Assembly (NCBI GenBank): GCA_007127335.1
Contig: SKZO01000153.1
Span: 1-40,439, forward strand
DNA: 40,439 nt
Direction of reading: 5' to 3'
Origin: Spirochaetales bacterium
Lineage (GTDB): Bacteria; Spirochaetota; Spirochaetia; DSM-27196; SLST01
Shown: positions 1 to 40,439 of the stretch, one piece after another
Numbering within the stretch: position 1 is the stretch's first letter
Layout of the letters: each line of letters starts with the position of its first letter
Position numbers and translations under genes: made by a program
The notes under the pieces: model-generated
Told to the model about the DNA's origin: nothing
The model's input: the letters and a program-made list of their open reading frames with translations, nothing else
Databases searched by the model: none

Positions 1-428
1 ATGAAGTGCCCGGAGGACAGGAGTCCAAGTGCATAGCTGAGCCGATCCTTCGGGGTCCCGGTCGCCACGAGCGCGCCGGCCGCGGTCACGCTCCCGGTGA
101 AGAGTCCCTGACTGATCCGCAAGACGAGCACGGTCTCTGCGGTGCGGGCAACCGCCATGAGGAGCAGTATGATCGAGCCGAACAGCAGCGCCCGGAGCAT
201 CATCAGCTTCCGGCCAAGCCGGTCCGCAAGCAGTCCCCACACCGGCGCCACGAGCGCCATACTGAGCGCGGGGCCGCTTGCGAGGATGCCGGTCCACAGT
301 CGCAGCCGGTCTGGCTCGGTCACCCCGAGTTCCTGGATGTAGAACGGGATGAAGGGGAGCGCGAAACCGAAGCCGGTGATGGAGAGTATCTGTGCTACCC
401 ACGCGGCGTAGAGGTTACGCCGCCACAT
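1..428 (-). CDS. MFS transporter, N-terminal part (runs off the window)
   Basis: Reading leftward from an ATG at 428, an open frame of about 142 codons continues past the window edge. The peptide starts with a hydrophobic helix, followed by alternating hydrophobic segments. Between the second and third helices it carries the major facilitator motif A (G-L-L-A-D-R-L-G-R-K), the loop signature of H+-coupled antiporters. It is therefore probably an inner-membrane drug or sugar efflux carrier of the 12-14 helix type; the substrate cannot be told. A GAGG Shine-Dalgarno element lies about 8 bases upstream of the ATG. It is divergent from the AbiE-like pair, with about 190 bp between them, so the inverted repeat at 583-611 could also affect it. 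The family call is firm; the rest of the gene is unseen. Confidence 0.85.
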   Translation of the reverse strand, partial: MWRRNLYAAWVAQILSITGFGFALPFIPFYIQELGVTEPDRLRLWTGILASGPALSMALVAPVWGLLADRLGRKLMMLRALLFGSIILLLMAVARTAETVLVLRISQGLFTGSVTAAGALVATGTPKDRLSYALGLLSSGHF

Positions 429-580
429 CTGGATTCCTCATGCTGAGCTGCTATGCGGGCAGGGTACCTCATACGCGGAGGTGGCTCAACCCGGTCGCGG
501 CCTCGGTCGCGGCTTCACGTGCCGAGCGAGTGCGGCGGTTCGCCCGTTCGCGGGTATGCCCATCGTTTCGTAACATGGTA

Positions 581-611
581 TTGCATACTAACATTATTAG
601 TGTTAGTATGC
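581..611 (+). promoter_or_regulatory. Operator-like 11-bp inverted repeat over the AbiE-like promoter
   Basis: GCATACTAACA at 583-593 and its exact complement TGTTAGTATGC at 601-611 are separated by 7 bases. The repeat spans a possible core promoter, TTGCAT (581-586), 17 bp, TAGTAT (604-609). It stops 6 bases before the ATG at 618. AT-rich palindromes of this kind are usual autoregulatory operators of toxin-antitoxin operons, and AbiEi antitoxins are known to bind inverted repeats in their own promoters. Binding here is inference. Confidence 0.6.
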
Positions 612-617
612 GGATCT

Positions 618-1619
618 ATGTTATCCGAAGATGATGCCAGGCTGCTGAGGGAGACATCTCAGTACCTTACGGATGTGCTCGGGACGACATTCTCCATGAC
701 CGGGTCGATGTTCGAGGATCGGCTCCCGCTGTACCTTCGGCAGCGGTACACGGTACTCACCGGTTCGTTGTCTGGGCGTTCGCTCGTGTGGGCGCTGAAC
801 GCGACGACGACGGACGATCCGCCGTCGGCCGTGGCCAAACAGATCCGCAGAATAGAGTCGGTTGCTGGATGCCCGGCGATTCTTGTCCGTAACGCCATGG
901 CCTCGTATGAGCGTGATCGGTTGATCAAGCAACGAGTCTCTTTCCTTGTTCCGGGCAATCAGCTCTACCTTCTTCCTCTGGGAATTGACCTGCGGGAGCG
1001 CTTCAAGAGGCGGGAGAGCAGACCGGATCACATGGGACGGGCTACGCAACTCTTAGTACTATCGGCTCTCCTGGGGCAGCTTGGGCCGGTGTTGACTCAG
1101 GGTGCATGCGCAAAACGACTTGGCTACTCGACGATGACAATGTCCCGGTCGTTCTCTGAGATCGAGAGTCTCGGCATTTCTACTCTCGAGCGAGGGAAAG
1201 GGCGACGTACCGTGAACCTTCCGGAGGACCGTCTGAGACTTTGGAGGTCTGCGCTGCCGTACCTCCAGTCACCGGTTATCGAACGCGTGATCACGACACG
1301 ACCTCCCGCTCAGTGCCTGGTAGCCGGTCAATCTGCACTCGCGAGTGCGACGATGCTGGCCGCGCCTTCACATCCTGTCGTCGCCATCTACAGCGCCGAG
1401 GCCAGAAGAAGGATGACAGCCGGCAACCTCGCTCCTGTGGGCGGACACCACGAGGCCACGCTGGAGGTTGAACTCTGGTGGTATGACCCCAGGTTGTTGT
1501 CTGAGCGTCGGGAGGTGGATCCACTATCGCTGTACCTTTCTCTGCGAGACAGCACTGATGATCGGGTTCAGACCGCTCTCGATGAACTGCTGAGGAGTCA
1601 GACGTGGTACACGGATTAG
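618..1619 (+). CDS. Helix-turn-helix protein, putative antitoxin/regulator partner of the nucleotidyltransferase
   Basis: A 333-residue soluble protein from the ATG at 618, just after the inverted repeat. The frame is open further upstream, but that part reads as low-complexity non-coding sequence. Residues about 146-215 look like a winged helix-turn-helix of MarR/ArsR type (Q-G-A-C-A-K-R-L-G-Y-S recognition region, then a K-G-R-R wing). About 145 residues precede it and 120 follow. The next gene overlaps its end by 16 bases and is a DNA polymerase beta-like nucleotidyltransferase, the order of AbiEi-AbiEii systems. Classical AbiEi has its winged helix at the N terminus, so the central position here is atypical. 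Antitoxin or regulator is an inference from context. Confidence 0.6.
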   Translation: MLSEDDARLLRETSQYLTDVLGTTFSMTGSMFEDRLPLYLRQRYTVLTGSLSGRSLVWALNATTTDDPPSAVAKQIRRIESVAGCPAILVRNAMASYERDRLIKQRVSFLVPGNQLYLLPLGIDLRERFKRRESRPDHMGRATQLLVLSALLGQLGPVLTQGACAKRLGYSTMTMSRSFSEIESLGISTLERGKGRRTVNLPEDRLRLWRSALPYLQSPVIERVITTRPPAQCLVAGQSALASATMLAAPSHPVVAIYSAEARRRMTAGNLAPVGGHHEATLEVELWWYDPRLLSERREVDPLSLYLSLRDSTDDRVQTALDELLRSQTWYTD

Positions 1620-2359
1620 GCGTATTCCTCGAACACTTCGCCGGATACGAGTCGGAGTACACCCTGATCGGGGGCGTCGCGTGCATGATAGTCGTTGGCG
1701 ATGCCGGCCTGGAGTTTCGTGCAACCAAGGACCTCGACATCGTGCTCTGCTGCCAGGCGCTGACGGACGACTTTGTGGAGGCTGTCTGGTCCTTCGTCCG
1801 GATGGGCCGGTATCAAGCACAGGAGACATCAGAAGGAGACTCCAGGTTCTATCGGTTTCACCGTCCGAACGATGTCGCTTACCCGTACATGCTCGAACTC
1901 TTCGCTCGGAAACCTGAGCAGGTGAAGCTCAGGGCCGATAGCCGGCTATCGCCGATACCGATCAGCGAGTCCGTGTCGAGTCTTTCGGCAATACTGCTCG
2001 ACGACACCTACTACGAGTTTCTGATGTCGAACAGGCAGCGAATTGACAATGTCCCGATCGTATCCGCCGATTGTCTCGTCGCGTTGAAGGTGCGGGCCTG
2101 GCTTGACCTCCGCGCACGAAGGGATTCGGGCGAGAAGGTAGATAGCCGTGACATCAAGAAGCACAAGAACGACGTCTTCCGCATCGCCCAGATCCTGGAC
2201 CCTTCAGCGACGGTGATCGCCCCAAAACAGATCTGCGACGATGTAGCAGCGTTCGTCTCCGGGGTCGCATCAGAGAAGCCGAATCTGAAAGACCTTGGGA
2301 TTCGCGGCATCAGCTATGAGACAATCGTCTCGACGTTGGCAGAACGGTACAGGGCGTAG
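1604..2359 (+). CDS. AbiEii-like nucleotidyltransferase (putative toxin)
   Basis: A 251-residue protein starting at GTG 1604, with GAGGAG 7 bases upstream and inside the end of the preceding gene, so the two are translationally coupled. It carries the minimal nucleotidyltransferase core: G23-G24 in the LIGG strand and the metal-binding pair D43-x-D45 in T-K-D-L-D-I-V-L. Further on it has the K-V-R-A-W and K-K-H-K-N-D-V-F-R pattern typical of AbiEii/DUF1814-type proteins. Such enzymes add nucleotides to tRNA or protein targets and act as toxins in type IV-like toxin-antitoxin or abortive-infection systems. The nucleotidyltransferase fold is well supported; toxicity and target are inference. 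Confidence 0.75.
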   Translation: MVHGLGVFLEHFAGYESEYTLIGGVACMIVVGDAGLEFRATKDLDIVLCCQALTDDFVEAVWSFVRMGRYQAQETSEGDSRFYRFHRPNDVAYPYMLELFARKPEQVKLRADSRLSPIPISESVSSLSAILLDDTYYEFLMSNRQRIDNVPIVSADCLVALKVRAWLDLRARRDSGEKVDSRDIKKHKNDVFRIAQILDPSATVIAPKQICDDVAAFVSGVASEKPNLKDLGIRGISYETIVSTLAERYRA

Positions 2360-2607
2360 CGGTCATTGCAGAACGGAGGCCGCTCTCGCCGCGACCTGCG
2401 GACCTGAGGCAGGCGCCTCCGCTGATGGCGGCCCGGGCGTCTCGGTCCGCGCGGCCACCTACCGAACCCCGCAGCACAGCTGATATACCTTCGAACCCGC
2501 GACTTCCGGCAGGATGCGAGCATCCCGTCTGCGATTGACCTCACCCGCCGCGTCCGGTAGGTTGGCATTGCTGCTTGTCCGCATGGCCACGGGCTCGAGG
2601 GGGATGA

Positions 2608-3072
2608 GTGTTCTCGCTGGAAGATGAACGGTATCGCATCCGCCTCTCTGTTCTGGGCTATCAGTACGATGATCTGTCCCTGCACTTCTACGACCTGCAG
2701 TGGCTTCGCCTGCGGGCCGAAGTCGAGTCGGATCGCTTCTCGTTCGTGTGTGAAGACCCATCAGTCACGACAATCGAGCTGGAGAGGTACATCCGCTGGC
2801 TCGAGGCATGGACCATGGGAGCCGGCGATGGCGAGGAGATCTACCCGTTCTGGGACCAGACGCTGCGGTATCGTGCTGCACGCGAGGACGACGGCACCCT
2901 TTCGCTCACCGTTGTGCTCGCCCATGAGCTACTCGACGAGGACCGGGTGCCGGCCGATTGTCTTGCCGACCACGAGCTCAGATTGACATTCCCGCGCCTG
3001 GCGCCACAGATGTTCGAGCACCTCGCCGAACAGGCGCGAGAGACGCTCAGGCGATTCCCGGTTCGTGGATAG
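2608..3072 (+). CDS. WapI-like immunity family protein
   Basis: A 154-residue cytosolic protein beginning at GTG 2608 behind a GAGGGG element. Its pattern (L-G-Y-Q-Y near the start, W-L-R-L-R-A-E-V, C-E-D-P-S-V-T-T-I-E-L, R-W-L-E, and a C-terminal L-R-R-F-P-V-R) matches my recollection of the WapI family of immunity proteins, which neutralise tRNase or Rhs/Wap toxins. No toxin gene of that kind is visible within the window, so this would be an orphan immunity gene. Its end overlaps the convergent metallophosphoesterase gene by 26 bases. Family assignment is from remembered motifs only, so moderate confidence. Confidence 0.6.
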   Translation: MFSLEDERYRIRLSVLGYQYDDLSLHFYDLQWLRLRAEVESDRFSFVCEDPSVTTIELERYIRWLEAWTMGAGDGEEIYPFWDQTLRYRAAREDDGTLSLTVVLAHELLDEDRVPADCLADHELRLTFPRLAPQMFEHLAEQARETLRRFPVRG

Positions 3073-3997
3073 CCTCCAGAGGCGGTCCCTGCCGCATGGT
3101 TTCCGGGTCCCGTGCAAGGTAGAGTCGACCCTTCATCTCCGTGCGCCAGGCGAGAAGCCCGGCAAGTGAGGTGGGTTCCGAATAGGTCAGCGATTCATCG
3201 AGTCGGCGCACTGCGTGATCGAAGGTCAGAACCTCGAACCGATCAGGGTAGATGTCCACGACCCTGCTGTGGCGCAGTCCGTCGCGAGTCTCGGTGGCCG
3301 CGCCCGCGTGGACGAAATGTACGCCCAGTGCAACGGATATCGCGTTGCGATAGCAGTGTCCAAGGTGGTTGTGCCCGCTGAACCAGACGAGCACGTTCGG
3401 GTGGTTCCAGATGATCTTGGTGACCCGTCCGGGATTGTGGTTCTGACTGACGACCGCGTTTCCCAGGTGCGCGTGCAACTCCGGCATTGTCAGAAGGCCG
3501 CTTCCGATCGGGGGAGCATGCGCGATCACGAAAACGGGTCGGTTCGCCAACTCGTCGAGTTGTGCTGCGAACCAATCAAGCTGTTCGGCCTCGAAGACGA
3601 TCTCGTGATGTGTTTCGCTGTTGCGGCGGAAGGAGGTCCCGCTGAGACCCACAACGCTCAAAGGGCCAAGATCCACCCTGAACCAGGGAGAGTCGCGCCG
3701 CGCCACCGTCAGAAAGGACCCGACGGCCTCTTCGTCGGTAGTGAACTCCGGGGCTTGCAGATCGGTATTGCCGATCACGCTGTACCACGGCACGGCAAGC
3801 CCGTCGAGCTTCCTGCCTGCGTGCCTTATCGCCGCCGACGTTCCCGTCGACGGACCGTATCCGGTCAGGTCGCCCACGACGAACACCGCAGTCGGTGCGA
3901 GACTGTTGATGTCTGCAACCACGTCGTCCCACCGATCGTCGGCTGGATATCCAATATGGGGGTCGCCCAGAACGGCGATCCGAAGTCGTTCGCTCAT
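3047..3997 (-). CDS. Calcineurin-like metallophosphoesterase
   Basis: A 316-residue cytosolic protein with the dinuclear-metal phosphoesterase motifs in order: D12-x-H14 (G-D-P-H), G-D43-L-T-G-Y-G, G-N77-T-D, H in V-I-A-H-A-P-P (near 157), and G-H-N-H near 205. The usual GNHD block reads GNTD, so the histidine that normally assists leaving-group protonation is replaced by threonine. Metal ligands appear intact. The substrate cannot be predicted (cyclic nucleotide, phospholipid or phosphoprotein are all possible). No Shine-Dalgarno sequence precedes the ATG at 3997. Instead TATACT lies exactly 6 bases upstream, suggesting a leaderless mRNA. Convergent with the WapI-like gene. Confidence 0.85.
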   Translation of the reverse strand: MSERLRIAVLGDPHIGYPADDRWDDVVADINSLAPTAVFVVGDLTGYGPSTGTSAAIRHAGRKLDGLAVPWYSVIGNTDLQAPEFTTDEEAVGSFLTVARRDSPWFRVDLGPLSVVGLSGTSFRRNSETHHEIVFEAEQLDWFAAQLDELANRPVFVIAHAPPIGSGLLTMPELHAHLGNAVVSQNHNPGRVTKIIWNHPNVLVWFSGHNHLGHCYRNAISVALGVHFVHAGAATETRDGLRHSRVVDIYPDRFEVLTFDHAVRRLDESLTYSEPTSLAGLLAWRTEMKGRLYLARDPETMRQGPPLEAIHEPGIA

Positions 3998-4003
3998 CCG
4001 ACA

Positions 4004-4009
4004 AGTATA
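4004..4009 (-). promoter_or_regulatory. -10 box of a leaderless promoter (metallophosphoesterase)
   Basis: TATACT on the minus strand ends 6 bases before the ATG at 3997, so transcription should start at or next to the A of ATG. The best -35 candidate 17 bp upstream (GTCACG) is poor. Part of a recurring pattern in this window. Confidence 0.5.
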
Positions 4010-4217
4010 GCCTCTTGCTACCGCTTCGTGACTCCGGTCGCTACGATCAGGACCTGATGCCGGAGTCCCGCTGACGCCCAGAGCTCTGCCTTCGCGTTCG
4101 TGGGCCGCAACGTCGTCGATGATCTGCAGGCGGAGAGGCGCAGGAGGCGGTGATGACGGGCGCTCAGATTTACGATAAAATCAGGCAGAAAATATCGCGA
4201 TTGGGGGAGGTGGGTGC

Positions 4218-5747
4218 GTGATCGGGATCGGGATGAAGACGAATCGGCGATGGATCGCCGGGGCTGCGGTGCTGTTTGTCGCGGTGGTGACGCTCGGCGG
4301 ATGCCGGCAGATAGTCGGTTCGGGTGGTGGAGGCGGCACAACGGGAGTGCCGCTCGACGCCGGGATCGACGCTGTGTGGGCGAGATCCACGACCACGGGG
4401 AGCGGATCGTCGGTCTTCACGCAGGTTGCCGTCGCGGACGATGCCGTCTACGCGGTAGGGTATGTGGCCGACGATCAGCCGCTTTCGTTTGCAGACGGCG
4501 TCAGCGTTACCGGCACGAACGCCGGTGATGAACAATCCGGGTCGCGGAACAACAGCGTGATCGTCCGATACTCTGCCGCTGGCGATGCGAACTGGGCGCG
4601 CACGACTGAGGCGAGCCCGGAAGGCGGTTTGGCACAATTCGGCGGTGTGGCTCTCGTCGGCGGTGCCGTCTTTGCCGCCGGAGTGCAGGCTCCCGATGGT
4701 GAGTACCGGTACGGGCCGGAGGAGACGGCCTGGGCCGACGGTCCGTTCAGCGGGGGAAACGCGGTCATCGTTAGCTACGATGGTGACGGGACCGCTCTGT
4801 GGGCGCGGACGATGGAGGCGGCTCCGCAGGCCTCAGGTTATCAGGCGATCGCCGCCGGCGGCGCCGGGGTGGTTGCCGTAGGGTATCTGTTTGGTGAAGG
4901 CACGCACGACCTTGGGAACGGGGTGGCGGTGGCCGCCGTCAATAGCGGGGCGCCCTCCGCGCCGATCCAGAACGCTCTCATCGTTTCGTTTACGGCGCAG
5001 GGCGAACCGGCGTGGGCGAGGAGTGTCGCCGACGCGTCGGCCGGCACCAGGTTCTGGACGGTGGCCGTCGCTCCCGACGGCAGCGTCTACGCGGGGGGCA
5101 GCCAGGACGGTGACAATCTCGTGGACTACGGCTCTGGAGCGACGGCTGCCGGATCGACTTTCACGAACGGCGTTCTGGTCAAGTACGACGCGAACGGCAA
5201 CCCGCAGTGGTCGGCAGTGACCGAGGCGAGCGTGGGAGCGATTGAAGCCGCCGCGAACGGCACCGTCATCGTCGCGGGCGGCAAGCAGGGATTACCCTAC
5301 CTTGCCGCCTACGCACCGAGCGGCGCGAAGCTTTGGGAATCCGTGGCAACCGTCCCCGGCAGCGACTCACCGCCTCCGGGCGGGTTCAACGCAGTGGCCG
5401 TCGATCCGAACGGTCTCATCTTTGCCGTCGGCATCCACGCGGGCGACGCTCCGCGCGACTACGGCAACGGCGTCGTCGTCCAGGGCGCGCACGGTGAGCT
5501 GAAATCGAACGCGGTCTTCGTCGTCTTCGGCCCGGACGGTACGGCGCTTGCCGGGCTTGCCGGCGAAGGTCCTGCGGACGGCTCGAACCTCTTCACCGGA
5601 GTCGCTGCCACGACCTCGGGTGCTCTGTTCGCCGTCGGGCTGCAGGCAGCGGATCACGACTACAGTTACGGCCCCGACGCAACCACCTCGGGGGCGGACG
5701 ACGCAAACAACGCGCTCGTAGTGCGGTACGATCTCACGGTGAAGTAG
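4218..5747 (+). CDS. Exported lipoprotein with beta-propeller-like repeats
   Basis: A 509-residue protein starting at GTG 4218 with GGGGGAGG seven bases upstream. An in-frame ATG at 4233 is the alternative start. Residues 7-29 form a lipoprotein signal peptide with lipobox L-G-G-C29, then a poly-glycine linker. The rest is built from repeats of about 60-80 residues. Each has a V-A-V/A-A-G strand, a Y-G or Y-G-N-G turn and a phrase like A-L-W-A-R-T-x-E-A, resembling SBBP/delta-60-type propeller blades seen in exported spirochaete proteins. It should sit on an outer or periplasmic membrane face, perhaps in binding or scaffolding. No catalytic motif is visible. Confidence 0.75.
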   Translation: MIGIGMKTNRRWIAGAAVLFVAVVTLGGCRQIVGSGGGGGTTGVPLDAGIDAVWARSTTTGSGSSVFTQVAVADDAVYAVGYVADDQPLSFADGVSVTGTNAGDEQSGSRNNSVIVRYSAAGDANWARTTEASPEGGLAQFGGVALVGGAVFAAGVQAPDGEYRYGPEETAWADGPFSGGNAVIVSYDGDGTALWARTMEAAPQASGYQAIAAGGAGVVAVGYLFGEGTHDLGNGVAVAAVNSGAPSAPIQNALIVSFTAQGEPAWARSVADASAGTRFWTVAVAPDGSVYAGGSQDGDNLVDYGSGATAAGSTFTNGVLVKYDANGNPQWSAVTEASVGAIEAAANGTVIVAGGKQGLPYLAAYAPSGAKLWESVATVPGSDSPPPGGFNAVAVDPNGLIFAVGIHAGDAPRDYGNGVVVQGAHGELKSNAVFVVFGPDGTALAGLAGEGPADGSNLFTGVAATTSGALFAVGLQAADHDYSYGPDATTSGADDANNALVVRYDLTVK

Positions 5748-6335
5748 GCGACGGCCGAGACCCTCGCGGGCAAGATCCGCGATGAGATCGGTCAGGTTGA
5801 GCCGGGGGTCGAACGGCAGCACGATCGTGTTGAGATGCAGCGCGCCAGGCACGGTTGCCCGGCCGATCGATCTGATCGAGATGCCCTACCGGTCTTCGGT
5901 CGTCAAGTTCTTCGTTCCCTGGACGATGCTCTTCCCAGCCGCTTGAGCCAACAACCGCGAAGAGCACGGCCCCGAGTATCGCTTCGAACGACGGAACAAA
6001 GACCCCTTGGGGAGCCGCTCTCACGAAGCCGGATCGAGGACAAGGTTCACCACGATGACCGGAATGAGCGGCGCCTGGGCCATGTGCCGTCGGCTCGCTG
6101 GCCCGGCCCTTCGCGATCGCCAGCCTCGCCGTTGCCGCGGTCACATTCCAAGATCGAGTCATCTTCCCGATCCATCTTTGGACTACATGCTCAGGGAGTA
6201 GGGATCCTGCTCACGCTATGCTCGTATTCTGGGGGATAGATCGCTTCCAGCAGACGTGGCGAAGCGCCGGTCCGCCACGCTGGGAGATGTCTGATGACTA
6301 CCTGGAAAGCGACGGCGGTGGCCTCCTCTGGATAC
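5748..6335 (-). other. Gene-free stretch, probably decayed coding DNA
   Basis: About 590 bases with no convincing intact gene. On the minus strand, protein-like pieces appear in different frames, separated by stops. One, between about 6100 and 6030, reads like A-P-L-I-P-V-I-V-V-N-L-V-L-D-P before a TGA. Another, at about 5880-5760, is a leucine-rich run resembling L-H-L-N-T-I-V-L-P-F-D-P-R-L-N-L-T. This suggests a frameshifted remnant of a gene I cannot identify. The alternative is ordinary intergenic DNA with chance open frames. Confidence 0.3.
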
Positions 6336-6362
6336 TTGACCGAAGGATATACATAGTATATT
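6336..6362 (+). promoter_or_regulatory. mazEF promoter with palindromic operator
   Basis: TTGACC (6336-6341) and TATATT (6357-6362) are separated by 15 bp, slightly short. The 15-bp perfect palindrome ATATAC-ATA-GTATAT (6347-6361) lies over the -10 region. This placement is expected for repression by the MazE or MazEF complex, which is known to bind palindromes in its own promoter. Regulation is inferred. Confidence 0.6.
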
Positions 6363-6384
6363 GTTCCGGTGGGGGAGGTCGTGT

Positions 6385-6618
6385 ATGCAGACGGTTGTCC
6401 AGAAGTGGGGAAACAGCCTCGGTATTCGCATTCCGTCACTCTACGTGAAGGAGTTCAACCTCAAGAGCGGGCACTCCGTTGAGATCACAGAGGAGGACGG
6501 AAAGATAGTCATTGTGCCCCGCCGGAAGGAACTGAAGGAGATGCTCTCACGCGTAACGGAGGAGAATACCCATTTGCCAGTTGAGACCGGTGGTTCTGTC
6601 GGTAGGGAAGATTGGTGA
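6385..6618 (+). CDS. mazE: MazE-type antitoxin (AbrB/MazE fold)
   Basis: A 77-residue protein from ATG 6385, with GGGGGAGG six bases upstream. The N-terminal 45 residues are a swapped-hairpin AbrB/MazE DNA-binding domain (V-Q-K-W-G-N-S-L-G-I-R-I-P, then S-V-E-I). The acidic C-terminal tail (E-M-L-S-R-V-T-E-E-N) is the part that typically plugs the MazF active site. Its TGA overlaps the mazF ATG by one base, giving the standard antitoxin-first coupled operon. It should repress its own promoter through the palindrome at 6347-6361. Confidence 0.9.
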   Translation: MQTVVQKWGNSLGIRIPSLYVKEFNLKSGHSVEITEEDGKIVIVPRRKELKEMLSRVTEENTHLPVETGGSVGREDW

Positions 6619-6956
6619 TGTCACGCGGGTACGTGCCGGACCGTGGAGACATCGTCTGGCTGGACTTCAACCCGCACGCCGGACATGAACAGAAAGGGCG
6701 CAGGCCTGCACTGACCGTGTCCTACGGAGAGTACAACGGGAGAGTTGGGCTCGGACTGTTCTGTCCAATAACCAGCAAGGTCAAAGGCTACCCCTTCGAA
6801 GTCTCGGTAACCGGGAAGACCATCAATGGGTGCGTACTTGCCGATCAGGTCAAGAGTCTCGACTGGACCGCCCGAGACGTTGAGTACGTCGAGAAACTGG
6901 ACGCCGAAAAGCTTGATGACGTGATCGACAACATAGTCGTTCTGATGAAGAAGTGA
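6618..6956 (+). CDS. mazF: MazF mRNA interferase toxin
   Basis: A 112-residue PemK/MazF-family endoribonuclease. The N terminus (Y-V-P-D-R-G-D-I-V-W-L-D-F-N-P) and C-P-I-T-S-K-V-K-G-Y-P-F-E-V are diagnostic. R29 and T52 fall at the same positions as the catalytic R29 and T52 of E. coli MazF, and E24 is also present, so the toxin looks active. It cleaves single-stranded RNA at short sequence motifs when freed from MazE. The start is the ATG at 6618 overlapping the mazE stop; TTG and GTG codons just upstream are less likely. The pair sits next to tRNA-Leu in an accessory region, consistent with horizontal acquisition. Confidence 0.93.
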   Translation: MSRGYVPDRGDIVWLDFNPHAGHEQKGRRPALTVSYGEYNGRVGLGLFCPITSKVKGYPFEVSVTGKTINGCVLADQVKSLDWTARDVEYVEKLDAEKLDDVIDNIVVLMKK

Positions 6957-7003
6957 GGCATCAAACGGCAGCTAAATCTTTGTAATGAAACAAAAAGGAA
7001 GGA

Positions 7004-7088
7004 TGCGGCGGAGAGGACTTGAACCTCCACGAGCGCAATGCCCACTAGCCCCTCAAGCTAGCGTGTCTACCAATTTCACCACCGCCGC
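7004..7088 (-). tRNA. tRNA-Leu (anticodon GAG)
   Basis: An 85-nt class II tRNA with a long variable arm. The acceptor GCGGCGG pairs with CCGCCGC. The anticodon stem CTAGC/GCTAG holds the loop TTGAGGG, giving GAG, which reads CUC/CUU. The T-loop is TTCAAGT. Discriminator A is at 7004 and no CCA is encoded. It has its own strong promoter at 7119-7147. Confidence 0.95.
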
Positions 7089-7118
7089 AGGAAATCGGGT
7101 CTTGATTCGTGAAGCCGA

Positions 7119-7147
7119 AATATAGCAAAGGGGGGTCCCGTTGTCAA
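7119..7147 (-). promoter_or_regulatory. Promoter of tRNA-Leu(GAG)
   Basis: Consensus TTGACA (7142-7147), a 17-bp spacer, then TATATT (7119-7124). Transcription would start about 24 bases before the tRNA 5' end. This is one of the best sigma70-type promoters in the window. Confidence 0.85.
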
Positions 7148-7182
7148 CAAGGTCAGCGCGACTGTCAGCGCGACGAGCGCAA

Positions 7183-7216
7183 CCGACCGGACCGCATCCG
7201 CTGCGGTCCGGTTCGG
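7183..7216 (-). terminator. GC-rich hairpin downstream of wrbA
   Basis: A perfect 10-bp stem, CCGGACCGCA (7187-7196) with TGCGGTCCGG (7202-7211), and a 5-base loop, extended by three more pairs after a bulge. It lies 10 bases beyond the wrbA stop. There is no T-run after it in the leftward direction, so it is either a weak terminator or a 3'-end stabiliser. Confidence 0.4.
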
Positions 7217-7225
7217 TCCGGGTGG

Positions 7226-7833
7226 TCAGTCGAAGAGCTTGCCGGCGATGCGGGAGGCGTGTTCGGCCTGGAAGCGAGCGGCCTCGAGCTCGTTCTCGTC
7301 CGGCATGCGGCTGCCGTCGGTGCCCGCGATGGTGGAGGCGCCGTAGGGGGTGACGCCGCTCACCGCGTCTATCTTGGAGTGCCCCTGGTAGGAGTAGGGC
7401 AGGCCGACGATCACGTAGCCCAGATGCATGAGCGTGATCTGGGTCGTGAGGATCGTTGTCTCCTGCCCGCCGTGCTGTGTCCCGGAACTCGACATGACCG
7501 TGGCGACCTTGCCGATCGTTGCCCCGTCGGTCCAGATCTTCCCGGCCTGGTCGAAGAAGTTCGGAACTGCCCGGGCATGTTGCCGTAACGCGTGGGTACG
7601 CCAAAGACCGCCGCGTCGGGCCAGCGCAGATCGTCCACGGTTGCCACCGGGACATCGGCGAACGCCTGCTGCGCCTCGTAGGCGCCAATCTGCTTGAGCG
7701 TCTCCTCCGGGATGACCTCCGGGATGCGCAGAAGCTTCACCTCCGCGCCGGCGCGCTCGGCGCCTTCGGCCGCGGCCTGCGCCATTTTGTGCATGTGTCC
7801 GTACGTTGAGTAGAAGAAAATCGCCGTTTTCAT
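7226..7833 (-). pseudogene. wrbA: WrbA-type NAD(P)H:quinone oxidoreductase, frameshifted
   Basis: A flavodoxin-fold quinone reductase (FMN) split over two frames. The first (7833 to about 7562) runs from the N terminus to F-G-V-P-T-R-Y-G-N-M-P-G-Q-F-R. The second continues with N-F-F-D-Q-A-G-K-I-W through T-Q-H-G-G-Q-E-T-T and V-I-V-G-L-P-Y-S-Y to the stop at 7226. Homologues read Q-F/M-R-N/Q-F-F/L-D-Q, so exactly one base is missing near 7561/7562; restoring it gives 202 residues, the normal WrbA length. Everything else is conserved, so this is a very recent mutation or a sequencing error. The ATG overlaps the marR stop (ATGA), so the two form an operon. Confidence 0.85.
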
Positions 7834-8351
7834 GATTCCTCCCCGGCCGGCGGCGGATACCGCTTCGCCGTGCCGAGCTTCTTGCAGAGTCGAGCGAGCT
7901 CAACGAGCTCGTCGGGCGTGAGCACCGACATCTCCGCGGTGATCGCCTCACGCATCCGTTCAAAGGCCGACCGGGCGACCGTTCGCCCGCGGTCGGTGAG
8001 CTCGAGGTAGACGCGCCGGCGATCGGTGTCGCAGCGCCGGCGTGCAACGAGCCCGAGGGCTTCCAGTCGATCCACGACGGAGGTGATGTTTCCTCGCGTC
8101 TTGAGGATCTTCCGGGCCACCTCGTGGTGCGTGAGACGACCCTTGTGCAGGAGCGCCTCGAGAACGCCGAACTGAGAGACGGACATCCCGGCCGGGAGGG
8201 GGGCGTGCCCCATGATCCGCCGCTCGATCGTATCGTTCGCTCGGGAGAGTTTGACGTATGCCGCCAGCGCCTCCCGGTACTGATGATCTGCATCCTTCAT
8301 GCTTTCATCATGCCCGATGCGGAGTGTTTTGTACACCTCCGTATTGTTCAT
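7830..8351 (-). CDS. MarR-family transcriptional regulator
   Basis: A 173-residue winged-helix repressor. The core has S-V-S-Q-F-G-V-L-E-A-L, the recognition region V-A-R-K-I-L-K-T-R-G-N-I-T-S-V-V-D-R-L-E, and the wing R-R-R-C-D-T-D-R-R-R-V-Y-L-E-L-T, all classic MarR. Its last codon overlaps wrbA, so it probably controls quinone or electrophile detoxification together with itself. ATG 8351 has no Shine-Dalgarno sequence but lies exactly 6 bases after TATAGT, so it is taken as a leaderless start; ATG 8300 (156 residues) is the alternative. The cysteine in the wing could be a redox sensor (inference). Confidence 0.85.
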   Translation of the reverse strand: MNNTEVYKTLRIGHDESMKDADHQYREALAAYVKLSRANDTIERRIMGHAPLPAGMSVSQFGVLEALLHKGRLTHHEVARKILKTRGNITSVVDRLEALGLVARRRCDTDRRRVYLELTDRGRTVARSAFERMREAITAEMSVLTPDELVELARLCKKLGTAKRYPPPAGEES

Positions 8352-8357
8352 AACTAA

Positions 8358-8384
8358 ACTATAAAGAAATAAACAAATCGTCAA
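8358..8384 (-). promoter_or_regulatory. marR-wrbA promoter (leaderless)
   Basis: TTGACG (8379-8384), 15 bp, TATAGT (8358-8363), then 6 bases to the ATG at 8351, in a conspicuous AT-rich island. The spacer is short, which may reflect a regulated promoter. Confidence 0.5.
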
Positions 8385-8422
8385 GGGAATTCTGCCGCTC
8401 GCCACAGCCACTCGCGACGAAC

Positions 8423-8451
8423 TTGACCTGCACCGTCAACATGAGTATCTC
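8423..8451 (+). promoter_or_regulatory. ppa promoter (leaderless)
   Basis: TTGACC (8423-8428), a 17-bp spacer, TATCTC (8446-8451), then 6 bases to the ATG at 8458. No Shine-Dalgarno sequence is present. Confidence 0.6.
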
Positions 8452-8457
8452 CTCGGA

Positions 8458-9021
8458 ATGAATCCCTGGCACGACATCGACCCGGCGCGGATCTCGCCCG
8501 AGAGCTTCCTCGCCGTCATCGAAATACCCAAGGGCAGCAAGAAGAAGTACGAGCTGGACAAGGAGACCGGGCTCATCAAGCTCGACCGGATTCTGTTCAC
8601 CTCCACCCACTATCCATCGAACTACGGGTTCATCCCGCGAACCTTTGCCGACGACAACGATCCGCTCGACGTGCTCGTCCTGTGCTCGGAGACGCTCGAT
8701 CCGCTGACGATGGTCGAGTGCTATCCGATCGGGGTCGTCAAGATGGTCGACAACCGGGAGGTCGACGAGAAGATCATCGCGATTCCGTTTCGCGACCCGG
8801 TCTACTCCGGCTACCGCGACATCTCGACGCTGCCGCAGCACATCCTGACCGAGATCTCACACTTCTTTGAGGTCTACAAGGCGCTCGAACACTCGGATAC
8901 CTCGGTGAAGATGATCGTCGACCGTGACAAGGCGCTCGAGATCATCGCCGGGAGCCTTCGGCGCTACGAAGAGGTCTTTCCTGAGAAACGCAAGGGCGCG
9001 ACGAAGCTGAAACGCGCCTGA
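8458..9021 (+). CDS. ppa: Soluble family I inorganic pyrophosphatase
   Basis: A 187-residue cytosolic Mg-dependent enzyme hydrolysing PPi to two phosphates. The family I signature D66-N-D-P-L-D71 is intact. E-I-P-K-G-S-K-K-K-Y-E, Y-G-F-I-P, and the closing K-M-I-V-D block are also present. It normally pulls biosynthetic reactions forward. Interesting here because the window also carries pfp, a PPi-using glycolytic enzyme that would compete for the same pool. The start is the leaderless ATG 8458. Convergent with rdgB, 12 bases apart. Confidence 0.93.
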   Translation: MNPWHDIDPARISPESFLAVIEIPKGSKKKYELDKETGLIKLDRILFTSTHYPSNYGFIPRTFADDNDPLDVLVLCSETLDPLTMVECYPIGVVKMVDNREVDEKIIAIPFRDPVYSGYRDISTLPQHILTEISHFFEVYKALEHSDTSVKMIVDRDKALEIIAGSLRRYEEVFPEKRKGATKLKRA

Positions 9022-9033
9022 GGCGGTGCCGCC

Positions 9034-9672
9034 TCAGGCGCCCCCCTCCGGGCCTTCGCGCAGGGCCGCCCTGATCGCTGCCGCGAGAACTCTCGATGCA
9101 CGTCCACGGTGGCTGAGGCGGTTCTTCTCTGCAGCCGGCAGGTCCGCGGCCGTGCAACCCAGCTCGGGCAGGTGGAAGACCGGATCGTAGCCAAAACCGC
9201 CGGTCGCAGCAGACGGACCGCGCGCGATCTCTCCCTCCCAGCTCTCCTGCGCGACTGTGAACCGATCGTTCGGCAGCAAGGCGACCATGCAGCAGACGAA
9301 GCGTGCGCGCCGGTTGTCAATCCGATCGAGAGCGCGCAGGAGTATCTCGTTTCGAGTTGGTGCGTCGAGCTCCGTCTTCCCGCCGTCCGGACTGCCGAAG
9401 CGAGCGGAGTAGATGCCGGGAGCACCGGAGAGCGCGTCGACACAGAGGCCCGAATCGTCGGCAACGACGATCGATGCCGGGCCGGTCCGATCATCGATCT
9501 GCTCCCGCAGGCGCGTGGCTTTCAACATCGCGTTGGAGAGAAACGAGTCGCCGGTTTCTTCAACGTCGAACGTGATGCCCAGCTCGTTGGGGGTCCTCAC
9601 ATCGTGATCCGCGAAGATTGACGCGAACTCCCGTGCTTTGTGACGGTTCATGGTGGCGATGAGCAACTGCAT
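9034..9672 (-). CDS. rdgB: XTP/dITP diphosphatase (RdgB/HAM1)
   Basis: A 212-residue nucleotide house-cleaning enzyme that hydrolyses dITP, XTP and dHAPTP to monophosphates plus PPi. The T7-x-N9-x-x-K12-x-x-E15 entry motif, V-A-D-D-S-G-L-C-V-D-A-L, P-G-I-Y-S-A-R-F-G, G-F-G-Y-D-P-V-F and the final S-H-R-G-R-A are all there. It lies 9 bases downstream of the sigma-like gene and is probably co-transcribed. It also has its own TTGCCA-17-TAGGCT promoter ending 6 bases before the ATG, so it may additionally be made from a leaderless transcript. Confidence 0.93.
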   Translation of the reverse strand: MQLLIATMNRHKAREFASIFADHDVRTPNELGITFDVEETGDSFLSNAMLKATRLREQIDDRTGPASIVVADDSGLCVDALSGAPGIYSARFGSPDGGKTELDAPTRNEILLRALDRIDNRRARFVCCMVALLPNDRFTVAQESWEGEIARGPSAATGGFGYDPVFHLPELGCTAADLPAAEKNRLSHRGRASRVLAAAIRAALREGPEGGA

Positions 9673-9678
9673 GCAGCA

Positions 9679-9707
9679 AGCCTACGTGGCATCCAGGAGT
9701 CTGGCAA
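9679..9707 (-). promoter_or_regulatory. Internal rdgB promoter (leaderless)
   Basis: TTGCCA (9702-9707), a 17-bp spacer, TAGGCT (9679-9684), then 6 bases to the ATG at 9672. It overlaps the last codons and stop of the upstream gene, so TAG in the -10 is also that stop codon and may be coincidental. Confidence 0.45.
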
Positions 9708-10707
9708 GCCGCGCCCGGAAGCGTTCGTTCGTGAGCTCGCCGCGCGCCTTGAAGATGCTCGAGTCGACCGTGCCGCGTGCGATACCAAGAACCTGGGCGA
9801 TCTGCCCGTGGGTGGGTCCGCTCGTAGCGCGGTCGAGCTCGGCGCGCGCGCGGCGGTAGCGTTCAGACCAGCGGGCCCGTTCCGCGAGGAGCAGCGGACG
9901 GTCCTCCCCGCCTGCACTGCGGAGATGAGCCTCTATGCAGCGGATCCTGAACCAGGCACGGTCGCGCTTCACGCGAAAACGCTCCTGTCTCCGCCGAACC
10001 TCGTGGGCCTGGTCGCGAAGCTCATGCCAACAGTCATCGAGCCATTGCCGATCGCAGCCGATCACCGATGCAAGACGTTCGCGCGCCTTTTCGTCGATCA
10101 GATCCCCCATCTTCAGGGTCAGGCAGAGAAGGCGCTGGGCCTCGCCGGGCGTGAGACGGTCCGTGGCCGCTCCTCCCGGGCGCAGGCGCAAGGCGCTCGG
10201 TCTGTGCGCCGGCATCGGGTCGGCCGGGTCGGGGCTCGCGCCGTCGGCGCCGCGGATGTCACGCGGTGGTCGAAATGGTGATCTGCGCCGCGGTGTGCGC
10301 GGTGAGACCGTCTGTTCCTGGTCCGCAGGCGCGTCCGGAAGTTCCGCCGGAAGCTCCGCCGGAAGCTCCGCCGGGCCCCTGCCCGTGATGTCGTAGGCGA
10401 TCGCGCGATCGCATGCGGTTTCGAGCCGGATGCGGTCGGATGCCCGTTCCAGTGCGAAGGAACGCAGCTGGAAACGGAGCGTCGTGTGGAGATAGCTGTC
10501 AAAGGTCCTGCCGGTCGGCTGGTATCTGCGTATGAGGCCCTGTATGCGCGGATAGAAGCGCAGGAGGAACTCGGCTCCGTCCTCTTCGGAGAAGCCCGGT
10601 CGTCCCGCGGGATAGCGATACACGACCTCGGAGATCGCCTTCACCACCGCATCCAGCTCAGCCGTTCCACGCTGCGCGTCGAGCACCTGTTCGGTCATCG
10701 TTTTCAA
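9682..10707 (-). CDS. Sigma-factor-like DNA-binding protein
   Basis: A 341-residue protein. Residues about 45-100 (F-L-L-R-F-Y-P-R-I-Q-G-L-I-R-R-Y, then F-D-S-Y-L-H-T-T-L-R-F-Q-L-R) resemble sigma70 region 2. Residues about 305-335 (T-H-G-Q-I-A-Q-V-L-G-I-A-R-G-T-V-D-S-S-I-F-K-A-R) resemble a region 4 helix-turn-helix. Between them is a long Pro/Arg-rich linker with three ELPA/D repeats, then a basic helical region. I know no named family for the whole. It could be a divergent sigma factor or a sigma-derived regulator. The TTG at 10707 has GGGGGA five bases upstream; the in-frame ATG at 10698 is the alternative. Confidence 0.55.
   Translation of the reverse strand: MKTMTEQVLDAQRGTAELDAVVKAISEVVYRYPAGRPGFSEEDGAEFLLRFYPRIQGLIRRYQPTGRTFDSYLHTTLRFQLRSFALERASDRIRLETACDRAIAYDITGRGPAELPAELPAELPDAPADQEQTVSPRTPRRRSPFRPPRDIRGADGASPDPADPMPAHRPSALRLRPGGAATDRLTPGEAQRLLCLTLKMGDLIDEKARERLASVIGCDRQWLDDCWHELRDQAHEVRRRQERFRVKRDRAWFRIRCIEAHLRSAGGEDRPLLLAERARWSERYRRARAELDRATSGPTHGQIAQVLGIARGTVDSSIFKARGELTNERFRARLARLLDAT
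10337..10372 (-). repeat. Three tandem 12-bp repeats in the sigma-like gene
   Basis: Units at 10337-10348, 10349-10360 and 10361-10372 (plus-strand GGAAGCTCCGCC, the first with one change) encode E-L-P-A, E-L-P-A, E-L-P-D in the linker between the two sigma-like domains. Slippage-prone, so copy number may vary between strains. Confidence 0.85.
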
Positions 10708-10710
10708 TTT

Positions 10711-10726
10711 TTCCCCCGAGGGGGAA
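10711..10726 (-). promoter_or_regulatory. Inverted repeat that buries the Shine-Dalgarno of the sigma-like gene
   Basis: In the mRNA, TTCCCCC, TC, GGGGGAA forms a 7-bp stem just before the TTG start. The GGGGGA half is the only Shine-Dalgarno candidate, so folding would hide it. It could be an RNA switch on translation or a protein operator; which is unknown. Confidence 0.45.
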
Positions 10727-10791
10727 TAGCAAATGACGTGCCACTCAGACGCCCTTGGGGATCAATGTGGAGCCCTCACAGCCGAGCTCTG

Positions 10792-11817
10792 TTACATGCT
10801 GTTACGTTCCTCCGGTGGGGCCAGTGCCGCCTCGAGCCTCGCTCGCACGCGGTCGATCGCTTCGCTGAGCTCGAGTTCGGTCGTGAACCCCGCGGCTCGC
10901 CGGTGACCTCCTCCGTGAAAGGAGGCGGCGATCTCGCTGACGTCAAGGTCGTCGATCGACCGAAGGCTCCCTGACACCGTCGTTTCCGACTCGTACCGCA
11001 CCAGTGCGGCGGCACGTACACCGGCGATGCCAAAGAGAAGCTGGTAGAGCGTGTCCGAATCCCGGCTCTCCCTCCCGTACCGGCGCAGGTCCTCCGCTGT
11101 CTCCCAGCTGATCACGCCTGCGCCGTCGCCAATGGGCTCGGCACGGTGAAGCAGGGCGCCAAGCAACTGGCGCGAGCCCAGGGTATGGCCCCCGGTCATC
11201 TGCGCATGGGCCTGCTTCGGCGATGCGCCGGCGGCAAGGAGGCGGGAGACCCCCGCCATCAGATCCGCTGCGCCGGATTCGACGTGGCGGAAGAACCCGG
11301 TGTCGGTCGCGATCCCGAACAGCAGCAGCTCGGCTTCGCGCGGCGTTATGTCGGCGTCAAAGCCTTCAATGATGAGCTGGGCGAGATAACAGGTCGCGGC
11401 AGCCGTCGGTACGAGAAATGAGGCGTCCGCGGATGCGTTCGTCGTCGCGTGGTGGTCGACGATCGCTACCGGGAGGCCCGCGATATCGTCCTCGAGCGCT
11501 CCGGTCCGTTCCGGTCCGCTGCAGTCGAGGATGATTGCCGCCGGTCGAACGGCGCGGTCCCGGTCGGACCTATCGAGGCGCGGGCGAAACTCGGACCGGT
11601 AGGAGCGGATTTCCCGTCGGTCGAACGGACCGGCGTTCAGGCAGTGGGCGCGCTTGCCAAGGACGCGTTCGAGAAATGAGGCGAGGGCGAGGGCGGCGGC
11701 AATGCAGTCTCCGTCGGGCTCCACGTGCCCGACGAGGAAGAATGTCTCGTACTCCTCGAGAAAGGCCCGGAGTTCGGGCGGCGGCTGTGGCGCGGACGGG
11801 AATGGGGCGTTCGGCAT
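10792..11817 (-). CDS. nrnA: DHH/DHHA1 phosphoesterase, NrnA-like
   Basis: A 341-residue cytosolic protein with the full DHH set: H31-V-E-P-D-G-D-C-I-A-A (motif I), L-D98-C-S, V-D121-H-H-A-T-T-N (DHH), G-I-A-T-D-T-G-F-F, and a C-terminal DHHA1 domain with G-G-G-H-R-R-A-A-G-F. NrnA enzymes degrade 2-5-mer RNA (nanoRNA), and many also hydrolyse 3'-phosphoadenosine 5'-phosphate. TAGCCT ends 7 bases before the ATG, and no Shine-Dalgarno sequence is seen. It follows a small exported-protein gene by 10 bases on the same strand. Which of the two activities dominates cannot be read. Confidence 0.85.
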   Translation of the reverse strand: MPNAPFPSAPQPPPELRAFLEEYETFFLVGHVEPDGDCIAAALALASFLERVLGKRAHCLNAGPFDRREIRSYRSEFRPRLDRSDRDRAVRPAAIILDCSGPERTGALEDDIAGLPVAIVDHHATTNASADASFLVPTAAATCYLAQLIIEGFDADITPREAELLLFGIATDTGFFRHVESGAADLMAGVSRLLAAGASPKQAHAQMTGGHTLGSRQLLGALLHRAEPIGDGAGVISWETAEDLRRYGRESRDSDTLYQLLFGIAGVRAAALVRYESETTVSGSLRSIDDLDVSEIAASFHGGGHRRAAGFTTELELSEAIDRVRARLEAALAPPEERNSM

Positions 11818-11827
11818 AGCCGGCAGG

Positions 11828-12223
11828 CTAGAACTGGAACTCGGGCGCTTCGAGGTCGAACCGGGCCTGGAGACCCTCCGTCTGGCCGAGCCTGCCCCAC
11901 GAGAGGTGGTTCATGTTACGCTGGACGTAGAGCACGACGTGTGAGATCTCCGCATCGCGCCAGAAGATGTTGATGAAGGGAACGGCGAGGTCATCCGAGT
12001 AGACGAGGCGAGCCTTGGCCGTCGGCCCACCGAACCACTCGATCGGGAGATACGCTGTCGCGAGCATGAGCGAGTTCTGGCGCCGGTAGTCGATGCGATA
12101 GCCGAACGTCGTGGGATAGACCTTCTCAATGTAGAGCGTAGTGGCGTAGATGCTCGGTTCCTGCGTCGCCGCGATCATCGAGACGGCGAACACCATCACC
12201 AGGACGAGTGCAAGCTTTTTCAC
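11828..12223 (-). CDS. Small exported protein of unknown function
   Basis: 131 residues from GTG 12223, chosen because GGAGGG lies just upstream and because it places a clean signal peptide (V-K-K-L-A-L-V-L-V-M-V-F-A-V-S) at the N terminus. The frame is open further upstream but without protein character. The mature part is about 110 residues, rich in aromatic strand-like segments, with no cysteine and no lipobox, so it is periplasmic or outer-surface. I do not recognise the family. It is upstream of nrnA by 10 bases and likely co-transcribed, but a functional link is not evident. Confidence 0.7.
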   Translation of the reverse strand: MKKLALVLVMVFAVSMIAATQEPSIYATTLYIEKVYPTTFGYRIDYRRQNSLMLATAYLPIEWFGGPTAKARLVYSDDLAVPFINIFWRDAEISHVVLYVQRNMNHLSWGRLGQTEGLQARFDLEAPEFQF

Positions 12224-12287
12224 CGTGCCCTCCTGACTGAGAGTATATGTTGTGCGGTGCCTCGCTTCAAGCAATTCTTGTGAACTG

Positions 12288-13241
12288 TCACGAACCCTGC
12301 TCACGGCCGAGCGTGGCGAGCATGACGGCCTTGATCGTGTGTTTGCGGTTCTCCGCCTGATCAAAGACGCGGCTTGCCGGTCCCTCAAAGACCGCTTCGG
12401 TCACCTCTTCTCCCTTCACCGCGGGCAGGCAGTGGAGGAAGATGGCGTCGGGGTTGCCGGTGGCCGCCATGAGCCGGTCGTCAACCCGGTACGGTCGGAG
12501 GACCTGCTTTCGCTCTTCGGCCTCCGCCTCCTCGCCCATGGAGGTCCACACGTCGGTGTAGATCGCGTGCGCGTTGGCCACCGCGGCGGTCGGGTCGTCG
12601 GTGACCAGGATCCCTGCCCCCGTCTCGGTGGCGAGCTCCCGGCATCGCCCGACGAAGTCTTCCCGGGGCTGCAGCTGCGACGGCGCGCAGACCACGAAGT
12701 GCACGCCGGTCTTCGCGCATCCGATCATCAGCGAGTGCGCGACATTGTTCCGCCCGTCGCCCACGTAGGCGAGCCGCTTGCCGGGAAGCGAGCCAAAGCA
12801 CTCCCTGATCGTCATGAGATCCGCGAGCACCTGCGTGGGATGGTAGAGGTCGGTGAGCCCGTTGTACACCGGCACGCCCGAGTACCGGGCGAGGTCCTCC
12901 ACGGTCTGCTGACTGAACCCGCGGAACTCGATGCAGTCGAACATCCTCCCGAGTACCCGTGCGGTATCCGCGAGGTCCTCCTTGACCCCCAGGTGGATAT
13001 CGTCGCCGGAGAGGAAGACCGGGTAGCCCCCCTCTTCGCCAAAGGCGGTCTCGAACGAGGCTCTGGTGCGGGTGGATCGCTTCTCGAAGATCATCGCGAG
13101 CGTGTAGCCTTCGAGCCGACGCCTTCTTCGTCCGTTGGCGCGTTCGTCCTTCAACTGGAGTGCGAGGTCCAGGAGGGACTCGATCTCTTCCCGGGAGTAA
13201 TCCCACAGGGAGAGCAGTGATCGACCGGTGAAATGCGGCAT
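12288..13241 (-). CDS. argF: Ornithine carbamoyltransferase
   Basis: A 317-residue enzyme joining carbamoyl phosphate and ornithine to citrulline. The carbamoyl-phosphate motif is S56-T-R-T-R60, H134-P-T-Q137 is intact, the ornithine loop is D230-V-W-T-S-M-G, and H270-C-L-P273 carries the catalytic cysteine. The D-x-x-x-S-M-G motif separates it from aspartate or acetylornithine transcarbamylases. No other arginine genes are adjacent, so biosynthetic and arginine-deiminase (catabolic) roles cannot be told apart; argF is used by default. TAGAAT lies 9 bases before the ATG, so the leader is very short or absent. Confidence 0.93.
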   Translation of the reverse strand: MPHFTGRSLLSLWDYSREEIESLLDLALQLKDERANGRRRRRLEGYTLAMIFEKRSTRTRASFETAFGEEGGYPVFLSGDDIHLGVKEDLADTARVLGRMFDCIEFRGFSQQTVEDLARYSGVPVYNGLTDLYHPTQVLADLMTIRECFGSLPGKRLAYVGDGRNNVAHSLMIGCAKTGVHFVVCAPSQLQPREDFVGRCRELATETGAGILVTDDPTAAVANAHAIYTDVWTSMGEEAEAEERKQVLRPYRVDDRLMAATGNPDAIFLHCLPAVKGEEVTEAVFEGPASRVFDQAENRKHTIKAVMLATLGREQGS

Positions 13242-13316
13242 AGACCACAGATTCTACCGAAGCCGCAAGGCTGCGGGAAGGGGGCCGACGCTATACTCCA
13301 GGCCGACGCGATACCG

Positions 13317-14558
13317 CTACGCGCTCTGCTTCACGGGAACGATCGTCGGCTTCTCCTCGTTCATGACGACGTCTCGGGTGATGGTCACCCGCTTCGGTCC
13401 CGGGATGGACGGGATCTCGAACATCAGGTCGATCATGAGCCCCTCGACGATCGCACGCAGTCCGCGGGCGCCGGTCTTGCGGACAATGGCGAGCTCGGCG
13501 ATCGCGTCGACTGCCTCGTCCTCGAAGACGAGATCGACGTCGTCGAGCTTGAGCGCGCTCTGGTACTGGCGAAGGACGCTGTTCCTGGGCTCGCGAATAA
13601 TGCGAACGAGGTCCTCCGCGGTGAGGTTGTGCAGGGTCACGTGGATCGGCAACCGGCCCACGAACTCCGGGATCAGCCCGAACTTGATCAGGTCGTCCGG
13701 ATGGAGCTCGCGGAACAGCTCGTCAACGTCCTCCCTGCTCTTTGCCCGGACCTTTGCGCCGAATCCCATCGGGTGTTCGGCCACGCGCGACTCGATGATC
13801 TTCTCGAGTCCCACGAACGCCCCGCCGCAGATGAAGAGGATGTTCGCCGTGTCGATCTTGATCATCTCCTGGCTCGGATGCTTTCGCCCGCCCTGCGGCG
13901 GGACCGACGCGACCGTGCCCTCGATGATCTTCAGCAGCGCCTGCTGCACGCCTTCGCCAGAAACGTCGCGAGTGATCGAGACGTTCTCACTCTTGCGCGA
14001 GATCTTGTCTATCTCGTCTATGTAGACGATCCCGCGCTCGGCCGCGCTGATGTTGTTGCCGGCGGACTGGTAGAGTTTGAGCAGGATATTCTCGACGTCC
14101 TCGCCGACGTACCCGGCCTCGGTGAGGGTCGTGGCGTCGGCGATCGCGAAGGGCACCTTGAGCTTCCGCGCGAGCGTGCGCGCGAGCAGCGTCTTTCCCG
14201 TGCCGGTTGGGCCCACGAGCAGCACGTTCGACTTCTCGAGCTCGATGTCCTCGTCGAGTCGGCTCTTCTGCGTGATACGCTTGTAGTGGTTGTACACCGC
14301 AACCGAGAGGTACTTCTTCGCCTGCTCCTGGCCTATCACGTACTGGTCGAGGTATCCCTTGATCTCCTGCGGGCTTGGCACGTCGTCCATGAACTCGGAG
14401 GTCAGTACGTCGTCCTCTTCGTCGAGGATCTTCTTGCAGACGTTGACGCACTCGTCGCAGATGTACACGCCCGGCCCGGCAATCAGTCGGCGTGCGAAGT
14501 CGGCGCTCTTCCCGCAGAAAGAGCAGATCTTGGCGCTGTCGTTGCGGCTCTTACTCAT
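13317..14558 (-). CDS. clpX: ATP-dependent Clp protease ATP-binding subunit ClpX
   Basis: A 413-residue AAA+ unfoldase that delivers substrates to ClpP. The N-terminal zinc-binding domain has C12-x2-C15-x18-C34-x2-C37. Walker A is G116-P-T-G-T-G-K-T123 and Walker B ends in I-D-E-I-D-K near 180. The Y-V-G-E-D pore loop and the R-x-T-G-A-R-G-L-R sensor 2 region are also present. The gene start overlaps the clpP end by 8 bases, so the two are translationally coupled. Last gene of the tig-clpP-clpX operon; a small hairpin (13263-13276) without T-run lies beyond it. Confidence 0.97.
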
Positions 14559-15186
14559 TCGGTTCTCTGATGAAGACTCTGTCGACGACGCCGTACTCCA
14601 CCGCCTCTTCGGCGGACATGAACCGGTCGCGCTCCATGTCGTGCTCGACCTGTTCTTCGCTCCTGCCCGTGTGCTTCGCGAAATAGGAGGTGAGCATCTT
14701 CTTCAGCCGCACGATCTCCCGTGCCTGAATGCCTATGTCGGTAGCCTGTCCCTGGACGCCGCCCCACGGCTGATGGATGAGCACGCGGGAGGAGGGCAGA
14801 GCGTAGCGCTTGCCGGGTGCGCCGGCGGCGAGGAGGATCGCTCCCATGCTCGCAGCCTGACCTATGCAGATCGTCACGACGTCGGGCTTGATGTACTGCA
14901 TCGCGTCGTAGATCGCGAGTCCCGCGGTCACCGATCCGCCCGGCGAGTTGATGTAGAGGCTCACATCCTTCTCCGGGTCCTGGCTCTCTATGTAGAGCAG
15001 CTGGGCGATCACGGTGTCTGCGGACATGTCGTCTATGGGGCCGTCAAGGAAGACGATCCGGTCCTTGAGCAGGCGCGAGAAAACATCCCAGCGTTCCACC
15101 CCGAACCCGCTCTGTTCCTGGATGGTCGGGACGAAGACTGACTGTTCGGACGTTCGGTCGTGGAGATCGGGTTGGTAATCGTTCAT
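14551..15186 (-). CDS. clpP: ATP-dependent Clp protease proteolytic subunit ClpP
   Basis: A 211-residue serine peptidase forming the tetradecameric chamber. The triad is S113 (G-Q-A-A-S-M-G), H138 (L-I-H-Q-P) and D187 (E-R-D-R-F-M-S). The handle region and Y-I-N-S-P-G-G-S-V oxyanion strand are normal. ATG 15186 follows a GAGGAA element and sits 18 bases after the tig stop. About 15 residues of N-terminal extension precede the conserved body and may be a propeptide or the axial loop. Confidence 0.97.
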
Positions 15187-15204
15187 GGGTTCCTCGCGCT
15201 CAAG

Positions 15205-16554
15205 TTATTCATTGCGTCCCATCAAGTCCAGAAAGCCCTGCTTCTCGCCCTTCTTGATTTTCGTCTCCTCCAGGAGTTTGTCGAAGAGCTTGCGCTCGCG
15301 TACCTCGCGACGGACGTAGTCCATCATATTCTGCTGTTCGTAGTACGCTTTCAGCTGTTCTACCGACGCTCCGCCTGATTCGGCCATCCGCGCGAGCTCA
15401 GCCTCAACCTCTTCGTCGGTGACGTCGACCCCTTCAGCCTCGAGCATCTTCTGGACGGCGAGCTGTGCCTGGACGCGCTTCGCCGCGCCCTCGCGCCACT
15501 CCTCGAGCAGGTTCTCCTTCGTGCGTCCCTGCGCCTGCAGCAGGCTGAGTACCTGTTCCTCGTTCGCACGGAACTGCTGTACGAAGTTGCGCCACGAGTT
15601 CTCGAGCTCGACCTGCACCATCGATTCGGGTACCGGGATCGTCGACTTCTCCACGATCTGCTGTACGAGCGCGTTCGTCTTGTGCTCGCGCAGCCGCCCT
15701 TCCACGGTGCGCTCGAGGCGCTCCCGGATGTCCTTCTTCAGGTCGTCGATCGTCTCGTACTCGTCGCTGATATCCTGCGCAAGGTCGTCGTCGACCTCAG
15801 GAAGCTGACGCTCCTTGATCGCCTTGACGGTGATCTTCAGTCGCTTCTTCTTCCCCGCGAGATCCTCGTCCTCGTGGTCGTCCGGGTACTCCTTGTCGAC
15901 GGTTTTCTCCTCTCCCGTCGCCATCCCCAGGACGTCGTCGTCGATCTTGTAGACGTTGTACCCCGAGCCCTGCGTGAAGACGAAGTCCTCGCGCTTCGTG
16001 TCTTCGATCTCGTTGCCCTCGTCGTCGAGCTCACAGTAGTCGACGGTGACGATGTTCCCGGCCTCGACCGTACCGGACTCCTTGTCCATGACGACGGCGT
16101 TCTGTTCCTGAAGCGCGGTGAGCTCGCGTTTCTCGTCCTCGTCGGTGATCTTGACCTGCGGAACCTCGATCTCGAGTCCCTTGTACTCACCGATTTCGAT
16201 GTTGGGGTAGACGTCGTAGACGACCGAGTAGGTCAGGTCTTTCTTGATGTCGAAGTCGATCTCGCCGTCGAGACTCGGTTGCGAGAAGGGCAGAGGTTTC
16301 TCCTCGATCTCCTCAAAGACGCCGCGCAGGCTCTCTTCGAGTACCTTCTGCGAGGCCTCGAACTTGATTGAGTCCCCGAACTTCCGTTCGAGCACCTCCG
16401 GCGGTACATGGCCCTTGCGAAAGCCCTTGATCTGGGCGGTCTTCGCATATTCGCCGAGCAGCGAGGTGTACTCGCCTTCGAGCGATTCCTGCGCCACGGT
16501 CACCGTGAGCCTGACGGCCGAATTGTCCAGATGTTCTACGTTCTTTTCTTTCAC
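15205..16554 (-). CDS. tig: Trigger factor, ribosome-bound chaperone
   Basis: A 449-residue chaperone and peptidyl-prolyl isomerase. The ribosome-docking signature G-F-R-K-G-H-V-P-P lies in the N domain. The FKBP-type domain occupies about residues 155-250, with an acidic loop. A long helical C-terminal substrate arm follows. The start is the GTG at 16554, with A-A-G-G-A upstream; the frame continues upstream through the terminator and tRNA-Gly and that part is not coding. The family is highly conserved upstream of clpP-clpX. An unusually acidic stretch (D-D-H-E-D-E-D) sits in the isomerase domain. Confidence 0.95.
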   Translation of the reverse strand: MKEKNVEHLDNSAVRLTVTVAQESLEGEYTSLLGEYAKTAQIKGFRKGHVPPEVLERKFGDSIKFEASQKVLEESLRGVFEEIEEKPLPFSQPSLDGEIDFDIKKDLTYSVVYDVYPNIEIGEYKGLEIEVPQVKITDEDEKRELTALQEQNAVVMDKESGTVEAGNIVTVDYCELDDEGNEIEDTKREDFVFTQGSGYNVYKIDDDVLGMATGEEKTVDKEYPDDHEDEDLAGKKKRLKITVKAIKERQLPEVDDDLAQDISDEYETIDDLKKDIRERLERTVEGRLREHKTNALVQQIVEKSTIPVPESMVQVELENSWRNFVQQFRANEEQVLSLLQAQGRTKENLLEEWREGAAKRVQAQLAVQKMLEAEGVDVTDEEVEAELARMAESGGASVEQLKAYYEQQNMMDYVRREVRERKLFDKLLEETKIKKGEKQGFLDLMGRNE

Positions 16555-16636
16555 CAAAGGTCTGTCCTTGCCCTGGGATGGTAAGCAGATCGCGAAGGCG
16601 CCGCACGCGACGGCCCGAAGCACGTTTAGGATAGCG

Positions 16637-16668
16637 AAAAAAAAACGGCCTGGGAAGTCCAGGCCGTT
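16637..16668 (-). terminator. Intrinsic terminator of the tRNA operon
   Basis: A 10-bp perfect stem (16644-16653 with 16659-16668) and a 5-base loop, followed in the leftward transcript by nine T residues (16645-16637). It lies 12 bases beyond tRNA-Gly and ends the five-tRNA transcript before tig. Confidence 0.92.
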
Positions 16669-16680
16669 CGCATTGCTGAG

Positions 16681-16752
16681 AGCGGGAGACCGGATTCGAA
16701 CCGGCGACATCCACCTTGGCAAGGTGGAGCTCTACCACTGAGCTACTCCCGC
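16681..16752 (-). tRNA. tRNA-Gly (anticodon GCC)
   Basis: A 72-nt cloverleaf. The acceptor GCGGGAG pairs with CTCCCGC. The anticodon stem CCACC/GGTGG holds the loop TTGCCAA. T-loop TTCGAAT, discriminator T, no encoded CCA. Last gene of the tRNA operon. Confidence 0.96.
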
Positions 16753-16782
16753 AGGAATCACGCATCCCGATGTACACGGGAA

Positions 16783-16864
16783 TGCGAGAGAAGGGACTTG
16801 AACCCTTACGCCCGAAGGCACCAGATCCTAAATCTGGCGCGTCTACCAATTCCGCCACTCTCGC
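16783..16864 (-). tRNA. tRNA-Leu (anticodon TAG)
   Basis: An 82-nt class II tRNA. The acceptor GCGAGAG pairs with CTCTCGC. The anticodon stem CCAGA/TCTGG holds the loop TTTAGGA. The long variable arm contains TGCCTTCGGGCG. T-loop TTCAAGT, discriminator A, no encoded CCA. Confidence 0.96.
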
Positions 16865-16892
16865 TCCTGGCGCGCACTGGTTCAAGGCCACC

Positions 16893-16965
16893 TGAGCCGT
16901 GAAGGGTTCGAACCTTCGACCCGCAGATTAAGAGTCTGCTGCTCTACCAGCTGAGCTAACGGCCC
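16893..16965 (-). tRNA. tRNA-Lys (anticodon CTT)
   Basis: A 73-nt cloverleaf. The acceptor GGGCCGT pairs with ACGGCTC through one G-U. The anticodon stem GCAGA/TCTGC holds the loop CTCTTAA. Discriminator A, no encoded CCA. Confidence 0.96.
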
Positions 16966-16969
16966 CTCA

Positions 16970-17043
<74 letters not shown>

Positions 17044-17137
17044 AGGTTTCGGTCATCGCCGACCGTAGGCAGTACCATACGGAAGACCGACCGAAAGGTC
17101 AATTGCCACGGCCCTGCCGACGGGTGCCCTGCCGAAG

Positions 17138-17211
17138 GGTGGATGACGGGACTTGAACCCGCAACAACCAGACCCACAATCTGGCGCTCTACCGATTGAA
17201 CTACATCCACC
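17138..17211 (-). tRNA. tRNA-His (anticodon GTG)
   Basis: The anticodon stem CCAGA/TCTGG holds the loop TTGTGGG. The histidine-specific extra G-1 (17211) opposite discriminator C73 (17138) is present. No encoded CCA. First gene of the tRNA operon, just after its promoter. Confidence 0.96.
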
Positions 17212-17226
17212 ACGATTTCGCCCTCC

Positions 17227-17256
17227 ATTATACCGCCGTATTCCGGTCCACGACAA
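17227..17256 (-). promoter_or_regulatory. Promoter of the five-tRNA operon
   Basis: TTGTCG (17251-17256), an 18-bp spacer, and a perfect TATAAT (17227-17232), about 16 bases before tRNA-His. It is interleaved with the opposite promoter of the next gene. Confidence 0.8.
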
Positions 17257-17269
17257 GGGGCCAACCTGC

Positions 17270-17275
17270 TATACT
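17270..17275 (+). promoter_or_regulatory. -10 box of a leaderless promoter
   Basis: TATACT followed by exactly 6 bases and GTG (17282). The best -35 candidate 17 bp upstream is TCCACG (3 of 6). Only about 14 bp separate this from the -35 of the opposing tRNA promoter. Confidence 0.5.
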
Positions 17276-17281
17276 GTGGGT

Positions 17282-18466
17282 GTGTTGGAGATCGGGACGA
17301 TGGTCATTCGGTACGTGGAGGCGGCGGTACTCGGACTGCTGGCCGTCTCGCTCGCGCTGCTCTTCCTGCGCCGCCGGCCGCCGGGACTGGTCTGGTACTC
17401 GGCGCTCACGATGGTCGTGCTCGCCGCGCACCTCCATCTCGAGCACGGCAGGTGGCAGCTCGTTCCGGTCTACCTTCTGACCTTCGTGTTCGCGTTCTGG
17501 CTTGCTCGTCCCGTCGGGGGAGGCTCCCGCTCAGCCCGGGGAACGCCGCGCTCCGCACGCGCGTACCGCGGGTTCGGCCTCGCGCTGCGGATCGTCCTCG
17601 TGATCGTCGCGGTCCCGGCGCTCCTGCTGCCCTTCGCAGCGCCCGTCTTCGTCGTCGAGGAGGGTGGCGGCCCGCACCCGGTGGGGTTCACGCGCATGCT
17701 GCTCGACGGCGCCGGGAGTACGCGCCACGTCGATGTCTGGTACCCGGCGAGCGGCGGCTCAGAGCTCGTTGCGCCCTTCTGGACTCGCGACGACCTGTCC
17801 GCCTACCGCCTGCCCGGCTGGCCTGCGCTCTTCGCGTCGCATCTCCCGCTCGTTCCCACACCCGCGAGGCTTCGCGCCCGGATCCTCGATGAGCCTCTTC
17901 CGCTCCTGGTCCTCATGCCGGGGTCCGACCGGCTTCCCGGCGACTTCCTCCACCTCGTGCTCGAGGCGGCGTCCCATGGATGGCTGGTCGCGGCCGCTCC
18001 TCCCGCCTCCGGCGACGAGTGGGTGTACCGGCTGATCGATGCGCTGTCGAGGCAGGAGACCGACGCCGCGCTCGCCGGGCGGATCGACGCGGACCGGCTT
18101 GCGGTCCTTTCGTCGGGGGCGTTCACGACGGACCTGGGGGTACCGACGCTGAGACTCGGGGAGGGCGCGCTTCTTGAAGCCGCGCTGCCCTCGTCGCGTT
18201 TCGCCGTCTTCTTCGCCGACGCCGAGATACCGGCGTCCGCGCTCACGATCCGTTACCTGATGGCACGGCCGGCCCGCCTTGTCGTGGGAAGCTCCGACGT
18301 CGCCCCTCACCGCCTCGACTCGGCCCTTCGAAACCTCGTCGGCACGATCCTCGCTGACGGCTCCTCGTCGGCGCCGGTTTTCTCCGCGCGCCCGCCGGAC
18401 CAACAGATGCTGCTCGCCGGAACCGGAGGGGCGTCTATCCGCCAGCTCCCCGATCCGCGACGATGA
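17282..18466 (+). CDS. Membrane-anchored alpha/beta-hydrolase-like protein (PAF-acetylhydrolase-like)
   Basis: 394 residues from GTG 17282 (leaderless) or 388 from ATG 17300. Three to four hydrophobic helices in the first 130 residues anchor it in the membrane. They are followed by a domain like bacterial platelet-activating-factor acetylhydrolases: R-H-V-D-V-W-Y-P-A, then L-P-L-L-V-L-M-P-G with A-S-H-G-W-L-V-A. The nucleophile elbow expected as G-H-S-x-G-G reads V-L-S-S-G-A-F, so the canonical catalytic serine context is missing and the enzyme may be inactive or use another residue. Its end overlaps the convergent rarA gene by 32 bases. Function unknown. Confidence 0.6.
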   Translation: MLEIGTMVIRYVEAAVLGLLAVSLALLFLRRRPPGLVWYSALTMVVLAAHLHLEHGRWQLVPVYLLTFVFAFWLARPVGGGSRSARGTPRSARAYRGFGLALRIVLVIVAVPALLLPFAAPVFVVEEGGGPHPVGFTRMLLDGAGSTRHVDVWYPASGGSELVAPFWTRDDLSAYRLPGWPALFASHLPLVPTPARLRARILDEPLPLLVLMPGSDRLPGDFLHLVLEAASHGWLVAAAPPASGDEWVYRLIDALSRQETDAALAGRIDADRLAVLSSGAFTTDLGVPTLRLGEGALLEAALPSSRFAVFFADAEIPASALTIRYLMARPARLVVGSSDVAPHRLDSALRNLVGTILADGSSSAPVFSARPPDQQMLLAGTGGASIRQLPDPRR

Positions 18467-20672
18467 GCACCGTCACGGTCCGCCATGGGACGGTCCGCCC
18501 GGCGAGTCGCGCGGCGAGCGCGCTCCGCAGCTTTTCGAACGCTGCCTCGCCGGCTGCGCGCCCGGCCGCCGCGGTGAGGACCGCGATGAGCGCCTCGCCG
18601 AGCCCTCCCCCGCGGTCCGGCGCGAGCCACAGCTCGAGCTGGTCTTTCGACACCTGTCGCCGCTCTTCGAGCTCGAGCCGGTCGCACGCGGTCACCCGCC
18701 AGCCCCCCGCCTCGAGCGCGCGCAGGAGATCCCCCTCGTCCCAGTTCACCTTCTCGTTCGCATGGTCGGAGAAGAGGCGCTCCTCGGCCTCGCGCAGCGC
18801 CTCCACGCCATCCAGGTCGTCGAGCAGCGCGCTGAGCCGCTGACCGTGCGCCGGGACCCGCTGCGCGGCGACGAGCCTCGAATCCGGCGATGAGAGCTCA
18901 TGCGCACCGCCGGGGATGCCGTCGCGGGCAGCCGGGGACGCGAGTGCGTCGGCGAGGATGATACGCTCGTACTCGTGCGCACGCACCTCCTCGTGGGCCG
19001 CCGCCTCGAGTACCTCGCACTCGAGGACCACGGGCCGCTCGATCTCCGACAGTCGTGCGGCGTAATGGCGTGCCGCCTGGGCGCGCGCCGCATCGGGACT
19101 TGCCACGACGACGCGACCCTCCGGTGCGGCGCGCACGGCGTCCCACATGTGCAGCGTTGCCGAACGACCCGCGATGAGCACCCTGTGGTGTCGCGCCGCG
19201 CCGAGCGCCTCGCGAACGTGATCGCGAACATCCGCGGCCGCCGCCGAGCGATCCTCCCCGCTGCGGCGGATCCACTCGCTGATTCTCGCGTCGGCCCGGG
19301 GGCTGTAGCTGAGTATCTCGTCGGCCTCCTCACCAACGGCGAGCTCGAGTTGCAGCTCGCGGGTGCGGGCGACCCGCTCGGCGACCGCGGCCTCGTAGCC
19401 GGACCCGCTCGGCTGGTAGAAGAGTCGGCCCTGCAGCGCCGGCGGGAGGTAAGCCTGCGCGACCCAGTGATCGCGGTAGGCGTGCGGGTAGAGGTAGCCC
19501 TCCCCGTGCCCGAAGCCCTCCTTGTCGCGGTTCGCGTCACGAAGGTGGTTCGGGACTTCCCTCGTCGGTTCCTTCGCTACCGCGTCGAGCGCGTCAAAGT
19601 AGCCAAGAGCCGAATTCGACTTTGGGGCGGTAGCGAGGTAGAGCGCCGCATGGGCAAGGTGGAAGTTGCCCTCAGGGAGCCCGACGCGGTCGAATGCGGC
19701 CGCGGCCGCCTCCACCACCGCGAGTGCGTGCGGATCCGCGAGGCCCACGTCCTCGCTCGCGGAGATGAGCATCCGCCGCAGGACGTAGTGGGGTGCCTCG
19801 CCGCTGTGGATCATCTTCGCGAGCCAGTAGAGCGTTGCGTCCGGGTCGGAGCCGCGGATGCTCTTGATGAAGGCGCTTATGACGTCGAAGTGGTAGTCAC
19901 CCTCCTTGTCGTAGAGCACCGCCCTCTGCTGGATGCTCTCCTCGGCGATCTCCCGCGTGATCCGGATCTCCGTCCCGGGCTCCGGCGGGTACCGCTCCGG
20001 CGTCGTTTCCACCGCGAGCTGCAGCGCGCCAAGGAGCGACCGCGCGTCGCCGTCGGCCACCGCGACCAGGTGGTCGAGGGCGTCCTCGTCGATCGACACC
20101 TCGAGGCGGCCGTAGCCGCGCGCCGGGTCGGTGATCGCCCGTTCGGCGATCGCGCGCAGATCGCCGTCCTCGAGCGTCTTGAGCTGGAAGATTCTGCTGC
20201 GCGAGACGAGCGCGCTGTTGACCTCGAAGAAGGGGTTCTGCGTCGTGGCGCCGATCAGGACAACGGTGCCGTTCTCGACCCACGGCAGCAGCGCGTCCTG
20301 CTGCGCCTTGTTCCAGCGGTGCACTTCGTCGACGAAGAGGATCGTCCGTCGACCGTGCAGTTGTGCGTGCTGCTTCGCCGTCTCGATCGCTTCGCGCACA
20401 TCCTTGACGCCGGCGAGCACCGCGTTCAGGCTGACGAACCGGCTTTTCGTGGTATTGGCGATGACGCGGGCGAGGGTCGTCTTTCCGGTGCCCGGAGGGC
20501 CATAGAGAATAAGCGAAGAGATCATGTCCGCCTGTATCGCGCGGCGAAGCAGGCGTCCGCGGCCGAGAATGTGGTCCTGTCCGACGAACTCGTCGAGGGT
20601 ACGCGGGCGCATACGCGCGGCAAGCGGTTCTGAGGACGGACTGTCGCCTTCGAAGAGGGCGTTCTCGCTCAT
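18435..20672 (-). CDS. rarA: RarA (MgsA) recombination factor fused to a C-terminal unknown domain
   Basis: 745 residues. Residues 1 to about 420 are a standard clamp-loader-like AAA+ RarA: F-V-G-Q-D-H-I, Walker A G58-P-P-G-T-G-K-T-T66, Walker B V-D115-E-V-H-R-W-N-K-A-Q-Q-D, then the tetramerisation part with D-A-N-R-D-K and G-Y-L-Y-P-H. RarA acts at stalled replication forks with SSB. The remaining 320 residues add a Rossmann-like domain (V-L-I-A-G-R-S-A-T-L-H and V-V-V-A-S-P), perhaps a degenerate methyltransferase. RarA/unknown-domain fusions are known in cyanobacteria. ATG 20672 is 6 bases after TATCAT; a longer frame starting at 20699 is less likely. Confidence 0.88.
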   Translation of the reverse strand: MSENALFEGDSPSSEPLAARMRPRTLDEFVGQDHILGRGRLLRRAIQADMISSLILYGPPGTGKTTLARVIANTTKSRFVSLNAVLAGVKDVREAIETAKQHAQLHGRRTILFVDEVHRWNKAQQDALLPWVENGTVVLIGATTQNPFFEVNSALVSRSRIFQLKTLEDGDLRAIAERAITDPARGYGRLEVSIDEDALDHLVAVADGDARSLLGALQLAVETTPERYPPEPGTEIRITREIAEESIQQRAVLYDKEGDYHFDVISAFIKSIRGSDPDATLYWLAKMIHSGEAPHYVLRRMLISASEDVGLADPHALAVVEAAAAAFDRVGLPEGNFHLAHAALYLATAPKSNSALGYFDALDAVAKEPTREVPNHLRDANRDKEGFGHGEGYLYPHAYRDHWVAQAYLPPALQGRLFYQPSGSGYEAAVAERVARTRELQLELAVGEEADEILSYSPRADARISEWIRRSGEDRSAAAADVRDHVREALGAARHHRVLIAGRSATLHMWDAVRAAPEGRVVVASPDAARAQAARHYAARLSEIERPVVLECEVLEAAAHEEVRAHEYERIILADALASPAARDGIPGGAHELSSPDSRLVAAQRVPAHGQRLSALLDDLDGVEALREAEERLFSDHANEKVNWDEGDLLRALEAGGWRVTACDRLELEERRQVSKDQLELWLAPDRGGGLGEALIAVLTAAAGRAAGEAAFEKLRSALAARLAGRTVPWRTVTVLIVADRGAGG

Positions 20673-20678
20673 GGGCAG

Positions 20679-20684
20679 ATGATA
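20679..20684 (-). promoter_or_regulatory. -10 box of a leaderless promoter (rarA)
   Basis: TATCAT ends 6 bases before the rarA ATG at 20672. A TTGACA is present upstream (20693-20698) but only 8-9 bp away, too close to act as its -35. Confidence 0.45.
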
Positions 20685-20692
20685 CCACGGTG

Positions 20693-20722
20693 CTGTCAAA
20701 GCGGCGACGGATGCAGTATTCT
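20693..20722 (+). promoter_or_regulatory. Leaderless promoter of the exported-protein operon
   Basis: CTGTCA (20693-20698), an 18-bp spacer, TATTCT (20717-20722), then 6 bases to GTG 20729. Divergent from rarA, with only 56 bp between the two start codons. Confidence 0.5.
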
Positions 20723-20728
20723 ACCTGC

Positions 20729-22687
20729 GTGAGATCCCGTTCTCTGGTGATGGTGGTGCTCGCGATCGCGACGGCGCCGATCGCGGCCGAGCGAGCAGCC
20801 GCGCAACCTGTCGAGTGGTCCTCGTACCTGCCTGAAGAAACTCGCGCACGCCTCAGCGCGGCCGTGGCCGTGATCGAACGGACGCACGAGGAGGCGTCGC
20901 GGGCGAGGCGCGACCGGGAGGGGCTGCTCGAAGAGCTCTACGCGATCGCGCGGGAGGAGGCGCTCGGGCACGAGGAGTACGCCGACATGCTCCGTGAGCA
21001 CGGGGTAGGCGAGCCTGCGCTCGCGGGTGCCGAGCGCGAGGCGCGCGAGACGATCGCGATCGTCTTCCGGGATGAGCCTCCGCTGCCCGGCACACCGCCG
21101 GCGGCCGCGGCGGGGGTCTGGCTGAGATCGCTCGCGGCGCGCGAGTTGTTCCCGGTTGACGAGCTCGAAGCGCTCGTGCGCAGCGTCGAGAGCGGGTATC
21201 TGTTCGAGGCGACTGCCGGCGACGCACGTGATCTTCTTGAATCGATCGCCGCGGTGGCCGGTGCTCCGTACGATCCGCCCGACGGGCTCAGTGACCGCGA
21301 TCGTGCCGGTGAGCGGCTTGCGCTCTGGGCGCTCGAAGTCCTCGCGGCCGAGCCGTACGAGCGAGTCACCCTGCTGCGACGATTCGGGCAGGAGCTCGTC
21401 GGGGTTCGAGACGCCGCTGATGCGCTCGCTCGCGACTACGCCGATGCGCTCGCCCTGTGCGAGCGGCTCATCCCGGGCGTCGAGGTGATTGCCGCCGTCT
21501 CTCCGCATCTCTTCGCCGACCCCGACCGTGATCCGCCGACCCGTGATGCGCTGCGGGCCCTCGGTGAGTTTCTCGTCTCGCTCACCGAATGCGATGCCGC
21601 GGCGAGCGAGCCGTCGGTGGAGCTCACCTTTCTCGTGGACACGACGCAGGCCCTGCTCCTGCACGCCTCGGACCTCCAGCGGTACCGTCTCGCGGTGGCG
21701 ATGGGAGTCAACCGTTCGTCTCTCGAATCGATCCTCCTGCGGCTCTACCAGATCCGCGCCGACCGCGCGGTCCTGCCCCCCGAGTTGGCCACGTTGCGCG
21801 CGCAGACGCCGGCGCCCGGCGGGGAGTTTCGTCGCTTCCTCTCGGACGGGAGGTCACTGATCGAAGCGGCGCAGCCGTGGGTCGACGGCGAGCGCTCGCG
21901 GAGCGGTGACAGCTTCCGCTGGGCGATGCTTCCCATCGTGAGCCATCCGTACGCGCAGTACCTGCTCGCCACGGACCCCGCTCTGGAATCAACTGCGCTG
22001 ATGGTCTCAACCTTCGTCTCACGCACGCACTCGGCCGCGATTCGACGCGCGGATCCGTCGGTCGCTTCGCTGGTCGCGGTGAGCACAGGCGACGGGGTGC
22101 TGCCCTACCATCGCGTCTATCGGGTGCCGGGCGAGGCCGCGGCGGCCGCGCTCTATGAGACCTACGCTGCAGAGGCACAGGGGGTTGAGGAGTTGAGTCG
22201 GGGTTTCCGACGTCCTTACGCCGCAGGCCTTACGATGGCCGGGTACTGGTCGTACCTGCACGGGTTGCAGCTGCTGCCGGACCCGCCGTCGGATCACCCT
22301 GAGCAGGAAGTTCGCGCGCAGGTCGGCCCGTGGATCGCGCTCGCAGAGGCCGCGGACACGCCGATCGAGGGGCTCTCGCTCCTCGTCCGCGGCCTGGTCT
22401 CGCTGCGACGGGTCGTCCTCCATGAATTGGCCGGCGCCGGTCCCGCTCTCACGCCGACCGCGCCGCGCCTCTCGATCGCGCTCACCCTGCTCGATCAGCA
22501 CGCGAGGTTCGAAGCCGACCCGGTGGAGGTGTTCGAGTTGCTGGCTGCGCTGTATGAGGTCGCGCCGGGAGAAGAGGTCACCAACCGGATCGCGCTGGAG
22601 GTCGCTCGAGTGGCCGTTCGCCTGAGCAACGAGGCCGCAGATCGGGCGGTGCTCGTCGCGGCCATGGTGAACGAGGCGTCCAGATGA
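20729..22687 (+). CDS. Large exported helical protein of unknown function
   Basis: 652 residues from GTG 20729. This start is chosen because it follows a -10 box at leaderless distance and puts a signal peptide first (R-S-R-S-L-V-M-V-V-L-A-I-A-T, cleavage near A-A-A-Q). The mature protein is almost all Ala/Glu/Leu-rich amphipathic helix, without cysteine motifs or a lipobox, and resembles helical-solenoid periplasmic proteins. No enzyme motif is visible and I do not recognise the family. Its stop overlaps the ATG of the propeller lipoprotein gene (ATGA), so the two are made together and may form an envelope assembly. Confidence 0.7.
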   Translation: MRSRSLVMVVLAIATAPIAAERAAAQPVEWSSYLPEETRARLSAAVAVIERTHEEASRARRDREGLLEELYAIAREEALGHEEYADMLREHGVGEPALAGAEREARETIAIVFRDEPPLPGTPPAAAAGVWLRSLAARELFPVDELEALVRSVESGYLFEATAGDARDLLESIAAVAGAPYDPPDGLSDRDRAGERLALWALEVLAAEPYERVTLLRRFGQELVGVRDAADALARDYADALALCERLIPGVEVIAAVSPHLFADPDRDPPTRDALRALGEFLVSLTECDAAASEPSVELTFLVDTTQALLLHASDLQRYRLAVAMGVNRSSLESILLRLYQIRADRAVLPPELATLRAQTPAPGGEFRRFLSDGRSLIEAAQPWVDGERSRSGDSFRWAMLPIVSHPYAQYLLATDPALESTALMVSTFVSRTHSAAIRRADPSVASLVAVSTGDGVLPYHRVYRVPGEAAAAALYETYAAEAQGVEELSRGFRRPYAAGLTMAGYWSYLHGLQLLPDPPSDHPEQEVRAQVGPWIALAEAADTPIEGLSLLVRGLVSLRRVVLHELAGAGPALTPTAPRLSIALTLLDQHARFEADPVEVFELLAALYEVAPGEEVTNRIALEVARVAVRLSNEAADRAVLVAAMVNEASR

Positions 22688-24204
22688 GCCGGTTCGGACA
22701 GGCGGGCCTGCGCTCGCTCCTCGCGGCGCTGCTGCTCGCGCTCATCGTCCTGTCGTGCGGGGGCGAGGATCCGGGCCCGGGACCGTCGCCCGAGCCCGGT
22801 GCCGTAGCGGTCCCCCCGGAGGGAACGCACGAGCCTGACTCCCCGCCCGTCGCTCGCGACGAACGGGCCACCGGCCGGATCAGCCGGGTCGGGGGCGACG
22901 CCGAGCTGAGTGTCCGGGGAGGGATGCGCCCCGCCTCGGTCTACTCGTTCGACAGCCCGGCGAGCACGACGCCGGTCCTGTGGGGAGATCTGCTCATCGT
23001 TGGTACCGCAGGAGGAAGCCTCCTGGCGGTGGACGTCGAGTCCGGTGCCCCGCGCTGGCGTACCGATCTCGGTTCGCCCGTCTCCGCGCTCGCCGTAGAT
23101 GAAGCGGCGGTCTACGCTGCCGCATCCGCTCGCATGTGGGCGGCCGATCCGCGTTCGGGCGCGATCACGTGGACGACCGAGACCGCCTCGCCGGTGGTGA
23201 CCGGGCTCACCAGCGACGACGGGCACCTCTACGTGGGACTCGCCGGTCTCGAGACCGTGGCCGTCTCGGCTGCCGACGGGGCTATCGTGTGGAGCGCGCC
23301 CGTTGACGGGAGACCGGTAGATCGGATCGTGGCGCGGTCCGGGTCCGTCTACTGCGCCACGGAGGGCGGTACCATCGTCTCGCTCGACGCGCGGACCGGA
23401 GCACGCCTCCGGGTCGAGCGGCTCGAGCAGGTTCATGTCGCGGCGCCGACGGTCGGCGCCGAACGGGTCATCTCGGTCGGTGTGGACGGAGAGATCGTGA
23501 TCCGCGGCGACGACGGCAGTGATGAGCGCTGGACCGTGGACGCCGCTCCCGTCCTCGTCGCGCCGGTCTCGTACCGAGACATCCTCGTCATTGCCGACGG
23601 AGCCGGCCGGATCCACGCGCACACGCTTGCCGGAGAGGCTCTCTGGACGTTCGATCTGCCCATGCACCTCGCCGGCGTACCGGTGCGGCTCGGCGACGTG
23701 CTCATCCTGGGCGACGCCGGCGGCGGTGTCTTCGCGATCGACCTCAGCAACGCCTCCACGATCTCGCGATTCAGCCTCCGCTCCCCCGTTGAAGGTGAAG
23801 CGGCGCTCTGGAACGACACCTTGTTCTGGGCGCTTCGTGACGGGACGGTACGTTCGGTCCGGGTCGACGATCCGCCCGTCGAGATTCCACGCCTGACCGG
23901 TGACAGGACGTGGGTCATCCCGGAGGGGGGCACCTTCGACCTCGCAGACGACGAGGTGACCCTCTCGATGCGCCCGCAGCGCGACGCGACGTTCGGGATT
24001 GCGATTACCGCTACGCCGCCGCAGGAGCTCTCGATCCGGGTAGAGAGCGGGGATGGTGATGCGATCGCCGCTTCCTCGCCACAGACCTGGGGCCCGCGCG
24101 TGACCGTCGTGCTCGACGCCGGCGTCTCGTACCAGCTCGTGATCTCACGCGCACCCGGGGGGACGGAGAGCACGGTGACGCTCGAGATCGAGCAGCTGCG
24201 GTAG
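22684..24204 (+). CDS. PQQ-type beta-propeller lipoprotein
   Basis: 506 residues starting at ATG 22684, inside the previous stop. A lipoprotein signal ends at V-L-S-C25, followed by a Pro/Gly-rich linker. Residues about 75-400 are WD40/PQQ-like blades (G-x-L-L-A-V-D-V-E-S-G-A-P-R-W, A-A-D-P-R-S-G-A-I-T-W-T, S-L-D-A-R-T-G). This is the architecture of BamB and of exported quinoprotein-like proteins. The last 100 residues form a beta-sandwich like the bacterial pre-peptidase C-terminal domain. No PQQ-binding catalytic residues are evident, so a structural or envelope-assembly role is more likely than dehydrogenase activity. BamB itself lacks the C-terminal extension. Confidence 0.78.
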   Translation: MSRFGQAGLRSLLAALLLALIVLSCGGEDPGPGPSPEPGAVAVPPEGTHEPDSPPVARDERATGRISRVGGDAELSVRGGMRPASVYSFDSPASTTPVLWGDLLIVGTAGGSLLAVDVESGAPRWRTDLGSPVSALAVDEAAVYAAASARMWAADPRSGAITWTTETASPVVTGLTSDDGHLYVGLAGLETVAVSAADGAIVWSAPVDGRPVDRIVARSGSVYCATEGGTIVSLDARTGARLRVERLEQVHVAAPTVGAERVISVGVDGEIVIRGDDGSDERWTVDAAPVLVAPVSYRDILVIADGAGRIHAHTLAGEALWTFDLPMHLAGVPVRLGDVLILGDAGGGVFAIDLSNASTISRFSLRSPVEGEAALWNDTLFWALRDGTVRSVRVDDPPVEIPRLTGDRTWVIPEGGTFDLADDEVTLSMRPQRDATFGIAITATPPQELSIRVESGDGDAIAASSPQTWGPRVTVVLDAGVSYQLVISRAPGGTESTVTLEIEQLR

Positions 24205-24209
24205 GCCGG

Positions 24210-25376
24210 TCAGGACTCGAGAAGGTCGGCTTCCGCGCCGCGGCGCTGCTCTGCCGCGGTGATCATGCTCTCCAGCCCGGCCTTCTCCCGTTCGAGTCCT
24301 TCGATGTCGGCCTGGAGCTTCTCGATCTGCGAGCGCTTTCGTCCGATTGTCGTCTCGAGCTGACTCTTCTCTCCGAGCAGACGCTCGGCCTGGATTGCCG
24401 CCTCCACGCGCTCAAGGCGCTCGCGGGCATCTTCGCGGTCACGCTCGATCGCCGCGACCGACTCCAGCTCCGCGCGGACCTCGTCACCGAGGTCGGCATC
24501 AGGCATAGCCTCCCGGACCGCGTTCGCGACGGCGATGAGCGACTCCTTGCGCTCGCTCTCCGCCGTCTGAATCAGGCTGTCGATATCTGAGAGCCGGGCT
24601 GCCGGTCGCCGTTCGACGCCGAGCGTCCTGAGCTCACCTTCGAGCGCCTCGCGCTCCTCCCTGAGCGAGGCCGACTCATCCTCGAGACGATGAGTCTCCT
24701 CGGTCTTCTCGAGAAACGGAGCTGCCGCTCTCTCGAGCTCGGGATCACCGATCGTCGTGATGAAGTCGGTCGCAGCGATCTGCCTGCCTGCGTCCCGATA
24801 GAGGCGGGCGATCTGATTCTCCCGGAGCGAGAGCCGATTGCGCAGGACGATGATGCGTCCGCGCACCACCATCTTCTCGAGGAAAGGCCTGTTCTCGAGC
24901 TCAGACTCCGCCTGATCGAGTTCGGCTCGCGTCTGCTTGATCTCCTCGTGAGCTTCCTGTACCGGGGTGAAGATGTCCGCGTACTCCTGGTCGACCAGCG
25001 GGTTGTTTCGATAGACCCTGAACGCGTTCTCCCCGATCGCCTCGTAATGGGGTTCGAGCTCAGCGCCGAGCTCTTTGCGTCGCTTCTCCAGCTCGTCGTC
25101 GGCCTGCTTGATTTCGGTCAGACGGTTGCCGATCTCCACGATGCGATCCCGCATCTTCTGCAGTTCCTTCAGACGGCTCTGTATCTGCGCATCGGATGCG
25201 ATTAGCGAAGCATACGACGCTTCGTCGTGCGACGCTTCGTCGTGCGACGCTTCGTGTGGAGTCGTGTCCGACTCCACTATCGCCTGACCGGCTGCCGCAA
25301 GTTGGGCTCGCAGCCGCTCATCAAGGAAGGACAGCTCAGACTTGATCTCGTCGCGTTTGTCGGTGTAGGCGCTCAT
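24210..25376 (-). CDS. Cytoplasmic coiled-coil protein
   Basis: 388 residues, no signal peptide, almost wholly heptad-rich charged helix ([21 protein letters not shown]). One short less charged segment lies in the middle (F-I-T-T-I-G-D-P). Near the N terminus a pentapeptide is repeated ([14 protein letters not shown]). Spirochaetes have many such filament or scaffold proteins, so a cytoskeletal role is possible, but nothing identifies it. The ATG follows a near-consensus TTGACA-17-TACCGT promoter by 6 bases. Convergent with the propeller gene, 5 bases apart. Confidence 0.72.
25216..25255 (-). repeat. 15-bp tandem repeat in the coiled-coil gene
   Basis: Plus-strand unit GACGCTTCGTCGTGC at 25216-25230 and 25231-25245, with a partial third copy at 25246-25255. 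It encodes repeating D-E-A-S-H. In-frame length changes would be tolerated. Confidence 0.9.
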
Positions 25377-25382
25377 ATCTCA

Positions 25383-25411
25383 ACGGTACGTCGGTGGCCG
25401 AGTCTTGTCAA
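25383..25411 (-). promoter_or_regulatory. Leaderless promoter of the coiled-coil gene
   Basis: Consensus TTGACA (25406-25411), exactly 17 bp, TACCGT (25383-25388), then 6 bases to the ATG at 25376. The perfect -35 and spacing make this the clearest example of the leaderless pattern. Confidence 0.65.
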
Positions 25412-25499
25412 TTTGGTACCCGGTCATGCGGTCGAGAAAGGTCGTGGGGGCGCGGCTGTCGGCAGTGACCTGTCACGTCGACGCGACGGTTCACACTGG

Positions 25500-25528
25500 T
25501 TGCATGAGGGTTTGCCGCACAGTATCTT
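25500..25528 (+). promoter_or_regulatory. Possible msrB promoter
   Basis: TTGCAT (25500-25505), 17 bp, TATCTT (25523-25528). It is followed by a short leader with the Shine-Dalgarno element CAGGAG before ATG 25545. Confidence 0.4.
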
Positions 25529-25544
25529 TGCCGCAGGAGCGACA

Positions 25545-25952
25545 ATGGCTGAGAAGCATCACAGGACGGACACGGAGTGGCGCGAGTCGTTGACTCCTGA
25601 GCAGTACCATGTGACGCGGAAGCAGGGAACCGAGCGTGCCTTCACCGGCGCCTACTGGAACACCAGGACCCCGGGGACGTATTGTTGCGTCTGCTGCGGT
25701 GAAGAGCTCTTCTCGTCACGAACGAAGTACGACTCCGGAAGCGGCTGGCCGAGTTTCTACGAGCCGTGCCGCGACGGCGCCGTCGAGACGGTCGAGGACC
25801 GCACCGCGGGGATGGTGCGGACCGAGGTGCGCTGCGCCGGATGTGACGCGCATCTGGGGCACGTGTTTCCCGACGGGCCGCACCCGACCGGGTTACGCTA
25901 CTGCATCAACTCCGCGTCTCTGGATTTACGGACGGAGGATTCGCATGACTGA
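25545..25952 (+). CDS. msrB: Peptide methionine-R-sulfoxide reductase MsrB
   Basis: A 135-residue single-domain MsrB that repairs the R epimer of oxidised methionine. It has zinc ligands C48-x2-C51 and C97-x2-C100, the G-S-G-W-P-S-F block, G-H-V-F-P-D-G, and the catalytic cysteine C120 in R-Y-C-I-N-S-A-S-L. No MsrA domain is fused. The start at ATG 25545 has CAGGAG upstream. It overlaps the BI-1 gene by 8 bases. Confidence 0.95.
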
Positions 25953-26637
25953 CGCACTCAGGGTCGAGCGCGCGGAAGTACAGGTTCGCGAGTTCGTGCA
26001 GCGCGTGTATGGATGGATGGCCGCCGCCCTCGCGGTTACCGGATTTGTCGCGCTCGCTGTTTCGCGCAGCGAGGCGCTGCAGCAGATCATCTTCGGTTCG
26101 CCTCTTGTTTTCTTCGGGCTCATCATTGGCCAGCTTGTGCTCGTTGTCTGGCTTTCCGCACGAATCGGCTCGATGAGCGCCTCTACGGCGACCACGGTCT
26201 TCGTAGCCTACGCGGTGCTGAACGGACTGACCCTCTCCGCGATCTTCCTCGTGTACGCGGAGGCGACGATCGCCCGAGCCTTCTTCGTGACCGCCGGACT
26301 GTTCACCGTCATGACGCTCTACGGTCTTTTCACGAAGACCGATCTGACGCGCATGGGCAACATCCTGGGAATGGCGCTGCTCGGGTTCATCATCGCCTCC
26401 GTGGTGAACCTCTTTCTGCGCAGCGAGGGGTTCTACTGGCTGATCACCTACGCCGGTGTGGTCATCTTTGTCGGGCTCGTCGCGTATGACAGTCAGCGGA
26501 TCCGGGCCATGGCGTTGTCGGGCGTGGGCGGCACGAAGGAAGGCGAGCGATACGCCGTGATGGGGGCGCTGCGACTCTATCTCGACTTCGTGAACCTCTT
26601 TCTCCTGCTGCTTCGAGTTCTCGGGCGCAGGCGATAG
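25945..26637 (+). CDS. Bax inhibitor-1/YccA family membrane protein
   Basis: 230 residues with seven hydrophobic segments and the family's hallmarks: [16 protein letters not shown] at the start, A[16 protein letters not shown] near the middle, and Y-D-S-Q-R-I-R followed by a long loop and Y-L-D-F-V-N-L-F at the end. Bacterial members (BsYetJ) are pH-sensitive calcium leak channels; others associate with FtsH. ATG 25945 follows GGAGG and overlaps the msrB end. Location is the inner membrane. Confidence 0.92.
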
Positions 26638-26679
26638 GCCGCTGTACGCGGGCCACTCCGTATACGTACCTTGAGCCGG

Positions 26680-28314
26680 ATGCTATTCAACGAACTCGAC
26701 CTGAACGCCAATCTGCTCAAGGCAATCGATGACCTTGGGTTCGAACGCTGCACCGACGTGCAGGCTGAAACACTGAGCCGGACGCTCCACGGGAACGACG
26801 TGGCCGTACAGAGCCAGACAGGTACCGGCAAGACGGCGGCCTTTCTCATCACGATCTTCCAGCTCATGAACGAGTCCGAAGCGTACCGCGGAACCCGGGC
26901 ACTCATCGTCGCTCCCACCCGCGAGCTCGCCGTGCAGATCGAAAACGACGCGAAGGCGCTCGGCAAGTACCTTCCGCAGCGCACGACCTGTATCTACGGC
27001 GGCGTGGGGTACGGACAACAGGAGCGGAGTCTCGCGGAGAGCGTGGAGATCGTCATCGGTACTCCGGGTCGGCTCCTCGACTTCAGCCAGTCCGGCAAGC
27101 TCGATTTCCGTGAGATGGGTATCATCGTCATTGACGAGGCCGATCGTCTGTTCGACATGGGCTTCTACCCGGATATCCGCAAGATGATGAGGCGTGCGCG
27201 TCCCCGGACCGAGCGACTCACGATGCTCTACAGCGCGACGTTGAGCGTGAAGGTGCGGAACATCTCATGGCAGTTCATGAACGACCCTGCGGAGATCGAG
27301 ATCGAGCCTGAGCACCTGACGGTGGACACGGTGCAGCAGGAGCTGTACCACGTGGCGCAGAACGAGAAGTTTCCGCTGCTGCTCGGCCTCCTTCGACGAG
27401 AGTCGCCACGGAACGCCATTATCTTCTGCAACACCAAACGGGCCACCGAGATCGTGGCGAAAAAGCTCGAGCTCAACGGGTACCACTGCGATTTCATCAT
27501 TGGAGACCTCCCGCAGCACCGGCGACTGAAGATCATCGAGCGGATCAAGTCTGGAGATGCCGGGCTTCTGACGGCGACGGATGTCGCAGCGCGCGGTCTT
27601 CACGTGGACGATCTCGACCTGGTGGTCAACTATGACCTCCCGGAGGACCCGGAGGCCTACGTACACCGGATCGGCCGAACCGCCCGCGCCGGCAAGGAAG
27701 GGAAGGCCGTCTCGCTCGCCTGCGAGCGCTTCGTCTACAGTCTCGAACCAATCGAGGACCTCATTGGCATGAAGATCCCGAGCGTGCCGGTTTCGGATGA
27801 GCTGCTCGAGGTTGACGAGAGCGAGGGGAAGCGGCTGCCCTCCACGCACGGCGTCGAGCGGCCGGTCAGAACGAGATCTCCAGGCCCGGGAGGCCGCACC
27901 GGATCGCACGCAGGTCGTGAACGGAGCGGGTCGGCTCGCGGCGGTGGGCATCGCACGCGATCGCCCAGACACGCGGCCGCGGACGCGGGCGCTGATGCCG
28001 CATCGCGGCGCAAGGGCCGCCCTCCACGTCCCCATCGCGAGCCCGCCGGTGGTGCCGCAGATCGCGGCAAGGCCCCGTCGCGCAGCGCGTCGATGGACGA
28101 TCGGATCGCCTACTACCGCAGCAAGTATGGTGAGGATTTCGTGCCCCGGGAGTCGGAGGCGACGCAGTCGGGAGTATCCGGTGCTCCTTCGCAGACACCC
28201 GCCGCTGCTGACGCAGGTGATATCGCCGGCGCTGACGGGCGCGATCGCGCCGAAGGCGGTCAGAAGCACGGCGTGCTCGGTCGGCTGTCCCGCCTGCTCA
28301 GACGGAAACGGTGA
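26680..28314 (+). CDS. DEAD-box RNA helicase
   Basis: 544 residues. The core (1 to about 370) has the Q motif region, S-Q-T-G-T-G-K-T (45-52), P-T-R-E-L-A, T-P-G-R, D152-E-A-D155, S-A-T (185-187), and the H-R-I-G-R-T-A-R-A-G motif VI. It unwinds short RNA duplexes in ribosome assembly or mRNA decay. The C-terminal 170 residues are a basic, Arg/Gly/Ala-rich tail with a conserved-looking M-D-D-R-I-A-Y-Y-R-S-K-Y-G-E-D-F segment, probably for RNA binding. It resembles RhlB/RhlE-type proteins. ATG 26680 is chosen over TTG 26671 by alignment with typical N termini; TATACG lies 13 bases upstream. Confidence 0.92.
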   Translation: MLFNELDLNANLLKAIDDLGFERCTDVQAETLSRTLHGNDVAVQSQTGTGKTAAFLITIFQLMNESEAYRGTRALIVAPTRELAVQIENDAKALGKYLPQRTTCIYGGVGYGQQERSLAESVEIVIGTPGRLLDFSQSGKLDFREMGIIVIDEADRLFDMGFYPDIRKMMRRARPRTERLTMLYSATLSVKVRNISWQFMNDPAEIEIEPEHLTVDTVQQELYHVAQNEKFPLLLGLLRRESPRNAIIFCNTKRATEIVAKKLELNGYHCDFIIGDLPQHRRLKIIERIKSGDAGLLTATDVAARGLHVDDLDLVVNYDLPEDPEAYVHRIGRTARAGKEGKAVSLACERFVYSLEPIEDLIGMKIPSVPVSDELLEVDESEGKRLPSTHGVERPVRTRSPGPGGRTGSHAGRERSGSARGGGHRTRSPRHAAADAGADAASRRKGRPPRPHREPAGGAADRGKAPSRSASMDDRIAYYRSKYGEDFVPRESEATQSGVSGAPSQTPAAADAGDIAGADGRDRAEGGQKHGVLGRLSRLLRRKR

Positions 28315-28330
28315 CAGGGACGGGCTGATA

Positions 28331-28359
28331 TTGACAATCGGATCGCCTTCAGATATTTT
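28331..28359 (+). promoter_or_regulatory. rpsD promoter
   Basis: Consensus TTGACA (28331-28336), a 17-bp spacer, and TATTTT (28354-28359). It gives a 5' leader of about 53 nt, long enough to hold an S4 autoregulatory structure, although I see no defined fold. Confidence 0.75.
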
Positions 28360-28418
28360 CTACGGCCTAAGCAGGCAAAGCCCTCGCGAGAGCGGCGTCA
28401 GAGCAAGGAGTGAGATGA

Positions 28419-29033
28419 ATGGCCCGGAATTCCACCGCACGGGGTAAGACAGTTCGCCGTTTCGGACTCAATATCTACGGAAACCAGAAGTACGACCGTC
28501 TTCTGAAGCGCAAGCCGAATGCCCCCGGGAACCCCAAGCGTGGCCGGGTTCGCCAGACCGAGTACGGACGCCAGCTCAACGAGAAGCAGAAGCTCAAGTG
28601 GGCCTATGGTCTTTCCGAGCGTCAGTTCAGCAACCTTTTCTACAAGGCGAAGGCGATGAGGGGCGTCACGGGCGATAACATGCTCATGCTGCTCGAATGC
28701 CGTCTCGACAACGTCGTGTACAGGCTCGGGATGGCGACGAGTCGCTCGCAGGCGCGTCAGCTCGTCAGCCACGGGCATATCACGCTCAATGGGCGAAAGG
28801 TGACGGTTCCCTCGGCGGTCGTACGAGCAGCGGACAAGGTCTCCGTTCGGGATCGCAAGCCCACCAAGGACCTCGTGCGCAAGCTGCTGGCGGACAATTC
28901 GTCGAGGCCTGTTCCCCCGTGGTTGACGGTCTCGCGCGACGAGATGACCGGCTCGGTAGACGTCCTGCCAACACGTGACGTGATTCCGACGATTGCGGAG
29001 GAGCAGCTGATCGTCGAGTTCTACTCGAAGTAG
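28419..29033 (+). CDS. rpsD: 30S ribosomal protein S4
   Basis: A 204-residue primary 16S rRNA-binding protein. The N terminus (M-A-R-N) lacks the zinc cysteines, so it is the C-minus type. The S4 RNA-binding domain has the usual R-L-D-N-V-V-Y-R-L-G, S-R-S-Q-A-R-Q-L-V-S-H-G-H-I and N-G-R-K-V sequence. It stands alone here, away from the S13-S11-alpha operon it shares in many bacteria. ATG 28419 follows AAGGAG. Confidence 0.97.
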   Translation: MARNSTARGKTVRRFGLNIYGNQKYDRLLKRKPNAPGNPKRGRVRQTEYGRQLNEKQKLKWAYGLSERQFSNLFYKAKAMRGVTGDNMLMLLECRLDNVVYRLGMATSRSQARQLVSHGHITLNGRKVTVPSAVVRAADKVSVRDRKPTKDLVRKLLADNSSRPVPPWLTVSRDEMTGSVDVLPTRDVIPTIAEEQLIVEFYSK

Positions 29034-29146
29034 CCGGCGACTCGAAGGCCGCGGTCGGCGAGAAGGTCGCCCCGCCGCGCACCCCGTTCGGTAATCGCTC
29101 AAGCACACCACGTGGGCGCCGATACCTGTACCGAAGGGGTGGGAAG

Positions 29147-30433
29147 ATGCGCAAGATGCCTGTCATAAGCTCCGACTCGGAGCTCAATGAACGGGTCGAA
29201 CGAATCTGTCAGAAGCTCGGAAGCGTGTTCACGCCCGTCTTCTTCGGATCAATGGACGAAGCGCTCGAGTACCTCCTCTACGAGCTCCCGGACGTGAATC
29301 TCGTCAACTACTCCGATCCTCACATCGACGCGAGAGCGATACTCGAGAGGATCAAGGCCGACCCGTGGCTGCATTACGGTGGAATCATCGCCGTACACAA
29401 CCGCCTCGATCTCAAGGCGCTCGAGGAACATCTGCCGGACTCGAACGTGATCAGTGTCATCCCGCGGGGAGAGTTCGTGTCGAGCTTCTTCCGGGTTCTG
29501 CGGATACTCGTGCAGAATCGCAGGATCATCTTCCAGCGTGATCTGCAGAGTTACCTCCTTGGCAACGTATCCGGCTCCTTCGTCATGGACAACGATCCGT
29601 ACAACATCAAGACCTATGCGAATCTTATCAGTAACTATCTGTACAACTCGAACTATATCAACCGCGACAAGCGGGATCGACTGCACGTGGCGCTCTTCGA
29701 GATGCTCATGAACGCGGTCGAGCACGGGAACTGCAACATCTCATACGACGAGAAGACCGACTGGCTCGAAAACCACGGGGATATCCTCGACCTGATCCGT
29801 GCGAAGAGCCGCCAGGCGGAGATCCGCGAGAAACGGGTCTTTTTCTCTTACCGGATCACGCCGGAGCGCTCCTACTTCTCGGTGCGCGACCAGGGCTCGG
29901 GGTTCGACTGGCGTTCACGAGTCGATGTTGACCCCTCAGACGTCAATCTGGGAATGCACGGCCACGGCATTCAGATGACGAACTACTACATCGAGAATCT
30001 CGCCTACAACGATATCGGTAACGAGGTCCGGTTCGAGCTGAGTCATCAGGCCAACGAGACGAACTTCGTTCCCGGGATCTTCGAGGACCAGGCCGAACGG
30101 GTCTTCCAGGACGGTGAGATCGTTTTCAGGGAGGGCGAGGAGTCGAACTTCCTCTACTACATCGTATCGGGGAGCTTCGACATACTCGCCGGTGGAAAGC
30201 TTGTCTCTTCTCTGACACCGGACGATATGTTTCTCGGGGAGATGAGCTTTCTGCTCAATGACCGACGATCCGCCACCATTGTGTCGCGCGGTCGAAGCGT
30301 ACTGATGATGATCCCGAAGAAGTCATTCGTCAACGTCATCAAGTCCCAGCCCCACTACGGCGTCTTTCTCGCACGGCTCCTGGCTCAACGGCTCACCAAG
30401 CTCAACGCGACGGTCGCGACTCTCAAAGGATAG
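29147..30433 (+). CDS. Receiver-like / HATPase / cyclic-nucleotide-binding signalling protein
   Basis: 428 residues, three domains. Residues 1 to about 125 resemble a receiver fold but lack the usual phospho-acceptor motif. Residues about 170-300 are a GHKL ATPase of the RsbW/SpoIIAB kinase type: E185-M-L-M-N189-A-V-E-H-G-N (N box), D248-Q-G-S-G (G1), and G-M-H-G-H-G-I (G2). Residues about 315-425 are a cNMP-binding domain with F-L-G-E-M-S-F-L and R-R-S-A-T-I, the phosphate-binding cassette. This suggests an anti-sigma or serine kinase switched by cAMP or cGMP. No anti-anti-sigma partner is adjacent. ATG 29147 has a purine-rich GGGTGGGAAG upstream. Confidence 0.78.
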   Translation: MRKMPVISSDSELNERVERICQKLGSVFTPVFFGSMDEALEYLLYELPDVNLVNYSDPHIDARAILERIKADPWLHYGGIIAVHNRLDLKALEEHLPDSNVISVIPRGEFVSSFFRVLRILVQNRRIIFQRDLQSYLLGNVSGSFVMDNDPYNIKTYANLISNYLYNSNYINRDKRDRLHVALFEMLMNAVEHGNCNISYDEKTDWLENHGDILDLIRAKSRQAEIREKRVFFSYRITPERSYFSVRDQGSGFDWRSRVDVDPSDVNLGMHGHGIQMTNYYIENLAYNDIGNEVRFELSHQANETNFVPGIFEDQAERVFQDGEIVFREGEESNFLYYIVSGSFDILAGGKLVSSLTPDDMFLGEMSFLLNDRRSATIVSRGRSVLMMIPKKSFVNVIKSQPHYGVFLARLLAQRLTKLNATVATLKG

Positions 30434-30444
30434 TCGTATGGCGC

Positions 30445-30684
30445 CTATTCCGCAGCCTGGACGTTCGCCTCGTACCCGATCCGGTCCACGAGATCGCAGA
30501 TCCGCTCAAGGACTTCACGATTGCCATCGTATGCCACTTGTATGGTACTTGTCGCACGGTCGACGAAGATGTGGCTGACGCCCTCCATCTTCTTCCCGAC
30601 GTGCTCGATGGTGATCGCGCAGGATGTGCAGGTCGCCCCAATGAGGTTCAGTACCGCCTTCTTCTGTTCAATCGTGCTTTCCAT
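30445..30684 (-). CDS. Heavy-metal-associated (HMA) domain protein
   Basis: A 79-residue single HMA domain with the metal site G-A-T-C19-T-S-C22 (CxxC), the ferredoxin-like E-G-V-S-H-I-F-V-D and the closing I-G-Y. Such small proteins (CopZ/MerP type) bind Cu(I), Hg or Zn and hand it to a P-type ATPase, which is not in the window. The usual methionine of GMTCxxC is alanine. No signal peptide, so cytosolic. Convergent with the HATPase gene (11 bases). No Shine-Dalgarno; TACCTT ends 6 bases before the ATG. Confidence 0.88.
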   Translation of the reverse strand: MESTIEQKKAVLNLIGATCTSCAITIEHVGKKMEGVSHIFVDRATSTIQVAYDGNREVLERICDLVDRIGYEANVQAAE

Positions 30685-30690
30685 ACCGAT

Positions 30691-30696
30691 AAGGTA
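30691..30696 (-). promoter_or_regulatory. -10 box of a leaderless promoter (HMA protein)
   Basis: TACCTT followed by 6 bases and the ATG at 30684. The -35 candidate TTACCT lies 17 bp upstream (3 of 6 matches). Confidence 0.45.
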
Positions 30697-30807
30697 CAGA
30701 AATATGATTGAAAAGGTAAGGTGTTTTCGCCGCGGAACCCGGCCCGGGTGGTGGGGCGGGCCGAAGCGACCGAACGGCGTCGGTTCCAGGGGCACGGGAG
30801 GCAGGCC

Positions 30808-32205
30808 ATGGTGATGAAGCCTGATCCAATACTCATCGTCGATGATGACGAGCTTGTGGTGGAGATGTACAGTTCGATCCTCGAGGCGGCCGGCTGGACG
30901 AATCGGATCGTCGTCACCGATCCCCGCGAGGTCATGCCGCTGGTGCGGAGCACCGAGTTCTCCGTGATCCTGCTCGATCTGACGATGCCGCACGTCTCCG
31001 GGCGGGAGCTGCTCGGTGAGATCACCGCTGAGCGCCCGCAGGTTCCGGTCATCATCCTCACGCTCGAGGACAGCGTGGACGTCGCCGTGGAGTGCATGAA
31101 GGTCGGTGCGTTCGATTTCATGACCAAGCCGATCAATGAGAATCGTCTCGTGAACTCCGTAGCGCACGCCGTGCAACTGCACTCGTTGCACGATGAAGTC
31201 CGGGTGCTCTCGCGCCGCGGTCGTGACACCGCTATCGCCAACCCGGAGGTCTTCTCCGCGATCGTCACCAGGTGCGAAGCGATGCGCCAGCTCTTCGCGT
31301 ACGTCGAGACCATCGCGGGGAGCCCGCGAGCCGTTCTGATCACCGGTGAAAGCGGTACCGGCAAGGAGCTCTTCGCGCGGGCGATCCACGAGGCGAGCAG
31401 GCGCGAAGGGAGCTTCGTTCCCGTGAACGTCGCAGGAGTTGACGAGACGGTTTTTTCCGACACCCTCTTCGGGCATCGTCGCGGGGCGTTCACCGGGGCC
31501 GATACCGTTCGGCGGGGCCTTGTCGAGCAGGCGGCGGCCGGGACCCTCTTTCTCGATGAGATAGGCGATCTCGATAACGGAGCCCAGCTCAAGCTCCTGC
31601 GGCTCCTCCAGGAGGAGGAGTACTATCCGCTCGGGGCGGACGTTCCGGAACGGTCATCCGCTCGCGTGATCGCGGCCACCAATGCCGATCTGTTCGCCCG
31701 TCAGCAGGATGGCACGTTTCGGCGGGATCTCTTCTACCGACTGATGGGGCATCACGTCCAGATCCCTCCGTTGCGCGATCGCCCGGAGGACGTGCCTGTC
31801 CTGCTCGAGCATTTCGTGGCCGAGAGTTGCGAGGCACTCGGACGCCCGCAACTCACCGTTCCCTCCGGTCTGCACCGGGTGTTCGGCGGCTACGAGTTCC
31901 CCGGCAACGTCCGTGAGCTTCAGGCGATCGTTTTCGACGTCGTCAGTCGCGTTTCCGGACGGGACCTGCGCGACGAGGACTTCCAGTCGCATCCACTGCT
32001 CGCAGGCCATATCCGGGACCGTGGCGCTGCAGAACCGCTCTCCTTCCGCGGGCCGCTTCCGACCCTCGCGGAGGCTGAGGCCTATCTGATTCGCGAGGCC
32101 CTTGAACAGACCGGCGGCAACCAGTCGGCGGCCGCTCGTCTGCTCGGCGTCTCGCAGTCTACGCTGAGCAGACGGCTCGCGCGCAAGACGGACGGCTCCC
32201 GGTAA
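30808..32205 (+). CDS. NtrC-family sigma54-dependent response regulator
   Basis: 465 residues, full three-domain activator. Receiver 1-125 has acidic pocket D12-D13-D14, phospho-acceptor D57 (L-L-D-L-T-M-P) and K107. The AAA+ domain has Walker A G180-E-S-G-T-G-K-E187 and the sigma54-contacting G-A-F-T-G-A loop at 226-231, with F-L-D-E-I-G-D after. The C-terminal Fis-type helix-turn-helix is G-N-Q-S-A-A-A-R-L-L-G-V-S-Q-S-T-L-S-R-R. All residues for activity are present. No histidine kinase is adjacent, so the signal is unknown. ATG 30808 follows GGGAGG. The promoter and paired palindromes just downstream are its likely target. Confidence 0.93.
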   Translation: MVMKPDPILIVDDDELVVEMYSSILEAAGWTNRIVVTDPREVMPLVRSTEFSVILLDLTMPHVSGRELLGEITAERPQVPVIILTLEDSVDVAVECMKVGAFDFMTKPINENRLVNSVAHAVQLHSLHDEVRVLSRRGRDTAIANPEVFSAIVTRCEAMRQLFAYVETIAGSPRAVLITGESGTGKELFARAIHEASRREGSFVPVNVAGVDETVFSDTLFGHRRGAFTGADTVRRGLVEQAAAGTLFLDEIGDLDNGAQLKLLRLLQEEEYYPLGADVPERSSARVIAATNADLFARQQDGTFRRDLFYRLMGHHVQIPPLRDRPEDVPVLLEHFVAESCEALGRPQLTVPSGLHRVFGGYEFPGNVRELQAIVFDVVSRVSGRDLRDEDFQSHPLLAGHIRDRGAAEPLSFRGPLPTLAEAEAYLIREALEQTGGNQSAAARLLGVSQSTLSRRLARKTDGSR

Positions 32206-32214
32206 CCTCATGAC

Positions 32215-32260
32215 CATGCATACTGCATGATGTCCTGCATATTCCATGCATTGTGCATGG
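32215..32260 (+). promoter_or_regulatory. Paired palindromic enhancer sites (UAS)
   Basis: CATGCA-TAC-TGCATG (32215-32229) and CCATGCA-TTG-TGCATGG (32244-32260) are both perfect inverted repeats with a 3-bp centre. Their centres (32222 and 32252) are 30 bp apart, close to three helical turns, and another TGCAT lies between at 32236-32240. They sit about 147 and 117 bp upstream of the predicted sigma54 start. This is the layout of paired binding sites for a dimeric Fis-type activator. Confidence 0.7.
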
Positions 32261-32342
32261 GATTCCCCGGTCGCCGGCTCACGATTCGGTCAACCTGCCC
32301 CGTAAACCATTACGTCACAAGTAGTAGCTTTCTGTCCTCGCC

Positions 32343-32359
32343 TGGCACGAAACGTGCAT
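32343..32359 (+). promoter_or_regulatory. Sigma54 (-24/-12) promoter
   Basis: TGGCACGAAACGTGCAT matches the sigma54 consensus TGGCACG-N4-TTGCW with one mismatch. The invariant GG (32344-32345) and GC (32356-32357) are 10 bases apart. The predicted start is about 32369. It lies 140 bp after the sigma54 activator gene. Confidence 0.75.
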
Positions 32360-32368
32360 TACCTCTCT

Positions 32369-32442
32369 CAGGTGCAGTTCACTGCGCCTATGTAATAACA
32401 GGGCCCGGGGGTCCGTCCCCGCCGGACTTCCGGGCGTCTTTC
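32369..32442 (+). ncRNA. Predicted sigma54-dependent small RNA with two hairpins
   Basis: From the sigma54 start the RNA would begin directly with hairpin 1: 8 bp, 32370-32377 with 32382-32389, loop UUCA. A single-stranded linker rich in A and U follows. Hairpin 2 is 13 bp (32403-32415 with 32423-32435, 7-base loop), followed by GUCUUUC, a weak terminator-like tail. Hairpin 1 contains one G-U pair and hairpin 2 two. On the other strand these become A-C mismatches, so only the plus-strand RNA folds completely. There is no open frame of note. The RNA is antisense to the last codons of pncB. This is prediction from sequence only; the 3' end is uncertain. Confidence 0.42.
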
Positions 32443-33860
32443 ATGTCTTCTATCATGCGCTCCTTGAGCTCGGCGAGGCGGCCGGAGAGCGAGACTTTGT
32501 AGATGTGCGGGTTGATGATCCGTTTGTACGTCTCGTCGAATCGCTCGAGCGATCCGGTACACCGGGCCTGCAGATCCGGAAGCGGCGTTCTCTCATGACA
32601 TCGCTTGCCGCGGTCCATCTGCTTCTCGAGCATGGGCATGATCCTCGCGTAGTTCGTCATCTCGAACGTCCGGGCACTCAGGTCAGGGTGATGGAAGGTG
32701 TACTGCCGGCCCTCGACGATCGGTTCTTCGTCGAGAGCGATGAGATCGGCGAGGGGTGCGTCTGATGCATCGAGGAATCGGTAGACCTGCTTGACGCCCG
32801 GGTTCGTCGTCTTTGCCGGCTGGTTTGAGAGCTTGATCGTCGGTTCGAGCCGACCATCACCCTTCGCGGCGAGCTTGTAGACTCCGGTGAGCGAGGAGTC
32901 TTCGCCGCCGGTCACCAGCCGGGTACCCACGCCCCAGCTGTCGATCGGACATCCGGAGGTAACCAGATGGTGGATGATCTGCTCGTCGAGCTCGTTGCTC
33001 ACCGTGATCGTTGCGTCCTCGAGTCCTGCCGCGTCGAGCCCTGCGCGCACCTGCTTGCTCAGGTACTCGAGATCTCCGCTGTCTATGCGCACGCCGAACC
33101 GGTGTCCGAGCGACTTCAGCTTCTTCCCCACCCGTATTGCGTTTTCGAGTCCGCATCCAAGTGTCGAGTAGGTGTCGATCAGCAGGATCGTTGCGTTGGG
33201 GTAGAGCTCAGCGTACCGCTGGAAGCTCTCCTCCTCCGAGTCAAAGGCCATGACCCACGAGTGCGCCATGGTCCCTTTGACCGGTATGCCGTATGTCCTC
33301 CCACCAAGCGTGTTCGAGGTTGCCGTCGCGCCGCCTATGAAGGCCGCCCGGGTGGCGCTCATCGCGCCGTCGGCTCCCTGCGCGCGCCGCAGACCGAACT
33401 CGAGGACGGCGCCGCCCTCGGCGGCGAGGTGAACGCGGGCAGCCTTCGTCGCAACGAGCGTCTGGAAGTTGATGGTATTGAGCAGCATGCCTTCGATCAG
33501 CTGTGCTTCGATCAGGGGAGCGTGGACGCGAATCAGCGGCTCGCAGGGGAAGACGATACTGCCCTCCGGCATTGCATACAGGTCGCCGCTGAATCGGAAC
33601 TCCCGCAGGTATTCGAGGAAGTCGTCGGAGAAGAGACCGACGCTCCTCAGATAGGAGATCTCGTTGTCCGAGAAACGGATCTGCGAGAGATGGTCGACGA
33701 GATCGTCGAGTCCGGCAAAGACCGCGAACCCGCCGGAAAACGGCTGGCGGCGGAAGAACATGTCGAACACCACGCGACGGTTCTGGTTGAACCGGTGATA
33801 CCCTTGGATCATCGTGAGCTCGTAGAGGTCGGTGAACAGCCCTGAGTTCTGGAGCGCCAT
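32388..33860 (-). CDS. pncB: Nicotinate phosphoribosyltransferase
   Basis: 490 residues, catalysing nicotinate + PRPP + ATP to nicotinate mononucleotide in NAD salvage (Preiss-Handler). Diagnostic features are L-F-T-D-L-Y-E-L-T-M at the start, F-G-L-R-R-A-Q-G, the catalytic-histidine region G-T-M-A-H-S-W-V-M, L-I-D-T-Y, R-I-D-S-G-D, and the W-G-V-G-T-R phosphate loop. The C-terminal tail (after I-Y-K-V-S-L) is Gly/Pro-rich and not conserved; the predicted sRNA lies over it. ATG 33860 is 6 bases after TATACT; an upstream in-frame ATG at 33878 would place the promoter inside the gene, so it is rejected. Confidence 0.95.
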   Translation of the reverse strand: MALQNSGLFTDLYELTMIQGYHRFNQNRRVVFDMFFRRQPFSGGFAVFAGLDDLVDHLSQIRFSDNEISYLRSVGLFSDDFLEYLREFRFSGDLYAMPEGSIVFPCEPLIRVHAPLIEAQLIEGMLLNTINFQTLVATKAARVHLAAEGGAVLEFGLRRAQGADGAMSATRAAFIGGATATSNTLGGRTYGIPVKGTMAHSWVMAFDSEEESFQRYAELYPNATILLIDTYSTLGCGLENAIRVGKKLKSLGHRFGVRIDSGDLEYLSKQVRAGLDAAGLEDATITVSNELDEQIIHHLVTSGCPIDSWGVGTRLVTGGEDSSLTGVYKLAAKGDGRLEPTIKLSNQPAKTTNPGVKQVYRFLDASDAPLADLIALDEEPIVEGRQYTFHHPDLSARTFEMTNYARIMPMLEKQMDRGKRCHERTPLPDLQARCTGSLERFDETYKRIINPHIYKVSLSGRLAELKERMIEDMKDARKSGGDGPPGPVIT

Positions 33861-33866
33861 GGATCC

Positions 33867-33896
33867 AGTATACGGCACCCGGCCGGGCGATCACAA
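33867..33896 (-). promoter_or_regulatory. pncB promoter (leaderless)
   Basis: TTGTGA (33891-33896), 18 bp, TATACT (33867-33872), then 6 bases to ATG 33860. The -35 overlaps the stop codon of the upstream gene. Confidence 0.55.
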
Positions 33897-34946
33897 ACGA
33901 CCCGCACGTCCTGCGCGTATCGTCTCACGCATCCGCGTCTGGAGCTCGCGCAGCGGCAGCGGCTGCGCATGCCGTTTCCTGCAGGGCCGCTCCGTTGGGC
34001 GCCCGTCGCTCAGGTTCCAGTTGCCCACGGCATCCTCAATCTCGGCCTCATCGACGACTGCTCCTCTCCATGCGGCGGTCATGCGTGCAACCATGGTCCG
34101 GGCGGTCTCGAGCGCCTCGTCGCAACAGTCGAGGAAACTGCGGGTGGTCCGCTCACCGTCGGGACAGGGATGCGGCCACGAGCGTCGTGATCTGTTCAGA
34201 ACGTCGAGCTCCGCGGGTACCTCGGGCGGATGGATGATGCTCAGCCAGCGAGGCCCTATCCGCCCGGCGTCCTCCCGCGCGAGTGCCTCCTCGAGGTACG
34301 CCTCGTCGACGTGCTCGGTGAACCGGTAGAACCCCATCGCGTCGCGATAGGCGTTCTGCAGCCGCGCCTGAAGTTTCGTGTCGCGCGACGCCTTCCTGTA
34401 CGTCCGGGTGAGCGCGTCCTTCATCAGATCGACCCACGCCGCGGGGGGAGACTCACCGCAGGTGATCAGGCGGTGAAACCGCAGCTCGTTCGGATGAATC
34501 CCGCGGCGCAGCTTCAGCAGCTCCACATCGATCAGCCGCTCGAGGAACGGATGCATCGAACGGTACTTCTCCGACGCCGGGTCCCCAGGCTCCGGCCAGC
34601 CCGAGTGAGCGTTGACGAACGGGTGCGTGTGGCGGTCGAGGACCGCATGGGTCGCGAACCCGACGATCAGTGCGCCGGCCCACGAGGAGAGCTCGAGGCC
34701 GTGACGGCCTGCCCATCCGCACATACTCGCGATACAGGTGCCGTACCCGCGCCTGTGCATGAGCGACCCGTAGGCGATCGACGTGGGACGGGTTCGCTGG
34801 TTGTGGTAGAAGATGTCCGGGCCCTGCGCGCCGAGCACGAGGTAGGCGCGGTTCGGCGGCTCGGCGAGTCCGTGGAGATCGGGATCCGGGGCGGCGGCGG
34901 ACACGACGTCGTCGGCGAACAGCAGGTGAGCGACGTGCGATGGCAT
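33891..34946 (-). CDS. Zinc-dependent phospholipase C-like protein
   Basis: 351 residues of the PF00882-type (zinc-dependent phospholipase C) family. The N-terminal P-S-H-V-A-H-L-L, G-A-Q-G-P-D-I-F-Y-H, and F-A-T-H-A-V-L-D-R-H-T-H-P-F supply the histidine and aspartate ligands for a metal cluster. No signal peptide, unlike secreted Gram-positive PLCs, so it probably acts in the cytosol on an unidentified phosphoester. ATG 34946 is chosen because TACACT ends 6 bases upstream and the conserved sequence begins there; the frame is open further upstream without similarity. Confidence 0.82.
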   Translation of the reverse strand: MPSHVAHLLFADDVVSAAAPDPDLHGLAEPPNRAYLVLGAQGPDIFYHNQRTRPTSIAYGSLMHRRGYGTCIASMCGWAGRHGLELSSWAGALIVGFATHAVLDRHTHPFVNAHSGWPEPGDPASEKYRSMHPFLERLIDVELLKLRRGIHPNELRFHRLITCGESPPAAWVDLMKDALTRTYRKASRDTKLQARLQNAYRDAMGFYRFTEHVDEAYLEEALAREDAGRIGPRWLSIIHPPEVPAELDVLNRSRRSWPHPCPDGERTTRSFLDCCDEALETARTMVARMTAAWRGAVVDEAEIEDAVGNWNLSDGRPTERPCRKRHAQPLPLRELQTRMRETIRAGRAGRL

Positions 34947-34952
34947 GGAACA

Positions 34953-34981
34953 AGTGTACCGGCGCATCCCCGAGCGGGCAA
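34953..34981 (-). promoter_or_regulatory. Leaderless promoter of the phospholipase C-like gene
   Basis: TTGCCC (34976-34981), 17 bp, TACACT (34953-34958), then 6 bases to ATG 34946. Confidence 0.55.
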
Positions 34982-35041
34982 TCGAGGACGGCCTGCGGCC
35001 TCCGGCGCCCTGCAGGCCCTCCTGGAAGGCCCTCTGGCGCA

Positions 35042-35070
35042 TTTACAGGCGCCATGCAAACGGGTAGAGT
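35042..35070 (+). promoter_or_regulatory. ackA promoter
   Basis: TTTACA (35042-35047), 17 bp, TAGAGT (35065-35070). It gives a leader of about 19 nt that includes the Shine-Dalgarno element CGGAGT. Confidence 0.6.
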
Positions 35071-35095
35071 CAGACATCATCGAACGGAGTGTGAT

Positions 35096-36307
35096 ATGGC
35101 AAAGAGTCGGGAACCCGGGAAGAAGATACTGGTCATCAACTGCGGATCCTCGTCGCTCAAGTATGAGGTCTACGAGATGCCTGCTCAGACGAGTCTGGGG
35201 AAAGGACTCGTAGACCGGATCGGAATCGATGACGGGTCGATCTCTCACGAAGGAGTGAACGGTACCTACGAGGAGCAGACGGACATACCGGATCACACCC
35301 GTGCAATGGGGCTCGTGATCGCCGCGCTCACCGACTCGCACAACGGAATCGTCTCGTCGCTCGACGAAGTGGCCGGCGTGGGGCACCGTGTCGTGCACGG
35401 CGGGGAGGCGTACTCGGCCTCCGTCGTGATCGACGAAGCTGTGGAGGCGGCGATCGAGCGGAATATCGAGCTCGCGCCTATCCACAATCCCGCGAACCTG
35501 ACGGGAATCCGCGAAGCTCGCGCCGTGCTGCCGCAGCAAAGGCATGTAGCGGTCTTTGATACCGCCTTCCATCAGACGATACCGCCGGCGGCATACCTGT
35601 ACGGGCTGCCACGGGAGCTCTACGACAAGTACCGAATTCGCCGGTACGGATTTCACGGGACCAGCCATCGGTACGTCGCCTCGAGAGCAGTGGAGCTGCT
35701 CAAGCGATCGAGCGACAACACGAATCTCATCACCTGTCACCTGGGCAACGGGTGTTCGGTCACGGCGATCAAGAACGGGCGGTCCATAGACACGTCCATG
35801 GGCTTCACGCCGCTCGAGGGTCTGATGATGGGCACGCGCTCAGGTGATATCGATCCGGCGATCATCTTCTTCCTGCTCGAACGGGGTATGACCCCCGATG
35901 AGCTCAACACGATGCTTAACAAAGAGAGCGGTATGAAAGGGCTTTCCGGGATATCCAATGACCTCAGAGACGTCGAGGAGGCCGCGGAGCTCGGTGATCG
36001 CAACGCAGCCGACGCGCTTGACGTCTATGCGCACAAGGTGCGCCAGTACATAGGCGCCTATGCCGCGGAGATCGTAAAGGTGGATGCGCTCGTGTTCACC
36101 GGTGGCGTGGGGGAGCACGGTACCCGGATGCGCGAGCGTATCTGTCGCCGGCTCGAGAATCTGGGTATTGTTATGGACTATCGCAAGAACCTGGAGAACG
36201 GGGCGCGGCGGGGGATCATCTCCATGGATTACTCACCTACGACGATCGTCGTGCAGCCGACCAACGAGGAACTTCAGATCGCCATTGACACCTACGATCG
36301 GATCTGA
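35096..36307 (+). CDS. ackA: Acetate kinase
   Basis: 403 residues. It interconverts acetyl phosphate + ADP with acetate + ATP, the ATP-yielding end step of fermentation. N-C-G-S-S-S-L-K-Y-E opens the ASKHA fold. H-G-T-S-H-R-Y-V holds the catalytic histidine, G-F-T-P-L-E-G-L-M-M-G-T-R-S-G-D-I-D-P is the core, and V-F-T-G-G-V-G-E-H is the ATP/phosphate end motif. No pta gene is adjacent. ATG 35096 follows CGGAGT. The next gene appears to start inside its last codons. Confidence 0.96.
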   Translation: MAKSREPGKKILVINCGSSSLKYEVYEMPAQTSLGKGLVDRIGIDDGSISHEGVNGTYEEQTDIPDHTRAMGLVIAALTDSHNGIVSSLDEVAGVGHRVVHGGEAYSASVVIDEAVEAAIERNIELAPIHNPANLTGIREARAVLPQQRHVAVFDTAFHQTIPPAAYLYGLPRELYDKYRIRRYGFHGTSHRYVASRAVELLKRSSDNTNLITCHLGNGCSVTAIKNGRSIDTSMGFTPLEGLMMGTRSGDIDPAIIFFLLERGMTPDELNTMLNKESGMKGLSGISNDLRDVEEAAELGDRNAADALDVYAHKVRQYIGAYAAEIVKVDALVFTGGVGEHGTRMRERICRRLENLGIVMDYRKNLENGARRGIISMDYSPTTIVVQPTNEELQIAIDTYDRI

Positions 36308-37688
36308 ACGCGGGATCACCGCGAGCGATTATCTTCTCTACCGACGCTGTCCGCGGTCGCTGCATCTGCGGCTGATCGGAGCTGCGCCGCCGTCCCATCC
36401 GGCCGATGCGAGCTACCCCGTTTCGTCCGACCGGCTCGCGGTCAGGGAGGTCGCCGTCGCGCGCTATCCCGACGCGCTGATCGGTCCGTCCTGCACCCGT
36501 GGGCCGTTCATCGCGACCGCGGACATACGCCGTGCGCAGAAGCCGTCCGGGCACGCGATGATCCTCGTCAGGGAGGGGACCAGCGTCAAGGAGTCGTACC
36601 TGCGGGAGGCAGCGTTCGTTGACTACTGCTTCACCGGATGCGGCGCGAAGCCACAGCGGATCTACGTCCAGCACATCAACAAGTCGTACCGTCGTGACGG
36701 ACGGATCGAGCCCGATGCCATGTTCGTGCAGGCGGACGTGACCCGGCGCGTGAAGGCCATCGCCCATGAGACCGCGGACGAGCTCGAACGTCTCCGTGAT
36801 GAGATCGACGCTGATCCTCGCCTTGGTCGGTATGAGGCAGTTCTCTGCGAACGGCCGCGCTCCTGCCCCTGCTGCTCTCCGTTGCTGCCGGAGCCGGACG
36901 CCGGTCATGTATCGAGGCTCCACCGGGGAGGTCCACTCGTCGATGAGCTGCTCGGTGAGGGGATTACCCGCATCGTCGACATACCGGCCGACCGTCTGCG
37001 CCATCGCCGGCACGAGATCCAGCAGGCCAGCCTGCGCAGCGAGGTGCCCTACGTCGACGCACACGCCCTGCGTACCTTTCTCGAACGGCTTGTCGATCCG
37101 GTATGCTATCTCGACTTCGAGGCGATCTGCACGGCGATTCCTCTGTTTGACCACGTGCATCCATGGGAGCACGTGCCGTTCCTCTACTCGGTCCATCGCG
37201 AGCGGTCGGATCACTCGCTCGACCACGCTCACTATCTCATGGAGCCGGGAACGGACTCTCGTGCAGAGATGGCCGAACGCCTGGCAGCGGACCTCGCCGG
37301 CTGCGGGAGCGTCGTCGCGTACAGCGCGGGATTCGAGCGTGGCGTGCTGCACCGCCTGATGGACCTGTGCCCCGACGCCGCAGCCGGTCTCCAGCGTGTG
37401 ATCGACTCCGTTGTCGACCTGCTCGAGCCGTTTCACGAGTTCGCCGTCTATCACCACCGCCAATTCGGTAAGGTCAGTCTGAAGTATGTGCTCCCTGCCC
37501 TGACGGGCTTCAGCTACAAGGGGCAGGCGATTCGGGACGGATACACGGCGAGTCTCGTGTACCGCCACCTCAGCGGCAGCGCCGCCGCGGCAGCGCCGGG
37601 TCTGCTCGACGATCTCGTCTCGTACTGTGAACTCGATACCATGGCGATGGTGCATGTCGTGCGGGAGCTCAGGCGCATGGCTTCGTGA
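36285..37688 (+). CDS. DUF2779 family, predicted Cas4-like / DEDD nuclease
   Basis: 467 residues from TTG 36285, the only good start codon near the conserved sequence; it overlaps the ackA end by 23 bases, so coupling is likely. The N-terminal half has scattered cysteines (Y-R-R-C-P, Y-C-F-T-G-C-G, C-P-C-C) as in Cas4-like PD-(D/E)xK iron-sulfur nucleases. The C-terminal half has Y-L-D-F-E-A, A-Y-S-A-G-F-E and Y-C-E-L-D-T-M-A-M, matching DEDD exonuclease motifs. I infer a nucleic-acid-processing enzyme; TM0106/DUF2779 proteins are not characterised to my knowledge. Start uncertain. Confidence 0.75.
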   Translation: MTPTIGSERGITASDYLLYRRCPRSLHLRLIGAAPPSHPADASYPVSSDRLAVREVAVARYPDALIGPSCTRGPFIATADIRRAQKPSGHAMILVREGTSVKESYLREAAFVDYCFTGCGAKPQRIYVQHINKSYRRDGRIEPDAMFVQADVTRRVKAIAHETADELERLRDEIDADPRLGRYEAVLCERPRSCPCCSPLLPEPDAGHVSRLHRGGPLVDELLGEGITRIVDIPADRLRHRRHEIQQASLRSEVPYVDAHALRTFLERLVDPVCYLDFEAICTAIPLFDHVHPWEHVPFLYSVHRERSDHSLDHAHYLMEPGTDSRAEMAERLAADLAGCGSVVAYSAGFERGVLHRLMDLCPDAAAGLQRVIDSVVDLLEPFHEFAVYHHRQFGKVSLKYVLPALTGFSYKGQAIRDGYTASLVYRHLSGSAAAAAPGLLDDLVSYCELDTMAMVHVVRELRRMAS

Positions 37689-37692
37689 GACG

Positions 37693-37718
37693 AAAAAGGC
37701 CGCCCGGGGGCGGCCTTT
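37693..37718. terminator. Bidirectional intrinsic terminator
   Basis: A perfect 10-bp stem AAAGGCCGCC/GGCGGCCTTT (37695-37704 with 37709-37718) and a CGGG loop. Leftward transcripts end in TTTTT; rightward ones in TTT. It sits between the converging DUF2779 gene and the exported-protein gene. Confidence 0.9.
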
Positions 37719-37739
37719 CAAGGTCGTGTCGGGTCTGAC

Positions 37740-38483
37740 CTAGCGGCGTGTCACCGTGAAGTCGGCGAAGCTGACGGCCAGGCTGTTCGTTCGCAGGCTG
37801 ACGTGGGAGCCTCGCAGGACTGCCGGGTCAACGTCGAAGTAGAACCAGAGCGTCGGCGCGGTCGGGTCAGCGACCATGATCCGGCCGGTGTCGTAGTTGA
37901 CGCGGATGCGTATGGGTACCAGCACGCCAAGGAACTGCTCGACATCGTCCAGGCTCATCATGATGCCGGCGTTGGCAAGCTCGGCCTGAATGTCGACGTT
38001 CAGCGGCGTTACGTCCATCACTGAGTTTCGCTTGCTCTCGTAGACCTGGCCCCGGAATCCAAAGTGCTGTGGAGCGTCTGCCAGGGTCTCGCGGCGTGTA
38101 TCCATGTTCAGCCAGAGCAGATACGATTCCCCGGCGCCCCACGCGATGCGGCCAAGAGGGGGATTTTCAACACCTACGTGGATGCCGAAACCGCCGTGCA
38201 GCTGTCCGGTGCGCAGCGCAGTCTGGTCCGGGAAGCCACCGGCCTCATAGCGTACCTGGAACGAGATCTCGATCTCACCCCGCTGCGGGACCTGTCGGTC
38301 AATGCGGGCGAGGCCCGTCCGTGCGTCGCGTTGCACGAGCATACCGCCACGGATGCCCCACTGGCCGTAGCCGGGAACCCACTCGCCGAGAGACTCGAAG
38401 CCATCGTAGACGATGGTCTGAGCGCTCACCGCGAGCGGCAGAAGCACGAGCAGAGCCGCGAAGATGAGGGCAACCTTCTTCAT
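37740..38483 (-). CDS. Secreted beta-rich protein
   Basis: 247 residues with a textbook signal peptide (M-K-K-V-A-L-I-F-A-A-L-L-V-L-L-P, cleavage after S-A-Q). The mature part looks like a concanavalin/LamG-type beta-sandwich (Y-D-G-F-E-S-L-G-E-W, E-I-S-F-Q-V-R-Y-E, G-G-F-G-I-H-V-G). Such folds bind sugars or form periplasmic sleeves. I do not see catalytic residues. The start at 38483 has an excellent AGGAGG, and TATACT (38533-38538) is the probable -10. Possibly a spirochaete-specific family. Confidence 0.75.
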   Translation of the reverse strand: MKKVALIFAALLVLLPLAVSAQTIVYDGFESLGEWVPGYGQWGIRGGMLVQRDARTGLARIDRQVPQRGEIEISFQVRYEAGGFPDQTALRTGQLHGGFGIHVGVENPPLGRIAWGAGESYLLWLNMDTRRETLADAPQHFGFRGQVYESKRNSVMDVTPLNVDIQAELANAGIMMSLDDVEQFLGVLVPIRIRVNYDTGRIMVADPTAPTLWFYFDVDPAVLRGSHVSLRTNSLAVSFADFTVTRR

Positions 38484-38532
38484 ATCCTATCCTCCTAGCA
38501 GAAATTGGTACCTTTCAGGAAGGTGTGAAACG

Positions 38533-38538
38533 AGTATA
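38533..38538 (-). promoter_or_regulatory. -10 box of the secreted-protein gene
   Basis: TATACT, with TTGCGT 16 bp upstream as a moderate -35. The leader is about 44 nt and carries AGGAGG, so unlike the neighbours this mRNA has a normal leader. Confidence 0.5.
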
Positions 38539-38623
38539 TCATACTCTCAACATGACGCAACCACAACCGGTATTTCCCCTGCCGGTGTGCTACATTCGTG
38601 AGTTTTCCGTGAGGATGTGACCG

Positions 38624-39838
38624 ATGAACCCATTCAGTCTGGCAAGAACCCCTGAGCTCATCTTTGGAGCCGGCGAGATCGTGTGCCTCGGCGAGTGCCT
38701 GTCCCGGCTCGGCGCCGCCGACGTCCTCGTCGTGGTCAGTCCGTCGGCAGTCGCGGATGTCGAGGTTCGTGCCGGGATTGCGCGAGTCTTTGAGGAGGCC
38801 GGCATCACCGCTTCCTACGTCCGCTACGACTCGCTGCCGGGCACGCTCGGGCCGTTTGAGGCGGGGCAGGGCCCCTACAGGGAGGCGTCGCCGGATGTCG
38901 TGGACGCCGTGGTCGCCGCGACCGACCAGTGTCCGCAGGCGATCGTTGCGATTGGTGGAGGGAGTGCGATAGACACCGGCAAGGCGCTCAGCGCGGCCTT
39001 CCTCGAGGAGGGTTCGATCACCGATTATCTCGAAGGGGTGGGCACACGCGCGCCGTCAGGTCGGAAGGTGCCGTTCGTGGCGGTCCCGACGACGGCCGGC
39101 ACCGGCTCGGAGGCCACGGCGAATGCCGTCCTCTCGCGGCAGGCGGCGTTCAAGAAGTCGCTTCGTCACGCCCGGCTCGTGCCGGATGTCGCGCTCGTCG
39201 ATCCCGGGCTGCAGCTCTCGTGCCCCCGGGCGCAGACCGCCGCGAGCGGTCTCGATGCGATCACCCAGCTGCTCGAGGCCTACCTCTCGCGTACCGCAAC
39301 CCCGTTCACCGACGCGCTTGCGCTCGACGGACTGGCGGCAGCCGGGCGGAGCTTCCTTCCCGCGGTCGAGCGCGGCGACAGCGATGTCGGTGCCCGTGCC
39401 GGCATGGCCTATGCTGCCTGGCTCTCCGGCGTCTGCCTGGCGAATGCCGGACTCGGCACGGTCCATGGCCTCGCCGGAGCTGCCGGCGCACTCGCCCCCG
39501 TGCCCCACGGGGTCTTCTGCGGAGCGCTTCTCCCTCATGTGGTCGAGCGGACGATCGAAGCCGTCTCGCGTCGGCGCGACGGCAGTGGAGTCCTGAGCAA
39601 GATCGCCGCGGCCGGCCGTGCGCTGAGCAGTCAGTCGGGCGGCTCGCTCGAGGCTCAGATGCACCTGCTCGTCGATCGGCTCGTCGAGTTCGCCAGGGTA
39701 GCCGATTTGCCACGTCTGTCGGAGTACGGGATGGATACGGCCCTCGCGCGCGTGATCGCCGAGGCCGGAAACAACAAACAGCACCCCCACGAGTTCGACG
39801 TCGACGAACGGTATGAGCTCCTCGAGCGCGCCCTGTGA
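38624..39838 (+). CDS. Iron-containing (type III) alcohol dehydrogenase
   Basis: 404 residues. The NAD(P)-binding G-G-G-S-A-I-D-T-G-K-A and P-T-T-A-G-T-G-S-E motifs are complete. Of the four usual metal ligands, D (G-L-D-A-I-T), H (T-V-H-G-L) and H (V-P-H-G-V) are present. The second (normally H in D-A-L-T-H) is glutamine in D-A-I-T-Q, which occurs in some subgroups and may alter metal preference. Substrate could be a short alcohol, aldehyde, lactaldehyde or diol. ATG 38624 follows GAGG. Convergent with pfp, 3 bases apart. Confidence 0.92.
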   Translation: MNPFSLARTPELIFGAGEIVCLGECLSRLGAADVLVVVSPSAVADVEVRAGIARVFEEAGITASYVRYDSLPGTLGPFEAGQGPYREASPDVVDAVVAATDQCPQAIVAIGGGSAIDTGKALSAAFLEEGSITDYLEGVGTRAPSGRKVPFVAVPTTAGTGSEATANAVLSRQAAFKKSLRHARLVPDVALVDPGLQLSCPRAQTAASGLDAITQLLEAYLSRTATPFTDALALDGLAAAGRSFLPAVERGDSDVGARAGMAYAAWLSGVCLANAGLGTVHGLAGAAGALAPVPHGVFCGALLPHVVERTIEAVSRRRDGSGVLSKIAAAGRALSSQSGGSLEAQMHLLVDRLVEFARVADLPRLSEYGMDTALARVIAEAGNNKQHPHEFDVDERYELLERAL

Positions 39839-39841
39839 GCG

Positions 39842-40439
39842 CTACGCCTGTCTACCGCTCTCGAGTTGGAGGGTCATGCTCGGCGCATCGCAGACCTCAG
39901 GCGGTCCAAAGTACTGGATCGCTCCCGGGAACCGGTAGGCGGTCCGCAGCGCCCACTCGTCGCGGTGAGCGGCGAATCGCCTGAACGGCTCGCCGGAGAG
40001 CTCGACGAGCGCCTTGCGGATCACCGGTTTCATCTCGCCGTGGCGTTCCTCCATGTTCATCATCATGGTCAAGGGAATCCCGGCCGCCTGCCACTCGTCG
40101 GCCGGTCGCGCGAGGTGGCGCACCGCCGCGAGGTACCCGGTGAGTCCCGCGTTGATGAGCACGCAGGCGGTATATCCCAGGCTGTAACAGTAGTCGGCGT
40201 CGAAGTTGGACGGAAAGGCACAGCGACCCTCGTACCCGAAGAAATGCGTCAAGGCGCTGAAGGCGCCGGTGAACTCACCGCGGTTCTTCATCTCGGCGAG
40301 CCGGTCGCTCACCATCTCCACGAGCAGCTTCTCCGTCTCGATCCGTGAGACCTGGACGTTGCCGTGCGGATCACGGTCCATGAGCAGCTGCCGCTGGATC
40401 TCGAACGGCAGCGAGCTGAAGACGTACGAGGAGTCGCGG
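39842..40439 (-). CDS. pfp: PPi-dependent 6-phosphofructokinase, C-terminal part (5' end outside)
   Basis: The frame is open from the window edge to the stop at 39842, about 199 residues. [20 protein letters not shown], and [20 protein letters not shown], belong to the long-form pyrophosphate:fructose-6-phosphate 1-phosphotransferase. It interconverts fructose 6-phosphate + PPi with fructose 1,6-bisphosphate + phosphate, reversibly. The apparent ATG at 40379-40381 is internal; the true start is beyond 40439. Long-form PFP is usual in spirochaetes and plants. Confidence 0.93.

Follow-up and report, generated by a model that had tools for sequence, protein, structure and literature searches.

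A conserved unit of a sigma54 activator gene and a predicted non-coding RNA in the Spirochaetales, with a possible role as a decoy

The activator locus and its predicted RNA

We analyzed a 40,439-nt stretch of Spirochaetales DNA (the window, by which we mean this whole stretch) in which a first-pass annotation had described paired palindromes, a -24/-12 promoter and an RNA with two hairpins behind an NtrC-type activator gene. All of these elements were present in the sequence and are listed with their positions in Table 1. The activator matched the Pfam families Response_reg (3.2e-26), Sigma54_activat (1.1e-54) and HTH_8 (1.5e-13), and its Fis-type HTH carried the recognition helix SQSTLSRR. 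The genome encodes an AAA+ activator with GAFTGA and a DNA-binding domain together with rpoN, which was located outside this locus. Directly upstream of the activator gene lay a gene (29147-30433) whose protein combines an ATPase domain of the histidine-kinase type with a cyclic-nucleotide-binding domain at the C terminus. A protein of this kind was also encoded beside the activator in two relatives (G004 and G005), and it is a possible candidate for the signal input to the activator. Elsewhere in the window we noted an ordinary cluster of five tRNA genes (16681-17210, minus strand).

Table 1. Positions of the features at the activator locus, numbered from the first letter of the window.
Feature	Position	Strand	Basis or remarks
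NtrC-type activator gene: receiver, sigma54-interaction AAA+ domain (GAFTGA), Fis-type HTH	30808..32205	+	Pfam
Palindrome 1, CATGCATACTGCATG, perfect	32215-32229		starts 128 bp before promoter; motif kept behind orthologous activators
Weak palindrome, CCTGCATATTCCATG, two mismatches, between both perfect ones	32234-32248		
Palindrome 2, CATGCATTGTGCATG, perfect, arms reach 32244-32260	32245-32259		starts 98 bp before promoter; kept in orthologs
sigma54 (-24/-12) promoter, TGGCACGAAACGTGCA	32343-32358	+	one mismatch to TGGCACG-N4-TTGCW
Non-coding RNA (predicted), ~74 nt, predicted +1 to tail GUCUUUC	about 32369-32442	+	start predicted from promoter; fold; conservation
Hairpin 1, GGUGCAG-UUCA-CUGCGCC, 7 bp	32371-32388	+	pairing kept in five genomes
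pncB (nicotinate phosphoribosyltransferase), convergent	32388..33863	-	Pfam NAPRTase families
Unpaired motif, AUGUAAUAAC, the window's one ADGUAADAA copy, between hairpins	32390-32399	+	fold; 87-copy consensus
Hairpin 2, 13 bp, then GUCUUUC	32403-32435	+	fold; conservation; probable intrinsic terminator

The two perfect CATGCAnnnTGCATG palindromes stood 30 bp apart, directly 3' of the stop codon of the activator gene; two perfect palindromes were observed in the window against 0.02 expected. The sequence ATGCAnnnTGCAT occurred five times in the 3.86-Mb genome and two of these copies were the palindromes of the RNA locus, while the other three lay inside or beside coding genes where no sigma54 site was recognised. 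The promoter had the GG-N10-GC of a -24/-12 element, with the palindromic activator sites about 100-200 bp upstream. The promoter pattern alone was not above chance, since the genome held 28 matches as against 64 for the reversed pattern. Among those 28 sigma54-like matches, only TGGCACGAAACGTGCA had two perfect palindromes upstream; the runner-up had a single one-mismatch palindrome 196 bp upstream and preceded a probable glutamine synthetase gene (G000:C159:2753, L286). It is the combination of the parts and their conservation that constitute the evidence. A perfect TGGCACG-N4-TTGCT sigma54-like site was also seen at 10743-10728 (minus strand) of the window, followed by a 341-codon frame, and no TGCAT palindromes were found upstream of it.

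The RNA was predicted to fold at -39.8 kcal/mol (z -4.6), with none of 200 shuffles as stable, whereas the opposite strand folded at -32.5. We compared it with sequences of near relatives, which were Spirochaetales metagenome assemblies, and found a predicted RNA of ~75 nt in the five genomes of the window's genus. The first-pass annotation had proposed to look for covariation, and compensatory changes were indeed found in hairpin 1: all 35 pair cells were intact over the five genomes, with changes on both sides at pair 5 (C-G to G-C), pair 6 (A-U, G-U, G-C) and pair 7 (G-C, C-G, U-A). These pairs were counted by script because MAFFT mis-registered the loop of hairpin 1. All pairs of hairpin 2 were kept as well, with one G-C to A-U change. 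In G004 six U residues in a row came after hairpin 2, as in a good intrinsic terminator, and from its sequence hairpin 2 is a probable intrinsic terminator. A search of Rfam gave no family match for the RNA, and relaxing the E-value returned only matches far below the family cut-offs.

Conservation across the order and the repeated motif

The first-pass annotation had also proposed to check whether the TGCAT palindromes behind the same activator, and GG-N10-GC, are kept in relatives. We found the order activator gene, palindromes, sigma54 promoter and RNA directly behind the orthologous activator in 31 genomes from seven Spirochaetales families. At the 31 loci the promoter had at most one mismatch to TGGCACG-N4-TTGCW, and the palindromes fitted YATGCAnnnTGCATR with no more than two mismatches, some of them perfectly; those of families f4, f6 and f7 tended to begin around -93, -160 and -177 relative to the promoter. 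By chance, 600 bp of shuffled sequence contained 0.05 promoters and 0.06 palindromes with up to two mismatches. In G002 (L038:1824-1895) imperfect 14-bp copies (CATGCAGTCTGCCT) stood in tandem across an expanded first palindrome region, which makes an unusual enhancer of tandem repeats. The activator orthologs were ~50-90% identical over the order and had the SQSTLSR helix in common; the activators of families outside the order were found without the RNA unit and mostly had different residues in the recognition helix.

Palindromes, promoter and RNA occurred together in at least one further genome beyond these 31. This genome, G031, had no RNA beside its activator and carried a complete unit (three palindromes, promoter and repeats) elsewhere, among other neighbours. 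Therefore, the palindromes go with the RNA and are not simply part of the activator's surroundings. We are highly confident that the activator, the sigma54 promoter and the non-coding RNA form a real unit, and the RNA is very likely a new RNA family. The conservation of palindromes, promoter and hairpins thus supports the original proposal of a sigma54-dependent, activator-adjacent sRNA of ~75 nt in a spirochaete.

The constant feature of the RNA across families was a mostly unpaired motif, A-D-G-U-A-A-D-A-A, in 1 to 7 copies that were usually 12 nt apart. The hairpins differed in other families, leaving this A-rich motif as the one constant element, mostly outside the predicted stems; in folds predicted for a few of the longer RNAs, most copies were unpaired, though not all. 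The part of the RNA that generalises across families is hence the motif seen in the window as AUGUAAUAAC, which was absent from the first-pass annotation. About seven copies were present in G037 and G013 and one in the window's own genus. The 87 copies, found in 30 RNAs, gave the consensus A (80/87), then U, G or A (one C), then G (72) or U, followed by U-A-A, then A, U or G, and finally A-A. The pattern GTAANAA was found 76 times on the RNA strand as compared to twice on the opposite strand and 2.2 times in shuffles. One inner A varied between A, U and G while its neighbours were constant, a pattern that was partly built into the search; such variation would fit sequence-specific recognition of a single strand.

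The most frequent spacing between copies was 12 nt (30 cases), followed by 11 (9) and 13 (7), and since it ranged from 11 to 13 nt the reading frame was not kept. We found no ORF shared across members, and AUGUAA start-stops were frequent. A coding function was rejected, as the one KK-rich frame, in L129, could not be maintained where the spacing is 11 or 13 nt. When the 46 genomes of the order were searched for double motifs, 50 places were found among the matches listed, as against 11 for the reversed control, and most of them were in these RNAs; outside the order the double motif was not above control. The promoter combined with the motif gave matches in 22 of the 46 genomes, mostly at the RNA unit.

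Predicted activator sites at genes for probable surface proteins

Perfect palindromes were far more numerous in the 46 genomes of the order than in the reversed control. Of the 20 further palindrome loci that were read, 17 had, 60-260 bp downstream, a sigma54-like site in which GG and GC were kept and at most two positions deviated. Twelve of these 17 preceded genes for probable surface lipoproteins, most of which had ...C(S/A)NPFGSS... or a similar sequence at the lipobox, and two preceded genes for outer-membrane-like proteins (G003:C23, G018:C141), both kinds being called by eye from the N-terminal sequences. One of the 12 lipoprotein loci was in the window's own genus (G002:C383), and in the window's genome two perfect sites were found at the RNA only. 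Since the same palindromes and sigma54 sites precede lipoprotein genes of the relatives, the activator is probably a regulator of the cell surface, and the RNA would be its most conserved target. The RNA would not be the activator's sole target across the order, where lipoprotein genes have the same sites. The shared lipobox start C(S/A)NPFGSS, or one near to it, was seen in several families (L266, L269, L271, L272, L273, L275, L277, L279, L281 and L283).

The motif was missing from most of the regulon's lipoprotein mRNAs. Repeats of it were found behind a porin-like gene (G028) and a pilin-like gene (G041) and in the leader of a gene for a large Ig-like lipoprotein (G015). A lipoprotein gene of G036 (L207:331-3071, minus strand) had UAS-like sites with two mismatches, a sigma54 site, and four motif copies with a terminator in its 3' UTR.

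Possible mechanisms and known systems

In line with the conservation of the parts, we propose that the activator would bind the paired TGCAT palindromes and direct sigma54 polymerase to transcribe a short non-coding RNA that ends at a terminator. The working part of this RNA would be the largely single-stranded ADGUAADAA, which lies between the start and the terminator hairpin in one to seven copies at its 12-nt pitch. Most likely the RNA would act as a decoy, capturing and titrating an RNA-binding protein that recognises the motif, so that the control of other mRNAs would be altered once the activator is on. In view of the activator sites that we saw before lipoprotein genes, the circuit may serve to adjust the cell surface. 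Titration of a protein fits best because the repeats are near-invariant and stand at a fixed pitch within a terminated RNA, and the only other constant feature is the promoter. We hold with about even confidence that a decoy RNA titrating a putative RNA-binding protein is the best mechanism; against it, the single motif copy in the window's genus would make a poor sponge, and most lipoprotein mRNAs of the regulon are without the motif. Targets at the ribosome-binding sites of mRNAs, which a decoy would lead one to expect, were rejected, as GTAAAAA was no commoner before ATG start codons than in the reversed control. Hfq was ruled out as the titrated protein since it (PF17209) was found in none of the 61 genomes searched, while the control genomes were positive. 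We also considered BosR, a Fur-type RNA-binding protein of Borrelia (PMC11109971), as a lead to the partner; the portion of that paper at hand offered no motif to compare.

Alternatively, the RNA could act by base pairing, with its hairpin loops or A-rich repeats pairing with target mRNAs as in Qrr or GlmZ. Each of the five genomes in the genus kept the C-rich loop of hairpin 2, CCCCGC, which could pair with G-rich ribosome-binding sites, but this loop was not kept in other families. GUAAAAA would pair only weakly (with UUUUUAC), and identical copies at a fixed pitch are better suited to protein binding. The failure to find Hfq also speaks against pairing, though some sRNAs act without it. On balance, we consider base pairing unlikely.

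We regard it as improbable that the RNA is a regulated leader or attenuator, with its hairpin as a conditional terminator, of a downstream CheY-like regulator (MKSKGDFP...). The gene for this regulator does come next after the RNA in many other families, with ABC-transporter or acetate kinase genes behind it, and the motif does occur in a leader in G015. However, the RNA faces a convergent gene (pncB) in the window and in the nearest relatives, the gene after it lies on the other strand in L109, L113 and L114, and the displaced unit of G031 has different neighbours. Moreover, no RNA separates the activator from the CheY-like gene behind it in G008 and G015. An equally small likelihood attaches to the idea that the repeats are DNA sites, such as direct repeats bound by a repressor, or a signal for stability or processing of sigma54 transcripts, in which case the RNA would have no role in trans. 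While some DNA operators do look like direct repeats of 12 bp, and repeats stood directly before a hairpin in or behind mRNAs of G036, G041 and G028, a single copy was kept in five species, spacings of 11 to 13 are off the helical phase, and the motif was kept in terminated stand-alone transcripts.

Although the RNA's 3' portion is antisense to the end of pncB in G002 and G003 as it is in the window, where the overlap takes in the last ~17 codons and the stop, a cis-antisense RNA controlling pncB (NAD salvage) is highly improbable, since the RNA is kept where pncB is missing (G004, G005 and other families). Antisense to pncB had been put forward as part of the design; antisense control of this gene is not the ancestral role of the RNA. 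Because pncB is not behind the RNA in G004 and G005 and the neighbours differ in other families, it looks like a recent neighbour and the overlap like a late accident.

To return to the decoy, a close parallel is CbrB-CrcZ of Pseudomonas and Azotobacter, in which an NtrC-type activator and an RpoN promoter likewise serve a non-coding RNA with several A-rich sites. The crcZ gene adjoins cbrB, just as the RNA gene lies beside that of an NtrC-type activator at the 31 loci studied here. CrcZ is a 407-nt RNA with six A-rich stretches that sequesters Hfq and is driven by CbrB with RpoN (PMC4063720). Within the window's genus our RNA falls far short of that length, and its A-rich motif is a different one, ADGUAADAA, mostly unpaired and in one to seven copies (one in this genus). 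CbrB sites are non-palindromic (PMC6296734), unlike the palindromic activator sites found here. The first-pass annotation had likened the RNA to CrcZ, Qrr and GlmY. The layout of CrcZ proved apt, whereas kinship was not supported, given the result for Hfq (0/61) and the lack of an Rfam match. The RNA may work like CrcZ yet is not a CrcZ; the layout is known from cbrB-crcZ, and the motif and the lineage are new, as the putative partner would be. Tentatively, and with somewhat less than even confidence, we suggest a new Spirochaetales family of decoy RNAs that have tandem ADGUAADAA and their own sigma54 activator, are tied to lipoprotein control, and resemble CrcZ without Hfq.

RsmY/RsmZ and CsrB, which are sponges for CsrA, are similarly small RNAs under the control of a response regulator, with a protein-binding motif that recurs along them; the motif here is without GGA and the promoter is of the sigma54 type. 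LuxO-Qrr and GlrR-GlmY/GlmZ are also sigma54-driven small RNAs under NtrC-type activators. The present activator scored far below the cut-offs for LuxO (278.7 vs 800) and GlrR (250.5 vs 763) and is not orthologous by this measure, and neither an Rfam match nor Hfq was found here.

To our knowledge, no activator-adjacent RNA belongs to the Rrp2-RpoN-RpoS pathway of Borrelia burgdorferi, in which a receiver-type sigma54 activator leads to the expression of surface lipoproteins (PMC3037356). Borrelia has no Hfq, the protein once so named being a component of the flagellum without RNA binding (PMC11607428). The two systems are alike in having a spirochaetal receiver-type sigma54 activator, surface lipoproteins and no Hfq, and differ in that Borrelia works through rpoS whereas palindromic enhancers are common to the RNA and the lipoprotein genes here. 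Sigma54 would thus be linked to surface lipoproteins in free-living spirochaetes as it is in Borrelia, by a different route.

The failure to find Hfq in these spirochaetes draws interest to their means of RNA-based control. Being conserved, tied to an activator and equipped with a specific repeated motif, the RNA offers ready bait for pull-down and, if the decoy reading is true, would help to find spirochaetal RNA-binding regulators of a new class. The RNA unit may also be present in a cultivated strain (G011, with a complete genome of 3,285,855 bases). In the window's genome, perfect sigma54-like sites were also seen directly before genes for sigma70-family-like factors (G000:C303:54454, L288; G000:C389:13621, L289), which recall the RpoN to RpoS cascade of Borrelia.
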